Below, piece by piece: positions 1-64,000 of a stretch of DNA of 64,000 nucleotides. The notes beneath the pieces were generated by a model that was not told the DNA's origin, did not search any database, and saw only the letters and a list, made by a program, of their open reading frames with translations. The stretch comes from Nocardia farcinica (GTDB lineage: Bacteria > Actinomycetota > Actinomycetes > Mycobacteriales > Mycobacteriaceae), in contig NZ_LN868938.1 in NCBI RefSeq assembly GCF_001182745.1, positions 434,001-498,000 of the forward strand. Direction: 5' to 3'. Each line of letters starts with the position of its first letter. Position 1 is the first letter of the stretch. The position numbers were made by a program, and so were the translations under genes.

Positions 1-15
1 CACGTCCACCGCCGC

Positions 16-804
16 TCACCGCAATCCGGATGCGGCCCCTTCGTCGAGCAACCAGGTGGTCGATTCCGAGCCGCGCGCCCCGGCGGCCGGAATGTCCACC
101 GGGTCGGCCCCGTTCAGCGCGGCGGCGACCGCCTCGGCCTTGCCCGCACCGGCCACCACCAGCGCGACGTGCCGGGCGCGGCGCACCGCGGGCAGGGTCA
201 GGGTGATGCGCACCGACGGCGGTTTCGGCGAATCCGTCACCGCGACGACGAGTTCGTGTTCCTCCCGCACCGCGTCGGTGTGCGGGAACAGCGAGTTGAC
301 GTGGCCCTCACCGCCCATGCCGAGCAGGTGCAGGTCGAAGGCGCCGTATTCGGCGAGGTGGGCGTGCACGGCCGCGGAGTACGCCGCGGCGGCCTCCACC
401 GGGTCCGGGTACTCGCCGATGCTGCCGGCCATCGGGTGCACGCGGTGCGGGTCGAGCGGCACATGGTCCAGCAGCGCCTGCCGCGCCTGCAGCTCGTTGC
501 GGTCGGCGTCGCCCGCGGGGACGAAACGCTCGTCACCCCAGAACACGTCGAGCCGCGACCAGTCCACGTCGCCGGGCGCCTTGCGCACCGCGGCGAGCAG
601 ATCGATGCCGGTGCCGCCGCCGGTGAGCACGACCGAGGCCGACCCGCGTGCGGCCTGCGCGGCCACGAGGACCTCGACGACGCGCCGGGCCCCGGCGGTC
701 ACCAGGGCGTCGGGGTCCGGAAACACCTGCACGGTGTTCGCGGGGAAACCGGCCGCGATGCGGCGATCCTGGTCGGCGTAGCGATCCGCGGGCGTCTCAC
801 TCAT
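16..804 (-). CDS. pgl: 6-phosphogluconolactonase
   Basis: Hydrolyses 6-phosphogluconolactone to 6-phosphogluconate, the second step of the oxidative pentose phosphate pathway, in the cytosol. The 262-residue product has the usual length for the family and carries the SugI/NagB-fold motifs VFWGDERFV near residue 88 and GMGGEGHVNSLFP near residue 160. It is the last gene of the minus-strand run tkt-tal-zwf-opcA-pgl, and its ATG start overlaps the opcA stop by 8 bases, so translation is probably coupled. The 15 bases beyond its stop show nothing. The same order (tkt, tal, zwf2, opcA, devB) is known in mycobacteria. The identification is secure. Confidence 0.95.
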   Translation of the reverse strand: MSETPADRYADQDRRIAAGFPANTVQVFPDPDALVTAGARRVVEVLVAAQAARGSASVVLTGGGTGIDLLAAVRKAPGDVDWSRLDVFWGDERFVPAGDADRNELQARQALLDHVPLDPHRVHPMAGSIGEYPDPVEAAAAYSAAVHAHLAEYGAFDLHLLGMGGEGHVNSLFPHTDAVREEHELVVAVTDSPKPPSVRITLTLPAVRRARHVALVVAGAGKAEAVAAALNGADPVDIPAAGARGSESTTWLLDEGAASGLR

Positions 805-1701
805 AGATCACCTTCTCGATTCCGGCGAGCGCCTCGGCGTAGATCTCGTCGGCATCGAGCCGGCGCAGTTCTTCGGCGAGGCAGTCGCGAGTTTCCCTGC
901 GGGCCAGGGCGATCCGCTGATCCGGATCGCCGGTGCGGGTGAGGGTGGCGGTGCGCCCGGTCTGCGGGCGGGTGATGGCGATGGACACCGCGGGCCGGTG
1001 CAGCTGCACCTCCAGGGCGCCGGTGCGCCGGTACACCGGGCAGCCCAGCCGCGCGGCCAGCCAGCCGGCCAGCATGTCGAGGGCGGGTTCCTCGCGCAGG
1101 CCGGACACGGTCACCGACTCCACCGGCTCGTACGGCGGCTCGTCCAGCGAGGCGGCCAGCAGGGCGCGCCAGTAGGTGATGCGGCTCCACGCCAGATCGG
1201 TGTCGCCCGGCGCGTAGGAGTCCCGGCGCTTCTTGATGGTGGCCTGCGGATCGGGGGCGTAGGTGGCGTCGGTGATGCGCCGGGTCGCCAGCCTGCCCAC
1301 CGAATCCTTCGACGGGAACTCCGGCGCGCCGCGCGGCCACCACGCCACCACCGGCGTGTCCGGCAGCAGGAACGGCACCACCACGCTGCTCTCGTGGCTG
1401 ACCAGCTCGCCCTGCAACCGCAGCACGATCACCTCGGCCGCACCGGCGTCGCCGCCGACCCGGATCTGCGCGTCCAGCTTCGTCTCGGCCTCGCGGTCGC
1501 CGCGGGCCAGCACCACCACGCGGCACGGATGCTCGCGGCTGGCGTCGTTGGCCGCGTCGATCGCGTCCTCGGCCTCGGAGCTGTCGAGCGTGCACACCAC
1601 CAGGGTGAGCACCCGGCCCATCGTGATGACGCCGTTGCTCTCGCGCAGCTGCACCAGGCGCTTGGTGACCGCGCCGGTGGTGGTGTCGGGCATGTCGATG
1701 A

Positions 1702-1705
<4 letters not shown>
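797..1705 (-). CDS. opcA: Glucose-6-phosphate dehydrogenase assembly protein OpcA
   Basis: OpcA is the partner protein needed for glucose-6-phosphate dehydrogenase activity in cyanobacteria and actinobacteria. The N-terminus begins IIDMPDTTTGAV, closely similar to mycobacterial OpcA, and the 302-residue length fits that family. I chose the GTG at 1705 because it forms a GTGA overlap with the zwf stop. An in-frame ATG at 1717 lies inside zwf and is less likely. The same reading frame stays open far upstream through zwf, but that part is not OpcA-like. The gene is translationally coupled to zwf before it and pgl after it, which suits subunits made in fixed ratio. Confidence 0.93.
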
Positions 1706-3270
<1,565 letters not shown>

Positions 3271-3273
3271 CGC

Positions 3274-4416
3274 TCAGTTGCCCTCGGACCCGGACGCGGC
3301 CGCGCGCAACTCCTCCGCGGTCGCGGACAGCAGCTCCGCCCACGACGCCTCGAACTTCTCCACGCCCTCGCGCTCGAGCACCGCGAACACGTCGTCGAGA
3401 TCGATGCCGACCGCGCGCAGCCGCTCGAACACCTCGGCCGCCTCGGCCGCGGTGCCGCTCACCGTGTCGCCGCGGATCTCGCCGTGATCGGCCACCGCCT
3501 CGAGCGTCTTCTCCGGCAGCGTGTTGACCGTGTTGGGCGCGACCAGCTCGGTGACGTACATGGTGTCGGGGTAGTCCGGGTTCTTCACACCGGTCGAGGC
3601 CCACAGCGGCCGCTGCCGACGCGCGCCCGCGGCGGCCAGGTGCTGGTAGGTCGAGGTGTGCGCACCGCCGTCGAACACGTCCTGGTACTCGGCGTAGGCG
3701 AGCCGGGCGTTGGCGATGCCCGCCTTGCCGCGCAGCTCGAGCGCCTCCGGCGTGCCGACGGCCGCGAGCCGCTTGTCGATCTCGGTGTCCACGCGGGAGA
3801 CGAAGAACGAGGCGACCGAGTGGATCTTGGCCAGGTCGTGCCCGGCCACCCGGGCCTTGCGCAGGCCGTCGAGGTAGGCGCCCATCACCGCGCGGTAGCG
3901 CTGCACCGAGAAGATCAGCGTGACGTTGACGCTGATGCCCTCGGCGATCACCGCGGTGATTGCGGGTAGGCCCTCCTCGGTGGCCGGGATCTTGATGAAC
4001 AGGTTGGGCCGGTCCACCGTCTTCCACAGGTCCACGGCCTGGGCCACGGTCTTGTCCGCGTCGAAGGCGAAGCGCGGATCGACCTCGATGGAGACCCGCC
4101 CGTCCAGGCCGCCGGTGGCCTCGAAGACCGGGGCGAGCACGTCGCAGGCCTCGCGCACGTCGTCGGTGGTGATGGTGCGGATCGCCGCGTCGGCGTCGGC
4201 GCCCTGCGCGGCCAGTTCCTTCAGCTGCGCGTCGTAGGCGTGGCCCTTGCTCAGCGCGCCCTGGAAGATCGTCGGGTTCGTGGTGACCCCCACGACGCCG
4301 CGGGTCCGGACCAGTTCGGCGAGGTTGCCCGACCGGATGCGGTCGCGCGACAGATCGTCGAGCCAGACCGACACGCCGGCCGCGGCCAACGCCGCGATGT
4401 TCTCGTTCTGTGCCAT
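3274..4416 (-). CDS. tal: Transaldolase
   Basis: Moves a three-carbon dihydroxyacetone unit between sugar phosphates in the non-oxidative pentose phosphate pathway. The 380-residue length fits the longer actinobacterial/cyanobacterial type. [12 protein letters not shown] lies near residues 44-55 and the Schiff-base lysine is probably Lys142 in LFIKIPAT. The ATG at 4416 lies 6 bases after the tkt stop, and the zwf ATG follows 3 bases after this stop. Cytosolic, with no sign of truncation. Confidence 0.96.
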
Positions 4417-4422
4417 GAGCTG

Positions 4423-6564
<2,142 letters not shown>

Positions 6565-6686
6565 GACCGGGATTCTCCTGACATGTGGTCTCGTCGACGG
6601 CGGGGTGTGCTCCGGCCGCGGCTCGCCCGAGGCGGGGACGCGCGCCGGTTGCTCGAAGGTTCCGGGTGTTACGAGACCACCCTAGT

Positions 6687-6723
6687 TGTGCCCGCTCGGG
6701 CACATGGAAGTAACCCGGGTTAC
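6687..6723. promoter_or_regulatory. Two adjacent palindromes in the tkt/ctaB divergent spacer
   Basis: The 345-base gap between tkt and ctaB (6565-6909) holds no gene. Within it, TGTGCCCG (6687-6694) and CGGGCACA (6697-6704) form a perfect inverted repeat with a 2-base centre. Five bases later GTAACCCGGGTTAC (6710-6723) is a perfect 14-base palindrome. Two operators side by side between divergent genes suggest binding sites for one or two dimeric regulators, but I cannot name the protein. The rest of the gap shows no other clear structure. Confidence 0.5.
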
Positions 6724-6909
6724 ATCGCCGCGCAGGTTTCGGCGGGGGAGCGGGCGGCCGGACGGGGCTCGGGGCGGGGCGGGGTGCCCGAGGGTCTACC
6801 ATCCTTTGTAGTAGTCGCGCCGCAACAGTTGTGCGTGTCCGGACCGGAAGACACGAGGGCGCTGCTTTTGTTCGGTGTCGATGCGATGCACAGCGTGCGA
6901 GGAGAGACA

Positions 6910-7899
6910 GTGCGGATTGGGGAACAGCCGAGTGGCAATGGTGCGCACGGCTCCTCCGCGACGGTGCTTGCCGACCGGTTCACCGGTTCGGGCCTGCCGT
7001 CCCGGCTGATGCGACGGGTGCTGGCCTACATCGCGTTGACCAAGCCGCGGGTGATCGAGCTGCTGCTGGTGGCGACCATCCCGACCATGCTGCTGGCCGA
7101 TCGCGGGCACATCGACATCCGGCTGATCCTGGCCACGCTGTTCGGCGGGTGGATGGGCGCGGCGAGCGCCAACACGCTCAACTGCGTCGCCGACGCCGAT
7201 ATCGACAAGGTCATGAAGCGCACCGCCAAGCGGCCGCTGGCCAGGGACGCGGTGCCCACCCGCAACGCGTTCGTCTTCGGCGTGGTGCTGGGCCTGGCCT
7301 CCTTCGCCTGGCTGTGGTGGCAGGCGAACCTGCTCAGCGGCGCGCTGGTGGTCGCGACCATCCTGTTCTACGTCTTCGTCTACACCCTCGGCCTCAAGCG
7401 CCGCACCTCGCAGAACGTGGTGTGGGGCGGCGCGGCGGGCTGCATGCCCGCGCTGGTCGGTTGGTCGGCGGTGACGGGCACCATCGGCTGGCCCGCGCTG
7501 GCGCTGTTCGGCGTGATCTTCTTCTGGACGCCGCCGCACACCTGGGCGCTGGCGATGCGCTACAAGGAGGACTACCGCGCGGCCGGGGTGCCGATGCTGC
7601 CGGTGGTCGCCACCGAGCGCACCGTCACCAAGCAGATCGTGATCTACACCTGGCTGACCGTGCTCACCACGCTCGCGCTGGTGCCGGCCACCGGCGTGAT
7701 CTACGCGGCGGTCGCGCTGGTCGCCGGCGCCTGGTTCCTGCTGATGGCGCACCAGCTGTACGCGGGTGTGCGCCGTGGCGAGTCGGTCAAGCCGCTGCGG
7801 TTGTTCCTGCAGTCCAACAACTACCTGGCCGTGGTGTTCTGCGGTCTGGCCGTGGACTCGGTGCTCGGCTGGGACACCATCGGCAGCTTCTTCGGCTGA
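6910..7899 (+). CDS. ctaB: Protoheme IX farnesyltransferase (heme O synthase)
   Basis: Integral membrane prenyltransferase that adds a farnesyl group to heme b, giving heme O for cytochrome oxidase. The UbiA-type motif [15 protein letters not shown] and the second conserved region [12 protein letters not shown] are both visible, between about nine hydrophobic segments. I chose the GTG at 6910 because AGGAGA lies 4 bases before it, giving 329 residues. The frame is open further upstream, with an ATG at 6886, but that part does not look like the family. CtaA, which uses heme O, lies 3 kb downstream on the other strand. Confidence 0.92.
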
Positions 7900-7923
7900 C
7901 CGTCTCGTCTTCCGGCCGTTGCC

Positions 7924-7950
7924 GGGCGGCCGCCGGAACGGCGACCGCCC
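7924..7950. terminator. Hairpin between convergent ctaB and qor
   Basis: GGGCGG (7924-7929) pairs with CCGCCC (7945-7950), and CGCCG inside it pairs with CGGCG around a GAA loop, with one C/A mismatch between the two stems. It sits in the short spacer between the convergent stops of ctaB and qor, so it can serve both genes. There is no clear T-run, as is common in actinobacteria. Confidence 0.6.
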
Positions 7951-7957
7951 GCGTGTT

Positions 7958-8923
7958 CTAGGGGATCAGCACGATCGAGCCGGTGGTCTTGCGGCCCTCC
8001 AGATCGCGGTGCGCGCGTTCGGCCTCGGCCAGCGGATACTGGGCGCCGACCCGGATGCGCAGCGTCCCGTCGGCCACCGCGCGGAACACGTCACCGGCCC
8101 GCCAGAGCAGTTCGGCGCGGTCGCGGGTGTAATGCGCCAGCGTCGGGCGGGTGAGGAACAGCGATCCGCCGGAGTTCAGCCGCTGCGGGTCGACCGGCGG
8201 CACCGGCCCGCTGGCCGCGCCGAACAATGCCAGCGTGCCGCGGATGCGCAGGGCGGCCAGGCTCGCGTCGAAGGTGTCCTTACCGACCCCGTCGTAGACC
8301 GCGGCCACCCCGACGCCGTCGGTGAGCGCCCGCACCCGCTCGGCCAGGTCGTCGCCGTAGCGCAGCACCTCCGCGGCGCCCGCCTCGCGCGAGAGCGCCT
8401 CCTTCTCGTCGGAGGACACCGTGGTGATCACCCGGACACCGCGCGCGACGGCCAGCTGGGTGAGGATCAGGCCGACCCCGCCGGCGCCCGCGTGCACGAG
8501 CACCGTGTCGCCGGGTTCGGGCCGGTACACCGATTCGATCAGGTAGTGCGCGGTCATGCCCTGCAGCAGCACCGAGGCGGCGATCGGGGCGCTCACCCCG
8601 TCCGGCACCGGGATCGCGACGTCGGCGGGCACGGCCACCTGCTCGGCGTAGCTGCCCGGCGCTGCCGCCCAGGCCACCCGGTCGCCGACGGCGAACTCGG
8701 TGACGCCGTCGCCGACGGCGGTCACCACACCGGTGCCCTCCGCGCCGGGGACGTAGGGCACGTCCTGCGGGTACGTGCCGGTGCGGATGTAGGTGTCGAT
8801 GAAATTGATCCCGATCGCCTCGGTCTCGACCAGCAATCCGCCCGCTCCGATCGAGGGCTCGGGCAACTCGGTGTAGGTGAGGACCTCGGGTCCGCCGTGC
8901 TCGGAAACCTGAATCGCGCGCAT
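7958..8923 (-). CDS. qor: NADPH:quinone oxidoreductase, MDR family
   Basis: Zinc-free medium-chain dehydrogenase/reductase that probably reduces quinones with NADPH. The 321-residue protein starts MRAIQVSEHGGPEVL and carries the cofactor motif HAGAGGVGLILTQLA near residues 137-151. The catalytic zinc ligands of alcohol dehydrogenases are absent, as expected for the quinone reductase branch. The position next to ctaB matches qor in mycobacteria. The substrate is inferred from family only. Confidence 0.87.
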   Translation of the reverse strand: MRAIQVSEHGGPEVLTYTELPEPSIGAGGLLVETEAIGINFIDTYIRTGTYPQDVPYVPGAEGTGVVTAVGDGVTEFAVGDRVAWAAAPGSYAEQVAVPADVAIPVPDGVSAPIAASVLLQGMTAHYLIESVYRPEPGDTVLVHAGAGGVGLILTQLAVARGVRVITTVSSDEKEALSREAGAAEVLRYGDDLAERVRALTDGVGVAAVYDGVGKDTFDASLAALRIRGTLALFGAASGPVPPVDPQRLNSGGSLFLTRPTLAHYTRDRAELLWRAGDVFRAVADGTLRIRVGAQYPLAEAERAHRDLEGRKTTGSIVLIP

Positions 8924-9007
8924 GGGTCCAGTTCTACACCCGGGGTGACCGCCGCCACGGCACAGGCAGGGTCCCGCGGCTGCCTACCGGCCGGTAAACT
9001 CGCGCCC

Positions 9008-9358
9008 ATGAGCGTTGAGACTGCCCCGGCCCCCGCAGAAGTGCCCGCCGCCGTGGTGAATTCGGTCAAGGGCTTCGTCGCCGAGCACGGTGGTTCCGGC
9101 ACCGCCGTGCTGCAGCCGCTGGGACGCATGGGCGTGCGGGTCACCCTGGTCGGGGCCGACGGCGTGCTCGGCGACCGCGTCGTGGCCGACCTGCCGACCG
9201 CCGAGAAGCTGGTCGAGCTGGTGCCCGGTCTCACCGCGACCGAGGAGTGGGACCGCGAACTCACCTCCGTGGTCACTCCGCGCAAAGGTCACTGGGCCCG
9301 GATGGCGGGCTGGGTCGCCAAGCAGACCCGGTTCCCGGCGGCGCGCAACGAGAAGTAG
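9008..9358 (+). CDS. Conserved hypothetical protein
   Basis: A 116-residue cytosolic protein with no signal peptide and no membrane segment, starting at ATG 9008 (MSVETAPAPAEVPAAV). The middle part alternates short strands and turns and the C-terminus is basic (RMAGWVAKQTRF). I do not recognise a catalytic motif. A protein of this size lies at the same position, next to qor and before ctaA, in mycobacteria, which supports it being a real gene. Function unknown. Confidence 0.75.
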   Translation: MSVETAPAPAEVPAAVVNSVKGFVAEHGGSGTAVLQPLGRMGVRVTLVGADGVLGDRVVADLPTAEKLVELVPGLTATEEWDRELTSVVTPRKGHWARMAGWVAKQTRFPAARNEK

Positions 9359-9364
9359 CGCGTC

Positions 9365-10255
9365 TCACTCGAAGTCGGTGCGGCACACCACCGTCGGGCA
9401 CGGCGCGTGGTGCAGCAGGTTCTGGCTCGTCGAGCCGAGCAACGTGCCGGTCACCCGGTTGCGGCCCCGGCTCCCGGTGACGATCACCTGCGCATCGGCG
9501 GCCCGCTCCAGCAGCGCCGGCGCCGTCGGGCTCTTGCGCACCTCACGGGTCACCCGCAGGTCGGGGTACTTGGTGGTCCATCCGGCCAGGCGCTCACCGA
9601 GCAGCGACTCCTCCTGCTGGGCCAGTGCCTCGTTGCTCGGCGGCACCGGCACCCAGCGCAGCAGATCGGGATCGTTCCAGGCGTGCAGGGCGACGAGTTC
9701 GACCCCGAGTCCGGCGGCCAGCGCGAACGCGTGCCCGACCGCGGCATCGCCCTCGGGGCTGCCGTCCACACCCACCAGCACCGGGCGGTCGTCGGGCAGG
9801 ACGCGCGCGGGATCGCCGCGCCAGACCGCCACCGGACACCGCGACTTGTTGGCCACCTGCAACGCGGTGGAGCCGAGCAGGAAGGTGCTGATCCGGTCGT
9901 CGGCGGTGGCCGCGACGACGAGCATGCGGGCGTGTTCGCTCGCGCTCACCAGTTCGCGCGCGGGCAGTCCTTCCACCACCTGTTCGGTGATCGCCACATC
10001 CGGCCGGTCGGCGCGCACCGCGTCGGCGGCCTGTTCCACCGTGCGCCGCGCCGCCTGGCGCAGCGTCGGCATGATGTCGGCCTCGGCGAGCGCGGCCGCG
10101 GTGATCCGGAAGTCGACGGTCGCGACCACGGCGATCAACGCCAGTGGCGCCCCGAGCCGCGCGGCGAGCCCGCCCGCCCAGCGGGCCGCGGCCACCGCAC
10201 CGCGGCTGCCGTCGATGCCGACGACGATGGTCTGACGATCGACCCGATCCTGCAT
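9365..10255 (-). CDS. Universal stress protein, tandem domains
   Basis: Two UspA domains in tandem, 296 residues from ATG 10255 (MQDRVDRQTIVVGIDGS). Each begins with a VVGIDGS- or VLVGVDGS-type strand. The second carries a full ATP-binding signature, G-x2-G-x9-G-S, in GSRGRNRVTGTLLGSTS. The first is degenerate (ADDRISTFLLGST). In mycobacteria such proteins bind ATP and respond to hypoxia or dormancy signals. The frame continues upstream without homology, so the later ATG was chosen. It is convergent with the small protein to the left. Confidence 0.87.
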   Translation of the reverse strand: MQDRVDRQTIVVGIDGSRGAVAAARWAGGLAARLGAPLALIAVVATVDFRITAAALAEADIMPTLRQAARRTVEQAADAVRADRPDVAITEQVVEGLPARELVSASEHARMLVVAATADDRISTFLLGSTALQVANKSRCPVAVWRGDPARVLPDDRPVLVGVDGSPEGDAAVGHAFALAAGLGVELVALHAWNDPDLLRWVPVPPSNEALAQQEESLLGERLAGWTTKYPDLRVTREVRKSPTAPALLERAADAQVIVTGSRGRNRVTGTLLGSTSQNLLHHAPCPTVVCRTDFE

Positions 10256-10439
10256 GCTGCGCTCCCGTCTGTGCGAAGGCCAGAGTGCCTCCAGCCTGAC
10301 ACCGGAGCGCGTGTTCGCGGGTGATCCGCGCCGGGCGCGTGTTGCCCCGGTGAGTGAGCCTTGCACGGCGAATGACGCATTCTTTGTCGGGCGGCCACCG
10401 GCCGGGTTAGCGTCTCGTCTCGGATGGCGGGGTTCGACG

Positions 10440-10886
10440 ATGACGCGGCATGTGAGCAGTGAATCGGTGGTGACCGGGACGACCTGTGACCGGTGCGGCG
10501 CCGTGATGCGTTGTGCGGTGCGCGAAGCCATCGTCGAGGACCGGTTGCGGTCGGAGATCGAGAGCCGCTGCCCGGCCTGCGGCAACGCCTGGGCCGCCTG
10601 CTCCGACGGCCCCGACGACTACGTCCGTGCCGCGCTGCTCGCCACCCACGGCCCGAGCCGCTTGTGGGTGGCCGACGGTCCCGCCGACGACGCCTGCCTG
10701 CTCGGGCTGCTGCGCCGCCACGAGAGCGCGGCCTTGTTCGAGGCCAAGTCGACGGTGGCCGAGATCCGCACCACCGGGCGCATCGGCACCTCGGTGGAGC
10801 TGGAACTGCTGGCCCGCACCCTGCGGGCGGCGGGGTACGCCGTGGTGCTCGAGACCCCCGGCGATCAGGCCGACGACACCGCCTGA
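10440..10886 (+). CDS. Hypothetical protein with a four-cysteine zinc-ribbon-like N-terminus
   Basis: A 148-residue protein starting at ATG 10440. Two CxxC pairs, CDRCG and CPACG, about 27 residues apart suggest a small zinc ribbon, followed by an alpha/beta region with no motif I know. The last 22 bases overlap the 3' end of ctaA on the other strand. It diverges from the universal stress protein gene through a 184-base spacer in which I see no clear operator. Function unknown. The coding call rests on the cysteine spacing and an open frame with a normal start. Confidence 0.62.
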   Translation: MTRHVSSESVVTGTTCDRCGAVMRCAVREAIVEDRLRSEIESRCPACGNAWAACSDGPDDYVRAALLATHGPSRLWVADGPADDACLLGLLRRHESAALFEAKSTVAEIRTTGRIGTSVELELLARTLRAAGYAVVLETPGDQADDTA

Positions 10887-11839
10887 TCGGCGACCGGCGC
10901 GCCCACCTTCTCCCTGGTGTGCAGCGCGGCCCACAGCGCCGCGGTCGCCGCCGTGCACGCCGCCGCGCCGCCGACGTGGACCACGACCAGCACGGCGGGC
11001 ACATCGGTGAAGTACTGCACGATCCCGACCAGCGCCTGCGCGCACACCACCGCGAGCAGTACGAACAGCCGGGTGCGCACCGCGCGGGTGATGCCGACGG
11101 CGTAGAGGCCGAAACCGAGGCCGATCAGCAGGGCGAGGTAGCCGACGAGCAACTGCGAATGCAGGTGCACCAGCGTGACGATCTCGACCTCGAGGCGCTG
11201 CACCGGGCGGTCGATGCTCTTGTCACCGGCGTGCGGCCCCGCGCCGGTGACCAGCGTGCCCGCGACCAGCACCCCGGCCAGCGCGACGCCGCTGAGCACG
11301 GTCAGCCAGCGCAGCGGCGCCGGTGCCTGCACCGTGGCGATGCCGTCGTCGGGCTGGCCGATCTTGGCGTAGAGCACCGCGGCCAGCCACACCATCACCA
11401 TCGAGGCCAGCAGGTGCACCGCGACCGTCCACCACAGCAGGCCGCTGAGCACGGTGATGCCGCCGATGACCGCCTGCACGACGGTGCCGCCGGGCATCAG
11501 CCAGGCGTAGACCAGCACCTCGCGCCGGCGCCGGGCCCTGGTCACCGCGAGCACGACCAGCGCCGCGCACAGCGTGACGAGGAAGGTGAGCAGCCGGTTG
11601 CCGAACTCGACCGCCTGGTGCACCACCGCGACCTCGGACACCCCGACCGGGGTGAAGGAGCCGGGGAAGCACTGCGGCCAGGTGGGGCAGCCGAGCCCGG
11701 AGGCGGTGACGCGCACGACCGCGCCGGTGACCGAGATGCCGGCCTGCGTGAGCAGAACCGCGAGGGCGATCAGCCGCTGCACCCGCAGCGAGGGCAGCGG
11801 GAGCTTGTCGACGAGTCGCAGAAAGGCGCGATACAGCAC
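10865..11839 (-). CDS. ctaA: Heme A synthase (cytochrome oxidase assembly protein)
   Basis: Membrane enzyme that oxidises heme O to heme A for aa3-type cytochrome oxidase. The 324-residue protein has about eight hydrophobic helices in two four-helix halves. Conserved histidines stand in HQAVEFGNR near residue 71, in HLLASM, and in LHSQLLVGY. A cysteine pair in the first loop (GLGCPTWPQCFPG) fits the Bacillus/actinobacterial type. It works with CtaB, 3 kb to the left. It overlaps the convergent zinc-ribbon gene by 22 bases. Confidence 0.92.
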   Translation of the reverse strand: MLYRAFLRLVDKLPLPSLRVQRLIALAVLLTQAGISVTGAVVRVTASGLGCPTWPQCFPGSFTPVGVSEVAVVHQAVEFGNRLLTFLVTLCAALVVLAVTRARRRREVLVYAWLMPGGTVVQAVIGGITVLSGLLWWTVAVHLLASMVMVWLAAVLYAKIGQPDDGIATVQAPAPLRWLTVLSGVALAGVLVAGTLVTGAGPHAGDKSIDRPVQRLEVEIVTLVHLHSQLLVGYLALLIGLGFGLYAVGITRAVRTRLFVLLAVVCAQALVGIVQYFTDVPAVLVVVHVGGAAACTAATAALWAALHTREKVGAPVADQAVSSA

Positions 11840-11900
11840 CCAACGATGGTAGCCAGCCGCCGGAACGCGCCCGCACCCGGTCTACTACAAGCCGTCGTTA

Positions 11901-12692
11901 CTACTCGAAACGGAACCAGCGCGCGGCCAGCGCGCCCGTGACAGCGCCCCAGGCCAGCAGCACCAGCACACCGAACACATCCACCGAGCCTGCCAGTGCG
12001 CGCTCGAGGGTCTCGGCCAGCGCACCGGAGGGCACCAGCCGCGCGATCACCGTCACCGCGGTGGGCAGATCCTCGCCGACGAACACCACGCTGGCGATGC
12101 CGAGCATCACGAACCAGAGGATGTTGGCCAGGGCCAGCACCACCTCGGCCTTGAGCGTGCCGCCCAGCAGCAGGCCCATCGCCGCGAAGGTCGCGGTGCC
12201 CAGCGCGATGATCACCGCGCCAAGCGCCAGCCCGCCGACACCGGGACGCCAGCCCAGTGCCACGCCGATGAGCCCGAGGATCAGCGCCTGCAACACCACC
12301 ACGATCAGGACCGCGGCACTCTTGCCCGCGATGATGCCCCAGCGCGGTAACGCCGTGGCGCCCAGCCGTTTCAGCGCGCCGTAGCGGCGGTCGAAGCCGA
12401 CGGCGATGGCCTGGCCGGTGAACGCGGTCGACATCACCGCCACCATCATCACCGCGGGCACGATGGTGTCCACCCGGGTGTCGCCCAGTTCGCCGAAGGG
12501 CAGCAGGGTGAGCCCGACCAGCAGGGTGATCGGGATGAACATCGTCAGCAGCAGCTGTTCACCGTTGCGCAGCAACAGGATCAGCTCGATCCTGGTCTGC
12601 GCGGTGAGCATGGCGGCCCGGCTGCTCGGGCGCGGGTCGGGCGCGAAGGTGCCCGGCGCGAAGCGGTTCGGCGTGAGTTCGTGCTGGGTCAT
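11901..12692 (-). CDS. ABC transporter permease (ABC-2 type)
   Basis: A 263-residue membrane protein with about six hydrophobic segments, typical of ABC-2 export permeases (DrrB-like). The N-terminal 40 residues are cytosolic. The ATG at 12692 overlaps the stop of the ATP-binding subunit by four bases (ATGA), so the two are co-translated. The substrate is unknown. The equivalent pair in mycobacteria sits between ctaA and the mptB-like gene, which hints at a link to envelope building or heme/oxidase assembly. Confidence 0.88.
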   Translation of the reverse strand: MTQHELTPNRFAPGTFAPDPRPSSRAAMLTAQTRIELILLLRNGEQLLLTMFIPITLLVGLTLLPFGELGDTRVDTIVPAVMMVAVMSTAFTGQAIAVGFDRRYGALKRLGATALPRWGIIAGKSAAVLIVVVLQALILGLIGVALGWRPGVGGLALGAVIIALGTATFAAMGLLLGGTLKAEVVLALANILWFVMLGIASVVFVGEDLPTAVTVIARLVPSGALAETLERALAGSVDVFGVLVLLAWGAVTGALAARWFRFE

Positions 12693-13621
12693 CCGCGCAG
12701 ATCCCGTCCGGTCAGTTCCAGGAAGACGTCCTCGAGGCGGCGCTGGTCGATCCTGATGTCGGTGGCCAGCACGTTCATCCGCGCGCACCACGCGGTGACG
12801 GTGGCCAGCACCTGCGGATCGATCTCGCCCTCCACCAGGTAGCAGCCGGGCGAGGTCTCGCGTGGCGCGAACCCCTCGGGCAGCGCGCTCTGCAACAGGG
12901 CCAGGTCCAGCCGCGGCGGCGCGGTGAATCGCAGCTGGCCCGCGGCGCCGTGCGCGGTGACCTCGGCGGGGGTGCCGGAGGCGACGACCCGGCCGTGGTC
13001 GATGATCACCAGCTGGTCGGCCAGTTGCTCGGCCTCGTCCATCATGTGCGTGGTCAGCACGACGCTCACGCCGTCGCGGCGCAGCGCGTCGACCAGCTCC
13101 CAGACGATCAGCCGGGCCTGGGCGTCCAGTCCCGCGGTCGGCTCGTCGAGGAAGACGATCTCGGGGCGGCCCACCAGCGCGCAGGCCAGCGCCAGGCGCT
13201 GTTGCTGCCCGCCGGACAGGCGCCGATAGGGCGTGCGCCGGTTGTCCTGCAGGCCGAGCGTGCGCAGCAGCCAGTCCGGATCCAACGGGTCGGCCGAGTA
13301 GGAGGCGACCAGGTCCAGCATCTCCCCGGCACGGGCGCCCGGATAGGCGCCGCCGCCCTGCAACATCACGCCGATCCGGGGCCGCAGCCGCTCGGAGTCG
13401 GCGATCGGGTCCAGGCCGAGCACCCGCACCCGGCCCGCGTCGGGCCGGACGAAGCCCTCGCACATCTGCACCGTGGTGGTCTTGCCCGCGCCGTTGGGGC
13501 CGAGCAGCGCGAGCACCTGGGCCGGCTCGACCTCGAAGCTCAGCCCGTCCACCGCGGCCGTCTCGCCGAAGTGTTTGGCGACGTCCTCGACGCGTACGGC
13601 GGGTCCGGTGGCTGCGGTCAC
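12689..13621 (-). CDS. ABC transporter ATP-binding protein
   Basis: Nucleotide-binding subunit of the export system, 310 residues. It has Walker A GPNGAGKTTT, the signature LSGGQQQRLALA, Walker B IVFLDEPT and a following switch histidine in LTTHMMDEAEQL. The GTG at 13621 was chosen because it overlaps the stop of the upstream mannosyltransferase gene in a GTGA arrangement. The C-terminal 80 residues resemble the tail of DrrA-like drug/antibiotic exporters. It pairs with the permease that follows it. Confidence 0.9.
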   Translation of the reverse strand: MTAATGPAVRVEDVAKHFGETAAVDGLSFEVEPAQVLALLGPNGAGKTTTVQMCEGFVRPDAGRVRVLGLDPIADSERLRPRIGVMLQGGGAYPGARAGEMLDLVASYSADPLDPDWLLRTLGLQDNRRTPYRRLSGGQQQRLALACALVGRPEIVFLDEPTAGLDAQARLIVWELVDALRRDGVSVVLTTHMMDEAEQLADQLVIIDHGRVVASGTPAEVTAHGAAGQLRFTAPPRLDLALLQSALPEGFAPRETSPGCYLVEGEIDPQVLATVTAWCARMNVLATDIRIDQRRLEDVFLELTGRDLRG

Positions 13622-15300
13622 GATGACACACCGTAGGACGTGGTGCGCTGTGACGGAGCCGACACCCCCGTCTGGGCCCGCCACGGCAGGGCGTTGCGCG
13701 TGACGACGATGAACAGCACGCACACGATCGTCGTCGCGATGGCCGCGCCGACGATCTGGAACACCTCGAGATCGGCGCCGCGCGGCATCTGCAGCACGCT
13801 GACCACCGCGGAGAAGGCCACCGCGGGCACCCGGAACACCGGCCGTGTCGCCCACGCGGCCAGCGGCACGATGGCCCACAGCAGGTACCAGGGCTGCACC
13901 ACCGGGAACAGCAACACGATCGCCCCCAGCGAGACGCCGAGCGCGCCCACCGGATGCAGCCGCCCGGTGCCGGTCGCCACCAGCATGCGTACCACCACGA
14001 AGCCGGCCACCGCGCCCGCGATCGGGCGGGTGATGCTCAGCAGGGCGGTGGTGTGGTCGCCGAGGCCGAGCAGCACGCCGCCGAATCCGGTGATGATGCC
14101 CACGGCGGTGGGCAGCGACATCCAGCTGCGCACGGCGCTGGCGGTGTTGAGGGTGTGGATCCAGCCGAAGCCCAGCCCGCTGACCGAACTGATGAACAGG
14201 GTGGCGCCCAGCGCGATCGCGCCGAGCAACGCCGCCGCGACGAGGACCGCGCGCAGCGTGCCGCCCCAGCGTCTGGCCAGCGCCATCCCGACGAAACCCA
14301 TCGCGATCAACGAGGTGATCTTGATCGACGAGGACAGGGCGATGAGCAGCGAGCCGCCGATCAGCAAGGTGTAGGCCCGCGCGTCGAACACCGGCGAGTC
14401 CTCGATGGCGCGCAGCGCGAACTCCACGCCCGCCAGCATCAGGCCGATCATCAGCGCGTCGTTGTGCACGCCGCCGACCAGGTGGAACAGCACCAGCGGA
14501 TTGGCCGCGCCCAGCCACAGGGCGCTCACCGGGGCGACACCGCAGCGCACCGACAGTCGGGGCAGCGCCCACACGATCAGCGCCACGCCCGCCAGCGCCA
14601 GCACACGATGCACCCAGACGCCGAGAATGATGTTGTCCCCGGTCAATTCGGCGATGCCGCGGCCGACCCACAGGAACAGCGGGCCGTAGGGGGCAGGGGT
14701 GTCGCGCCAGATGGTTGGCACGTTGTTGGTCAGCACGTTGTCGATGCCGAGGCCCGCGACCGGGCCCTCCTGGTACGGGTCGATCCCGCGCGCGGCGATC
14801 TCGCTCTGCGCGAGATAGGAGTAGACGTCGTTGCTGAACAGCGGCGGGGCCACGCTGAGCGGGATGATCCACAGCAGCAGCGTGCGATCGAGCTGGGAGC
14901 GGGTGAGGCGGTGCCGCGGCGCGTCACCGAAACCGCCGATCGCGAAGCGCCCCAGCAGCAACCAGGCCAGCACCACCACGACCGCGCCGATCATGCACAT
15001 CGCCAGCGAGCCGGTGTGCGCGCGGGCGAAGATGCCGAGCACCCGCATCCCCGAGGTCGGGTTCTGCTGCACCGGCTGGGCGCCGATGCCCAGCGCGCTG
15101 ATCGCCATGAGCACCGTGCCGGTCGCGCCGAGCAGCCGGATCCGGTCGAGCTGGACCAGTTCCCTGCGGTCGAGTTCGGGGACCTCGATCTCGTCGCGAT
15201 GCAGTACCGCAACGGTGTGGTCGGCGGCAGGCACGTCGAGTCCGAGCGCCCGGCGCCCCAGAGCTGATGTCCTGCGCCGCGCGCGCTCGAGTACCGCCAC
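13618..15300 (-). CDS. mptB: Polyprenol-phosphomannose-dependent alpha-1,6-mannosyltransferase, MptB-like
   Basis: GT-C-type membrane glycosyltransferase that adds alpha-1,6-mannose to the lipomannan/lipoarabinomannan core from polyprenyl-phosphomannose. More than ten hydrophobic helices are visible. The first periplasmic loop holds the acidic catalytic motif in APPLFSNDVYSYLAQ, with GIDPYQEGP further on and LVGGVHNDALMIGL beyond. GTG 15300 gives about 560 residues. The frame also opens at an ATG at 15342 whose bases (CCATGG) overlap the divergent TetR start, so the exact start is unsure. The position between the ABC pair and suf matches mycobacteria. Confidence 0.85.
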   Translation of the reverse strand: MAVLERARRRTSALGRRALGLDVPAADHTVAVLHRDEIEVPELDRRELVQLDRIRLLGATGTVLMAISALGIGAQPVQQNPTSGMRVLGIFARAHTGSLAMCMIGAVVVVLAWLLLGRFAIGGFGDAPRHRLTRSQLDRTLLLWIIPLSVAPPLFSNDVYSYLAQSEIAARGIDPYQEGPVAGLGIDNVLTNNVPTIWRDTPAPYGPLFLWVGRGIAELTGDNIILGVWVHRVLALAGVALIVWALPRLSVRCGVAPVSALWLGAANPLVLFHLVGGVHNDALMIGLMLAGVEFALRAIEDSPVFDARAYTLLIGGSLLIALSSSIKITSLIAMGFVGMALARRWGGTLRAVLVAAALLGAIALGATLFISSVSGLGFGWIHTLNTASAVRSWMSLPTAVGIITGFGGVLLGLGDHTTALLSITRPIAGAVAGFVVVRMLVATGTGRLHPVGALGVSLGAIVLLFPVVQPWYLLWAIVPLAAWATRPVFRVPAVAFSAVVSVLQMPRGADLEVFQIVGAAIATTIVCVLFIVVTRNALPWRAQTGVSAPSQRTTSYGVSS

Positions 15301-15340
15301 CAGAGGGAGCCTAGTGGGCGGCGCGGAGCACAATCGAACC

Positions 15341-15970
15341 ATGGTTTCCGAGTCGAGACGCCGGATCGAGACGGCCGCGTGCGCGCTGCTGGCCAGGCAC
15401 GGCTATCACGGTTTCGGTCTCAAGGCGCTCAGCGCCGCGGCCGGGCTGCCCTACGGGTCGATCTACCACCACTTCCCGGGCGGCAAGGAGGAGATCGCGG
15501 TCGCCGCGATCACCGGCACCGGGCTGATGTCGGGCCGGATCATCGCCGAGGCGCCCGGGGACGTCTTCGCGACCACGGCCACCATGTTCGACTTCATGCG
15601 GACGAAGCTGGCGGGCTCGGACTGGACCGAGGGCTGCCCGGTCGGCACCCCCGCCCTCGACGGCGGCAGCGACGTGGACGCGGTGCGGAACGCGTGCGTG
15701 GCGGCGTTCGACACGATGGAGCGCGCCTACGCCGGGTTGCTGACCGAACTCGGCCTCGACGAACGCGCGGCGGGGGAGCTGGCGACGACGGTGGTCGCGG
15801 CCTACGAGGGGGCGACCATCCTGGCGCGCGTGCGCCGCAGCGACGAACCGCTCCGGGTCGTCTCCGCGGCGATGGAACGCATGCTGCGCGGGGTGCTGGC
15901 GGCGCCGGGCGCCGAGCCGGCACCGGCGCTGCGGGGAGACGACGCGAGGCGAGGCGCCGTACCGACCTGA
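15341..15970 (+). CDS. TetR/AcrR-family regulator
   Basis: A 209-residue repressor-type protein. The N-terminal helix-turn-helix ends with GLPYGSIYHHFPGGKEEI near residues 33-50. The C-terminal ligand domain is of the LmrA/YxaF-like kind (GCPVGTPALDG). It lies just upstream of, and on the same strand as, a zinc dehydrogenase gene. The promoter of that gene holds a perfect AGAACGTTCT palindrome, so it is a likely target. The ribosome binding site is weak (GGAG 12 bases upstream). Confidence 0.85.
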   Translation: MVSESRRRIETAACALLARHGYHGFGLKALSAAAGLPYGSIYHHFPGGKEEIAVAAITGTGLMSGRIIAEAPGDVFATTATMFDFMRTKLAGSDWTEGCPVGTPALDGGSDVDAVRNACVAAFDTMERAYAGLLTELGLDERAAGELATTVVAAYEGATILARVRRSDEPLRVVSAAMERMLRGVLAAPGAEPAPALRGDDARRGAVPT

Positions 15971-16016
15971 GCGCCGCGCGGATCCGCCCGCGTGCGGTGC
16001 CGGGGCGGATCGGGGC

Positions 16017-16046
16017 TTGACTGGAAAGAACGTTCTAGCGACACTC
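16017..16046 (+). promoter_or_regulatory. Promoter with AGAACGTTCT palindrome before the dehydrogenase
   Basis: TTGACT (16017-16022) looks like a -35 box. The perfect 10-base palindrome AGAACGTTCT (16027-16036) falls in the spacer, with a weak -10 at 16040-16045 and the ATG at 16052. The transcript would be nearly leaderless. A dimeric repressor bound here would block RNA polymerase. The adjacent TetR protein is the obvious candidate. Confidence 0.55.
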
Positions 16047-16051
16047 GGTCG

Positions 16052-17071
16052 ATGAAACGTCTGATGCTCTCCGGCCCCGGCGCGCTGCACTGGGAGTCCG
16101 CCCCCGAACCCGAACTCACCGGCCCCGGCCAGGCGCTGGTCCGACCCGTCGCCCTGGCCACCTGCGACATCGATCCGGCCGTGCTGCGCGGCGCCTTTCC
16201 ACTGCCCGGTCCCTATCCCTTCGGGCACGAGGGGGTGGCCGAGGTGGTCGCGGTCGGCGCCGAGGTGCGCTCGGTCGCGGTGGGGGACCGCGTGGTGGTG
16301 CCGTTCCAGATCTCGTGCGGCGCCTGCCCGGCGTGCCTGCGCGGGACGACCGGCAACTGCGCGAGTCATCCGCGGTTGTCCACCTACGGTCTTGGCTCCC
16401 TGGGCGGCCTCGGCTGGGGCGGGCTGTGGGCGGATCTGGCGCTGGTGCCGCACGCCGACGCGATGCTGGTGCCGTTGCCACCCGGCGTCGACCCGGTGGC
16501 CGTGGCCAGTGCCAGCGACAACATCCCCGACGCCTACCGTGCGGTGGCGCCGCAGCTCGCCGCCCGGCCGGATGCTCCGGTGCTGGTGCTCGGCGGGCCC
16601 GGGGCGGCCTCGATCGGCTTGTACGCGGCGGGGCTGGCCGTCGCCCTCGGCGCCGAGCGCGTCGTCTACCTCGACACCTCGGCCGAGCGCCTGGCGATCG
16701 CCGCGCGGCTCGGCGCCGAAGCCGTCGAGGGCGCGCCGGACACGCGCGTCGGGCGATTCCCGATCGTCGTCGAGGCGGCGGGCTCGGCCGCGGCACTGCG
16801 CGCGGCCGTCGCCGCCGCCGACTACGACGGCTGGTGCACCAGCGTCAGCGTGCAACTCGGCGAGGTCGCGTTGCCGTTCTTCGACATGTACACCCGCTGC
16901 TGCACCGTGCACACCGGGCGCGCCCACGTGCGGCCTGCGATCCCGCGGGTGCTGGAATTGGTGGCCGCGGGCCGCTTCGATCCGACCCCGGTCACCACCT
17001 CGACCGCGCGCTGGGACGACGCGATCGACGCGCTGCTCGAGACGCCGCTGAAACTGGTCGCGGTGCGCTGA
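16052..17071 (+). CDS. Zinc-dependent alcohol dehydrogenase, MDR family
   Basis: A 339-residue medium-chain dehydrogenase. A GHEG motif lies near residue 59 and a run of cysteines for the structural zinc follows (CGACPACLRGTTGNC). The usual first catalytic cysteine is in LATCDID, and the nucleotide-binding fold begins VLVLGGPGAASIG. The ATG at 16052 (MKRLMLSGPGALHW) follows the palindromic promoter closely. It is probably regulated by the TetR gene before it. The substrate is unknown. Confidence 0.82.
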   Translation: MKRLMLSGPGALHWESAPEPELTGPGQALVRPVALATCDIDPAVLRGAFPLPGPYPFGHEGVAEVVAVGAEVRSVAVGDRVVVPFQISCGACPACLRGTTGNCASHPRLSTYGLGSLGGLGWGGLWADLALVPHADAMLVPLPPGVDPVAVASASDNIPDAYRAVAPQLAARPDAPVLVLGGPGAASIGLYAAGLAVALGAERVVYLDTSAERLAIAARLGAEAVEGAPDTRVGRFPIVVEAAGSAAALRAAVAAADYDGWCTSVSVQLGEVALPFFDMYTRCCTVHTGRAHVRPAIPRVLELVAAGRFDPTPVTTSTARWDDAIDALLETPLKLVAVR

Positions 17072-17092
17072 CCTGCGCGCACCGCGCACCCC

Positions 17093-17139
17093 GGTGACCG
17101 ACTGTGGCGAATGTCGCAGCCGGTCACCCCCTTTTCTCA
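17093..17139 (+). terminator. Hairpin with T-run after the dehydrogenase gene
   Basis: GGTGACCG (17093-17100) pairs with CGGTCACC (17121-17128). A short inner CTG/CAG pairing lies in the loop, and CCCCTTTTCTC follows. It lies 21 bases after the dehydrogenase stop and insulates it from the suf promoter. Confidence 0.65.
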
Positions 17140-17174
17140 GGGCACCCTTATTAGATTTCGGGAACGAATTCCGC

Positions 17175-17190
17175 CACACTGATGTTGTGA
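17175..17190 (+). promoter_or_regulatory. SufR operator overlapping the sufR start codon
   Basis: ACACT (17176-17180), five bases, TGTGA (17186-17190) is exactly the ACACT-N5-TGTGA site reported, as I recall it, for SufR of Mycobacterium tuberculosis. It also reads as CACA-N7-TGTG. The right half includes the GTG start codon of sufR (17187-17189), so bound SufR would sit on the translation start. Autorepression of the suf operon is inferred. Confidence 0.72.
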
Positions 17191-18032
17191 AAACCGTGGG
17201 TTTGCGGAAGAACGACGACGGGACCGGTCGCAGGACCGGCGCCGCGTTGTCCGCTGCGCCCGCCGCGGCGGTGGCCGAAGGGCACACCCGCGCCGCGATC
17301 GTCCAGCTGTTGCTGGAGGAGGGTCCGATCACCGCGACCGCCATCGGCAACAAGCTCGGGCTCGCGCCCGCGGGCGTGCGCAGGCACCTGGACGCGCTCA
17401 TCGAATCGGGCCAGGCCAGGGCCGGTCGCTCGGCGCCCTGGCAGCAGAAGGGCCGCGGCCGCCCGGCCAAGCAGTACCAGCTGACGGCCGCCGGACGCGG
17501 ACAGCTCGGCCACGCCTACGATGACCTCGCCGGTGCCGCGATCCGTCAGCTCGGCGAGATCGGCGGCCCGCAGGCCATCACCGAGTTCGCCCGCAAACGA
17601 GCACGCACGATCGTGGCGGGCATCGAGCCGGTGCGCGAGCACACGCCCGAGCGGACCGAGGCCAAGGCCGAGGAACTCGCGGCGGCGTTCACCGACTCGG
17701 GGTTCGCCGCGACCACCCGCAAGGTGGGCGCCGGCGTGCAGATCTGCCAGCACCACTGCCCGGTCGCGCACGTGGCCGAGGAGTTCCCGCAGCTGTGCGA
17801 GGCCGAACTCGAAGCGGTCCGCGACCTGCTCGGCACGCACGTGCAGCGGCTGGCGACCATCGCCAACGGCGACTGCGCGTGCACCACCCACGTGCCGCTG
17901 CTCCCGCTCGCGGCGGCCGAACACAACCGCGCCACGAAAACCCCCACCGCCCCCACGAAGACAGCCTCTCCCCGAACCGTCGCACAGCCCGCGGCGGCAG
18001 GAACGAACGACTCCGGAAGGAGTGCCGAATGA
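17187..18032 (+). CDS. sufR: Iron-sulfur-responsive transcriptional regulator SufR
   Basis: DeoR/ArsR-like winged-helix repressor that senses iron-sulfur clusters and controls the suf operon. The helix-turn-helix lies at about residues 48-75 ([22 protein letters not shown]). The C-terminal half has cluster-ligand cysteines in ICQHHC, in FPQLCEAE and in [12 protein letters not shown] 17187 gives 281 residues, close to the mycobacterial protein. The frame is open further up without homology. Its stop overlaps the sufB ATG (ATGA), so it is the first gene of the operon. The tail after residue 255 is Thr/Ala/Pro-rich. Confidence 0.92.
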
Positions 18033-19486
18033 CGACGACCGCAGCGGCAGGCCGCGAAGCCGCCACCCAGGTACCGCCTTTGACCCAGGAAGAGACGATC
18101 GCCTCGCTGGGCAAGTACGGCTACGGCTGGGCCGATCCGGACGCGGCGGGTGCCGCCGCGCAGCGCGGCCTGTCCGAGGACGTCGTGCGCGACATCTCGG
18201 CGAAGAAGAACGAGCCCGAGTGGATGCTCGAGCAGCGGCTCAAGGCGCTGCGCATCTTCGACCGCAAGCCGATGCCGAACTGGGGTTCCAATCTCGAGGG
18301 CATCGACTTCGACAACATCAAGTACTTCGTGCGCTCGACCGAGAAGCAGGCCGCGTCCTGGGACGAGCTGCCCGAGGACATCAAGAACACCTACGACAAG
18401 CTGGGCATCCCGGAGGCGGAGAAGCAGCGGCTGGTCGCCGGTGTCGCCGCGCAGTACGAGTCCGAGGTCGTCTACCACCAGATCCGCGAGGATCTCGAGG
18501 CCCAGGGCGTGATCTTCCTCGACACCGACACCGGTCTCAAGGAGCACCCGGAGATCTTCCAGGAGTACTTCGGCTCGGTGATTCCGGCCGGTGACAACAA
18601 GTTCTCCGCGCTCAACACCGCCGTGTGGTCGGGTGGCTCGTTCATCTACGTGCCGCCGGGCGTGCACGTCGACATCCCGCTGCAGGCCTACTTCCGGATC
18701 AACACCGAGAACATGGGCCAGTTCGAGCGGACCCTGATCATCGTCGACGAGGGCGCCTACGTGCACTACGTCGAGGGCTGCACCGCGCCGATCTACAAGT
18801 CCGACTCGCTGCACTCGGCGGTCGTGGAGATCATTGTGAAGAAGGGCGGCCGCTGCCGCTACACGACCATCCAGAACTGGTCGAACAACGTCTACAACCT
18901 GGTCACCAAGCGGGCCAAGGCGGAGGCGGGCGCGACCATGGAGTGGATCGACGGCAACATCGGCTCCAAGGTCACCATGAAGTACCCGGCGGTCTGGATG
19001 ACCGGTGAGCACGCCAAGGGCGAGGTGCTCTCGGTGGCCTTCGCCGGCGAGGGCCAGCACCAGGACACCGGCGCGAAGATGCTGCACCTGGCGCCGCACA
19101 CCTCCTCGACCATCGTGTCGAAGTCGGTGGCGCGCGGCGGCGGCCGGGCCTCCTACCGCGGCCTGGTCCAGGTGAACAAGGGCGCCTACGGCTCCAAGTC
19201 GACGGTCAAGTGCGATGCGCTGCTGGTCGACACCATCAGCCGCTCCGACACCTACCCCTACGTCGACATCCGCGAGGACGACGTGACGATGGGGCATGAG
19301 GCCACCGTCTCCAAGGTCTCCGAGGACCAGCTGTTCTACCTGATGAGCCGCGGCCTCACCGAGGACGAGGCGATGGCGATGGTGGTGCGCGGCTTCGTCG
19401 AGCCGATCGCCAAGGAACTCCCGATGGAGTACGCGCTGGAACTCAACCGCCTGATCGAACTGCAGATGGAAGGGGCCGTCGGCTGA
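18029..19486 (+). CDS. sufB: Fe-S cluster assembly scaffold protein SufB
   Basis: Scaffold subunit of the SufBCD complex on which iron-sulfur clusters are built. The 485-residue length is that of an intact, intein-free SufB. The beta-helix core is visible ([30 protein letters not shown]). The conserved cysteine is in the YVEGC motif and a second one is in STVKCDALL. It overlaps sufR by four bases and sufD by one. The M. tuberculosis counterpart is known to carry an intein. Here no Hint/LAGLIDADG segment interrupts the conserved blocks. Confidence 0.96.
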
Positions 19487-20685
19487 TGACCGAGCTCGAA
19501 TCGACCACCGGGGCGGCCTCCGTGGCCGAGGCGGCCGAGGCACGGACGCCTGCCATCAACAAGGGCGAGGTGTTCACCTCCTTCGACGTCGACGCCTTCG
19601 AGGTGCCCTCCGGTCGCGACGAGGCCTGGCGGTTCACGCCGCTGCGCCGCCTGCGCGGTCTGCACGACGGCACCGCCGTGCGCGACGGGCAGGCCACCGT
19701 CGAGGTGACCCCCGTCGACGGTGTGATCACCGAGACCGTGGACCGCACCGACGAGCGCCTCGGCGCCGCGGGCGTGCCCGCCGACCGGGTCGCCGCGCAG
19801 GCCTACTCCGGCTTCGAGACCGCGACCATCGTCTCGGTCGGCAAGGAGGTCGAGCTCGGCCAGCCGGTCGTCGTCACGATCACCGGTCCCGGCGCGGGCC
19901 GCACCGCCTACGGCCACCTGCAGATCCGGGTCGGCGCCTTCGCCGTCGCCACCGTGGTCATCGACCAGCGCGGCGGCGGAACCTACGCCGAGAACGTGGA
20001 ATTCGTGGTCGGCGACAGCGCCAAACTCACCGTCGTCGCCGTCCAGGACTGGGACGACGACGCCGTGCACGCCACCGCGCACCACGCGCGGCTGGGCCGC
20101 GACGCCACCCTGCGCCATACCGCGGTCACCCTGGGCGGCGATCTGGTGCGGCTCACCGGCACCGTCAAGTACGACGGCCCCGGCGGCGACGCCGAACTGC
20201 TCGGCCTCTACTTCGCCGACGCGGGCCAGCACTTCGAGCAGCGGCTGCTTGTCGATCACGCGGTGCCGAACTGCAAGTCGAACGTGCTGTACAAGGGCGC
20301 GCTGCAGGGCGACCCGGCCTCGCCGAAGGGCGACGCTCGCACGGTGTGGGTCGGCGACGTGCTCATCCGCGCCGCCGCCGAGGGCACCGACACCTTCGAG
20401 CTGAACCGCAACCTGGTGCTCACCGACGGCGCCCGCGCCGACTCGGTGCCCAACCTCGAGATCGAGACCGGCGAGATCGTCGGCGCCGGGCACGCCTCGG
20501 CCACCGGCCGGTTCGACGACGAGCAGCTGTTCTACCTGCGCGCCCGCGGTATCCCCGAGGACGCGGCCCGCCGCCTGGTGGTGCGCGGCTTCTTCCACGA
20601 GATCATCCAGAAGATCACGGTGCCCCAGGTCCGGGAGCGGCTGGAGGCGGCCATCGAGGCCGAGCTCGCCGCCGTCGGCGTCTGA
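19486..20685 (+). CDS. sufD: Fe-S cluster assembly protein SufD
   Basis: Paralogue of SufB and second scaffold subunit of SufBCD. The 399-residue protein has the characteristic DEAWRFTPLRRLRGL near the N-terminus. The C-terminal block runs through GHASATGRFDDEQLFYLRARG and VRGFFHEI. The start codon shares its A with the sufB stop (TGATG). SufC follows after 34 bases. Cytosolic. Confidence 0.95.
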   Translation: MTELESTTGAASVAEAAEARTPAINKGEVFTSFDVDAFEVPSGRDEAWRFTPLRRLRGLHDGTAVRDGQATVEVTPVDGVITETVDRTDERLGAAGVPADRVAAQAYSGFETATIVSVGKEVELGQPVVVTITGPGAGRTAYGHLQIRVGAFAVATVVIDQRGGGTYAENVEFVVGDSAKLTVVAVQDWDDDAVHATAHHARLGRDATLRHTAVTLGGDLVRLTGTVKYDGPGGDAELLGLYFADAGQHFEQRLLVDHAVPNCKSNVLYKGALQGDPASPKGDARTVWVGDVLIRAAAEGTDTFELNRNLVLTDGARADSVPNLEIETGEIVGAGHASATGRFDDEQLFYLRARGIPEDAARRLVVRGFFHEIIQKITVPQVRERLEAAIEAELAAVGV

Positions 20686-20719
20686 CACATCGAAACTTCC
20701 CTCCCCGCAAAGGAACTCC

Positions 20720-22760
<2,041 letters not shown>

Positions 22761-22763
22761 ACC

Positions 22764-23246
22764 ATGCGCATGGAGCAGATGTACCAGGAAGTGATCCTGG
22801 ACCACTACAAGCACCCGCATCACCGCGGTCTGCGTGAGCCCTTCGGCGCCGAGGTGCATCACGTCAACCCGACCTGCGGTGACGAGGTGACCCTGCGCGT
22901 GCAGCTGGCCGAGAACGGCGACGTCGCCGACGTCTCCTACGACGGCCAGGGCTGTTCGATCAGCCAGGCCGCCACCTCGATCCTCACCGATCAGGTGATC
23001 GGCCTGCCGGTGCAGCAGGCGCTGAAGGTCGTCGACGCCTACAACGAGATGATCTCCAGCCGCGGCACCGTGGAGGGCGACGAGGACCTGCTCGGCGACG
23101 GCATCGCCCTCGCCGGTGTGTCCAAATACCCGGCCCGGGTCAAGTGCGCGTTGCTGGGCTGGCTCGCGTTCAAGGACGCGGTGATCCGGATATCCTCCGA
23201 CCGAGAGACCGACCTTGCCAGCGGAAGCGGGGAACGCCATGAGTGA
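22764..23246 (+). CDS. sufU: Sulfur-transfer protein SufU
   Basis: Zinc-containing protein that accepts persulfide from SufS and passes it to SufBCD. The 160-residue protein keeps the three cysteines and the aspartate that bind zinc and carry sulfur: NPTCGDEV near residue 40, GQGCSIS near residue 66, and VKCALLGW near residue 128. The insertion typical of SufU versus IscU is present between the second and third cysteine regions. The end overlaps the next gene by eight bases. Confidence 0.95.
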   Translation: MRMEQMYQEVILDHYKHPHHRGLREPFGAEVHHVNPTCGDEVTLRVQLAENGDVADVSYDGQGCSISQAATSILTDQVIGLPVQQALKVVDAYNEMISSRGTVEGDEDLLGDGIALAGVSKYPARVKCALLGWLAFKDAVIRISSDRETDLASGSGERHE

Positions 23247-23613
23247 GACACCGACCGATGTGACCGAGCCTGCCCAGCAGGCCGAACCCTCGGCCGAGGA
23301 CGCCAAGCTCCTCGAGGACATCGAGGAGGCGATGCGCGACGTCGTCGATCCCGAACTCGGCATCAACGTGGTGGATCTGGGCCTGGTGTACGGCATGCGG
23401 GTCGAGAACGACATCGCCAAGCTGGACATGACGCTCACCTCCGCGGCCTGCCCGCTGACCGATGTCATCGAAGACCAGTCCCGCAACGCGCTGGTGCGCA
23501 GCGGCCTGGTCGAGGACATGGAGATCAACTGGGTCTGGATGCCGCCGTGGGGCCCGGACAAGATCACCGAGGACGGCCGCGAGCAGCTGCGCGCGCTGGG
23601 CTTCACCGTCTGA
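23239..23613 (+). CDS. sufT: MIP18/DUF59 family Fe-S maturation protein (SufT-like)
   Basis: A 124-residue protein of the family that helps mature or repair iron-sulfur proteins. The core DPELGINVVDLGLVYG is followed by LTSAACPLTDVI with the conserved reactive cysteine, then WMPPWGPDKI. An N-terminal acidic stretch of about 25 residues is added. It is the last gene of the suf operon, eight bases overlapped with sufU. The mycobacterial operon ends with the same gene. Confidence 0.9.
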   Translation: MSETPTDVTEPAQQAEPSAEDAKLLEDIEEAMRDVVDPELGINVVDLGLVYGMRVENDIAKLDMTLTSAACPLTDVIEDQSRNALVRSGLVEDMEINWVWMPPWGPDKITEDGREQLRALGFTV

Positions 23614-23667
23614 TCCGGCCGCCCCGGAAAGCGCCTCGGCGCTGGACAATTCGATCGTGCTCGACGA

Positions 23668-23703
23668 AGATCTCCCCGTTGTTCCATCTCGACGGGGAGA
23701 TCT
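23668..23703 (+). terminator. Strong hairpin after suf that also covers the next ribosome binding site
   Basis: AGATCTCCCCG (23668-23678) and CGGGGAGATCT (23693-23703) form a perfect 11-base-pair stem with a 14-base loop, 54 bases after the suf operon. The T-rich stretch TCGTTGTCTGTGTT follows, so it can end suf transcription. The right arm contains GGGGAGA, the only good ribosome binding site for the secreted protein that follows. In a read-through transcript that site would be hidden. Confidence 0.6.
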
Positions 23704-23705
23704 CG

Positions 23706-24134
23706 TTGTCTGTGTTGCGTAAGTCCGCCCTCGTGGTGGCCGTGTCCGCCACCGCCGTCACGGGCGTCGTGGGCGCGGGCGCCGCGGCCGGTGCCGCGAA
23801 GTCCTACGGCACGCTGGCGTATTCGCCGAGCACCGGCCGGGCGGTGGCCGCGGTCGGTCATCCCAGCCCGGTCGCCGCCGATGCCGCCGCCATCCGTGAG
23901 TGCGGGGTCTACGACTGCGATCTGGTGCTGCGTCTGGTCGATGCCTGCGGTGCCATCGCCCGCGGTGCGGACGGCCGATTCGGTTGGGCCGCAGCGCCTT
24001 CGCGCGCCGAGGCGGAGCAGGCCGCGGTGGCTTCGCTGGGGGAGAGCGCGCCCCCGTTCCCGGATCTCGGCAGCGCCCAGCCGCGTGCGGCGCTGGTCGT
24101 GGTGGCCGACTGCACCGCCAACGCGATCGGCTGA
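23706..24134 (+). CDS. Secreted DUF4189-type protein
   Basis: A small exported protein, about 142 residues from TTG 23706 (GTG 23712 is an alternative). It has a signal peptide (SVLRKSALVVAVSATAVTGVVGAGAAAGAA) with the likely cut near residue 30. The mature part resembles DUF4189 domains: LAYSPSTGRAVAAVGHPS, two cysteines in ECGVYDC, VVRLVDACGAIA-like region, FGWAAAPSRAEAE, and a last cysteine near the end. The cysteines probably form disulfides outside the cell. The exact role is unknown. Confidence 0.72.
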   Translation: MSVLRKSALVVAVSATAVTGVVGAGAAAGAAKSYGTLAYSPSTGRAVAAVGHPSPVAADAAAIRECGVYDCDLVLRLVDACGAIARGADGRFGWAAAPSRAEAEQAAVASLGESAPPFPDLGSAQPRAALVVVADCTANAIG

Positions 24135-24185
24135 ATCGGCGTGTCGCCGGTTTGATCCCATGACCGTGTTGCCGATCATGGTGGG

Positions 24186-24653
24186 GTGCAGTTATCCGAC
24201 GGCGTCATCAGTTTACGGCCGGCCACCGGGGCCGAGCGGTCTCCGATCGGCATCTCGCCGCCCGCGGCCGAGGCCGCCGAGGCCACCGGCGTCACCCCCG
24301 ATCGGATCGCCGCGGAGGCGCCGATCGAGACCTTCGCGATCGTGCGGTCGGCCGACGAGGAGGTCGTCGGCACGCTCGGCGTCCGCGCCGAGGCGCCCTA
24401 TCTGCACCGGGATCAGGCCGAATTGACCTACGCGGTGGACCCGCAGTGGCGCGGGCGCGGGCTGGCCACGCGCGCGGTGGTGCTCGGCTGCCGATATGTG
24501 GCCGCGGCGGGACTGGCCGAGGAGGTGGTCCTGCGGATCGACCCGGCGAACGCCGCCTCGGTGGCGGTCGCCCGCCGGGCCCGCTTCAAGTATCTGCGCA
24601 GCACCGACGTCGAGGGCGAGGGCCCGCTGGACTGGTACGCGCAGGCGGTGTGA
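24186..24653 (+). CDS. GNAT-family N-acetyltransferase
   Basis: A 155-residue acetyltransferase of the RimJ/RimL kind. The acetyl-CoA-binding motif region is DPQWRGRGLATRAVVLGCRY, followed by the V-x-R-I-DPANAASVAVARRARF block that ends the fold. The GTG at 24186 was taken as start, giving MQLSDGVISLRPATG, a usual opening for this family. The substrate is unknown. It ends one base before the convergent SRPBCC gene. Confidence 0.82.
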   Translation: MQLSDGVISLRPATGAERSPIGISPPAAEAAEATGVTPDRIAAEAPIETFAIVRSADEEVVGTLGVRAEAPYLHRDQAELTYAVDPQWRGRGLATRAVVLGCRYVAAAGLAEEVVLRIDPANAASVAVARRARFKYLRSTDVEGEGPLDWYAQAV

Positions 24654-24654
24654 G

Positions 24655-25188
24655 TTACTCCGCGAACCGGCGCTCGTACTCCTCCCGGAGCCGGGCGTGC
24701 TTGGGCCAGAACGCTTCCGGTTCCCGTCCCGCCAGCCGTGCGGTCAGCAGGTCGAGGTGGCTGTGCCAGCCGCCGGAGACGCTGAGCAGCGCCGAGCGGT
24801 CGGGCAACTTGGTGTGGGTGACCTCGAGCCGCACCTGATCGCCGGCAGGCTCGAGCGCGAAGGTCACCTCCGAACTCTCGTCGCCCCAGGTGTAGCGCAG
24901 CAGTCGCGGCGGCTCGCAGGCCAGGATCACGCCGCGGATCCGGTGTTCGGCCGCGTACTCGTCGGGCGCGGGATCGTCGGCGGTGGAAAGCTCGGAGTTA
25001 CGGAAGATCAGCTCCACCGGGCCGCCGTCGGTCAGCTCCATCGCACCGTCGGCCAGCCACGATCGCCGCAGCTCGGCCTCGGTCAGGTAGCGCCAGACGC
25101 GCTCGATCGGGCCGGGCAGCAGGCGTTCGAGCCGCACCGTGCGCGGTTCGACCAGGGTGCCGTACTCGGAGATCTGGGGTGTGGTCAT
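24655..25188 (-). CDS. SRPBCC (AHSA1-like) protein
   Basis: A 177-residue START/AHSA1-fold protein (VERLLPGPIERVWRYLTEAELRRSW-type opening, GGWHSHLDLL near the C-terminus). It is paired with an ArsR regulator whose stop overlaps its ATG by four bases (ATGA). This ArsR-AHSA1 pair is frequent in actinobacteria. The ligand is unknown. No signal peptide or membrane segment. Confidence 0.84.
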   Translation of the reverse strand: MTTPQISEYGTLVEPRTVRLERLLPGPIERVWRYLTEAELRRSWLADGAMELTDGGPVELIFRNSELSTADDPAPDEYAAEHRIRGVILACEPPRLLRYTWGDESSEVTFALEPAGDQVRLEVTHTKLPDRSALLSVSGGWHSHLDLLTARLAGREPEAFWPKHARLREEYERRFAE

Positions 25189-25523
25189 GCGTCGTCCTCG
25201 TTTCGCAGCAGGGTTTCCAGGCGGTCGAGCCGCTCGGTCCAGAAGCGCTCGTAATAGCGCATCCACTCGGCGCCGTCCCGGAGCGGCCGGGCGTCGAGGC
25301 GGCAGACATGAACCCGGCCGTGCACGGTGCGCCGCACCAGTCCCGCGCGCTCGAGCACCTGGATGTGCTTGGAAGCGCCCGCCAGCGTGATCGCATACGG
25401 CTCGGCCAGCTCGCCGACGCTGCGTTCGCCGTCGTCGGCCAGCCGTCGCAGCATCGCGCGCCGGGTCGGGTGGGACAGGGCGTGGAACAGGGCGTCCAGC
25501 GTCTCGGTGTCATGTTCAACCAC
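25185..25523 (-). CDS. ArsR-family winged-helix regulator
   Basis: A 112-residue regulator with the typical core ALSHPTRRAMLRRLADDGERS, then ITLAGASKHIQVLERAGLVRR as recognition helix. It lacks the metal-binding CVC motif, so it is of the non-metal group that pairs with SRPBCC proteins. GTG 25523 was chosen. A TTG at 25559 would add 12 residues without homology. The start lies inside a palindrome that is probably its own operator. Confidence 0.85.
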   Translation of the reverse strand: MVEHDTETLDALFHALSHPTRRAMLRRLADDGERSVGELAEPYAITLAGASKHIQVLERAGLVRRTVHGRVHVCRLDARPLRDGAEWMRYYERFWTERLDRLETLLRNEDDA

Positions 25524-25572
25524 ATGGTTGAGTATGCACGCGCGCGGCGCAATGTTCAACCGATCGGCTGAA
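25516..25572. promoter_or_regulatory. Two GTTCAACC-containing palindromes before the ArsR gene
   Basis: TCAACCA-CA-TGGTTGA (25516-25531) is a perfect inverted repeat across the ArsR start codon. A second site, 25555-25572, is an 18-base near-palindrome with TTCA/TGAA ends and a CCGATCGG centre, one pair mismatched. Both share GTTCAACC on the plus strand. Autoregulation by the ArsR protein is inferred. Confidence 0.55.
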
Positions 25573-25580
25573 TGTTCTGG

Positions 25581-26168
25581 TCAGGGATGCCGGCCCGCCG
25601 CCACCCGGGCCCACTCGGTGGCCCAGCGGTCCAGCTGGCCGGCCCGGATGCGGTGGGTCACCGCGTAGACGAGCACACCGGACACGCTGGTGACGCTCGC
25701 CCAGACCAACAGGCCGAGCAGGATCGAATCCAGCAGGATCGCCGAGCTCCCCAGCGGTGGCTGCGCCGGTCGGGCGTCGCCGTCCACCCAGATCTCGATC
25801 GTTTCGCCGCGTTGGTAACCGGCCGGGACGAAGACCTCGGCCCGGTGCGTCGCGCCGTGTTCGGACCAGCGCACCGGGGTGAGCGGCCTGCCGTCGAAGC
25901 CGTTGGGGATCGCGGCGGGTTGCTCGAGCGTCGCCTGCACCGGATGCAGGCGGGCGGCCGCTTCGGTGGCCGAGACGGTGGCGGCCTGGTGCGCATGGGC
26001 GGCCACGGTGGCCGCGACGGGAATCATCAGCGCGGCCAGCAGCAGCCCACAGCACACCAGCCACGCGATCGCCCGATCGCTGCGACGCAGCAGCGGGTGG
26101 GCGCGCCAGGGCCGCAGGTTCCAGCATCGGGCCAGCGGTCCGGGCGAGGTGCGCGAGTGGGTGTCCAT
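25581..26168 (-). CDS. Rv1733c-like two-helix membrane protein
   Basis: A 195-residue membrane protein with a basic N-terminus and a first helix around residues 33-58 (IAWLVCCGLLLAALMIPVAA). An outside domain follows with the strand pattern AEVFVPAGYQRGETIEIWVDGDARP. A second helix lies around residues 150-172. This layout is that of the mycobacterial Rv1733c family, linked to dormancy responses, but its biochemical role is not known. It starts at ATG 26168 and stands alone. Confidence 0.75.
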   Translation of the reverse strand: MDTHSRTSPGPLARCWNLRPWRAHPLLRRSDRAIAWLVCCGLLLAALMIPVAATVAAHAHQAATVSATEAAARLHPVQATLEQPAAIPNGFDGRPLTPVRWSEHGATHRAEVFVPAGYQRGETIEIWVDGDARPAQPPLGSSAILLDSILLGLLVWASVTSVSGVLVYAVTHRIRAGQLDRWATEWARVAAGRHP

Positions 26169-26271
26169 GGGTCCGTTCTCGGCCGGGGGTGGAAATTCTC
26201 CTCTCCACCGATGATTCCCAGGCCGGGACGGGGACGCAAACTTCCCCCGCGTGATGGTGGTCGCTCGATCG

Positions 26272-26430
26272 TCACGAGGCGTGGACCAGCAGCACATCAC
26301 CCTGTCCGCCCCGCCGCACGGGTGCGGCCGCGCTCGAGCGCGAGGTGCGGCACGACGCGCCCATCATGCCGATCGGGTGCCCGAGGGCGATGGCGCCGCC
26401 GGCGATGCTCCCGCGCTCGTCGAACTTCCG
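26272..26430 (-). pseudogene. Thiolase C-terminal relic
   Basis: Just after the acyl-CoA dehydrogenase stop, the minus strand encodes about 52 residues in one frame ending at TGA 26272. They include AGGAIALGHPIGMMGASC, clearly the thiolase C-terminal signature (NGGAIALGHPxGxxGA). After it the similarity is lost within a few residues and no upstream part exists, because the dehydrogenase occupies that space. It looks like a decayed fragment of a beta-oxidation thiolase. It fills most of the 263-base gap 26169-26431. The remainder shows nothing. Confidence 0.6.
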
Positions 26431-26431
26431 G

Positions 26432-27574
26432 TCAGCGGGTGGCGAGTGAGCGGGCGATCACCAGACGCTGGATCTGGTTGGTGCCTTCGAAGATCTGGGT
26501 GATCTTGGCCTCGCGCATGAACCGTTCGACGCGGAAGTCGCGGGTGTAGCCGTAGCCGCCGAACACCTGCACGGCGTCGGTGGTGACCTTCATGGCGGCA
26601 TCGGTGGCCACCAGTTTGGCCACGGAGGCCTGGCGGGAGTAGGGGAGTCCGGCGTCGCGCCGGCGGGCGGCGTCGAGGTAGGTGGCGCGGGCCGAATCGA
26701 CGGCGGCGGCCATGTCGGCGAGCAGGAAGCCCAGGCCCTGATGGTCGATGATCTTGCGGCCGAAGGCGGTCCGTTCCTGCGCGTAGGCGACCGCTTCGTC
26801 CAGGGCGGCCTGTGCCAGGCCGACGGCCACGGCCGCGATACCGAGGCGACCGGAATCCAAGGCGCTGAAGGCGATCTGCAGGCCCTGGCCCTCCGCGCCG
26901 ATGCGGCGCTCGGCGGGCAGGAAGGCGTTGTCGTAGTGCGCGGAGGTGGTGGGCACCGCGGTGAGTCCCATCTTCTCCTCCGGCTTGCCGAAGGACAGCC
27001 CCTCGGTGTCCTTGTCGACCAGGAAGCAGGAGACGCCGCGCGCCCCCTCGCCGGTGCGCGCGAACAGGGTGTAGAAGTCGGCGACCCCGCCGTGGGTGAT
27101 CCACGCCTTGGTGCCGTCGATCCGGTACCCGCCCTCGGCCGCCGTGGCCTTGCACGCCAGCGCCGCGGCATCCGAACCGGCCTGCGGCTCGGACAGGCTG
27201 TAGGCGCCGATGGTGCTGCCGCTCAACATCTCCGGCAGCCAGCGCTGCCGCTGCTCGTCGGTGCCGAACGCCAGCAGCGGGTGACAGGACAGGCTGTGCA
27301 CGCTGACCGCCACCGCGACCGCCGCCCACCGCGCGGCGAGTTCCTCGAGCACCTGCAGGTACACCTCGTACGGCTGGCCCCCGCCGCCCCACTCGACCGG
27401 GTAGGGCAGGCTCAACAGCCCCGCCTCGCCCAGCGTCGCGAACACCCCGGCCGGATAGGTCTCGGTCTTCTCGCACTCGTCGACCTGCGGAGCGAGGACC
27501 TTGTCGGCGATGTCGCGGGTGAGCTGGATCAGCTCGCGCGCCTCCTCGGTGGGCAGCAGACGGTCGACGGCCAC
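26432..27574 (-). CDS. Acyl-CoA dehydrogenase
   Basis: FAD enzyme that makes the trans-2-enoyl-CoA in fatty-acid-type oxidation. The 380-residue length is standard. It shows the FAD-binding motif YSLSEPQAGSDAAAL, TKAWITHGG, and the C-terminal region QVFGGYGYTRDFRVERFMREAKITQIFEGTNQ with the catalytic glutamate in FEGT. GTG 27574 has a near-perfect ribosome binding site (GAGGAGAG). It diverges from a TetR gene across a 100-base spacer with four CAGTACT repeats. The frame is open further up, but only the GTG is supported. Confidence 0.93.
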   Translation of the reverse strand: MAVDRLLPTEEARELIQLTRDIADKVLAPQVDECEKTETYPAGVFATLGEAGLLSLPYPVEWGGGGQPYEVYLQVLEELAARWAAVAVAVSVHSLSCHPLLAFGTDEQRQRWLPEMLSGSTIGAYSLSEPQAGSDAAALACKATAAEGGYRIDGTKAWITHGGVADFYTLFARTGEGARGVSCFLVDKDTEGLSFGKPEEKMGLTAVPTTSAHYDNAFLPAERRIGAEGQGLQIAFSALDSGRLGIAAVAVGLAQAALDEAVAYAQERTAFGRKIIDHQGLGFLLADMAAAVDSARATYLDAARRRDAGLPYSRQASVAKLVATDAAMKVTTDAVQVFGGYGYTRDFRVERFMREAKITQIFEGTNQIQRLVIARSLATR

Positions 27575-27601
27575 GATCTCTCCTCGGTGGGCAACGGGAA
27601 A

Positions 27602-27666
27602 CAGTACTGGATTACCAATCACAGTACTATTCGCGCGACAGTACTGCAAGGCGCTCTCCAGTACCA
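27602..27666. promoter_or_regulatory. Four-copy CAGTACT operator array between acyl-CoA dehydrogenase and TetR
   Basis: CAGTACTG (27602-27609), CAGTACTA (27622-27629), CAGTACTG (27639-27646) and CAGTACCA (27659-27666) are spaced 20, 17 and 20 bases apart. On the minus strand TTGCAG (27644-27649) and TACTGT (27621-27626) stand 17 bases apart as a good -35/-10 pair for the dehydrogenase, and both boxes lie in repeats. Repression by the adjacent TetR protein is the simplest reading. Confidence 0.7.
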
Positions 27667-27674
27667 TCGACCCC

Positions 27675-28259
27675 ATGTCAGGGCTCACCACCGCGGGTTT
27701 CGCGACCAGACGTCGCACCCAGCTGTTCGACGCGCTGGTCGACCTGTTCCTCGCCGAGGGCTTCGCCCACCTCACCCTCGACGAGATCGCCCGGCGGCTG
27801 CGCTGCTCCAAGTCGACCCTCTACACCCTCGCCGACAGCAAGGAACAGCTGGTCAAGGCCGCGACCGTGCACTTCTTCCGGCGCGCAACCGACGACGTCG
27901 AGTCCCGCATCCGGGACATCGACAGCGCCCGTGAGCAGATCACCGCCTACCTGTCCGCGGTCGGCACCACCCTGGCCGGCGCATCGGAACGGTTCATGGC
28001 CGACCTGGACACCTTTGCCCCCGCTCGTGAGGTCTACGAGCGCAACACCAGGATCGCGGCCCGCCGCGTCCGCGAACTCGTCGACGACGGCGTCGCGCGC
28101 GGCGAGTTCCGCGACGTGCACGCCGCCTTCGCCGCCGACCTCGTGGCCACCATGATGGTCCGCATCCAGCAGGGTGGGGTCCGGGCGAGCACCGGCCTCG
28201 ACGACGCCCACGCCTACCGCGAACTCGCCGCCATCCTCACCGCGGGCATCAGCGCCTGA
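27675..28259 (+). CDS. TetR-family regulator
   Basis: A 194-residue TetR repressor starting at ATG 27675. The helix-turn-helix is at about residues 32-52 (LTLDEIARRLRCSKSTLYTLA). The C-terminal domain is of the type seen in regulators of fatty-acid or acyl-CoA metabolism. It diverges from the acyl-CoA dehydrogenase gene and very likely controls both through the CAGTACT repeats. The stop lies 12 bases from the convergent glutamate decarboxylase stop. Confidence 0.86.
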   Translation: MSGLTTAGFATRRRTQLFDALVDLFLAEGFAHLTLDEIARRLRCSKSTLYTLADSKEQLVKAATVHFFRRATDDVESRIRDIDSAREQITAYLSAVGTTLAGASERFMADLDTFAPAREVYERNTRIAARRVRELVDDGVARGEFRDVHAAFAADLVATMMVRIQQGGVRASTGLDDAHAYRELAAILTAGISA

Positions 28260-28271
28260 ATCCCGGCCGGG

Positions 28272-29687
28272 TCAGTGGCCCCTCGGGGCCTGGGCGCCGT
28301 GGGCGAAGGTGGCGGTGTCCGGGCCGTGCTGGGGCCGGTCCTGGGCGCGCAGGCGGGGGAGGACGGCGGCCAGGGCGTCGAGCAGCATGTCGGCCAGGTC
28401 GTGGCTGAATCCGTTGCGGACCACGATGCGCAGGACGGCCAGGTCCTCGCGGTCGGCGGGAAAGGTGTAGGCGGGCACCAGCCAACCCTGTTCGCGCAAC
28501 GCGGCGGAGACGTCGAACACCGAGTAGCCGGTTTCGCCCTCGGCGAGGGTGAACGCGAAGACCGGCAGCTGGCGGCCGTCGGTGAGCAACCGGAACGCGC
28601 CCAGGGCGGCGATCCGGTCGGCGAGGCGGGTCGCCACGTCGCGGCAGTACTGCTGGACCCGCGTGTAGCCGCTGCGACCCAGCCGCAGGAAGGTGTAGTA
28701 CTGGGCGACGACCTGCGCGCCGGGGCGGGAGAAGTTCAGCGCGAAGGTGGGCATCTGGCCGCCGAGGTAGTTGACCCGGAAGATGAGATCCTCCGGCAAC
28801 GCCGCGGCGTCGCGCCACACCACCCAGCCCACCCCGGGGTACACCAGCCCGTACTTGTGCCCGGAGGTGTTGACGGAGGCGACCCGCGGCAACCGGAAGT
28901 CCCACACCAGATCCGGGTCGCAGAACGGTGCGACCATCGCGCCGGAGGCGCCGTCGACGTGCACCGGGATGTCCCAGCCGCGCTGCCGTTCCAGCTCGTC
29001 GAGCGCGGCGCAGATCTCGGCGACCGGTTCGTAACTGCCGTCGAAGGTCGAGCCGAGCACCGCGACCACGCCGATGGTGTTCTCGTCGCAGTGCGGCAGC
29101 GCCGCCTCCGCGGTCAGGTGGAAGCGGTCGCCTGCCATCGGCACCAGCCTGGCTTCCACATCCCAGTAGTCGGCGAACTTCTCCCAGCAGACCTGAACAT
29201 TGGCTCCCATCACCAGATTCGGGCGCTCGGTGGACAACCCGGCCGCCCGGCGCCGGTGCTGCCAGCGCCGTTTCAACGCCAGCCCGGCCAGCATGCACGC
29301 CTCGCTGGAACCGGTGGTCGAACAGCCGGTGGCGTGGGCGGGATCGGCGGCGTGCCAGAGGTCGGCGAGCATGCGCACACAGCGCTGCTCGAGGTCGGCG
29401 GTGCGCGGGTATTCGTCCTTGTCGATCATGTTCTTGTCGAAGCACTCCGCCATGAGCACCCGCGCGCTCGGCTCCATCCACGTGGTGACGAAGGTGGCCA
29501 GGTTCAGCCGGGCGTTGCCGTCGAGCATCAACTCGTCGTGCACCACCTGGTAGGCGATATCGGCGTCGAGTTCGCCCGCGGGTAGCCGATCCCGCGGCAC
29601 CGACACCGGTTCGCGAGTGAAGACGGGATTGACGGCCACCTCGCTCGGCCCGGGATCCTGCGGAAAGGAGGGGTGCGACAAAGGCAT
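28272..29687 (-). CDS. gadB: Glutamate decarboxylase
   Basis: PLP enzyme that turns glutamate into GABA with uptake of a proton. The 471-residue protein is close to the usual 466. It has GCSTTGSSEACMLAG for phosphate binding, HVDGASGAMVAPF with the conserved aspartate, and the PLP lysine in NTSGHKYGLVYPG near residue 275. ATG 29687 has AGGAG seven bases upstream. No antiporter (GadC) or glutamine/GABA gene lies nearby, so an acid-resistance role is not shown here. The C-terminal end is His-rich and short. Confidence 0.93.
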   Translation of the reverse strand: MPLSHPSFPQDPGPSEVAVNPVFTREPVSVPRDRLPAGELDADIAYQVVHDELMLDGNARLNLATFVTTWMEPSARVLMAECFDKNMIDKDEYPRTADLEQRCVRMLADLWHAADPAHATGCSTTGSSEACMLAGLALKRRWQHRRRAAGLSTERPNLVMGANVQVCWEKFADYWDVEARLVPMAGDRFHLTAEAALPHCDENTIGVVAVLGSTFDGSYEPVAEICAALDELERQRGWDIPVHVDGASGAMVAPFCDPDLVWDFRLPRVASVNTSGHKYGLVYPGVGWVVWRDAAALPEDLIFRVNYLGGQMPTFALNFSRPGAQVVAQYYTFLRLGRSGYTRVQQYCRDVATRLADRIAALGAFRLLTDGRQLPVFAFTLAEGETGYSVFDVSAALREQGWLVPAYTFPADREDLAVLRIVVRNGFSHDLADMLLDALAAVLPRLRAQDRPQHGPDTATFAHGAQAPRGH

Positions 29688-29796
29688 GGCGACTCCTGAT
29701 CGGCTCCGGCATTCCACACCGCTGACGTGTCGCTCGACCGTACCCCGGTGCCGCGCGGAACCACGGCAGGTCGGGCGGGTCGGCGCCGGATACCGG

Positions 29797-29833
29797 AAAA
29801 TCCCGTTGCCGCGCCTCGGCCGAGCGATACAGT
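29797..29833 (+). promoter_or_regulatory. Promoter of the ABC-F gene, WhiB7-like
   Basis: TTGCCG (29806-29811) and TACAGT (29828-29833) lie 16 bases apart. AAAAT just before the -35 (about 29797-29801) recalls the AT-rich element that WhiB7 recognises upstream of resistance genes in actinobacteria. It drives the leader and ABC-F gene and diverges from gadB. WhiB7 control is inferred from pattern only. Confidence 0.5.
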
Positions 29834-29858
29834 CGGGCGCGTGTTCACAGGCACCGCG

Positions 29859-29925
29859 ATGACGAGGCCCTGGTCGCTCCGCTGACGGCGGCGACCCGAT
29901 ACCTCGATTCCCCTCAGCCGCCGTC
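29859..29925 (+). other. Possible leader peptide and attenuator hairpin before the ABC-F gene
   Basis: ATG 29859 to TGA 29885 encodes MTRPWSLR. From its stop codon GACGGCGGC (29884-29892) can pair with GCCGCCGTC (29917-29925), a perfect 9-base-pair stem. Further GC-rich inverted repeats follow up to the ABC-F start at 29987. Short leader peptides with alternating hairpins control several antibiotic-induced ABC-F genes by ribosome stalling. Here this is a suggestion, as the peptide lacks a good ribosome binding site. The 299-base gap 29688-29986 otherwise holds only the promoter. Confidence 0.4.
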
Positions 29926-29986
29926 CGGGTAGTCCCGCCGGGCGGTCTTCCGCTGTCCCGGCTCCTTCTCGAGCTGCGGAGTTCCA

Positions 29987-31614
29987 GTGTCTGCTTCCTC
30001 CACGGGCCGTTGCGGCCTGTCCACCTCCGATGCCCCTACCGCCACCGGCGACCCGCTACCGGCCGGCGCGGGCGCGCACCTGCGAGCCACCTCGATCCAC
30101 GTCACCCTCGGGGCGCGGACCGTGCTGGCCGACGTGTCGGTCACCGTGTCCGCGCGCTCCCGGCTGGCCGTGGTCGGTGAGAACGGGCGCGGCAAGAGCA
30201 CGCTGCTGCACGTGCTCGCCGGGCTGCGCGCGCCCGACAGCGGAACCGTCACCCGGGCCGGCACCGTCGGTGTCGCCCGGCAGGCGATCCCGTTCCGCGC
30301 GGGCCAGACCGTGGGCGATCTCGTCGCCGAGACCATCGCCCCGGCGCAGCGGGTGCCGACGATGCCTACGGCGCGGCGCTGGATGCCGCGACCCGGCTGG
30401 ACGCCTGGGACGCGGAGCGACGCGTCGACATCGCCCTGGCCGCGCTGCGCGCCTGCACCGACCGGGCGCGGCCACTGGCGACACTGTCGGTGGGACAACG
30501 CCATCGGGTCCGGCTCGGCTGCCTGCTCGGCGCCGCCCACGACATCCTGCTGCTGGACGAGCCGACCAACCACCTGGACCGCGACGGCCTGGATTTCCTC
30601 ACCGAACGCCTGCGCGCCCATCCCGGCGGGTTCGCCGTCGTCAGCCACGATCGGGCACTGCTGCGCGCGGTCGCCGAGGAATTCCTCGACCTCGACCCGA
30701 GCCGGGACGGGCGGCCGCAATTGTTCGCCGGCGGCTACGCCGGGTGGCAGGAGGGTCGCCGCCGCGCCCGCGAGCGCTGGGAACACGACCACGAGGAACA
30801 ACTCGCCGAGCGGGCGCGGCTGCGCGAGGCCGTCGCCGGTGCGCGCGAGCGGCTGAGCACCGGGTGGCGGCCCGACAAAGGCCACGGCAAGCATCAGCGG
30901 CAGTCCCGCGCGCCCGGCGTGGTGCAGGCGCTGCGGCGCCGCGAGGCCGAACTGGACGCCCATGTCGTCACCGTGCCCGAACCGCCGCTGCGCCTGCGGT
31001 TCCCGGAACTGCCCGCCCGCGCGGGCACTCCGCTGCTGCGGGCCGACGAGGTCGCGGTCGCGGGGCGGACGGCCCGGCCGGTCACGCTCGCGCTCGCGGC
31101 GGGGGAGCGGTTGCTGGTGACCGGACGTAACGGCGCAGGCAAATCGACCCTGCTGGCCGTGCTCGCCGGCGAGCTGGCGCCGACCACCGGCGACGTCCGG
31201 CATCACGCGACGGCGCGGGTGGCGCTGGTCGGTCAGGAAGTGCCGGACTGGGATCCCGAGCCGACCGCGCAGGAGTTCTACGAGCGCCACGTGCGCGGTC
31301 TCGAGCTGAACGACGGCATCGCGCCCTTGCCGCTGGCCGCGACCGGTCTGCTCGAGAAAGGCGCACGGCACACCCCGGTCGGGCGGTTGTCGCAGGGGCA
31401 ACAGCGTCGGCTCCACCTGGCCGTGCGGCTCGCCGCCCGGCCCAACGTGCTGCTGTTCGACGAGCCGACCAACCACCTGTCGGCGGCGCTGGTGGACGAG
31501 CTGACCGCCGCGCTGCGCGAGACCGCGGCGGCGGTGGTGGTGGCGACCCACGATCGGCAGCTGCTCGCCGATCTGGCGCGGTGGCCGCACCTTCGGCTCC
31601 CCGCGGACGGGTAG
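29987..31614 (+). pseudogene. ABC-F ribosome-protection type ATPase, interrupted by a one-base frameshift
   Basis: Two frames together give a normal ABC-F protein of about 542 residues. The first part (29987-30352) has Walker [12 protein letters not shown]. The second part (from 30352) has [27 protein letters not shown], the linker with a [13 protein letters not shown] motif, a second Walker [12 protein letters not shown], and [11 protein letters not shown] with [10 protein letters not shown]. At CGGGTGCC (30350-30357) one G seems missing: reading CGG then GGT restores continuity. There is no slippery heptamer. It is a real mutation or a sequencing error. GTG 29987 has GGAG five bases upstream. 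These proteins free ribosomes from antibiotics. Confidence 0.8.
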
Positions 31615-31626
31615 GCGCTTCCGCGG

Positions 31627-33063
<1,437 letters not shown>

Positions 33064-33157
33064 TCACTCGAGGGTTTTCCGGCCGGCGACCGGTGCGCGG
33101 GTACGCGACCGGCCGGTCCTTCTGTGCCGGCGTCGGCCGCACAGTGTGCAGCACGAC

Positions 33158-33180
33158 GGGGGCCTTGCCGCAAGGCCCCC
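33158..33180 (-). promoter_or_regulatory. Rifamycin-associated element (RAE) before rox
   Basis: GGGGGCCTTG (33158-33167), CCG, CAAGGCCCCC (33171-33180) is a perfect inverted repeat with 10-base arms. It agrees with the RAE found upstream of rifamycin-inactivating genes in actinobacteria. On the minus strand the repeat contains TTGCGG (33168-33173), which can act as -35, with CACACT about 19 bases further on. Rifamycin-induced expression of rox is therefore likely. Confidence 0.8.
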
Positions 33181-33214
33181 CGTGCGCGTTATGGTGAAAG
33201 GGGAACGAACGGAC

Positions 33215-33244
33215 GGGGTTCCGGATGTCGGGGTTCCGGATGTC
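33215..33244. repeat. Tandem 15-base direct repeat
   Basis: GGGGTTCCGGATGTC occurs twice in a row (33215-33229 and 33230-33244), between the RAE and the 3' end of the small membrane protein gene. No other feature explains it. It may be a simple replication slip. Confidence 0.7.
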
Positions 33245-33254
33245 GCTGCTCGGG

Positions 33255-33587
33255 TCAGCGCGTCTCCGGCTCGATGATCGTGTACCGGTCGGGCATCACC
33301 AGGCAGTACAGGCCACCGGTCTCGTTGGTGAGGCAGTAGACCGGCCGCGTCGCGTCGGAATTACCCGACTCGCGCTGCTCACCGACCTTCTGCACGGTGA
33401 TTCGATGGGGGTCCTTCGCCGGCTGCTGCACGGTGTTCTCGTCCCACGGGTGCCAGGCGAGCAGGCCGCCGCCGAGACCGGCGACGACGATCGCGGCCGC
33501 CAGCATGCCGTGGCCGCGGGGTCGGGCCGGACCGGTGTCCGGCGACGGGGAAGAGACCTGCGGTGCAACGAAATCCGGGTCAGCCAT
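33255..33587 (-). CDS. Small single-pass membrane protein
   Basis: A 110-residue protein from ATG 33587 (MADPDFVAPQ). A cytosolic N-terminus of about 27 residues is followed by one helix (GMLAAAIVVAGLGGGLLAW). An outside domain then carries two cysteines (PVYCLTNETGGLYCLV) that could form a disulfide. I know no family for it. It ends 75 bases before the tandem repeat region and has no operon partner. Alternative start at 33596 adds three residues. Confidence 0.6.
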   Translation of the reverse strand: MADPDFVAPQVSSPSPDTGPARPRGHGMLAAAIVVAGLGGGLLAWHPWDENTVQQPAKDPHRITVQKVGEQRESGNSDATRPVYCLTNETGGLYCLVMPDRYTIIEPETR

Positions 33588-33662
33588 GCGCCCCATCCAA
33601 CCCGATCCGGCCCGTGCCGGGAAGGTCGATCCGGGACCCGCTCGGCGCTGTTCAGCGCGTGT

Positions 33663-34004
33663 TCACCCGCGTTGCAGCGGATCGTGGCCCAGTGACATCA
33701 AGCGTCGCCGCCACTCGTCGGAGCCGGCGCGGGGCTCGCCGTCGTCCTCGGCGCCGCGCGCGGCGGTGATCTCGTCGACGGCGCGGCGCATCACCTCGAT
33801 GTCGTCGGCGCTCAGATCGGTGCGGCGTTTGCCGAGCACCGCCAGGATGCGCCGACCCAGCTCGGGCCCGGCGTGGTCCGGTTCGGTCTCGCTGCGCGGG
33901 CCCGCGCCCTCGGTGCGCAGCCAGTCGCCCAGTTGCCGGGAGGACATGTTGACCAGCCGGTGGAACTCGTCCCACAGTGCCTGATCCACCTCGGTCTCGG
34001 CCAC
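33663..34004 (-). CDS. DUF3140-family protein
   Basis: A 113-residue cytosolic protein with the opening ALWDEFHRLVNMSSRQLGDWL and the block LSADDIEVMRRAVDEI, which I recognise as the DUF3140 family of actinobacteria and other bacteria. The C-terminus DEWRRRLMSLGHDPL is typical. GTG 34004 was preferred over GTG 34013 because AAAGG stands nine bases upstream. Function unknown. Confidence 0.72.
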   Translation of the reverse strand: MAETEVDQALWDEFHRLVNMSSRQLGDWLRTEGAGPRSETEPDHAGPELGRRILAVLGKRRTDLSADDIEVMRRAVDEITAARGAEDDGEPRAGSDEWRRRLMSLGHDPLQRG

Positions 34005-34080
34005 GATGTGCACCCTTTCGTCTCGATCGTGCTCCGGCTCGTGTCGGCTACCCGAGCGGGAGCCGGGCAAACGAGACCGG

Positions 34081-34368
34081 TCACGGCCGTGGATCGATCC
34101 GCTGCCAGCCGCGCCGCTCGGAGCGGGTCGCCGCGGTGCACCGGCGGCACAGCACGACCCGCCGGTCCCCGGTGTCGGCCAGCCACAGCGCCTCACCCCA
34201 GGGCACGTGGGGGAAGCGCGCGAGCCGCGCTCGCGACAGCGGCACGCCACAGACCGTCTGGTTGGTGCCGGGGAGCCAGGCGTGGGTGTCGCCGCTCGGG
34301 TAGCGGATGCCGTCGTCGCCGGTCCACCGGCTGGACGCGGCGACCGCGGGCTGCGGGGAGCGGGGCAT
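34081..34368 (-). CDS. Hypothetical protein with a His/Cys motif
   Basis: About 95 residues from ATG 34368 (MPRSPQPAVA), though an upstream ATG at 34464 is possible. The sequence has THAWLPG, TVCGVPL and, about 35 residues later, LCRRCTAA, so His and three Cys could bind zinc. I have seen this arrangement in uncharacterised actinobacterial proteins but know no function. It lies between the DUF3140 gene and a membrane protein gene, all on the minus strand. Confidence 0.5.
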   Translation of the reverse strand: MPRSPQPAVAASSRWTGDDGIRYPSGDTHAWLPGTNQTVCGVPLSRARLARFPHVPWGEALWLADTGDRRVVLCRRCTAATRSERRGWQRIDPRP

Positions 34369-34478
34369 GTCGACGGCATGCCCGCGTCCGCGGGGGCTGA
34401 AACGCGGCAGCGGAAGTCTCGCGGACCGCGTCGATCCGTGCCGAGGCAGTCGTTCCGATGCCATGCCGCGCGGTGCGC

Positions 34479-35042
34479 TCAGCGCACGGCGCCGGCGATT
34501 CCGGAGTCCTCGGGGTCCGGGTCGGGGCGGTTCCACGCCAGGATCATCGCGGGCGAGCACCCGCCGATCAGCAGGGCGGTGACGATCCACAGCCCGCAGG
34601 CGTAGCCGAAGCCGGGATTCGTCTCGTTCAACGAGCTCGCCACGATGAGGACGAACGCGGGCAGCATCGCCAATGTCTGGGTGATGGTGAGCCCGATCGA
34701 GCGGGCGCTGTCGCGCTCGGCGATCTCCCGCTCGTCCAGCGCGTCGCGGGGAGCGTCGCTCTGCCTGCTCGAGACCACCTGCAGGATCGTCCAGGTCGGC
34801 AGGAAGAGCACACAGGCCACCAGCCACAGCAGCGGTCCGATCGTCATGGACGCCAGGCAGATGGCGCCGATCGCGATCAGTGCCGCGAACTCGACGGCCA
34901 GCGCGATCACGAGCGCGCGCCTGCGCGTCCTGGTGCGCCAGCCCGGCAACCAGCGGCCGGTGATCGCCTCGTTCTGCAGGAATCTCCTGGTGCGGTAGGC
35001 CTGATAGTTCTCGAGCAGGTTGGTCGCGGACATGCCGATCAC
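34479..35042 (-). CDS. Four-helix membrane protein coupled to an XRE regulator
   Basis: A 187-residue protein with four hydrophobic helices, two after residue 45 and two after residue 118, and charged loops between. GTG 35042 overlaps the stop of the XRE regulator (GTGA). ATG 35033, nine bases inside and with AAGGTG upstream, is an alternative. Small XRE regulator plus membrane protein pairs are common in Gram-positive bacteria. The role is unknown. Confidence 0.68.
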   Translation of the reverse strand: MIGMSATNLLENYQAYRTRRFLQNEAITGRWLPGWRTRTRRRALVIALAVEFAALIAIGAICLASMTIGPLLWLVACVLFLPTWTILQVVSSRQSDAPRDALDEREIAERDSARSIGLTITQTLAMLPAFVLIVASSLNETNPGFGYACGLWIVTALLIGGCSPAMILAWNRPDPDPEDSGIAGAVR

Positions 35043-35314
35043 CTTCCTCGGTTCTCACGGCCGTAGATCTCGGCCGACAGCGGCGTGAACTCGGTGCGGG
35101 AGAAGACCGCTTCCACCGGCAGGCCGAACACCTCGCAGATGCGCAGCGCCAGATCCAGGCTCGGATAGTGGTCGCCGCGCTCGAGCGCGCCCACCGTCTG
35201 CGGGTTCACCTCGATGAGTTCGGCCAGCGCGGCGCGGCTGAGCGACCGTTCGGCGCGCAGTACCGCGATGCGGTTGTAGATCGGGCGGGTTTCCCCCCGT
35301 CGCACTGGGCTCAT
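35039..35314 (-). CDS. XRE-family helix-turn-helix regulator
   Basis: A 91-residue regulator starting at ATG 35314. The helix-turn-helix is RAALAELIEVNPQTVGALERGDHYPSLDLALRICEVFGLPVEAVF with RNRIAVLRAERSL-type opening (IYNRIAVLRAERS). It is the small Cro/YozG-like class that often represses itself. The gene is followed with a four-base overlap by a membrane protein gene. A palindrome nine bases upstream of its start is the likely operator. Confidence 0.84.
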   Translation of the reverse strand: MSPVRRGETRPIYNRIAVLRAERSLSRAALAELIEVNPQTVGALERGDHYPSLDLALRICEVFGLPVEAVFSRTEFTPLSAEIYGRENRGR

Positions 35315-35322
35315 ATATCGAA

Positions 35323-35337
35323 GTGTTGTAAAAACAC
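35323..35337. promoter_or_regulatory. GTGTT-N5-AACAC operator before the XRE gene
   Basis: GTGTT (35323-35327) and AACAC (35333-35337) are inverted around five bases in an AT-rich patch that is unusual for this genome. It sits immediately before the XRE start codon at 35314, where it would overlap the promoter. Autorepression is inferred. Confidence 0.45.
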
Positions 35338-35382
35338 AACGATGTGTCAAGCCGACCGATCAGGTGCGGCGTGGTTACCGGA

Positions 35383-36114
35383 TCAGTGGTCGCGCGTCTG
35401 GACGGCGGTGAAGGTCATCCGGTCACCGCGGTAGAGGGAGCGGCGGTGCTCGATCGGAACGCCGTCGGGATCGTAGGAGACGCGGTTGAGCAGGAACATC
35501 GGAGTGCGAGCGTCGGCGGTGAGCAGCGCGGCCTCGCGGGCGTCGGGCAGCGTCGTCTCGATGGTGTCCACCGCCCGGTCGAAAACGATGCCGCGGCGGC
35601 GGATCTCGGCGTACAGCGAGGCGGTGTGGTCGAAGGTCTCGACCAGTTCCGGGTACCGGTAGGCGGGCAGCCGGGTGGTCTCGAGGCCGACGCGCAGGTC
35701 GTCGGTGGTCAGCACGCGCTCGAGCTGGATCACCGGATCGCCCTCGGCGATGTGCAGGTCGCCGGCCAGCGCCGGGTCGGCGGTCAGCCGGGTCCAGCCG
35801 ACGAGGATGCGCCCGGCCCGATGTCCTTGCGCCAGTGCGGCTTCGGTGTAGGAGCCCAACGCCAGTGGCTGGACGAACTTCGGCCCGGCGACGACGGTGG
35901 CGCGGCCGCGCCGCTGGATGCGCCCGGCCAGCAGGAGTTCGCGCAGGGCCTGGCGGACGGTCTCGCGCGCCACGTCGAAGCGCAGGGCGAGCTCGCGTTC
36001 GGAGGGTACCGGGTCACCCTCGTCGAGTTCGTCGAGGAGTTTGTCCACCTGTGCACGCACGATCTGGTGCTTGAGGACGCGTGGTTCGGCGCGGGCGGTC
36101 ACTCGACCCAGCAT
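35383..36114 (-). CDS. phnF: GntR/HutC-family regulator, PhnF-like
   Basis: A 243-residue regulator with an N-terminal winged helix (PVPSERELALRFDVARETVRQAL near residues 35-58) and a C-terminal UTRA ligand domain. Length and layout fit PhnF of Mycobacterium smegmatis, which represses the phnDCE phosphonate/phosphate uptake genes. It diverges from the phosphonate operon, and TGGTCTATACCA sites of the PhnF kind lie 11 bases before its ATG and again before the operon. The ATG at 36114 could be replaced by a GTG four codons in. The ligand is unknown. Confidence 0.8.
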   Translation of the reverse strand: MLGRVTARAEPRVLKHQIVRAQVDKLLDELDEGDPVPSERELALRFDVARETVRQALRELLLAGRIQRRGRATVVAGPKFVQPLALGSYTEAALAQGHRAGRILVGWTRLTADPALAGDLHIAEGDPVIQLERVLTTDDLRVGLETTRLPAYRYPELVETFDHTASLYAEIRRRGIVFDRAVDTIETTLPDAREAALLTADARTPMFLLNRVSYDPDGVPIEHRRSLYRGDRMTFTAVQTRDH

Positions 36115-36124
36115 AGCCGGATTT

Positions 36125-36183
36125 TGGTCTATACCAAGAGTTCACCTGCGGTTCGCTCGACCGTCGACGGATGGTCTATACCA
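36125..36183. promoter_or_regulatory. Composite PhnF/PHO-box promoter of the phosphonate operon
   Basis: TGGTCTATACCA occurs at 36125-36136 and 36172-36183, starts 47 bases apart. It is the reverse complement of the reported M. smegmatis PhnF site and fits the HutC pattern GT-N-TA-N-AC. Between them GTTCACC (36140-36146), four bases, GTTCGCT (36151-36157) resembles the PHO box bound by RegX3/PhoP. The second PhnF site covers a likely -10 (TCTATA 36175-36180). The first lies near the start of the regulator gene. Phosphate starvation would activate and PhnF repress. Confidence 0.78.
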
Positions 36184-36267
36184 ATCGCCATCGTGGGGTG
36201 CGGCGCCGGCGGACCCGTGGCCGACCGGCGCCGAACTTCCGTTCACCCCTTACGGACTGGGACTCAG

Positions 36268-36945
36268 ATGACCGATATCGCTCTGGCCGTGCTGGACATG
36301 GCCGGCACCACCGTCACCGACGACGGCCTCGTCACGCGCGCCTTCGAGGAAGCCGCCACGGCCGCGGGCCTGCCGCCGGAGGGCGCGGAACGCGAGAACG
36401 CGCGCCGCTACGTGCTCGACACCATGGGCCAGTCGAAGATCGCGGTGTTCCGCGCGCTGTTCGCCGACGAGGAGCGCGCCCGGCGCGCCAATGCCGCGTT
36501 CGAGGCCGCCTACGCCCGATTCGTCGAGGACGGCGGCGTGCAGGCCCTACCCGGCGCGGCGGAGACGATCGCCGCGCTGCGCGACGGGGGGCTCACCGTC
36601 GCCTTGACCACCGGTTTCAGCTCCGCCACCCAGGACCGGATCCTCGACGTCCTGGGCTGGCGCGCCCTCGCCGACTTCGCCCTCGCCCCACCGGATGCCG
36701 GTCGCGGCAGGCCCATGCCCGACCTGGTGCTGGCGGCGGTCCTGCGCGCCGGGGTCGACGACGTGCGCCGGGTCGCCGTGGCCGGTGACACCGCCGGTGA
36801 CATCGAATCCGGCCGCCGCGCCGGCGCCACCATCCTGGCCGGCACGTTGACCGGCGCCCACGACGCGGACACGCTGCGCCGCGCCGGGGCCACCCACGTG
36901 CTCGACTCCGTCGCCGAACTGCCCGCCCTGTTGCTGCCCGCCTGA
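36268..36945 (+). CDS. Phosphonatase-like HAD hydrolase
   Basis: Probable C-P bond hydrolase acting on phosphonoacetaldehyde or a close relative such as its hydroxy form. The 225-residue HAD protein has the phosphonatase-type nucleophile motif LDMAGTT (Asp10, with Ala12 in place of the second Asp). In the cap domain MGQSKIAVFRAL places Lys57 where PhnX has its Schiff-base lysine. The C-terminal part has VAGDTAGDIESGRRAG. It belongs to the PhnX-like group (TIGR03351), which is not found with PhnW but with FAD oxidases and zinc dehydrogenases, as here. First gene of the operon. Confidence 0.88.
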   Translation: MTDIALAVLDMAGTTVTDDGLVTRAFEEAATAAGLPPEGAERENARRYVLDTMGQSKIAVFRALFADEERARRANAAFEAAYARFVEDGGVQALPGAAETIAALRDGGLTVALTTGFSSATQDRILDVLGWRALADFALAPPDAGRGRPMPDLVLAAVLRAGVDDVRRVAVAGDTAGDIESGRRAGATILAGTLTGAHDADTLRRAGATHVLDSVAELPALLLPA

Positions 36946-36972
36946 AACCTCTTCCACCGCAAGGAACTTCGC

Positions 36973-37938
36973 ATGAACATCCGCCGCTCCCGCCCGCTCG
37001 TCTCGCTGCTGGCCGGATTCGCCCTCGCGCTGTCGGCCTGTTCCGGCTCCGGCGCGGACTCCCGCGCGATCAACGACAGGGGCTTCCCCGAGACCCTGAC
37101 CCTGGCCGCCATCCCGGCCGAGAACTCGACCGACCTGAAGGCCAGCTACGATCCCGTCATCGCGCTGCTCGAACGCGAGACCGGCGCGAAGATCGACTTC
37201 GTGCAGGCGTCCGACTACGCGGGCGTGGTCGAGGGCATCATCGCGGGCAACGTCGACATGGCGTTCTTCGGCCCGTTCGCCTACGTCGTCGCCGGTGTCA
37301 ACGGCGCGAAGATGACCCCGCTGGGTGCGGTCGTGCAGGAACCCGGGGGCAAGCCCGGCTATCAGTCCTACGGCCTGGCCCGTTCCGACAACGCCGCGAT
37401 CGAGTCGTTGGCCGACTTCGCGGGCAAGAAGGTGTGTTTCGTCGATCCCAGCTCGACCTCCGGATTCCTCTATCCCACCGCGGGTCTGATCGAGCAGAAG
37501 GTCATCGCCTCCGGCGCGGAGGCCGACCTGTCCAAGGGGCTGACGCCGATCTACGCGGGCGGGCACGACGCCTCGGCGCTCTCGATCGCCGCCGGTGACT
37601 GCGACGCGGGCTTCGCCTTCGACACCATGGTCGACAAGACCCTCGTCGAGAAGGGCGACCTGGCGCCGGGCCAGTTGAAGACGGTGTGGAAGTCCGAGAC
37701 CATCGCGGGCTCGGTGTTCGCCGCCGCCGACGCGCTGGGCGCGGAGACCGTCGCGAAACTGCGGACGCTGTTCACCGAGAAGGTGAACGCCGACCACCTG
37801 CGCGGCGCCGGCCTGTGCACGGGCGAGTGCCGGATCACCGACGAACGCGCCTGGGGCGTGGTGCCCGCCGCCGACAGCGACTACGACGGTGTGCGGCACG
37901 TCTGCGAGGTCACCCGCTCCGACAAGTGCGCGGGCTGA
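36973..37938 (+). CDS. phnD: Phosphonate ABC transporter, substrate-binding lipoprotein
   Basis: Periplasm-side binding protein for phosphonates, 321 residues. The N-terminus is a lipoprotein signal with the lipobox LSAC at Cys23. The mature part starts the family fold (FPETLTLAAIPAENSTDLKA). Further on are VDMAFFGPFAYVV, KKVCFVDPSSTSGFLYP and HDASALSIAAGDCDAGFA, which line the ligand site. The ribosome binding site AAGGAA precedes ATG 36973, 27 bases after the hydrolase. PhnC follows five bases later. Which phosphonate it binds is not shown. Confidence 0.94.
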   Translation: MNIRRSRPLVSLLAGFALALSACSGSGADSRAINDRGFPETLTLAAIPAENSTDLKASYDPVIALLERETGAKIDFVQASDYAGVVEGIIAGNVDMAFFGPFAYVVAGVNGAKMTPLGAVVQEPGGKPGYQSYGLARSDNAAIESLADFAGKKVCFVDPSSTSGFLYPTAGLIEQKVIASGAEADLSKGLTPIYAGGHDASALSIAAGDCDAGFAFDTMVDKTLVEKGDLAPGQLKTVWKSETIAGSVFAAADALGAETVAKLRTLFTEKVNADHLRGAGLCTGECRITDERAWGVVPAADSDYDGVRHVCEVTRSDKCAG

Positions 37939-37943
37939 GCGAC

Positions 37944-38750
37944 GTGTCCGCCGATTCCCGCGCCGAGGTGGTGCTGCACGCCGAGGCGGTGACCAAGCGC
38001 TTCGGTGCCATCCTGGCGCTCGATGCGGTATCGATTTCCGTGCACCGCAGTGAACTCGTCGTCCTGCTGGGTCTGTCGGGCTCGGGCAAGTCGACGCTGC
38101 TGCGTTGCTTCAACGGCCTGCACCCGGTGACCTCCGGTGCGGTGACCGTGGCGGGCACGCGGGTGGACACCGCGCCGCGGGCCACCGTGCGCGCGCTGCG
38201 GCGCGACATCGGGTTCGTCTTCCAGCAGTTCAACCTCGTCGGGCGGTTGTCGTGCCTGGACAACGTGCTGCTGGGCGGGCTGGCCCGGCTGCGTCTGCCG
38301 CGCTACGGCGCGCTGACCTACCCGAAGCGGATGCGCGCGGAGGCCGTCGCGCACCTCGACCGGGTCGGGCTGGCCGATCTGGCGCACCGGCGCACCGACA
38401 CGCTCTCGGGTGGGCAGCAGCAGCGGGTGGCGATCGCGCGCACCCTCATGCAACGCCCGAAGCTGGTGCTGGCCGACGAGCCGGTCGCCTCGCTGGATCC
38501 GGAGAACGCCGGGGTGGTGATGGATCTGCTGTTCCGGATCTGCTTGGAGGACAACCTGACCGTGGTGTGCACGCTGCACCAGGTGGACCTGGCGCTGGGC
38601 TGGGCGCACCGGGTGATCGGATTGCGGGACGGCCGCAAGGTGTTCGACCGGCCCGCCGCCGGGCTGTCCCGCGACGAGGTCATGGCGATCTACCAGCGGG
38701 CCGAGGTCACCCGGTCGGCGCCCGCCGGACTGGCCGCGGGGGCGCTGTGA
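37944..38750 (+). CDS. phnC: Phosphonate ABC transporter, ATP-binding protein
   Basis: ATPase of the PhnCDE importer, 268 residues from GTG 37944. It has Walker A GLSGSGKSTLLR, Q-loop FVFQQFNLV, the signature LSGGQQQRVAIA, Walker B LVLADEPVASLDP and the switch histidine in CTLHQVDLAL. The start lies five bases after the phnD stop. Its own stop overlaps phnE in a GTGA arrangement. The last 18 residues are Ala-rich and beyond the family core. Confidence 0.94.
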   Translation: MSADSRAEVVLHAEAVTKRFGAILALDAVSISVHRSELVVLLGLSGSGKSTLLRCFNGLHPVTSGAVTVAGTRVDTAPRATVRALRRDIGFVFQQFNLVGRLSCLDNVLLGGLARLRLPRYGALTYPKRMRAEAVAHLDRVGLADLAHRRTDTLSGGQQQRVAIARTLMQRPKLVLADEPVASLDPENAGVVMDLLFRICLEDNLTVVCTLHQVDLALGWAHRVIGLRDGRKVFDRPAAGLSRDEVMAIYQRAEVTRSAPAGLAAGAL

Positions 38751-40345
38751 CCGCGACGCTCACCACACCGGGGCCCGTCCTGCCCGGCTCGCCGCCGCGG
38801 GCCGAGCGGGTGCGGGCGGTGCTGCTGCGGCTGCTCGGGGTGGGCGGTCTCGTGCTGACCCTGATCTCGGCCTGGTCGATCGATTTCGCCCCGGCCACCC
38901 TGCTGGACGGTCTCGACGACATGGCCGCGCTGCTCGAGCGGATGCTGCCGCCGCGACTGGACGATCCGCCGCGGATCTGGGCGCTCGCGGTGGAGACGCT
39001 GCTGATGGCGGTGCTTGGCACCGTGCTGGCGGCACTGGCCTCGATGCCGTTGGCGTTCCTGGCGGCACGCAACACCACCCCGCACCCGGCGGTGGCGGCG
39101 ATCGCGCGCGGGATCATCACCTTCTGCCGGGCCATGCCGGACCTGTTGTTCGCGGCGTTGCTGGTGCGCGCGCTCGGCATCGGTGTGCTGCCCGGCATTC
39201 TCGCGCTGGCGCTGCACTCCATCGGCATGCTCGGCAAGCTGTTCGCCGACGCGATCGAGCAGACCGATCCCGGCCCGCGCGAGGCCGCCCGGGCGGCGGG
39301 CGCCGGGTACCTGCGCGAGATGATCCACGCCGTGGTGCCGCAGACGGTCCCGTCCTGGATCGGCACGTTCGTCTATCGCGTCGACATCAACCTGCGGATC
39401 TCGGTGGTGCTCGGCTTCGTCGGCGCGGGCGGCATCGGTTTCGCGCTGCAGGATTCGTTGCGCGGGCTGGCCTATCCCCGCGCGCTGGGCATCGTGGCGG
39501 TGATCCTGGCGATCATCGCGGCGATGGAGGTGTTCGCGATCCTCGCGCGGCGGGTGCTGCTGAGTCCGGAGTCTCTCGGACCCCGGGCCGCCAGGGCGGC
39601 CCGCACGGCCTTCGGCGCGATCGCCGTGGCGGCCACGGTGGCCGCGCTGGTGGTGCTCGACGTCGATCCGGTGGAACTGCTGACCTGGCCTACCGCCGCC
39701 GTCGAGGTGTTCGGGCGGCTGCTGCCGCCGGATTTCGCCGCGCTGGGCCCGCAGTTGCTCGAGGCGGCCTGGCAGACGGTCGCGATCGCCGTGGTGGCGA
39801 CCGCGATCGGGGCGGTGCTGTCGGTGCCCGTCGGAATCCTCGCCGCCCGCACGGTGACTCCGCATCCGGCGGTGTACTGGGCGGCGCGGGCCTGGATCCT
39901 GGTCGTGCGCGCGATCCCGGAGCTGATCCTGGCCGTGATCTTCGTCGCCGCACTGGGCCTCGGGCCGATCGCGGGTACCTGCGCGCTGGCCATCGGCTCG
40001 GTCGGGCTGCTCGGCAAACTCGTCGCCGACGCCGTCGAGGAGATCGACACGGGCCCGCTCGAGGCGGTCCGCGCGCTCGGCGGCGGCTGGTGGAAGACGT
40101 TGGTGGCGGCGGTGATTCCGCAGGCGGTGCCCGCGCTGGTTGGTTCGACGCTCTACCTGCTCGACGTGAACATCCGCACCTCCACGATCCTGGGGATCGT
40201 GGGCGCGGGCGGGATCGGTTACCTGTTGTTCGAGTCGATCCGCACGCTCGAGTTCGGCGTCGCCGGCGCGATCGTGCTCGTCGTCTTCGCGCTCGTCTAC
40301 TTCATCGAAAGGCTCTCCGGATGGATTCGCTCCCAGGTGGTGTGA
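38747..40345 (+). CDS. phnE: Phosphonate ABC transporter permease, fused double-domain PhnE
   Basis: A 532-residue permease formed by two PhnE domains in tandem, about residues 25-275 and 285-530. Each has six hydrophobic helices and its own EAA loop: EAARAAGAGYLREMIHAVVPQ in the first and EAVRALGGGWWKTLVAAVIPQ in the second. Most bacteria have separate or single PhnE chains that dimerise, so the fused form would make the whole channel from one chain. GTG 38747 overlaps phnC by four bases, and the 3' end overlaps the dehydrogenase gene. Confidence 0.92.
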   Translation: MTATLTTPGPVLPGSPPRAERVRAVLLRLLGVGGLVLTLISAWSIDFAPATLLDGLDDMAALLERMLPPRLDDPPRIWALAVETLLMAVLGTVLAALASMPLAFLAARNTTPHPAVAAIARGIITFCRAMPDLLFAALLVRALGIGVLPGILALALHSIGMLGKLFADAIEQTDPGPREAARAAGAGYLREMIHAVVPQTVPSWIGTFVYRVDINLRISVVLGFVGAGGIGFALQDSLRGLAYPRALGIVAVILAIIAAMEVFAILARRVLLSPESLGPRAARAARTAFGAIAVAATVAALVVLDVDPVELLTWPTAAVEVFGRLLPPDFAALGPQLLEAAWQTVAIAVVATAIGAVLSVPVGILAARTVTPHPAVYWAARAWILVVRAIPELILAVIFVAALGLGPIAGTCALAIGSVGLLGKLVADAVEEIDTGPLEAVRALGGGWWKTLVAAVIPQAVPALVGSTLYLLDVNIRTSTILGIVGAGGIGYLLFESIRTLEFGVAGAIVLVVFALVYFIERLSGWIRSQVV

Positions 40346-41337
40346 CGCGCGCGGCGGTGTGGACCGGTGCCGGGGTCGCGGTCCGCGACGTGCCGGTGCC
40401 GCGCCTGGCGCCGGGCCAATCGCTGGTACGGGTCCGCCTCGCCACGGTGTGCGGCAGCGACCTGCACACCGTCGCGGGCCGGCGTGCGGCACCGTGCCCG
40501 TCGGTGCTCGGGCACGAGGCGGTCGGCGAGATCGTGGCCACCACGCCGCGGGCCGGGCACGGCGCGCCGGGACAGCGCGTCGTGTGGTCGGTGACGGCGG
40601 CGTGCGGGCGGTGCGCGCGGTGCCGCGCGGGCCGCACCGCCAAATGCCTGTCCGTGCGCAAGGTCGGGCACGAGGCCTTCGACGGCGACTGGCCGCTGTC
40701 GGGCTCCTACGCCCGCCATCTCGTCCTGCCCGCGGGCGTGCGCACGGTGGCGGTGCCCGACGCGGTGCCCGACGCGGTGGCGGCCCCGGCCGCCTGCGCG
40801 ACCGCCACGGTGATGGCCGCGCTGGAGGCGGCCGGTGACCTGGCCGGGCGGCGGGTGCTCGTCTACGGGGCGGGCATGCTCGGGTTGACCGCCGCCGCGG
40901 CCTGCGCGTACCGGGGCGCGCACGTCGCGGTACGCGACGTCGTCGCCGCGCGGGCGGCGTTGGCGGCGGGCTTCGGCGGCGGGGCCGACGACGGCCTGCC
41001 GGTGGACGCCGCGTTCGACTTCTCCGGCTCGTCCGCCGCCATCGCCGATGCGCTCACCCGGTTGGACATCGGCGGGGCGCTGGTGCTGGCCGGTTCGGTG
41101 GCGCCCGGTCCGCCGGTCCCGCTGGACGCGGAGCGGGTGGTGCGCCGCTGGTTGCGCATCGCGGGCGTGCACAACTACGAGCCGCGGCACCTGACCGACG
41201 CCGTCGACTTCCTCGCGGCGACGGTGGGCACCTACCCCTGGCATGAACTGGTCGCCGAGCCGCTGCCGCTCGACGACATCGCCGCCGCCCTGACCGGTCC
41301 GCCCGCCGGACGGACCCGCTGCGCCGTCGCACCCTGA
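40342..41337 (+). CDS. Zinc-dependent dehydrogenase associated with phosphonate catabolism (HpnZ-like)
   Basis: A 331-residue medium-chain dehydrogenase of the TIGR03366 type. It has the catalytic zinc ligands in TVCGSDLHT and VLGHEAVGE, structural zinc cysteines in CGRCARCRAGRTAKC, and the nucleotide fold beginning VLVYGAGMLGLTAA. GTG 40342 forms a GTGA overlap with phnE and has AGGTGG upstream. An ATG at 40321 is the alternative. The family name was given for its linkage to phosphonate genes. A role in oxidising an alcohol or hydroxyphosphonate intermediate is inferred. Confidence 0.85.
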   Translation: MTRAAVWTGAGVAVRDVPVPRLAPGQSLVRVRLATVCGSDLHTVAGRRAAPCPSVLGHEAVGEIVATTPRAGHGAPGQRVVWSVTAACGRCARCRAGRTAKCLSVRKVGHEAFDGDWPLSGSYARHLVLPAGVRTVAVPDAVPDAVAAPAACATATVMAALEAAGDLAGRRVLVYGAGMLGLTAAAACAYRGAHVAVRDVVAARAALAAGFGGGADDGLPVDAAFDFSGSSAAIADALTRLDIGGALVLAGSVAPGPPVPLDAERVVRRWLRIAGVHNYEPRHLTDAVDFLAATVGTYPWHELVAEPLPLDDIAAALTGPPAGRTRCAVAP

Positions 41338-41386
41338 CCCAAGCCGAGCAGGTTGCCGCTCAACGCCGCCACCGATGCCGCGGTAC

Positions 41387-41445
41387 TGGTCTATACCAAT
41401 TGTTCACGTGCCGTTCGCGGCGGGGACGCGCATAGGTCTAGACCA
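41387..41445 (+). promoter_or_regulatory. Second composite PhnF/PHO-box promoter, before the FAD oxidoreductase
   Basis: TGGTCTATACCA (41387-41398) and AGGTCTAGACCA (41434-41445) start 47 bases apart. Between them GTTCACG (41402-41408), four bases, GTTCGCG (41413-41419) forms a PHO-box-like direct repeat, 15 bases from the first site's start. All spacings equal those of the module at 36125-36183. The second site covers a likely -10 (TCTAGA 41437-41442), and the ATG follows at 41463. This ties the oxidoreductase gene to the phosphonate operon. Confidence 0.78.
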
Positions 41446-41462
41446 TTCGGCATCCTGGCGTC

Positions 41463-42584
41463 ATGCGAGTAACGATCATCGGTGGCGGCATTCTCGGCAC
41501 CGCGCACGCGCTGGCCGCGGTGCGCCGCGGACACGAGGTGGTGCAGCTGGAACGGGAACCGGAAGCGCGCGGCGCGACCGTGCGGAACTTCGGTCTGGTG
41601 TGGGTGTCGGGTCGTGCCGAGCACGAACTCGCGTCGACCCTGCGTTCCCGGGAGCTGTGGGAGGAACTGGGCGGCAAGGTGCCCGGCATCGGATTCCGTG
41701 CCAACGGCTCGATCACGCTGGTGCGCACCCCCGAGGAACTGGCCGTCGCCGAAGCCGCCGCGGCGGGGGCCTCCGCGGACGCGCGCGGGTTCCGCCTGCT
41801 CGAGCCGGAACAGGTCCGCGCGCTCAACCCCGCGTTGCGCGGCACGTATCTGGCCGGCCTGCACTGCGCGACCGACGCCGCGGTGGAATCCCGCCAGGCG
41901 CTGCCCGCGTTGCGCGCCTACCTCACCGGCACCGGGCGCTACACCTTCCACCCCGCCACCGAGGCCAGGTCCGTGGCCGGCTCATCGGCCACGGTTCTCG
42001 ACGACCACGGCCGCGTCCACGCGGGTGATCTGGTGCTGGTCTGCCCCGGCGCCACGCATTCCGGGCTGGTCCGCGAACTGGTCGGCGAGATCCCCGTGCG
42101 CCGCGTGCGCCTGCAGATGATGCAGACCGCGCCGCTGGGGGAGCCGCTGACCACCTCGATCGCCGACGGCGACAGCTTCCGCTACTACCCGGGTTTCGCC
42201 GGGCCCGCGGTCGAAGCGCTCGAGCGGGAGCAGTCCCAGGCCGCCACCGCCGCCGAGCACAAGATGCAGCTGCTGTGCGTGCAGCGCCTGCACGGCGGGC
42301 TCACCATCGGCGACACCCACGAATACACCGAGCCGTTCGCCTTCGACGTCGACGAGGCGCCCTACGAACACCTCACCGCGGTCACCGAGGAACTGCTCGG
42401 CCGCACCCTGCCGCCGGTGGTACGGCGCTGGGCCGGGGTGTACAGCCAGAGTGTCGACCCGGCGGCGATCGTCACGCGGGCGCGCGCCGATGAGCACGTG
42501 TGGGTGATCACCGGGCCGGGCGGTCGCGGCATGACCCTCGGACCCGCGCTCGGCGAGGAGACCGCCGAACTGCTCGGGCTCTGA
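41463..42584 (+). CDS. FAD-dependent aminophosphonate oxidoreductase (HpnW-like)
   Basis: A 373-residue DAO-family flavoprotein (TIGR03364 type). The FAD motif IIGGGILGTAHALAAVRRGHE stands at the N-terminus. The core includes RNFGLVWVSGRAE and GDLVLVCPGATHS, and the C-terminal ITGPGGRGMTLGPALGEETAELL closes the FAD site. Relatives are glycine- and amine-oxidising enzymes. Members near phosphonatase-like genes are proposed to deaminate an aminophosphonate to the aldehyde. It stands alone behind its own PhnF/PHO-box promoter. Confidence 0.87.
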   Translation: MRVTIIGGGILGTAHALAAVRRGHEVVQLEREPEARGATVRNFGLVWVSGRAEHELASTLRSRELWEELGGKVPGIGFRANGSITLVRTPEELAVAEAAAAGASADARGFRLLEPEQVRALNPALRGTYLAGLHCATDAAVESRQALPALRAYLTGTGRYTFHPATEARSVAGSSATVLDDHGRVHAGDLVLVCPGATHSGLVRELVGEIPVRRVRLQMMQTAPLGEPLTTSIADGDSFRYYPGFAGPAVEALEREQSQAATAAEHKMQLLCVQRLHGGLTIGDTHEYTEPFAFDVDEAPYEHLTAVTEELLGRTLPPVVRRWAGVYSQSVDPAAIVTRARADEHVWVITGPGGRGMTLGPALGEETAELLGL

Positions 42585-42654
42585 CCACCGATATCGCGCA
42601 CACCTGGGCGTATCGTGAACGCCGGTCGGGGAATCGGCGGCGAGAGGATGCGGG

Positions 42655-43467
42655 ATGGTGGCAGCACAGGACGGCGAACGGGGCGCGCACCACGTGCAGT
42701 CGCTGGATCGCGGTCTGGCCGTCATCCGCGCCTTCGACGCCGAGCATCCCGAGCTGACGCTGTCGGAGGTGGCCCGGCGGACCGGTCTGGCCAGGGCGGC
42801 GGCGCGCCGATTCCTGCTCACCCTGGCCGATCTCGGTTACGTGCGCACCGACGGCAAGAACTTCGCGCTGACGGCGCGGGTGCTCGAGCTCGGCTACGCC
42901 TACCTGTCGAGCATGGGTCTGCCGGACGTGGCGCAGCCGCACCTCGAGCAGCTCTCGCGCACGGTGGCGGAGTCGTCGTCGGTCTCGGTGCTCGACGGCG
43001 CCGACATCGTCTACGTGGCACGGGTGGCCGTCTCGCGGATCATGACGGTCCGCATCGACATCGGCACCCGCTTCCCCGCCTACGCCACGTCGATGGGTCA
43101 CGTGTTGCTGGCCGGGCTGACCCCCGACGAACTCGACGCCTATCTGGCCGCGACCACGTTGGCGCCGCGCACCCCGCACACCACGGTGTCGGAGGCGGCG
43201 TTGCGTGCGGAACTGGACGCCGTTCGCGCGCAAGGGTATTCGCTGGTCGACCAGGAACTCGAGGAGGGGCTGCGCTCGGTCGCCGCCCCGATCCGCGACC
43301 GCGCGGGCACGGTGATCGCCGCGGTGAACATCTCCACCCAGGCGACCCGGCACAGCGTCGCCTCGATCCGGGCGGATCTGGTTCCGCCGCTGCTGGCGGC
43401 GGCCGCGCGGATCGAGCAGGATCTGCGCAACACGAACGGCCCCGCCCGAGGTCGGGGCGGGGCCTGA
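42655..43467 (+). CDS. pcaR: IclR-family regulator, PcaR/PcaU type
   Basis: A 270-residue regulator with an N-terminal winged helix (LTLSEVARRTGLARAAARRFLLTLADLGYV near residues 34-64) and a C-terminal IclR effector domain with the PcaR/PobR-type opening VQSLDRGLAVIRAF. It sits next to the beta-ketoadipate genes, and IclR-style GTTC-N7-GAAC sites lie in the pcaI promoter 4 kb away, so it probably controls pcaIJF. Beta-ketoadipate is the usual ligand in the family. It is convergent with pcaD. Confidence 0.85.
   Translation: MVAAQDGERGAHHVQSLDRGLAVIRAFDAEHPELTLSEVARRTGLARAAARRFLLTLADLGYVRTDGKNFALTARVLELGYAYLSSMGLPDVAQPHLEQLSRTVAESSSVSVLDGADIVYVARVAVSRIMTVRIDIGTRFPAYATSMGHVLLAGLTPDELDAYLAATTLAPRTPHTTVSEAALRAELDAVRAQGYSLVDQELEEGLRSVAAPIRDRAGTVIAAVNISTQATRHSVASIRADLVPPLLAAAARIEQDLRNTNGPARGRGGA
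43438..43464. terminator. Hairpin at the end of the IclR gene
   Basis: GGCCCCGCCC (43438-43447) and GGGCGGGGCC (43455-43464) form a perfect 10-base-pair stem with a 7-base loop, lying over the last codons and just before the stop of the IclR gene. It faces the convergent pcaD gene 64 bases on, so it may stop transcripts from both sides. No T-run. Confidence 0.55.
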
Positions 43468-43527
43468 GCCCGGGCGGGCGGTAGCCGGGCCGGGTCGGGA
43501 TGTGGCGGCGCGGCGCCGGTGATGGGG

Positions 43528-44334
43528 CTATCCGACGCGGGTGAGCGAGTCCAGGAACGCGGCGAGGGCGTCGTCGAACGCCTCGGGCCGCTCCATGTTC
43601 GGCGTGTGTCCGGCCTCGTCGATCACGGTCAGGTGGGCGTCCGGGATGGTCGCGGCGAGATCGGCGCCGAGCACGCCCCGGTCGAACTGGTCCTCGGCAC
43701 CGACGATCACGAGGGCCGGCACGTCGAGTGTGCGCGCGACGCCGGTGTAGTCGCGCCGCTCGGCGCGCCCGCGCAGCGCGGCGGCGGCCCCCGCCGGATC
43801 GGCCGCGCGCATCATCGTGCGGGCCCGCTCGGCCACCGCGGGCCGCTGCGCGACGGTGCGCGGACTCAGTACCAGCGGCAGGAATTCCTCGGCGTAGTCC
43901 GCCACGCCGTCGGCCGCCAGCCGATCCGCCAACGCGAACCGGGATGCCTTGACCTCGGCGCTGTCGAGACCGGCGAACGTGTCCGACAGCACCAGCGCGC
44001 GCACCCGTCCGGGGTGGGCGGCGACGAAATCCAGCGCCACCTGCCCGCCCATCGAATACCCGGTCAGCACAACGGTGTCCACGTCGCACGCGGCCAGCAC
44101 GGCGGCCAGCGCGGCGCTGTGCGCGCCCATCGGCACCGTCGCCGAGGTCGCGGTGCTCGCCCCGAACCCCACCATGTCGACCGTGATCACCCGGTATCCG
44201 CGTGCGGTGAACCGGGCGACCTGCGGCGCCCACATCCGCTTGTCGAAGAGGAAACCGTGCACGAACACCAGGGCCGGGCCGGTCCCGTCGTCGGTGTAGC
44301 CCACCGGACCGGCGGGCGTGCGCAGCACCGCCAC
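43528..44334 (-). CDS. pcaD: Alpha/beta hydrolase, 3-oxoadipate enol-lactonase
   Basis: Opens 3-oxoadipate enol-lactone to 3-oxoadipate in the beta-ketoadipate pathway. The 268-residue hydrolase has the nucleophile elbow GYSMGG near residue 95, a VHGFLFDKRMW oxyanion region, and the late aspartate and histidine (VGAEDQFD, EAGHTPNMERP). It follows catC by two bases, which argues for the enol-lactonase role over another esterase. It is the last gene of the lysR-catB-catA-catC run. Confidence 0.85.
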   Translation of the reverse strand: MAVLRTPAGPVGYTDDGTGPALVFVHGFLFDKRMWAPQVARFTARGYRVITVDMVGFGASTATSATVPMGAHSAALAAVLAACDVDTVVLTGYSMGGQVALDFVAAHPGRVRALVLSDTFAGLDSAEVKASRFALADRLAADGVADYAEEFLPLVLSPRTVAQRPAVAERARTMMRAADPAGAAAALRGRAERRDYTGVARTLDVPALVIVGAEDQFDRGVLGADLAATIPDAHLTVIDEAGHTPNMERPEAFDDALAAFLDSLTRVG

Positions 44335-44336
44335 CC

Positions 44337-44621
44337 TCAGACCCCCGCGACCTTGGACGGATGGGTGGCCAGCGGGGTGACGTGGATGTCCATGTAGGGG
44401 AACAGCGGCAGCCCCGAGAGCAGTTCGTGCAGTTCGTCGTTGGACTCGACGTCGAAGATCGAGAAGTTGGAGTACTCACCCACGATGCGCCACAGCTGCG
44501 GCCATTTCCCGGCCCGTTGCAACTCCTGGCTGTAGGCCTTCTCCCGCGCCACGATCTCGGCGCGGGTGTCGGCGGGCAGGTCGTGGGGGATGCGGACATC
44601 CATCCGCACATGGAACAGCAT
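44337..44621 (-). CDS. catC: Muconolactone delta-isomerase
   Basis: Moves the double bond of muconolactone to give 3-oxoadipate enol-lactone. The 94-residue protein is full length and has MLFHVRMDVRIPHDLP, NDELHELLSGLPLFPYMDIHVTPLATHPS, which are typical of the family. It lies 63 bases after catA and two bases before pcaD. Confidence 0.95.
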   Translation of the reverse strand: MLFHVRMDVRIPHDLPADTRAEIVAREKAYSQELQRAGKWPQLWRIVGEYSNFSIFDVESNDELHELLSGLPLFPYMDIHVTPLATHPSKVAGV

Positions 44622-44684
44622 GGGTGAGTACTCCTCTGGGCAGGGCGCGGCCCGGCATCCGCGCCGCTGACGGTCGGTGAACGG

Positions 44685-46689
<2,005 letters not shown>

Positions 46690-46693
<4 letters not shown>

Positions 46694-47598
46694 CGATCGA
46701 CCTCGACGGGTGGTAGGGGGTCGGGGAGCTCGGCGGCGAGCACTCCGAGCACGGAACGGACGAGTTCGGAATCGCTGTCGCGGCGCCAGGCCAACGCCAG
46801 TTCGACCGACTCGGCATCGGGCAGGTCGCGGAACACCACCCCGGTGAGCGCGAGCGCGCGCGCCGAGGCAGGCACCACGGCGATGCCGAGCCCACCGGCC
46901 ACCAGCGCGAGCAGGACGCCGGTGCTGACGCCCTCGAGCGCGGTGCGCGGGGTGTACCCGGCGGCTCGGGCGCTGCGCAGCACCGCGGCGTTGACGATGG
47001 ATTCGCGGTTGGCGTAGAGCAGGAAGTCCTCGTCGCGCAGGTCCGCCATCGCTACCGCGGGTTCGTGGGCGAGCCGGTGGTCGGCGGGCACGGCCAGCAC
47101 CAGCGGTTCGATCTCGAGGGTGCGCAGGCCGAGGCCGTCGCCGATCACCGGCGGGCGCAGGATGCCCAGATCCAGATCGCCGGTGCGCAGGCGCTCGCAC
47201 TGGTCGGCGGTGAGCAGGTCGGAGTGGACCTCGAGCACCACGCCCGGCAGTTCGCGCCGCAGGGCCCGCGCGATGCCGGGCAGGTGCGAGAGGGTCGCGG
47301 TGCTGGTGAAGCCCAGCCGGACCTGGCCGAGCCTGCCCGCGGCGATCCGGCGCACCCCGCGCACGCTGTCGTCCAGCGTGTCGAGCACCCGCCGGGCCTC
47401 GCCCAGCAGGAACTCGCCCGCGGGGGTGAGTGCGACCTGTCGGGTGGTGCGGGTGAGCAGCGCCGCGCCGAGTTCGGCCTCGAGCTGGCGGATGGCTTGC
47501 GACAGCGCGGGCTGGGCCATGTGCAGGCGTTCGGCCGCGCGGCCGAAGTGCCGCGTCTCGGCGACGGCCGCGAAGTAGCGCAGATGGCGAAGCTCCAT
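46690..47598 (-). CDS. catR: LysR-family regulator, CatR/BenM-like
   Basis: A 302-residue LysR activator with the N-terminal helix-turn-helix HFGRAAERLHMAQPALSQAIRQLE, close to CatM/BenM/CatR. ATG 47598 has a perfect ribosome binding site (AAGGAGG). Unusually for this family it lies at the head of the operon it should control, overlapping catB by four bases, and is not divergent from it. cis,cis-Muconate is the usual ligand. An inverted repeat 36-75 bases upstream is a likely binding site. Confidence 0.88.
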
Positions 47599-47633
47599 CG
47601 GGGCCTCCTTCCGTCCTACCGAGACTGCGGCTG

Positions 47634-47673
47634 TGTCCTGAGTCACGGTAGAGAGAGATATTGAGTCAGGACA
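47634..47673. promoter_or_regulatory. LysR-type inverted repeat before catR
   Basis: TGTCCTGAGTCA (47634-47645) and TGAGTCAGGACA (47662-47673) form a 12-base inverted repeat with one mismatch and a 16-base centre. Its inner parts also repeat directly (TGAGTCA twice). It starts 36 bases before the catR ATG, the normal place for LysR sites, and also lies upstream of the divergent pcaI promoter. Binding by CatR is inferred. Confidence 0.6.
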
Positions 47674-47723
47674 AATACTATTTCCGGCCCGATTGATACG
47701 TGCGAATGATCAATTCGGGACGG

Positions 47724-47777
47724 TTGACGGTGCCTTGCCCAGTGTTCATAATGAGAACAAATGTTCACGATGCGAAC
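47724..47777 (+). promoter_or_regulatory. pcaIJF promoter with two IclR-type operators
   Basis: TTGACG (47724-47729) and CATAAT (47747-47752) are 17 bases apart. GTTC-N7-GAAC occurs twice, at 47744-47758 and 47763-47777, both with ATG inside the centre. The first covers the -10 and the second lies just past the likely transcription start. The pattern resembles PcaR/PcaU sites, so the IclR gene at 42655 is the likely regulator. Confidence 0.72.
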
Positions 47778-47789
47778 AGGAGAGGGCTC

Positions 47790-48617
47790 GTGGCCTATAT
47801 AGCGCCGCTGGCGGACGCGATCGCCGACCTCGTGCACGACGGCGACACCGTCGCGCTCGAGGGCTTCACCCACTTGATTCCGATGGCGGCCGGGCGGGAG
47901 ATCATCCGGCAGCGCCGCCGCGACCTGACGCTGGTGCGGATGACCCCCGATCTGGTCTACGACCAGCTCATCGGCGCGGGCTGCGCGCGCAAGCTGGTGT
48001 TCTCCTGGGGCGGCAACCCCGGCGTCGGCTCGCTGCACCGGTTCCGCGACGCGGTGCAGAACGGCTGGCCGGTGCCGCTCGAGATCGAGGAGCACAGCCA
48101 CGCGGGCATGGCCAACCGCTACGTCGCCGGCGCCTCCGGCCTGCCGTTCGCGGTGTTGCGCGGCTACGTCGGCACCGACCTGCCCGAGGTGACCGACACG
48201 ATCAAACCGATCACCTGCCCCTTCACCGGGGAACGGCTCACCGCCGTGCCCGCGCTGAACCCGGACGTGACGATCGTGCACGCCCAGCGGGCGGATCGGC
48301 ACGGCAACGTGCAGCTGTGGGGCCTGCTCGGCGTGCAGAAGGAAGCCGTGCTGGCCGCGCGCCGCAGCCTGGTCACGGTCGAGGAGATCGTGGACGAGCT
48401 GACGCCGGTGCCCGGCGCGATCGTGCTGCCCGCCTGGGCGGTCACCGCGGTCGCCGAGGTGCCCGACGGCGCGCATCCGTCCTACGCGCAGGGCTATTCC
48501 GAGCGCGACAACGCCCATTACGCCGCCTGGGACGCCATCGCCCGCGACCGGGACGGCTTCACCCGCTGGCTGGACGAGCACGTCCACGCCGCGGCCGCAC
48601 AGGGGAGCCGAGCATGA
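47790..48617 (+). CDS. pcaI: 3-oxoadipate CoA-transferase subunit A
   Basis: Alpha subunit of succinyl-CoA:3-oxoadipate CoA-transferase. The 275-residue protein follows the family type with GFTHLIPMAAGREII near the N-terminus, VFSWGGNPGVGSLHRF, and LWGLLGVQKEAVLAAR. GTG 47790 has GGAGAGG upstream (VAYIAPLADA). The frame is open further up through the operator region, which is not coding. Overlaps pcaJ by four bases (ATGA). Confidence 0.92.
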   Translation: MAYIAPLADAIADLVHDGDTVALEGFTHLIPMAAGREIIRQRRRDLTLVRMTPDLVYDQLIGAGCARKLVFSWGGNPGVGSLHRFRDAVQNGWPVPLEIEEHSHAGMANRYVAGASGLPFAVLRGYVGTDLPEVTDTIKPITCPFTGERLTAVPALNPDVTIVHAQRADRHGNVQLWGLLGVQKEAVLAARRSLVTVEEIVDELTPVPGAIVLPAWAVTAVAEVPDGAHPSYAQGYSERDNAHYAAWDAIARDRDGFTRWLDEHVHAAAAQGSRA

Positions 48618-49389
48618 CCACCACCGAGACCGCCACCGCGCCCGCGGCCGAGTACACCGCCGACGAGATGATGACGATCGCCGCGGCCCGCGCCCTGCAG
48701 GGGGATCGGCGCTGCTTCGTCGGCATCGGATTGCCGTCCACCGCGGCCAATCTCGCGCGCACCACGCACGCGCCCGGCCTGGTGCTCATCTACGAATCCG
48801 GCACCCTCGGGTCGAAACCGGACCGGCTGCCCGCCTCCATCGGCGACGGCGTCCTCGCCGAGACCGCCGACGCGGTGATCAGTGTGCCGGAGGTGTTCAA
48901 CTATTGGCTACAGCCGGGCCGCATCGATGTCGGCTTCCTCGGCGCCGCCCAGCTCGACCGCTTCGGGAACATCAACACCACCGTCATCGGCGGCGACTAC
49001 CACCACCCGAAGGTGCGGCTGCCGGGCGCGGGTGGCGCGCCCGAGATCGCCGCCTCCTGCGGTGAGGTGTTCGTGGTCGTGCGGCAGTCGCGGCGCACCT
49101 TCGTCGACCGGGTCGACTTCGTCACCTCCTTCGGGCACGGCCGCGGCGGCGGCGAGCGTGCCCGCCTCGGCCTGCGTGGCGCCGGACCCACCCTGGTGAT
49201 CACCGACCTGGGCGTGCTGCGGCCCGACGAGACCGGCGAACTGGTGCTCACCGCCGTGCACCCCGGCGTCACCGTCGAGCAGGTGCGCGCGGCGACCGGC
49301 TGGGACCTGCGCGTGGCCGACCACCCGACGGTCTCGCCCGCCCCGACCGCCGAGGAACTGGCGACCCTGCGCGCGCTGCGGGCGGCGTC

Positions 49390-49393
<4 letters not shown>
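48614..49393 (+). CDS. pcaJ: 3-oxoadipate CoA-transferase subunit B
   Basis: Beta subunit of the CoA-transferase, 259 residues. The catalytic glutamate is in LIYESGTLGS near residue 62, and FVGIGLPSTAANLAR precedes it. GFLGAAQLDRFGNINTTVIG matches the family. The final third has ITDLGVLRPDETGELVLTAVHPGV. It overlaps pcaI and pcaF by four bases each, so the three subunits are made together. Confidence 0.94.
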
Positions 49394-50568
<1,175 letters not shown>

Positions 50569-50586
50569 CGCACGGCGGTCGACGGG

Positions 50587-52134
<1,548 letters not shown>

Positions 52135-52166
52135 CGCTCTGCACTCCTGATCGGGAACGGCAAAAA

Positions 52167-52215
52167 TAGTCCAAGCGGACTAGTTCATCCTGGATGTGAT
52201 CCAGAGCACTGTCAA
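52167..52215. promoter_or_regulatory. Promoter and operator between the CoA ligase and TetR genes
   Basis: On the minus strand TTGACA (complement at 52210-52215) and CAGGAT, 17 bases on, form a strong promoter for the ligase. TAGTCC-AAGC-GGACTA (52167-52182), a perfect inverted repeat, sits at the expected transcription start. CTGGAT-GTG-ATCCAG (52190-52204) lies between the two boxes. The TetR protein encoded next door is the likely repressor. Confidence 0.65.
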
Positions 52216-52276
52216 GCCCCTGGATACAGTGAAGCGGTCGCCGGTCCGGCGGCGAAGGAGTCGGTGGGAGGTGGCC

Positions 52277-52921
52277 ATGGCGCGGCAGGCACGCGGGGAG
52301 CGGGCGCGGGCCGCGATCATCGACGCGGCCATCGCGATCCTCACCGATGCCGGCTATTCCGCGCTCACCACTCGTGCCGTGCAGGCCGCCTGCGGGCTGT
52401 CCAGGGGATCGCTGTTGTTCCAGTTCCCGACCCGGGAGGACCTGCTCGCGGCGGTCATCGACGAACTCGTCGGCCGCCGCGCGACCCGCGCGCAACGCAT
52501 CATCGACGAATTCGCCGCCCGCCCACCCGCCGACCGGCTCGTCGCCGCCATCGCCGCGGTGCGCGAATTGTTCTCCGGCCCGGACTTTCTCGCCGAAATG
52601 GAGCTGTGGTCCGCCGCACGGACGAACCCGGCCCTGCACACCAGCCTGGTGCCGCTGGTCGAGAAGATCGGTGCGCGACTGCGCGAGCAGCTCACCGAGC
52701 TGTTCGGTCCCGAGATCGCTGCCCACCCGCACTATCCGCAGGTGGCGATGTTGACCGTCGAACTGGCCCGCGGGCTCGCCTTCAGCGCGCCGATCCGGCG
52801 CGGACACGGCGATCGGTCGGTGCTGGAATTCTGGCAGGCCGCGGCCGCCACCATGCTCGGGCGGTCGGCGCCCGCCGAATCCGCCGCGAGCGGGCCGCCG
52901 CAGCACCAGTTGCTGATCTGA
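52277..52921 (+). CDS. TetR-family regulator
   Basis: A 214-residue TetR repressor with the helix-turn-helix LTTRAVQAACGLSRGSLLFQFPTREDLLAAVI near residues 35-66. ATG 52277 has GGAGG six bases upstream. The frame is open further up without homology. It diverges from the acyl-CoA ligase gene, whose promoter carries a TAGTCC/GGACTA palindrome, so it most likely controls both genes. Confidence 0.87.
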   Translation: MARQARGERARAAIIDAAIAILTDAGYSALTTRAVQAACGLSRGSLLFQFPTREDLLAAVIDELVGRRATRAQRIIDEFAARPPADRLVAAIAAVRELFSGPDFLAEMELWSAARTNPALHTSLVPLVEKIGARLREQLTELFGPEIAAHPHYPQVAMLTVELARGLAFSAPIRRGHGDRSVLEFWQAAAATMLGRSAPAESAASGPPQHQLLI

Positions 52922-52964
52922 GACCCGCGGGGTAGAGCGACGGCGGCGCGGGTAGCCGGAGGGC

Positions 52965-54014
52965 ATGCGGGCCATCACTGTGCAGCCGGGGCGGGCGGGG
53001 TCGGTACAGGTCGAGGAACTGCCCGATCCCGTCGCGGGAACGGACGAACTGCTGGTGCGCGGGGTCGCGCTCGGCGTCTGCGGCACCGACAAGGAGATCG
53101 GTGCCGCGGAGTACGGGTGGGCGCCGCCGGGGCGGGACCGGCTGGTGCTCGGGCACGAGTCGCTGGGCCGGGTCGTGCAGGCGCCGCCGGGCTCGGGATT
53201 CGCCGAGGGCGAGCTGGTGGCCGGTGTGGTGCGCAGGCCCGATCCGGTGCCGTGCGGGGCGTGCGCGCACGGTGAGTTCGACATGTGCCGCAACGGCCGC
53301 TACCGCGAACGCGGCATCAAGGAACTCGACGGGTTCGGCAGCGAACTGTGGACGGTCGAGACCGACTACGCGGTGCGCGTCGACCCGGAGCTCGGCCACC
53401 TCGGCGTGCTGCTGGAACCGGCCAGCGTGCTGGCCAAGGCGTGGGAGCAGATCGAACGCATCGGCGGACGCAGCTGGTTCGAGCCGCGCACCGTGCTGGT
53501 GACCGGCGCGGGGCCGATCGGGCTGCTCGCCGCGCTGATGGGCGTCCAGCGCGCACTCGAGGTGCACGTGCTGGACCGGGTGACCGACGGCCCGAAACCC
53601 GCTCTGGTGCGGGGCCTGGGCGCCACCTATCACCACGGCGACGTGGCGGGGGTGATCGCCGAGACGCATCCGGACGTCGTGATCGAGGCGACCGGGGTGA
53701 GCGCCCTCGTCGTCGCCGCGATGGCGGGCACCGCGCACTACGGGATCACCTGCCTCACCGGCGTGTCCACCGGTGGGCGGCCGTTCGAGGTGGACACCGG
53801 CGGCCTCAACCGGTCCATCGTGCTGGAGAACGACGTGGTGGTCGGATCGGTGAACGCCAACCAGCGCCACTATCGCGCCGCGGCGGACGCGCTGGCGGCC
53901 GCCGACCCGGCGTGGCTGGCGGCCATGATCACCCGACGGGTGCCCCTCGAACGCGCGGTCGAGGCGTTCGGCGACACCGGCGACGAGGTGAAGGTCGTCA
54001 TCGATCTGGAATGA
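52965..54014 (+). CDS. Glucose 1-dehydrogenase-like zinc dehydrogenase
   Basis: A 349-residue medium-chain dehydrogenase of the glucose dehydrogenase group. The catalytic zinc ligands stand in GVCGTDKEI and LGHESLGRV, with CGACAHGEFDMC for the structural metal and GRYRERGIKELDGF as in the archaeal and actinobacterial glucose dehydrogenases. The nucleotide fold begins VLVTGAGPIGLLAALMG near residue 190. It begins 43 bases after the TetR stop, so it may be transcribed with it. Confidence 0.85.
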   Translation: MRAITVQPGRAGSVQVEELPDPVAGTDELLVRGVALGVCGTDKEIGAAEYGWAPPGRDRLVLGHESLGRVVQAPPGSGFAEGELVAGVVRRPDPVPCGACAHGEFDMCRNGRYRERGIKELDGFGSELWTVETDYAVRVDPELGHLGVLLEPASVLAKAWEQIERIGGRSWFEPRTVLVTGAGPIGLLAALMGVQRALEVHVLDRVTDGPKPALVRGLGATYHHGDVAGVIAETHPDVVIEATGVSALVVAAMAGTAHYGITCLTGVSTGGRPFEVDTGGLNRSIVLENDVVVGSVNANQRHYRAAADALAAADPAWLAAMITRRVPLERAVEAFGDTGDEVKVVIDLE

Positions 54015-54086
54015 ACCGGCTCTGGAATGAGCCGCCCTGGAATGCGCCGGCCCGGAAGCGATCCGGCTCCGGGTGCTTCCGAGTGG

Positions 54087-54533
54087 TCAGCGGGGTCCGG
54101 CGGAGTGCCCCGCGCGGCCGTGGGTGCGCCGCGCCTCCTTGAGTTCGGCTTCGAACACGTGGGTGCGCCCGTCCAGCAACTGCTCGCGGACGGCGCGGTC
54201 GAGTTCGCGGAACAGCGCGTAGTAGCCCTCGTCGTACTCCTCGACGATCTGGAACGTCCAGCGATCGGGTAACACGTTGCGCCCGACGAGCTCGGTGGCG
54301 ATGCGGTCGGCGAGTTCGGGGTGTCCGGCGTCGCGCAGCAACGCCACCGCCTCGTCGAGCAGGAAGTCGGCGCCGCCGGTCAGCTGGTGGAACGAGTACA
54401 GGTGGCCGCGGGCTCGCTCGATGGTCTCCAGCGCCTCGGAGAGCTTGCCCGCGGCTGCGACGGTCTGGTCGTCGACGCCCTCGGGACGGCGGTGCCGCAG
54501 GGCAGGGCGATCCTCGGAACGGTGCGCTGTCAT
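54087..54533 (-). CDS. Conserved hypothetical protein
   Basis: A 148-residue mostly helical protein with no signal or membrane segment, from ATG 54533. It is rich in charged residues, for example YDEGYYALFRELDRAVREQLL and HVFEAELKEARRTHG. I recognise it as a type found in Nocardia and Mycobacterium but without known function. It stands alone, in the 157-base gap after which (54534-54690) nothing else is visible. Confidence 0.65.
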   Translation of the reverse strand: MTAHRSEDRPALRHRRPEGVDDQTVAAAGKLSEALETIERARGHLYSFHQLTGGADFLLDEAVALLRDAGHPELADRIATELVGRNVLPDRWTFQIVEEYDEGYYALFRELDRAVREQLLDGRTHVFEAELKEARRTHGRAGHSAGPR

Positions 54534-54690
54534 GGTGTTTCGCTCTCTGTCGGGGGCGGGAGGCCCGGATCGAGCGAGCGGCCACCGAGGCGGACCGCCC
54601 GACGCGGGATGTTTGCCGCGTACCCCGCTGCCCGTCGGTAAAACGATGCGGAAACGATGCGCGATGTCAGCGCGGGCGGCCCGGTCTCGA

Positions 54691-55284
54691 TCAGCGCACC
54701 GGGCGGCCGAGGAGGGCGGCGAGTTGCTCCACCGGTATGGCCGTGGCCGGCGCGGGCCGCGGCGGCGCGAACGGGCTGCGGTCGGCGGGGACCTCGGAGA
54801 GCGTGGCGCGAGTGAACGCGAGCGCCCGCTCTGCCGCGGCATCGGTGAACGGTGGCCGGGTGCCGAGCGCGGTCGCCAGGTCCCAGCCGTGCACCAGTTC
54901 CTCGGTCAGCCGCAGGTGCGCCGCGACGGTCCCGGGCACGGCGCCGAACGGCATGTGCACGATCCGGTCCGCCGCGCCGGGCCGCCCGAAGGCGGCGAGC
55001 AGGGCCTCGCCCGCGCTCCGGTACGCGCTCGCCGGATCCGCGCCGAGTGCGTCGACCAGCGCCGGGTCCAGTGTGCCCGCCGCCGATTCCGATGTTCCGG
55101 TCAGCGCCGCGGTGCAGAGCCGAGTGCCGAGGACGAGATGGTTCACCAGGTCGCGGGCGGTCCACGCCGGACAGGGTGTCGCCGCTTGCCAGTGGTCGGG
55201 GCCGATCGTGGCGACGAGATCGGCGACGGTGGCGATCGTGCTCGCCAGATCGTCGAGGACGGTGCGGGTGGGTGTCTCGGTCAC
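54691..55284 (-). CDS. TIGR03086-type mycothiol-dependent-like metal-binding protein
   Basis: A 197-residue protein related to the N-terminal domain of mycothiol-dependent maleylpyruvate isomerase (DinB-like fold). The metal-binding pattern DDLASTIATVADLVATI, CPAWTARDLVNHLV and LRLTEELVHGWDLATALG is clear. GTG 55284 has GGAGG eight bases upstream. It diverges from an ECF sigma factor gene, and such pairs are frequent. The substrate is unknown. Confidence 0.8.
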   Translation of the reverse strand: MTETPTRTVLDDLASTIATVADLVATIGPDHWQAATPCPAWTARDLVNHLVLGTRLCTAALTGTSESAAGTLDPALVDALGADPASAYRSAGEALLAAFGRPGAADRIVHMPFGAVPGTVAAHLRLTEELVHGWDLATALGTRPPFTDAAAERALAFTRATLSEVPADRSPFAPPRPAPATAIPVEQLAALLGRPVR

Positions 55285-55389
55285 GGGATTTCCTCCATCC
55301 GGTTCGGGGTCGGTCGTTGTGGTGACACCGCCCGTCGCCGGAACGGAACGGTCCCGGAGCGCGTCACCGCCCCGTGCGACGATGCCCCG

Positions 55390-56397
55390 GTGGATCCGGA
55401 CATTCTCGAGCGCGCGCGAGCCGGCGACCACGACGCCTTCCGCGCCCTCACCGACCCCTACCGGCACGAGCTGCAGGTGCACTGCTACCGGATGCTCGGT
55501 TCGCTCACCGACGCCGAGGACGTGCTGCAGGAAACGCTGCTGGCGGCCTGGCGCGGGCTCGGCGGCTTCGCCGGGCGCTCCTCGCTGCGTACCTGGCTCT
55601 ACCGGATCGCCACCAACCGCTGCCTGAACGCCATGCGCGACAACGCCCGTCGCCGCCCGCCCGAGCCCGACCCGCCGTTCGACCCGCCCGAACCCAGCCG
55701 CCGCAGCACGGTCACCTGGTTGGAGCCCTACCCGGACCGCCTGCTCGACCGGGTCGCCGCCCCGGCCGCAGGCCCGGAGGCCCGCTACCACGCACGCGAG
55801 TCCGTCGAGCTGGCGTTCGTCGCGGGGCTGCAACACCTACCGCCCCGCCAGTCGGCGGTGCTGCTGCTGCGTGATGTCCTCGGCTTTCCCGCCGACGAGG
55901 TCGCGGCCATGCTCGGCACCAGCGCCACCGCGGTGAAGGGCGCGCTGCAACGCGCCCGCGAGCAGCTGCGCCGCCACCGGATCGACCGCGAATCGGTCGA
56001 GCTGCCCGACAGCCCGCGGGAACGCGAGCTGACCGCCCGTTTCGCCGAAGCGTTCACCGCGGGCGACGTCGCGGCCGTCATCGCCCTGCTCACCGACGAC
56101 GCCTGGCTGACCATGCCGCCCGCCCCACACGAATACCACGGCCTGCCCGCCATCGGCGCCTTCCTCACCATCTTCACCACCTGGCGCGGAGCCCGTCGCC
56201 TGCACCTGATCGAGACCCGCGCCAACACCCGGCCCGCCCTCGCCTGCTACCTGACCGATACCGACCCGCACACCGCGCACCCCGCGGGCGTGCTCGTGCT
56301 CACCGTCGGACCCACCGCCATCCACCACGTGGCCTGGTTCCTCGCCGCCGACCTCCGCACCCACTTCGCCCTGCCCGCCACCGTTCCAGTCGGTTAG
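55390..56397 (+). CDS. ECF sigma factor with C-terminal SnoaL-like domain
   Basis: A 335-residue extracytoplasmic-function sigma factor of the SigG/SigJ-like kind (TIGR02960 type). Region 2 is DPYRHELQVHCYRMLGSLTDAEDVLQETLLAAWRGL and region 4 is LPPRQSAVLLLRDVLGFPADEVAAMLGTSATAVKGAL. A SnoaL-like domain fills the last 120 residues (FAEAFTAGDVAAVIALLTDDAWLTMPP). GTG 55390 starts VDPDILERARAGD. No anti-sigma factor lies nearby. The C-terminal domain may replace it. Confidence 0.85.
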   Translation: MDPDILERARAGDHDAFRALTDPYRHELQVHCYRMLGSLTDAEDVLQETLLAAWRGLGGFAGRSSLRTWLYRIATNRCLNAMRDNARRRPPEPDPPFDPPEPSRRSTVTWLEPYPDRLLDRVAAPAAGPEARYHARESVELAFVAGLQHLPPRQSAVLLLRDVLGFPADEVAAMLGTSATAVKGALQRAREQLRRHRIDRESVELPDSPRERELTARFAEAFTAGDVAAVIALLTDDAWLTMPPAPHEYHGLPAIGAFLTIFTTWRGARRLHLIETRANTRPALACYLTDTDPHTAHPAGVLVLTVGPTAIHHVAWFLAADLRTHFALPATVPVG

Positions 56398-56464
56398 CGC
56401 ACGCGCCGGGAGCGCTCGCGAGGCGGACCAGCCCGGCGACCGCGGTCGAGCGGCGCTGTGCGGC

Positions 56465-57712
56465 CTATCCGGTGGTGGCGGCGAGCTTGCGCAGCCGGGC
56501 GTTGAGGTAGCGCTGTTCCGGAGTGCTGGTGGTGAGCTGGGCGGCGCGAGTGTAGGCGGCACGGGCGGCCTCGAGGTCGCCGTTCATCTCGAGCAGGTGG
56601 GCGTGCACGGCGTGGGTGCGGTGGTGGCGGCGCATGGCGGGGTCGGTGAGCAGGGGAGTGACGAGTTCGAGCCCGTGGCGTGGGCCGAACGCCATCGCGA
56701 CGGCGACCGCGCGGTTGAGGGTGACGGCCGGTCCTGGCGCGAGCCGGTCGAGCATTCCGTAGAGCACGGCGATCTGCGCCCAGTCGGTGCTGTCCCCGCC
56801 GGGGGCCTCGGCGTGCACGGCGGCGATGGCCGCCTGGATCTGATACGGCCCGACATGGCCGCGCGGTAGCACCCGCTCGAGCAGGGCGACGCCCTCGGCG
56901 ATGGCAGTCCGGTCCCAGCGGGTGCGGTCCTGGTCGGCGAGGGGGACGAGTTCGCCCGCGGCGTCGGTGCGGGCGGCGGCGCGTGCGTGGGTGAGCAGCA
57001 TCAGCGCGAGCGCGCCGGCGACCTCGTCGTGGTCGGGGACGGCGCGGTGCAGGCGCCGGGTGAGGCGCAGCGCCGCGGCGGCCAGGCCGGGGTCGTGGAC
57101 CGACGCGCCCGTGCTGCGGGTGTGCCCGGCGGTGAACATCAGGTGGCACACGTCGAGCACCGCGGCCACCCGCTCGGGCAACTCCTCGGCGGCGGGCAGT
57201 TCGAAGCGCGCCCCGGCCGCGCGCAGGGTGCGACGGGCTCGCGAAAGCCGTTGCGCCATCGTGCGTTCCGGGACGAGGTAGGCGGCCGCGATCTCGGCGG
57301 TCGGCAGTCCGGCCACCGCGTGCAGGGTCAGCGCCACCTGGGACGGGCGGCTCAGGCTCGGGTGGCAGCACAGCAGGAACAACCGGAGGGTGTCCTCGCC
57401 GGAGTGGTCGGTTTCGTCGGCGGGCGGGGCCAGGTCGGCGTCTGCGGGCCGGGCGACGCCGACGGTCGCCTCCCGCTCGGCCCGGGCTCGGTCGGCCCGC
57501 ACCCGGTCGATCAGTTTCCGCGCGGCCACCCGCACCAACCATCCGCGCGGATTGCCGGGGATGCCGTCGCGGGGCCACTGCTCGGCCGCCGCGGCGGCGG
57601 CCTCCTGCACCGCGTCCTCGCAGTCGCCGAGATCGCCGTGCCTGCGCAGCAGGGCGAGCAGGACGTGTGGCGCCTCCCGGCGCCACACCTCCGCCACCGT
57701 CGCGCCGGTCAC
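56465..57712 (-). CDS. ECF42-type sigma factor with TPR-like C-terminus
   Basis: A 415-residue sigma factor. Region 2 is HVLLALLRRHGDLGDCEDAVQEAAAAAAEQWPRDG and region 4 contains LPTAEIAAAYLVPERTMAQRLSRARRTL. The C-terminal half is an all-helical repeat region with the family motif GRHGLELVTPLL-like stretch and LLEMNGDLEAARAAYTRAAQL. GTG 57712 overlaps the DGPF gene stop (GTGA). ECF42 factors work with a DGPF partner and no anti-sigma factor, as here. A TGTCGA-N17-CGAC promoter lies before the pair. Confidence 0.87.
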   Translation of the reverse strand: MTGATVAEVWRREAPHVLLALLRRHGDLGDCEDAVQEAAAAAAEQWPRDGIPGNPRGWLVRVAARKLIDRVRADRARAEREATVGVARPADADLAPPADETDHSGEDTLRLFLLCCHPSLSRPSQVALTLHAVAGLPTAEIAAAYLVPERTMAQRLSRARRTLRAAGARFELPAAEELPERVAAVLDVCHLMFTAGHTRSTGASVHDPGLAAAALRLTRRLHRAVPDHDEVAGALALMLLTHARAAARTDAAGELVPLADQDRTRWDRTAIAEGVALLERVLPRGHVGPYQIQAAIAAVHAEAPGGDSTDWAQIAVLYGMLDRLAPGPAVTLNRAVAVAMAFGPRHGLELVTPLLTDPAMRRHHRTHAVHAHLLEMNGDLEAARAAYTRAAQLTTSTPEQRYLNARLRKLAATTG

Positions 57713-58101
57713 TGATCGTCGCCGCCCGGCCACATGACCGGGCGCAGCTCCACGGTCTCGCCGGGCCCGGCGAACACCGCGGCGATCTCCTCGGCCCGCG
57801 CGCGATCGGCCACATCGATCAGGAAGAACCCGGCCAGGTGTTCCTTGGCCTCCGAGTAGGGACCGTCGGCCGCCACCGGCCGCCCCGACTCCCACCGGTA
57901 CAGCCGCGCCGCCTCGGGCGCGCCCAGCGCCTCCCCGGTGACCAGTTCGCCCTTCTCCTGCATCTCGCCGAGCAGCCGCTCGAAATCACCGGTGATGCGT
58001 TCGCGTTCCGCGGCGGGCAACGCCTGGAACTCAGGCAGGTAGTCGCCGGTCGGGTGCCCCCACGGCTGCGGGTTGGAGTGGATCAGAATGACGTACTTCA
58101 T
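57709..58101 (-). CDS. YCII/DGPF-domain protein
   Basis: A 130-residue ferredoxin-like-fold protein starting MKYVILIHSNPQ. The family motif appears as ADGPYSEAKEHLAGFFLIDV near residues 77-96. Such DGPF proteins are the co-encoded partners and targets of ECF42 sigma factors. Their chemical role is not established. It is the first gene of the pair and overlaps the sigma factor gene by four bases. Confidence 0.85.
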   Translation of the reverse strand: MKYVILIHSNPQPWGHPTGDYLPEFQALPAAERERITGDFERLLGEMQEKGELVTGEALGAPEAARLYRWESGRPVAADGPYSEAKEHLAGFFLIDVADRARAEEIAAVFAGPGETVELRPVMWPGGDDQ

Positions 58102-58151
58102 GGGTCGCTCCTCGGTCGTGGACGGGGCCGCTGCCCATCCTCACCGGGAAC

Positions 58152-58178
58152 GTCGGAGCTGCGCGCCCGTCGTCGACA
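58152..58178 (-). promoter_or_regulatory. ECF42-type promoter before the DGPF gene
   Basis: On the minus strand TGTCGA (complement of 58173-58178), 17 bases, CGAC (complement of 58152-58155) matches the TGTCGA / CG[A/T]C promoter known for ECF42 sigma factors. It is 51 bases before the DGPF start codon. Self-activation of the sigma/DGPF operon is inferred. Confidence 0.7.
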
Positions 58179-58185
58179 TCGGGCC

Positions 58186-59226
58186 CTATCCGTTCGGCAG
58201 AATCACCGCGCGGCCGTTGATCTGCCCCTTGTGCAGGCGTTCGTAGGCCTCGGGGGCGTCGTCGAGCGAGTAGGTCTCCACGTGCACCTCGACCGCGCCG
58301 GCGCGGGCCAGGTCCAGCACCTCGCGCAATTCGCCCCGGCTGCCCCAGTACGGGGCGGTGACCGACACCTCGAAGGGGGTGGTGCCGAACCCGACCGGCA
58401 CCGACCCGCCGCCGATGCCGACGATCGTCAGGTCGCCTTCCATCGCCACGCAGCCCGCGGCGGTCGCGGTCGTGGGCGGCACGCCGACGAAATCGAACAC
58501 GGCCGTCGCGCCGCGGCCGCCGGTCAGTTCCTTGACCCGGTCGGCGGCGTGCTCGTCGGAGGTCACGGTCTTGTGTGCGCCGACCCGGCGCGCCAGTTCC
58601 AGCTTCTCCTCGCCGATGTCGAGCGCGATCACCCGCGCCGGGCTGAGCGCGCGCAGCAACTGGATGGCGACATGGCCGAGCCCGCCCGCGCCGATCACCA
58701 CGGCCGTCGAGCCGGGCACCAGTTTGGGCAGCGACCGCTTGATGGCGTGGTAGGGCGTGAGCCCGGCGTCGGTGAGCGGCACGGTGCGCACCGGGTCGAG
58801 TCCGTCCAGCGATTCGAGGTGGCGGACGTCGTCGACGATCATGTATTCGGCGATGGCGCCCGGTGCGCCGAGTCCGGGCGGGAAGATGCCGAGTTCGCCC
58901 GCGCGCACGCAGTAGTTCTCCCGGCCGCCTTCGCACGGGTGGCAGGTGCCGCAGCCCCACGGACCGTAGACCGCCACCGAATCGCCCACCGCGAATCCCC
59001 GCACGCCGTCGCCGAGCGCGGCGATGGTGCCCGCGCCCTCGTGGCCGAGGGTGAGCGGCAACTCGTACGGGAACTCGCTCTCCGGCCACGACATCACCGC
59101 GATGTCGGAGTGACACACCCCCGCCGCCGACACCTTCAGCAACACCTGTCCCGGGCCGGGTTCGGGATCGGGCACCGTCACCACTTCCGGCGGGGCGCCG
59201 ATCGTCCGATACTGCAGAGCCTTCAT
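58186..59226 (-). CDS. NAD(P)-dependent zinc alcohol dehydrogenase
   Basis: A 346-residue alcohol dehydrogenase with catalytic zinc ligands in GVCHSDIAV and LGHEGAGTI, structural zinc cysteines CGTCHPCEGGRENYC, and the nucleotide fold VVIGAGGLGHVAIQLLRA near residues 175-192. ATG 59226 has GGAGG seven bases upstream. It resembles broad aldehyde/alcohol reductases of actinobacteria. It stands alone with a 245-base gap to its right that holds a hairpin at its far end and nothing else I can name. Confidence 0.88.
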   Translation of the reverse strand: MKALQYRTIGAPPEVVTVPDPEPGPGQVLLKVSAAGVCHSDIAVMSWPESEFPYELPLTLGHEGAGTIAALGDGVRGFAVGDSVAVYGPWGCGTCHPCEGGRENYCVRAGELGIFPPGLGAPGAIAEYMIVDDVRHLESLDGLDPVRTVPLTDAGLTPYHAIKRSLPKLVPGSTAVVIGAGGLGHVAIQLLRALSPARVIALDIGEEKLELARRVGAHKTVTSDEHAADRVKELTGGRGATAVFDFVGVPPTTATAAGCVAMEGDLTIVGIGGGSVPVGFGTTPFEVSVTAPYWGSRGELREVLDLARAGAVEVHVETYSLDDAPEAYERLHKGQINGRAVILPNG

Positions 59227-59419
59227 CGCGACACCTCCGAAATCGAATTGCTCGGTCGGGTCTATCGGGTCGGCGCGCTGCTCAGGGCATTCATCGACTC
59301 CGGCGCGCCGGGCTGGGCCGGTCGGCCCCGTGGCCGCGAGCGCGCTGCCGTACCGCACGATCTCGGCGGACCCGGGACGGATCGTCTCCGATCATACGGA
59401 GCGCGGGGACCGCCGAGGC

Positions 59420-59468
59420 GGTATCGGCGAACGGCCGGCAACCGAAGGCCGGGCCGTTCGCCGATACC
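59420..59468 (-). terminator. Long hairpin after the truncated ABC-F gene
   Basis: GGTATCGGCGAACGGCC (59420-59436) and its exact inverted copy (59452-59468) form a perfect 17-base-pair stem with a 15-base loop. It begins three bases after the ABC-F stop on the minus strand. There is no T-run, so it is the I-shaped kind common in actinobacteria. It lies in the 245-base gap 59227-59471. Confidence 0.7.
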
Positions 59469-59471
59469 GGG

Positions 59472-60917
59472 TCAGCGGTTCGCCGGTGGGGCGGCGTCCG
59501 GCGCGATGCGCCCGCCGGCGTCGAGTGCGATCACCGTGTCGACGCCGAGGTCGGCGAGGAATTGCTCGTCGTGACTGACCACCAGGACCGCGCCCCGGTA
59601 CCCCGACAGTGCCGCCACCAGCTGTTCGACGCTGGCGATGTCGAGGTTGTTCGTCGGTTCGTCCAGGACGAGCAGCTGGGCGGGTGGGTCGGCGAACAGC
59701 AGCCGCGCCAGCGACACACGGAAGCGCTCACCGCCGGACAATGTCGACACCGGCCGGTCCACGGCGGCGCCGCGCAGCAGGAGCCGGGCCAGCTGGTTGC
59801 GCAGGGCGGCCGGTGGCAGCGAGTCGGCTACGGTCCGCAGGTTCTCCAGCGCCGACGCCCGCTCGTCCAGGTTGTCCAGGCGTTGGGGGAGGTATCCGAC
59901 GCGATCGGTGAACAGGGTGCCGCCGACCCGCCCCGCCGTCGCGGCGCGCCGCCCGAGCAGGGTCTCCAGCGCCGTCGATTTCCCGGCGCCGTTGGGTCCG
60001 ACCAGCGCCACCCGTTCGGGCCCCTGGATCACGACGGTGGTCGCGCCGTCACCGCTCTCCGCGATCCGCCGCCCCGCCGGCACATCCGGGTCGGGCAACT
60101 CCAGGTGGATTCGTTCCTCCCGGCGCACCCGGGCGGCGGCGGCCGCGCGGGCACGTTCGGCCGCGCGGACCTTCGCCTCCTGCGTGCCGCGCAGCGCGGC
60201 CGCGGTGTTCTGGGCCCGGCCGGCACGATTGCCCGCCACGATCCGGGGGATGCCGCCGTGCTGCTGGGTCGCCCGGGCCGTGCGTTCGCGGCGGGCGAGT
60301 TCGGTCTCGGCCTCGATGCGCTGGCGCTGCTCGGCTTTCAGCACCTGCGCGGCGGTGCGCGCGGCTTGCTCGGCGGCGGCCTGTCGCTGGTCGAGGTGCT
60401 GCCGCCACGCCGAATAGGGCCCGCCGAACAACTCCAGCCGCTCGGCGTGCAGCTCCGCGGTGTGGTCCATGCGCTCGAGCAGCGCGCGATCGTGGCTGAC
60501 CACCACCAGGGTGCCGGGCCAGGTGTCGATCAGCGCGGCCAGGTCGCTGCGCGCGGCCCGGTCGAGGTTGTTGGTGGGCTCGTCGAGGACGGTGACGGGT
60601 GTCCGGCGCAGGCGCAACCCGGTGACGGCGACCAGCACCGCCTCGCCGCCGGACAGTTGGCCGACCCGGCGATCGAGATCGGCTGCGGCGAAGCCGATCT
60701 CGTGCAGCGCCTGGGCCGCGCGCGCTTCGAGATCCCAGTCCTCGCCGATCGTGTCGAAGTGTCGTTCGTCCGCGTCGCCGGACTCGATCGCGCGCAGTGC
60801 CGCGAGCGTGTCGGCGATGCCGAGCAGGTCCGTGATCGTGGCGTCGGTGTCGAGGGTCAGCGTCTGCTGCAGGTAGCCGACCGGCCCGGCGACGTCGATG
60901 CGGCCGGTGGTGGGGCG
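59472..60917 (-). pseudogene. ABC-F ATPase lacking its 5' end
   Basis: About 481 residues of an ABC-F protein can be read, beginning RPTTGRIDVAGPVGYLQQ, the part that normally follows the first Walker A. After this come LSGGEAVLVAVTG and VTVLDEPTNNLD of domain 1, a charged linker, VGPNGAGKSTAL (Walker A of domain 2), LSGGERFRVSLARL and LLVLDEPTNNLD. The first 60-70 residues, with strand 1 and the first Walker A, are missing. Upstream the DNA belongs to the glucarate dehydratase gene. A GTG at 60935 could start a short form. I read it as a deletion relic, possibly still translated. Confidence 0.72.
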
Positions 60918-60936
60918 AGGTGGCCTCGCCCCCACC
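60909..60936 (-). terminator. Hairpin after glucarate dehydratase at the ABC-F junction
   Basis: GGTGGGGCGAGG (60909-60920) pairs with CCTCGCCCCCACC (60924-60936), with a TGG loop and one bulged C. It starts four bases after the dehydratase stop on the minus strand and lies exactly over the truncation point of the ABC-F gene. It can end the dehydratase transcript. It may also mark the recombination point. Confidence 0.5.
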
Positions 60937-60939
60937 TGC

Positions 60940-62250
60940 TCAGCGCACCAGGGCGGGGCGCTTGCTGTCGAACTGCCACCCGGGGATGAGGTACTGCATC
61001 GTGGTGGCGTCGTTCCGGTCGCCGAGCCCCGCCCGCAGGTACAGCTCGTGGGCGGCGGCGACCCGTTCCTCGTCCAGTTCCACACCGAGGCCCGGGCGCC
61101 GGGGCACGGCGATCCGGCCCTCGACGATGCGGAACGGGTCGCGGGTGATGCGCTGGCCGTCCTGCCAGATCCAGTGCGTGTCGATGGCGGTGATCTCACC
61201 CGGCGCGGCCGCGGCCACGTGGGTGAACATGGCCAGCGAGACGTCGAAGTGGTTGTTGGAGTGCGAACCCCACGTCAGGCCCCACGCGTCGCACAGCTGC
61301 GCCACCCGCACCGAGCCCGCCATGGTCCAGAAGTGCGGGTCGGCCAACGGGATGTCGACCGCGCCGGTGCGGACGGTGTGGCCGAGTTCGCGCCAATCGG
61401 TGGCGATCATGTTGGTGGCGGTGGGCAGTCCGGTGGCGCGCTTGAACTCGGCCATCACCTCGCGCCCGGAGAACGAGCCCTCCGGGCCGACCGGGTCTTC
61501 GGCGTAGGCGAGCACGTCGCGCAGGTCGCGGCACAACGGCACGGCCTCGCGCAGCAGCCACCCGCCGTTGGGGTCCAGTGTGATCCTGGCGTCGGGGAAC
61601 TCCTCGGCCAGCGCCCGCACCGCGGCGGCCTCCTCGGCGCCTGCGAGCACACCGCCCTTGAGCTTGAAGTCGCGGAATCCGTAGCGGGCGCGTGCGGCGC
61701 GGGCCAGCTCGACCACGCCCTCGGGGGTCATGGCCGCCTCGTGGCGCCTGCGCAGCCAGTCGTCGGCGTCGGCCGGTTCGTCCGCGGGGGAGCGGTAGGG
61801 CAGGTCGGTGCGATTGCGGTCGCCGACGAAGAACAGGTAGCCGAGGGCGGGCACGTCGGTGCGCTGCACCCCGTCGCCGAGCAGCGCGGCCATCGGCACC
61901 TCCAGGTGCTGGCCGAGCAGATCCAACAGCGCCGATTCGACGGCGGTGACGGCGTGCACGGTGACCCGCAGGTCGAAGGTCTGGTTGCCGCGGCCCGCCG
62001 CGTCCCGGGCGGCGAAGGTGCGCCGGATGTCGCCGAGCACGGCGTGGTGTTCGCCGAGGCCGCGGCCGATCACCAGGCCGCGGGCCTCCTCGAGGGTGCC
62101 GCGGATCCGTTCCCCGCCGGGCACCTCGCCGACGCCGGTGCGGCCCGCGGAATCGGTGAGGATCACCAGGTTGCGGGTGAAGTAGGGCGCGTGCGCGCCG
62201 CTGAGGTTGAGCAGCATGCTGTCGTGGCCTGCGATCGGCACGACGCGCAT
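60940..62250 (-). CDS. gudD: Glucarate dehydratase
   Basis: Enolase-superfamily enzyme that dehydrates D-glucarate to 5-keto-4-deoxyglucarate. The 436-residue protein has the opening [15 protein letters not shown] ([20 protein letters not shown]), the catalytic KLKGG pair near residue 196, metal ligands in [15 protein letters not shown] and TNMIATDW, and a late [11 protein letters not shown]. In E. coli the protein starts about 12 residues earlier. Here that part (VTEM...) is in frame but has no start codon, while an ATG at 62285 that overlaps the transporter stop is in another frame. A missing base near 62261-62272 is possible. The listed start is the first in-frame ATG. Confidence 0.88.
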
Positions 62251-62281
62251 CTCGGTGACGCGGGGGTGCGGGCGGTGCTGG

Positions 62282-63679
62282 TCATGAACGGTTCTCCACG
62301 GTGGCGACGGTGGCGCCGAGGGGCGCCGGGCGGGCGGGCGTCGGGTCGGGATCGGCGGACCCGGGTTCCTCGGCGGGCGGGTGCGATGCGCCGGTCCGGC
62401 GGATCAGCGCGACCGAGGCGGCGGCGAGCACGGAGGCGGCGGCCAGGGCGTACAGGCCCCAGGTGACCTCGCCGGTCGCCGATTTGACCAGGCCGAACCC
62501 GTACGGGGCGACGAATCCGCCGAGATTGCCGATCGAATTGATGATGGCGATGGCCGGTGCGAGCACCAGCGGATGCAGCCCGCCCTGCGGGATGGACCAG
62601 AACAGCGGGCTGGCGCTCTTGAAGCCCATCGCGGCGATGCACAGGAACACCAGCGCGAGCCAGGGCGAGGTGACCGCGGCCAGGTAGGTGCCGACGGCGG
62701 CGGTGAGCAGGGCGATCACCAGCAGCGGCTTGCGGTTGCCGGTGCGGTCGCCGATCCGCGCCGAGACATACATCGCGACCACCGCGCAGATCCACGGCAG
62801 CGACGACAGCAGGCCGACGGTGATGTCGTTGGTGCCGTCGATGCGGCGCACGATGGAGGGCAGCCAGAAGGTGTTGGCGTAGATCGACAGCTGGATCGCG
62901 AAGTAGATCCAGCAGAACAGCAGCAGTTTCGGATCGGCGAGCATCCGCCAGCGCGAGCCACGGTGGGCGACACCGGAATTCGCGGCCTTGTCCTGCTCCT
63001 CGGCCTCGATGGTGTCGATCAGCGCCTTCTTCTCACCCGCGGACAGCCACCTGGCGTCCTTGATGTGGGAATCGAGGAACAAGTAGGCGACGATGCCGAC
63101 GACGACCGAGAGCATGCCCTCCAGCCCGAACAGCCACTGCCAGCCGTGCAGGCCGAGCCCGCCGTCGAGTGCGAGCAGCGGCCCGGAGAGCGGGCCGGAG
63201 ATCGCCGCGGCCACCGACGAGCCCGCCACGAACAGCGCGGTCGCCCGGCCACGGTGACTGTTGGGCAGCCACTTGGCCAGGTAGAAGATCACCGCCGGGA
63301 AGAACCCGGCTTCGGCGGCGCCGAGCAGGAAGCGCAGGACGTAGAACATGGTCGCGTTCTGCACGAACATCATCGCGGCCGAGATCAGCCCCCAGCTGAC
63401 CATGATCCTGGTGAGCCAGATCCGCGCGCCGTAGCGCTCCATCATCACGTTGCTGGGCAATTCGAAGATCGCGTAGGCGATGAAGAACACGCCGGCGCCG
63501 AATCCGTAGGCGGCCGCGCCGATGCCGACGTCGGCTTCCAGGTATTCCCTCGCGTAGCCGATATTCGAGCGGTTGATCTGGTTGCAGATCAACATGATGA
63601 TGAACAGCGGGACGACGCGTCGAAAGAACTTCGACACCGCGGATTCCAATTCCGCCGTCGGCTGTCGAGTGAACGACAT
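62282..63679 (-). CDS. gudP: MFS transporter, glucarate/galactarate type
   Basis: A 465-residue major facilitator of the anion:cation symporter family with 12 hydrophobic helices. It has [24 protein letters not shown] at helix 1 and the loop 2-3 motif ([18 protein letters not shown]). Between helices 6 and 7 lies a charged loop. ATG 63679 has AGGAG seven bases upstream. It is followed by glucarate dehydratase, so uptake of glucarate or galactarate is the likely role, not a phthalate or tartrate carrier. Confidence 0.86.
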
Positions 63680-63805
63680 CGTCCACTCCTTTCGGTCGAA
63701 CCACCTGCTGGTGCGGTGCGGTGGGGAAGAGGTCTGTTCGGGGCGAGTGACTCGCCTCACAAGCAACGAATGTAAAGACCTCAGGTGATTCACGTCCAAC
63801 ACCGA

Positions 63806-64000
63806 TTACGGATGGACCGATACAGGAAAGGTATCGTGCCCGGCCGCCCGGTTCACCGGTTCCGCCAGTTCGTCCAGCAATTTCGCCAGCGCGGGGTTCT
63901 CGTTCCCCTGTCGCCAGACCAGCGCCAGCTCCGCGTGCGCCGCGATGCCGGTCAGTGGCCGGAACGCCACATGCTCGAATCGCATCGCCGCCGCCGACTC
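63806..64000 (-). CDS. LysR-family regulator, C-terminal part only
   Basis: The minus strand encodes 64 residues ending at TAA 63806, with MRFEHVAFRPLTGIAAHAELALVWR and NENPALAKLLDELAE. This is the end of a LysR effector domain. The rest of the gene runs off the window. It is upstream of the glucarate transporter and dehydratase on the same strand and is their likely regulator. The gap between it and the transporter (63680-63805) has no clear site. Confidence 0.72.
   Translation of the reverse strand, partial: ESAAAMRFEHVAFRPLTGIAAHAELALVWRQGNENPALAKLLDELAEPVNRAAGHDTFPVSVHP

Follow-up and report, generated by a model that had tools for sequence, protein, structure and literature searches.

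Among the described systems closest to the locus analyzed here, the bidirectional promoter of phnF-phnDCE in M. smegmatis is said to be covered in Gebhard and Cook 2008 and Gebhard et al. 2014, with an operator sequence reported as TGGTATAGACCA. As given in an excerpt of PMC7866108, this bidirectional promoter has two binding sequences, and expression goes up at low phosphate. The Nocardia farcinica locus, located in a stretch of 64,000 nucleotides (hereafter the window), resembles this system: its PhnF is an ortholog, encoded divergently from a PhnDCE operon, and the bidirectional promoter has two sites. It differs in that phnDCE lies between phnX and adh, and in a second module on a separate fad gene. 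Actinobacterial PHO boxes are also comparable. Excerpts describe the 11-nt repeats of Streptomyces PhoP and, in another actinobacterium, the PolR site GTTCACnnnnnGTTCaC with 32 bp protected (PMC6754071), as well as RegX3 sites (PMC7884335). These share the GTTCAC-type 11-bp direct repeats found here, where in contrast the repeats lie at a fixed distance between two PhnF operators.

The family link of TIGR03364 oxidoreductases to phosphonates is already published, as PMC10590968 documents for PbfD and TIGR03364 oxidases with phnX alone. Our locus likewise has a TIGR03364 enzyme and a phosphonatase-like partner, but fad stands apart from phnX, under a predicted promoter of its own. The words 'GntR' and 'regulator' are absent from the main text of that paper. 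Our literature search, with most subscription papers outside it, found nothing on a PhnF regulon in Rhodococcus, and for the operator string gave nothing but an unrelated human-genetics match.

Two promoter modules in the window

As listed in Table 1, module 1 (36125-36183) and module 2 (41387-41445) each contain a pair of PhnF-type palindromes with a site-to-site spacing of 47 bp; a GTTCAC-N5-GTTCG repeat (36140-36155 and 41402-41417, respectively) begins 15 bp after the start of the distal site. These distances had been given in an earlier note on this DNA, and the coordinates match. The same note called the modules identical, which is not the case: only 41 of 59 bases are alike, and while three sites read TGGTCTATACCA, the fourth, AGGTCTAGACCA, is off at 2 of 12 positions.

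Table 1. Features of the phosphonate locus, with positions in the window
Feature	Position	Strand	Remark
phnF-like gntR (GntR/UTRA)	35383..36102	-	likely start GTG 36102-36100, predicted leaderless
-10 (TATGCT), phnF promoter	36110..36115	-	predicted; 7 nt before GTG
Distal PhnF operator, module 1, TGGTCTATACCA	36125..36136	.	site search; binding predicted
PHO-box-like element, module 1	36140..36171	+	11-bp direct repeats GTTCAC / GTTCGC; weak third unit by eye
Proximal PhnF operator, module 1, TGGTCTATACCA	36172..36183	.	site search; binding predicted
-10 (CATCGT), phnX operon promoter	36189..36194	+	predicted
PhnX-like phosphonatase-like hydrolase	36268..36945	+	TIGR03351, 285.8 bits vs cut-off 218.9
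phnD-like substrate-binding protein	36973..37938	+	above TIGR01098 cut-off
phnC ATPase	37944..38750	+	TIGR02315, 269.5 vs 266.1
phnE permease	38747..40345	+	TIGR01097, 2 stretches; two PhnE units in single reading frame
Alcohol dehydrogenase (HpnZ) (adh)	40321..41337	+	TIGR03366, 426.8 vs 328.1
44-bp patch	41338..41381	.	43/44 bases = antisense of F420-dependent LLM oxidoreductase gene ~655 kb away
Distal PhnF operator, module 2, TGGTCTATACCA	41387..41398	.	site search; binding predicted
PHO-box-like element, module 2	41402..41433	+	repeat search, alignment with relatives
Proximal PhnF operator, module 2, AGGTCTAGACCA	41434..41445	.	form found before fad in relatives
-10 (CATCCT), fad promoter	41451..41456	+	predicted; 6 nt before fad ATG, putatively leaderless
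FAD-dependent oxidoreductase, PbfD type (fad)	41463..42584	+	TIGR03364, 392.8 vs 285.1; clade B by identity and promoter

At ≤1 mismatch, four palindrome sites were found in the 64-kb window against 0.01 expected; the repeat alone was weaker, with four matches at ≤1 mismatch against 1.12 expected, a number reached in 1 of 100 shuffles. Genome-wide, the PhnF site was searched both exactly and at ≤1 mismatch. TGGTNTANACCA was present at four places, three in the modules and one within a likely coding sequence (reversed control pattern, 0), and beyond this extra site the genome held no further regulon member by exact site. Genome-wide enrichment of the 11-mer GGTCTADACCA at ≤1 mismatch was absent (91 strand matches versus 191 for the control), and checking the 91 matches by eye revealed no second such site pair within 100 bp outside both modules. 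Since the 91 single matches yield pairs only in the two modules, it is the pairing of sites, and not the single 11-mer, that is distinctive. In keeping with the proposed regulon of two units, the genome-wide search for site pairs gave no third module. Looping between the paired operators was considered as well; 47 and 58 bp correspond to 4.5 and 5.5 turns, which would place the sites on opposite faces, and looping is therefore disfavored.

We found GTTCACNNNNNGTTCR at 13 places in the genome, two of them the modules, versus 0 for the control. One copy precedes pstS, with an open frame starting 59 nt past this copy and the likely signal-peptide start 170 nt past it. The modules thus share with the genome's own pstS the GTTCAC-type 11-bp direct repeat of Pho regulon promoters, in agreement with the PHO-box-like repeat claimed before. 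For the RegX3-like activator claimed alongside it, the genome contains a RegX3 ortholog (match to 2oqr, E 3e-126). Profile TIGR02154 matched MtrA best, RegX3 second, and a PrrA/PhoP-like protein third; the MtrA match was set aside.

The gntR open reading frame is listed from ATG 36114, and its product carries UTRA and GntR domains. It matched M. smegmatis PhnF (3f8m) over its full length (residues 3-239, E 4e-106), which by sequence makes it a PhnF ortholog and bears out the PhnF-type repressor of the earlier note, while its score was below the cut-off of the PhnF equivalog TIGR02325 (101.6 versus 156.8). As in the M. smegmatis PhnF type, two operators lie in the promoter common to gntR and the divergent phnDCE-bearing operon.

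Conservation of the promoter plan in relatives

Module sets were compiled with the phnX module of the window included and its fad module left out. The set of 79 holds distinct sequences only, with operator pairs 40-65 bp apart; where a locus carries three or four sites, its pairs at 34, 36, or 70 bp are not in the set. Named loci are the best 80 of 386, and rows are related species rather than independent draws. The distance from the repeat to the proximal operator was 32 bp in 78 of the 79 distinct modules, and a YANNNT -10 was located 5-6 bp past the proximal operator in 75 of them. A start codon followed 6-7 nt past YANNNT in 49 of 52 distinct fad modules, a predicted leaderless arrangement. 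Among the 27 phnX modules, 25 had a -10, and 21 of these carried an in-frame start at that place. Unlike most relatives, the phnX of the window has no in-frame start directly past the -10.

In 49 of the 80 named loci (best 80 of 386) the distal operator lay in the mirror-image place before the divergent phnF; the remainder had a site near phnF without the mirror layout (15), none within 200 bp (13), or no usable match (3). Of 56 named fad loci, 10, each of them mycobacterial, had the distal site alone, and therefore the proximal operator is not always needed. A scan of 150 genomes with the module pattern gave 74 matches, and only the genome of the window had two. GGTGTAGACCAGCAGTTCAC, seen in 6 of the 74 matches, was taken as chance; one of these (G007, locus L009) is inside an open reading frame. 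Each promoter is thus a type that many related bacteria share, and having both under one repressor looks unusual. The plan repressor-activator-repressor-leaderless start offers a testable model of phosphonate and low-phosphate control across Nocardia, Rhodococcus, and Mycolicibacterium.

Two clades and the joint before fad

Our analysis revealed two clades among the relatives, with the gene orders phnF | phnX-phnDCE-adh (A) and phnF | fad-phnX (B). The GntR of the window fell into clade A (SH-aLRT 99, tree of 70 of the 80 named loci), and its phnX into the A+C set with support 97. Identity of its fad reached 88% with fad genes of the genus in the plan B order and was about 31% with the other FAD type, which was examined in 10 of the 11 phnX-only genomes plus G000. 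The fad tree gave no well-supported small set containing the window's fad. Both genes occur in 87 congeneric genomes, and in 86 of them fad is found 25-87 bp before phnX, the genome of the window being the exception; for other genera, fad away from phnX was sought among the named loci, the best 80 of 386. By these comparisons the window is a mosaic that combines a clade A operon with a fad of type B, whose promoter is likewise of type B.

Homology to congeneric fad loci begins in most matches at 41387, the first base of the module 2 distal operator, and runs through the promoter into fad, ending at or near the fad stop codon. The 44-bp patch (Table 1) is copied from a distant gene and marks the joint between the clade A operon and the fad unit. 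At its source, a search gave no tRNA or Rfam match. Very improbable, in our estimate, is that module 2 is a duplicate of the phnX promoter made within this genome. Equal spacings and the 41 of 59 shared bases would fit such an event, but the proximal site of module 2 has the form GGTCTAGACCA, found at 100% in those 11 columns of the 52 distinct fad modules, whereas phnX modules mostly carry GGTCTATACCA or its reverse complement, and the homology from 41387 onward continues through the promoter into fad. Duplication of module 1 was rejected because module 2 has the form of the relatives' fad promoters. The "combined duplication" of the earlier note thus gives way to modules from two promoter lineages, the fad module matching the lineage with the same fad gene.

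The two switches probably came under one repressor when fad moved here with its own promoter. In a more specific version, to which we give slightly less than an even chance, the fad cassette, from distal operator to stop codon, was captured behind the paralogous operon by end joining with the 44-bp copied patch, and replaced a lost, distantly related TIGR03364 oxidase. Because both PhnF lineages retained one operator code, the captured fad would at once have been under the resident repressor. If true, a regulon would here have grown naturally, by a gene and its promoter moving as one. The locus also illustrates how an enzyme gene can be relocated and may yet remain under control.

We also weighed whether fad is carried on the upstream transcript, with module 2 a non-working relic. 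The adh stop and module 2 are just 49 bp apart, a terminator-like site was not seen in 41200-41600, and folding of 41330-41462 does not surpass that of shuffles (z -0.93). The 43 of 44 patch match further suggests a recent join, and therefore intact sites need not mean use. Against a relic, the elements of the promoter plan have been preserved, the -10 and the putatively leaderless start among them, and we consider this explanation unlikely.

Proposed regulation and pathway

Starting from the plan, its conservation, the PhnF orthology, and the presence of RegX3, all read from sequence, we infer the following mechanism. Both modules are likely PhnF/Pho promoters of one plan, placing two units under low phosphate AND repressor release, with the fad unit a joined clade B cassette. 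The plan would consist of a distal operator, a 32-bp PHO-box element replacing the -35 box, a proximal operator in the spacer, a YANNNT -10, and transcription starting on or close to the start codon. A scan of 41200-41600 for sigma-70-type promoters was negative, which counts against this reading. At low phosphate, RegX3~P on the direct repeats would recruit RNA polymerase, and PhnF on the proximal operator, between activator and -10, would block until ligand frees it. The distal operator of module 1 may have the same role for the divergent phnF promoter, resulting in autoregulation; at module 2 a divergent gene is no longer present. The clade B fad unit would have been attached behind the clade A operon by non-homologous joining, leaving the 44-bp patch.

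The single close PhnF of the genome, from clade A, would also read the promoter of clade B, because A and B PhnF proteins are much alike in the stretches that likely contact DNA. R50, T52, R54, G70, and T73 are invariant in 20 clade A and 45 clade B PhnF proteins, and wing positions 67 and 72 differ between the clades.

In the proposed pathway, PhnCDE would import aminophosphonates, from which the FAD oxidase would produce phosphonoacetaldehyde; the PhnX-like hydrolase would convert this to acetaldehyde and phosphate, with ADH for the aldehyde. PhnW over the cut-off was absent from the genome and equally from 14 control genomes, so its detection is unproved; because of this absence (0/14 controls too), phosphonoacetaldehyde may come mainly from fad in the Nocardia farcinica genome. 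That the oxidoreductase belongs to phosphonate use, as first suggested from the shared module, agrees with its TIGR03364 score and with PbfD biochemistry in PMC10590968.

An improbable alternative, which leaves the regulatory reading unchanged, is a role of the operon and fad in scavenging phosphate, or in the use of some other phosphorus compound, instead of aminophosphonates. The excerpt of PMC7866108 reports that M. smegmatis PhnDCE carries phosphate, not phosphonate, and here the equivalog cut-offs are missed by the phnD-like protein (TIGR03431 PhnD, 168.3 of 261.1) and by the PhnX-like hydrolase (phosphonoacetaldehyde hydrolase TIGR01422, 72.2 of 220). However, the cut-offs of TIGR03351, TIGR03366, and TIGR03364 are all passed, and phosphonoacetaldehyde is the product of PbfD enzymes, among them one annotated TIGR03364 (PMC10590968).

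Two related modules and their sites in the genome

In the window, a divergent gntR is followed by genes for a phnX-like protein (TIGR03351), a phnD-like protein, phnC, a PhnE double unit and an alcohol dehydrogenase (ADH, TIGR03366), and then by fad, a PbfD-type FAD-dependent oxidoreductase gene (TIGR03364). PbfD oxidases have already been described (PMC10590968). The window GntR is orthologous to M. smegmatis PhnF (3f8m, E 4e-106) and is the only close PhnF in the genome, the next match having 31% identity; RegX3 is also present. Each of the two modules consists of a distal palindrome, a PHO-box-like direct repeat and a proximal palindrome, and the palindromes are putative PhnF operators. The positions and spacings given in the earlier note proved correct for both, namely 12-bp palindromes 47 bp apart with a GTTCAC-N5-GTTCG repeat at +15. 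The claim that the modules are identical did not hold, as they agree at only 41 of 59 bases and the last site reads AGGTCTAGACCA.

Features of the two units (window positions)
Feature	Position	Remark
phnF start codon	36102	GTG, opposite strand; predicted -10 TATGCT
Module 1	36125-36183	before phnX-phnDCE-adh
phnX	36268-36945	long branch (0.42) in the phnX tree
44-bp patch	41338-41381	between adh stop and module 2
Module 2	41387-41445	before fad
fad stop	42584
IclR and neighboring genes	42655-46600	directly 3' of fad

The whole 6.46-Mb genome has four occurrences of TGGTNTANACCA; three belong to the modules and the fourth lies in likely coding sequence. The 11-mer at one mismatch was not enriched genome-wide (91 strand hits vs 191 in the control). 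When these 91 hits were checked by eye for further paired sites, separate pairs less than 100 bp apart occurred only in the two modules. The GGTNTANACCANNNGTTMAC pattern, which misses some modules, matched in 73 of 150 genomes and twice only in the window's genome, with 6 of its 74 matches being a different sequence, taken as chance. GTTCACN5GTTCR occurred 13 times in the genome against 0 control hits: two are the modules, one lies upstream of pstS (possible pstS starts from 59 nt on), and several of the other 10 pattern matches fall within likely coding sequence or antisense to it.

Promoter layout in relatives

The best 80 of 386 loci follow three plans: phnF / phnX-phnDCE-adh (plan A, 24 loci), phnF / fad-phnX (plan B, 51) and both sets together (plan C, 5). 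Within these best 80, the 47-bp pair was present in 45 of the 56 fad-bearing loci and the distal site only in 10, all mycobacterial, while the remaining one (L116) is cut by a contig end. A pair was found in 23 of these 24 plan A loci, with spacings of 47, 49, 58 or 59 bp; the exception, L048, carries a single site. In nine mycobacterial fad loci with the distal operator only (L066, L079, L088, L103, L109, L110, L111, L117, L121), the gntR-fad gap is some 600-700 bp, and in L103 an HD-like reading frame seems by eye to lie between the two genes. Four Mycobacterium/Mycolicibacterium loci (L057, L068, L069, L108) show a third operator-like site immediately 5' of the distal one.

We then compared 79 distinct modules (52 fad, 27 phnX), a set that includes the window's phnX module and not its fad module. 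All 52 fad modules had a site-to-site spacing of 47 bp; among the 27 phnX modules it was 47 bp in nine, 49 in one, 58 in 14 and 59 in three. The direct repeat stood 32 bp from the proximal operator in 78 of 79, so the distal operator is the moving part, mostly by 11 bp, or one DNA turn. A YANNNT hexamer, our inferred -10, stood 5-6 bp 3' of the proximal operator in 75 of 79; the fad start codon followed it by 6-7 nt in 49 of 52 modules, as did an in-frame start in 21 phnX modules, out of the 25 that have a -10. Conservation is poor at several positions separating the motifs, and the motifs can thus be told apart from overall similarity. The window fad fits its relatives' layout, with a start codon 6 nt after the predicted -10, whereas the window phnX departs from the leaderless layout of most relatives, and its transcript would begin with a leader of about 65-70 nt.

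On the opposite strand, 49 of the best 80 loci (16/24 A, 31/51 B, 2/5 C; 41 distinct sequences) carry the distal operator 30-34 bp before the phnF start codon and a YANNNT 6-7 nt before it; the rest comprise 15 with a site in another layout, 13 without a site within 200 bp and three without a usable hit. Taken together, the forward geometry and this mirror layout lead us to read the common module as a predicted two-way leaderless promoter, with one operator per direction and the PHO box between. For M. smegmatis, a bidirectional phnDCE promoter with two PhnF binding sequences is described (PMC7866108). In the open-licence literature, consulted mostly at the level of listings, we found no report of a fixed promoter plan shared by two PhnF clades, and none of a second, probably captured module.

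Probable mosaic origin of the two units

The window GntR falls in clade A (a 21-row set, SH-aLRT 99), and the window phnX in the A+C set with support of 97, although its branch is long. The window fad shares up to 88% identity with congeneric fad, and the fad tree gave no well-supported small set around it. Among 148 congeneric genomes, a phnX-like gene scored over the cut-off in 97 and this fad in 94. Both were present in 87 (counting one partial phnX, in G119), and fad lies 25-87 bp before phnX in 86 of these 87, the window's genome being the exception.

In most hits, the DNA homology shared with congeneric fad loci opens with the first base of module 2's distal operator; some hits reach as many as 22 bases beyond it, and hits from module-less loci start later. 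In the great majority, the other end of the homology falls on the fad stop or no more than about 20 bases from it. Module 2 has no YANNNT where a divergent phnF promoter would carry one. The patch just before it agrees at 43 of 44 bases with a stretch about 655 kb distant that lies within an F420-dependent LLM oxidoreductase gene (TIGR03619), in antisense orientation. This patch has the appearance of filler DNA copied into a non-homologous joint, and its near-identity suggests a fairly recent event. Because such a joint would be fairly recent, the perfect sites of module 2 argue less for current use than they would in a long-established locus. Directly 3' of fad lie a PcaR-type IclR regulator and, by eye, aromatic-degradation-like genes, which had no match above 45% identity in the relatives' loci available for comparison.

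PhnF and the two modules

Judged from the proteins, a single PhnF could serve both modules, because the residues likely to contact DNA are much alike in clades A and B. Aligned across 20 proteins from clade A and 45 from clade B, the regions of the second helix, the recognition helix and the wing are very similar; R50, T52, R54, G70 and T73 are invariant, and the clades differ at positions 63, 67 and 72. Corresponding residues, aligned by eye, contact DNA in work on NagR/DasR (PMC4918961). In the window, PhnF lies 5.3 kb from the fad module.

Nine of the 10 phnX-only (plan A) genomes examined have another TIGR03364 enzyme over the cut-off, 30-32% identical to the window's, and one (G003) has none that reaches it. 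The operator pair was absent from the 4-kb loci of these nine genes, two of which hold a single 9-of-10 site. In the window's genome, the clade B enzyme is the only TIGR03364 protein over the cut-off. Seven genomes have fad without phnX over the cut-off: gntR and the module adjoin fad in two (G110, G129), and the 9-kb stretches read in the other five contain neither gntR nor the operator pair, so that module and PhnF tend to occur together. The fad orthologs of those five congeneric genomes (L196, L197, L200, L201, L202) have 70-81% identity, and at L201 one 9-of-10 site lies about 4 kb off fad.
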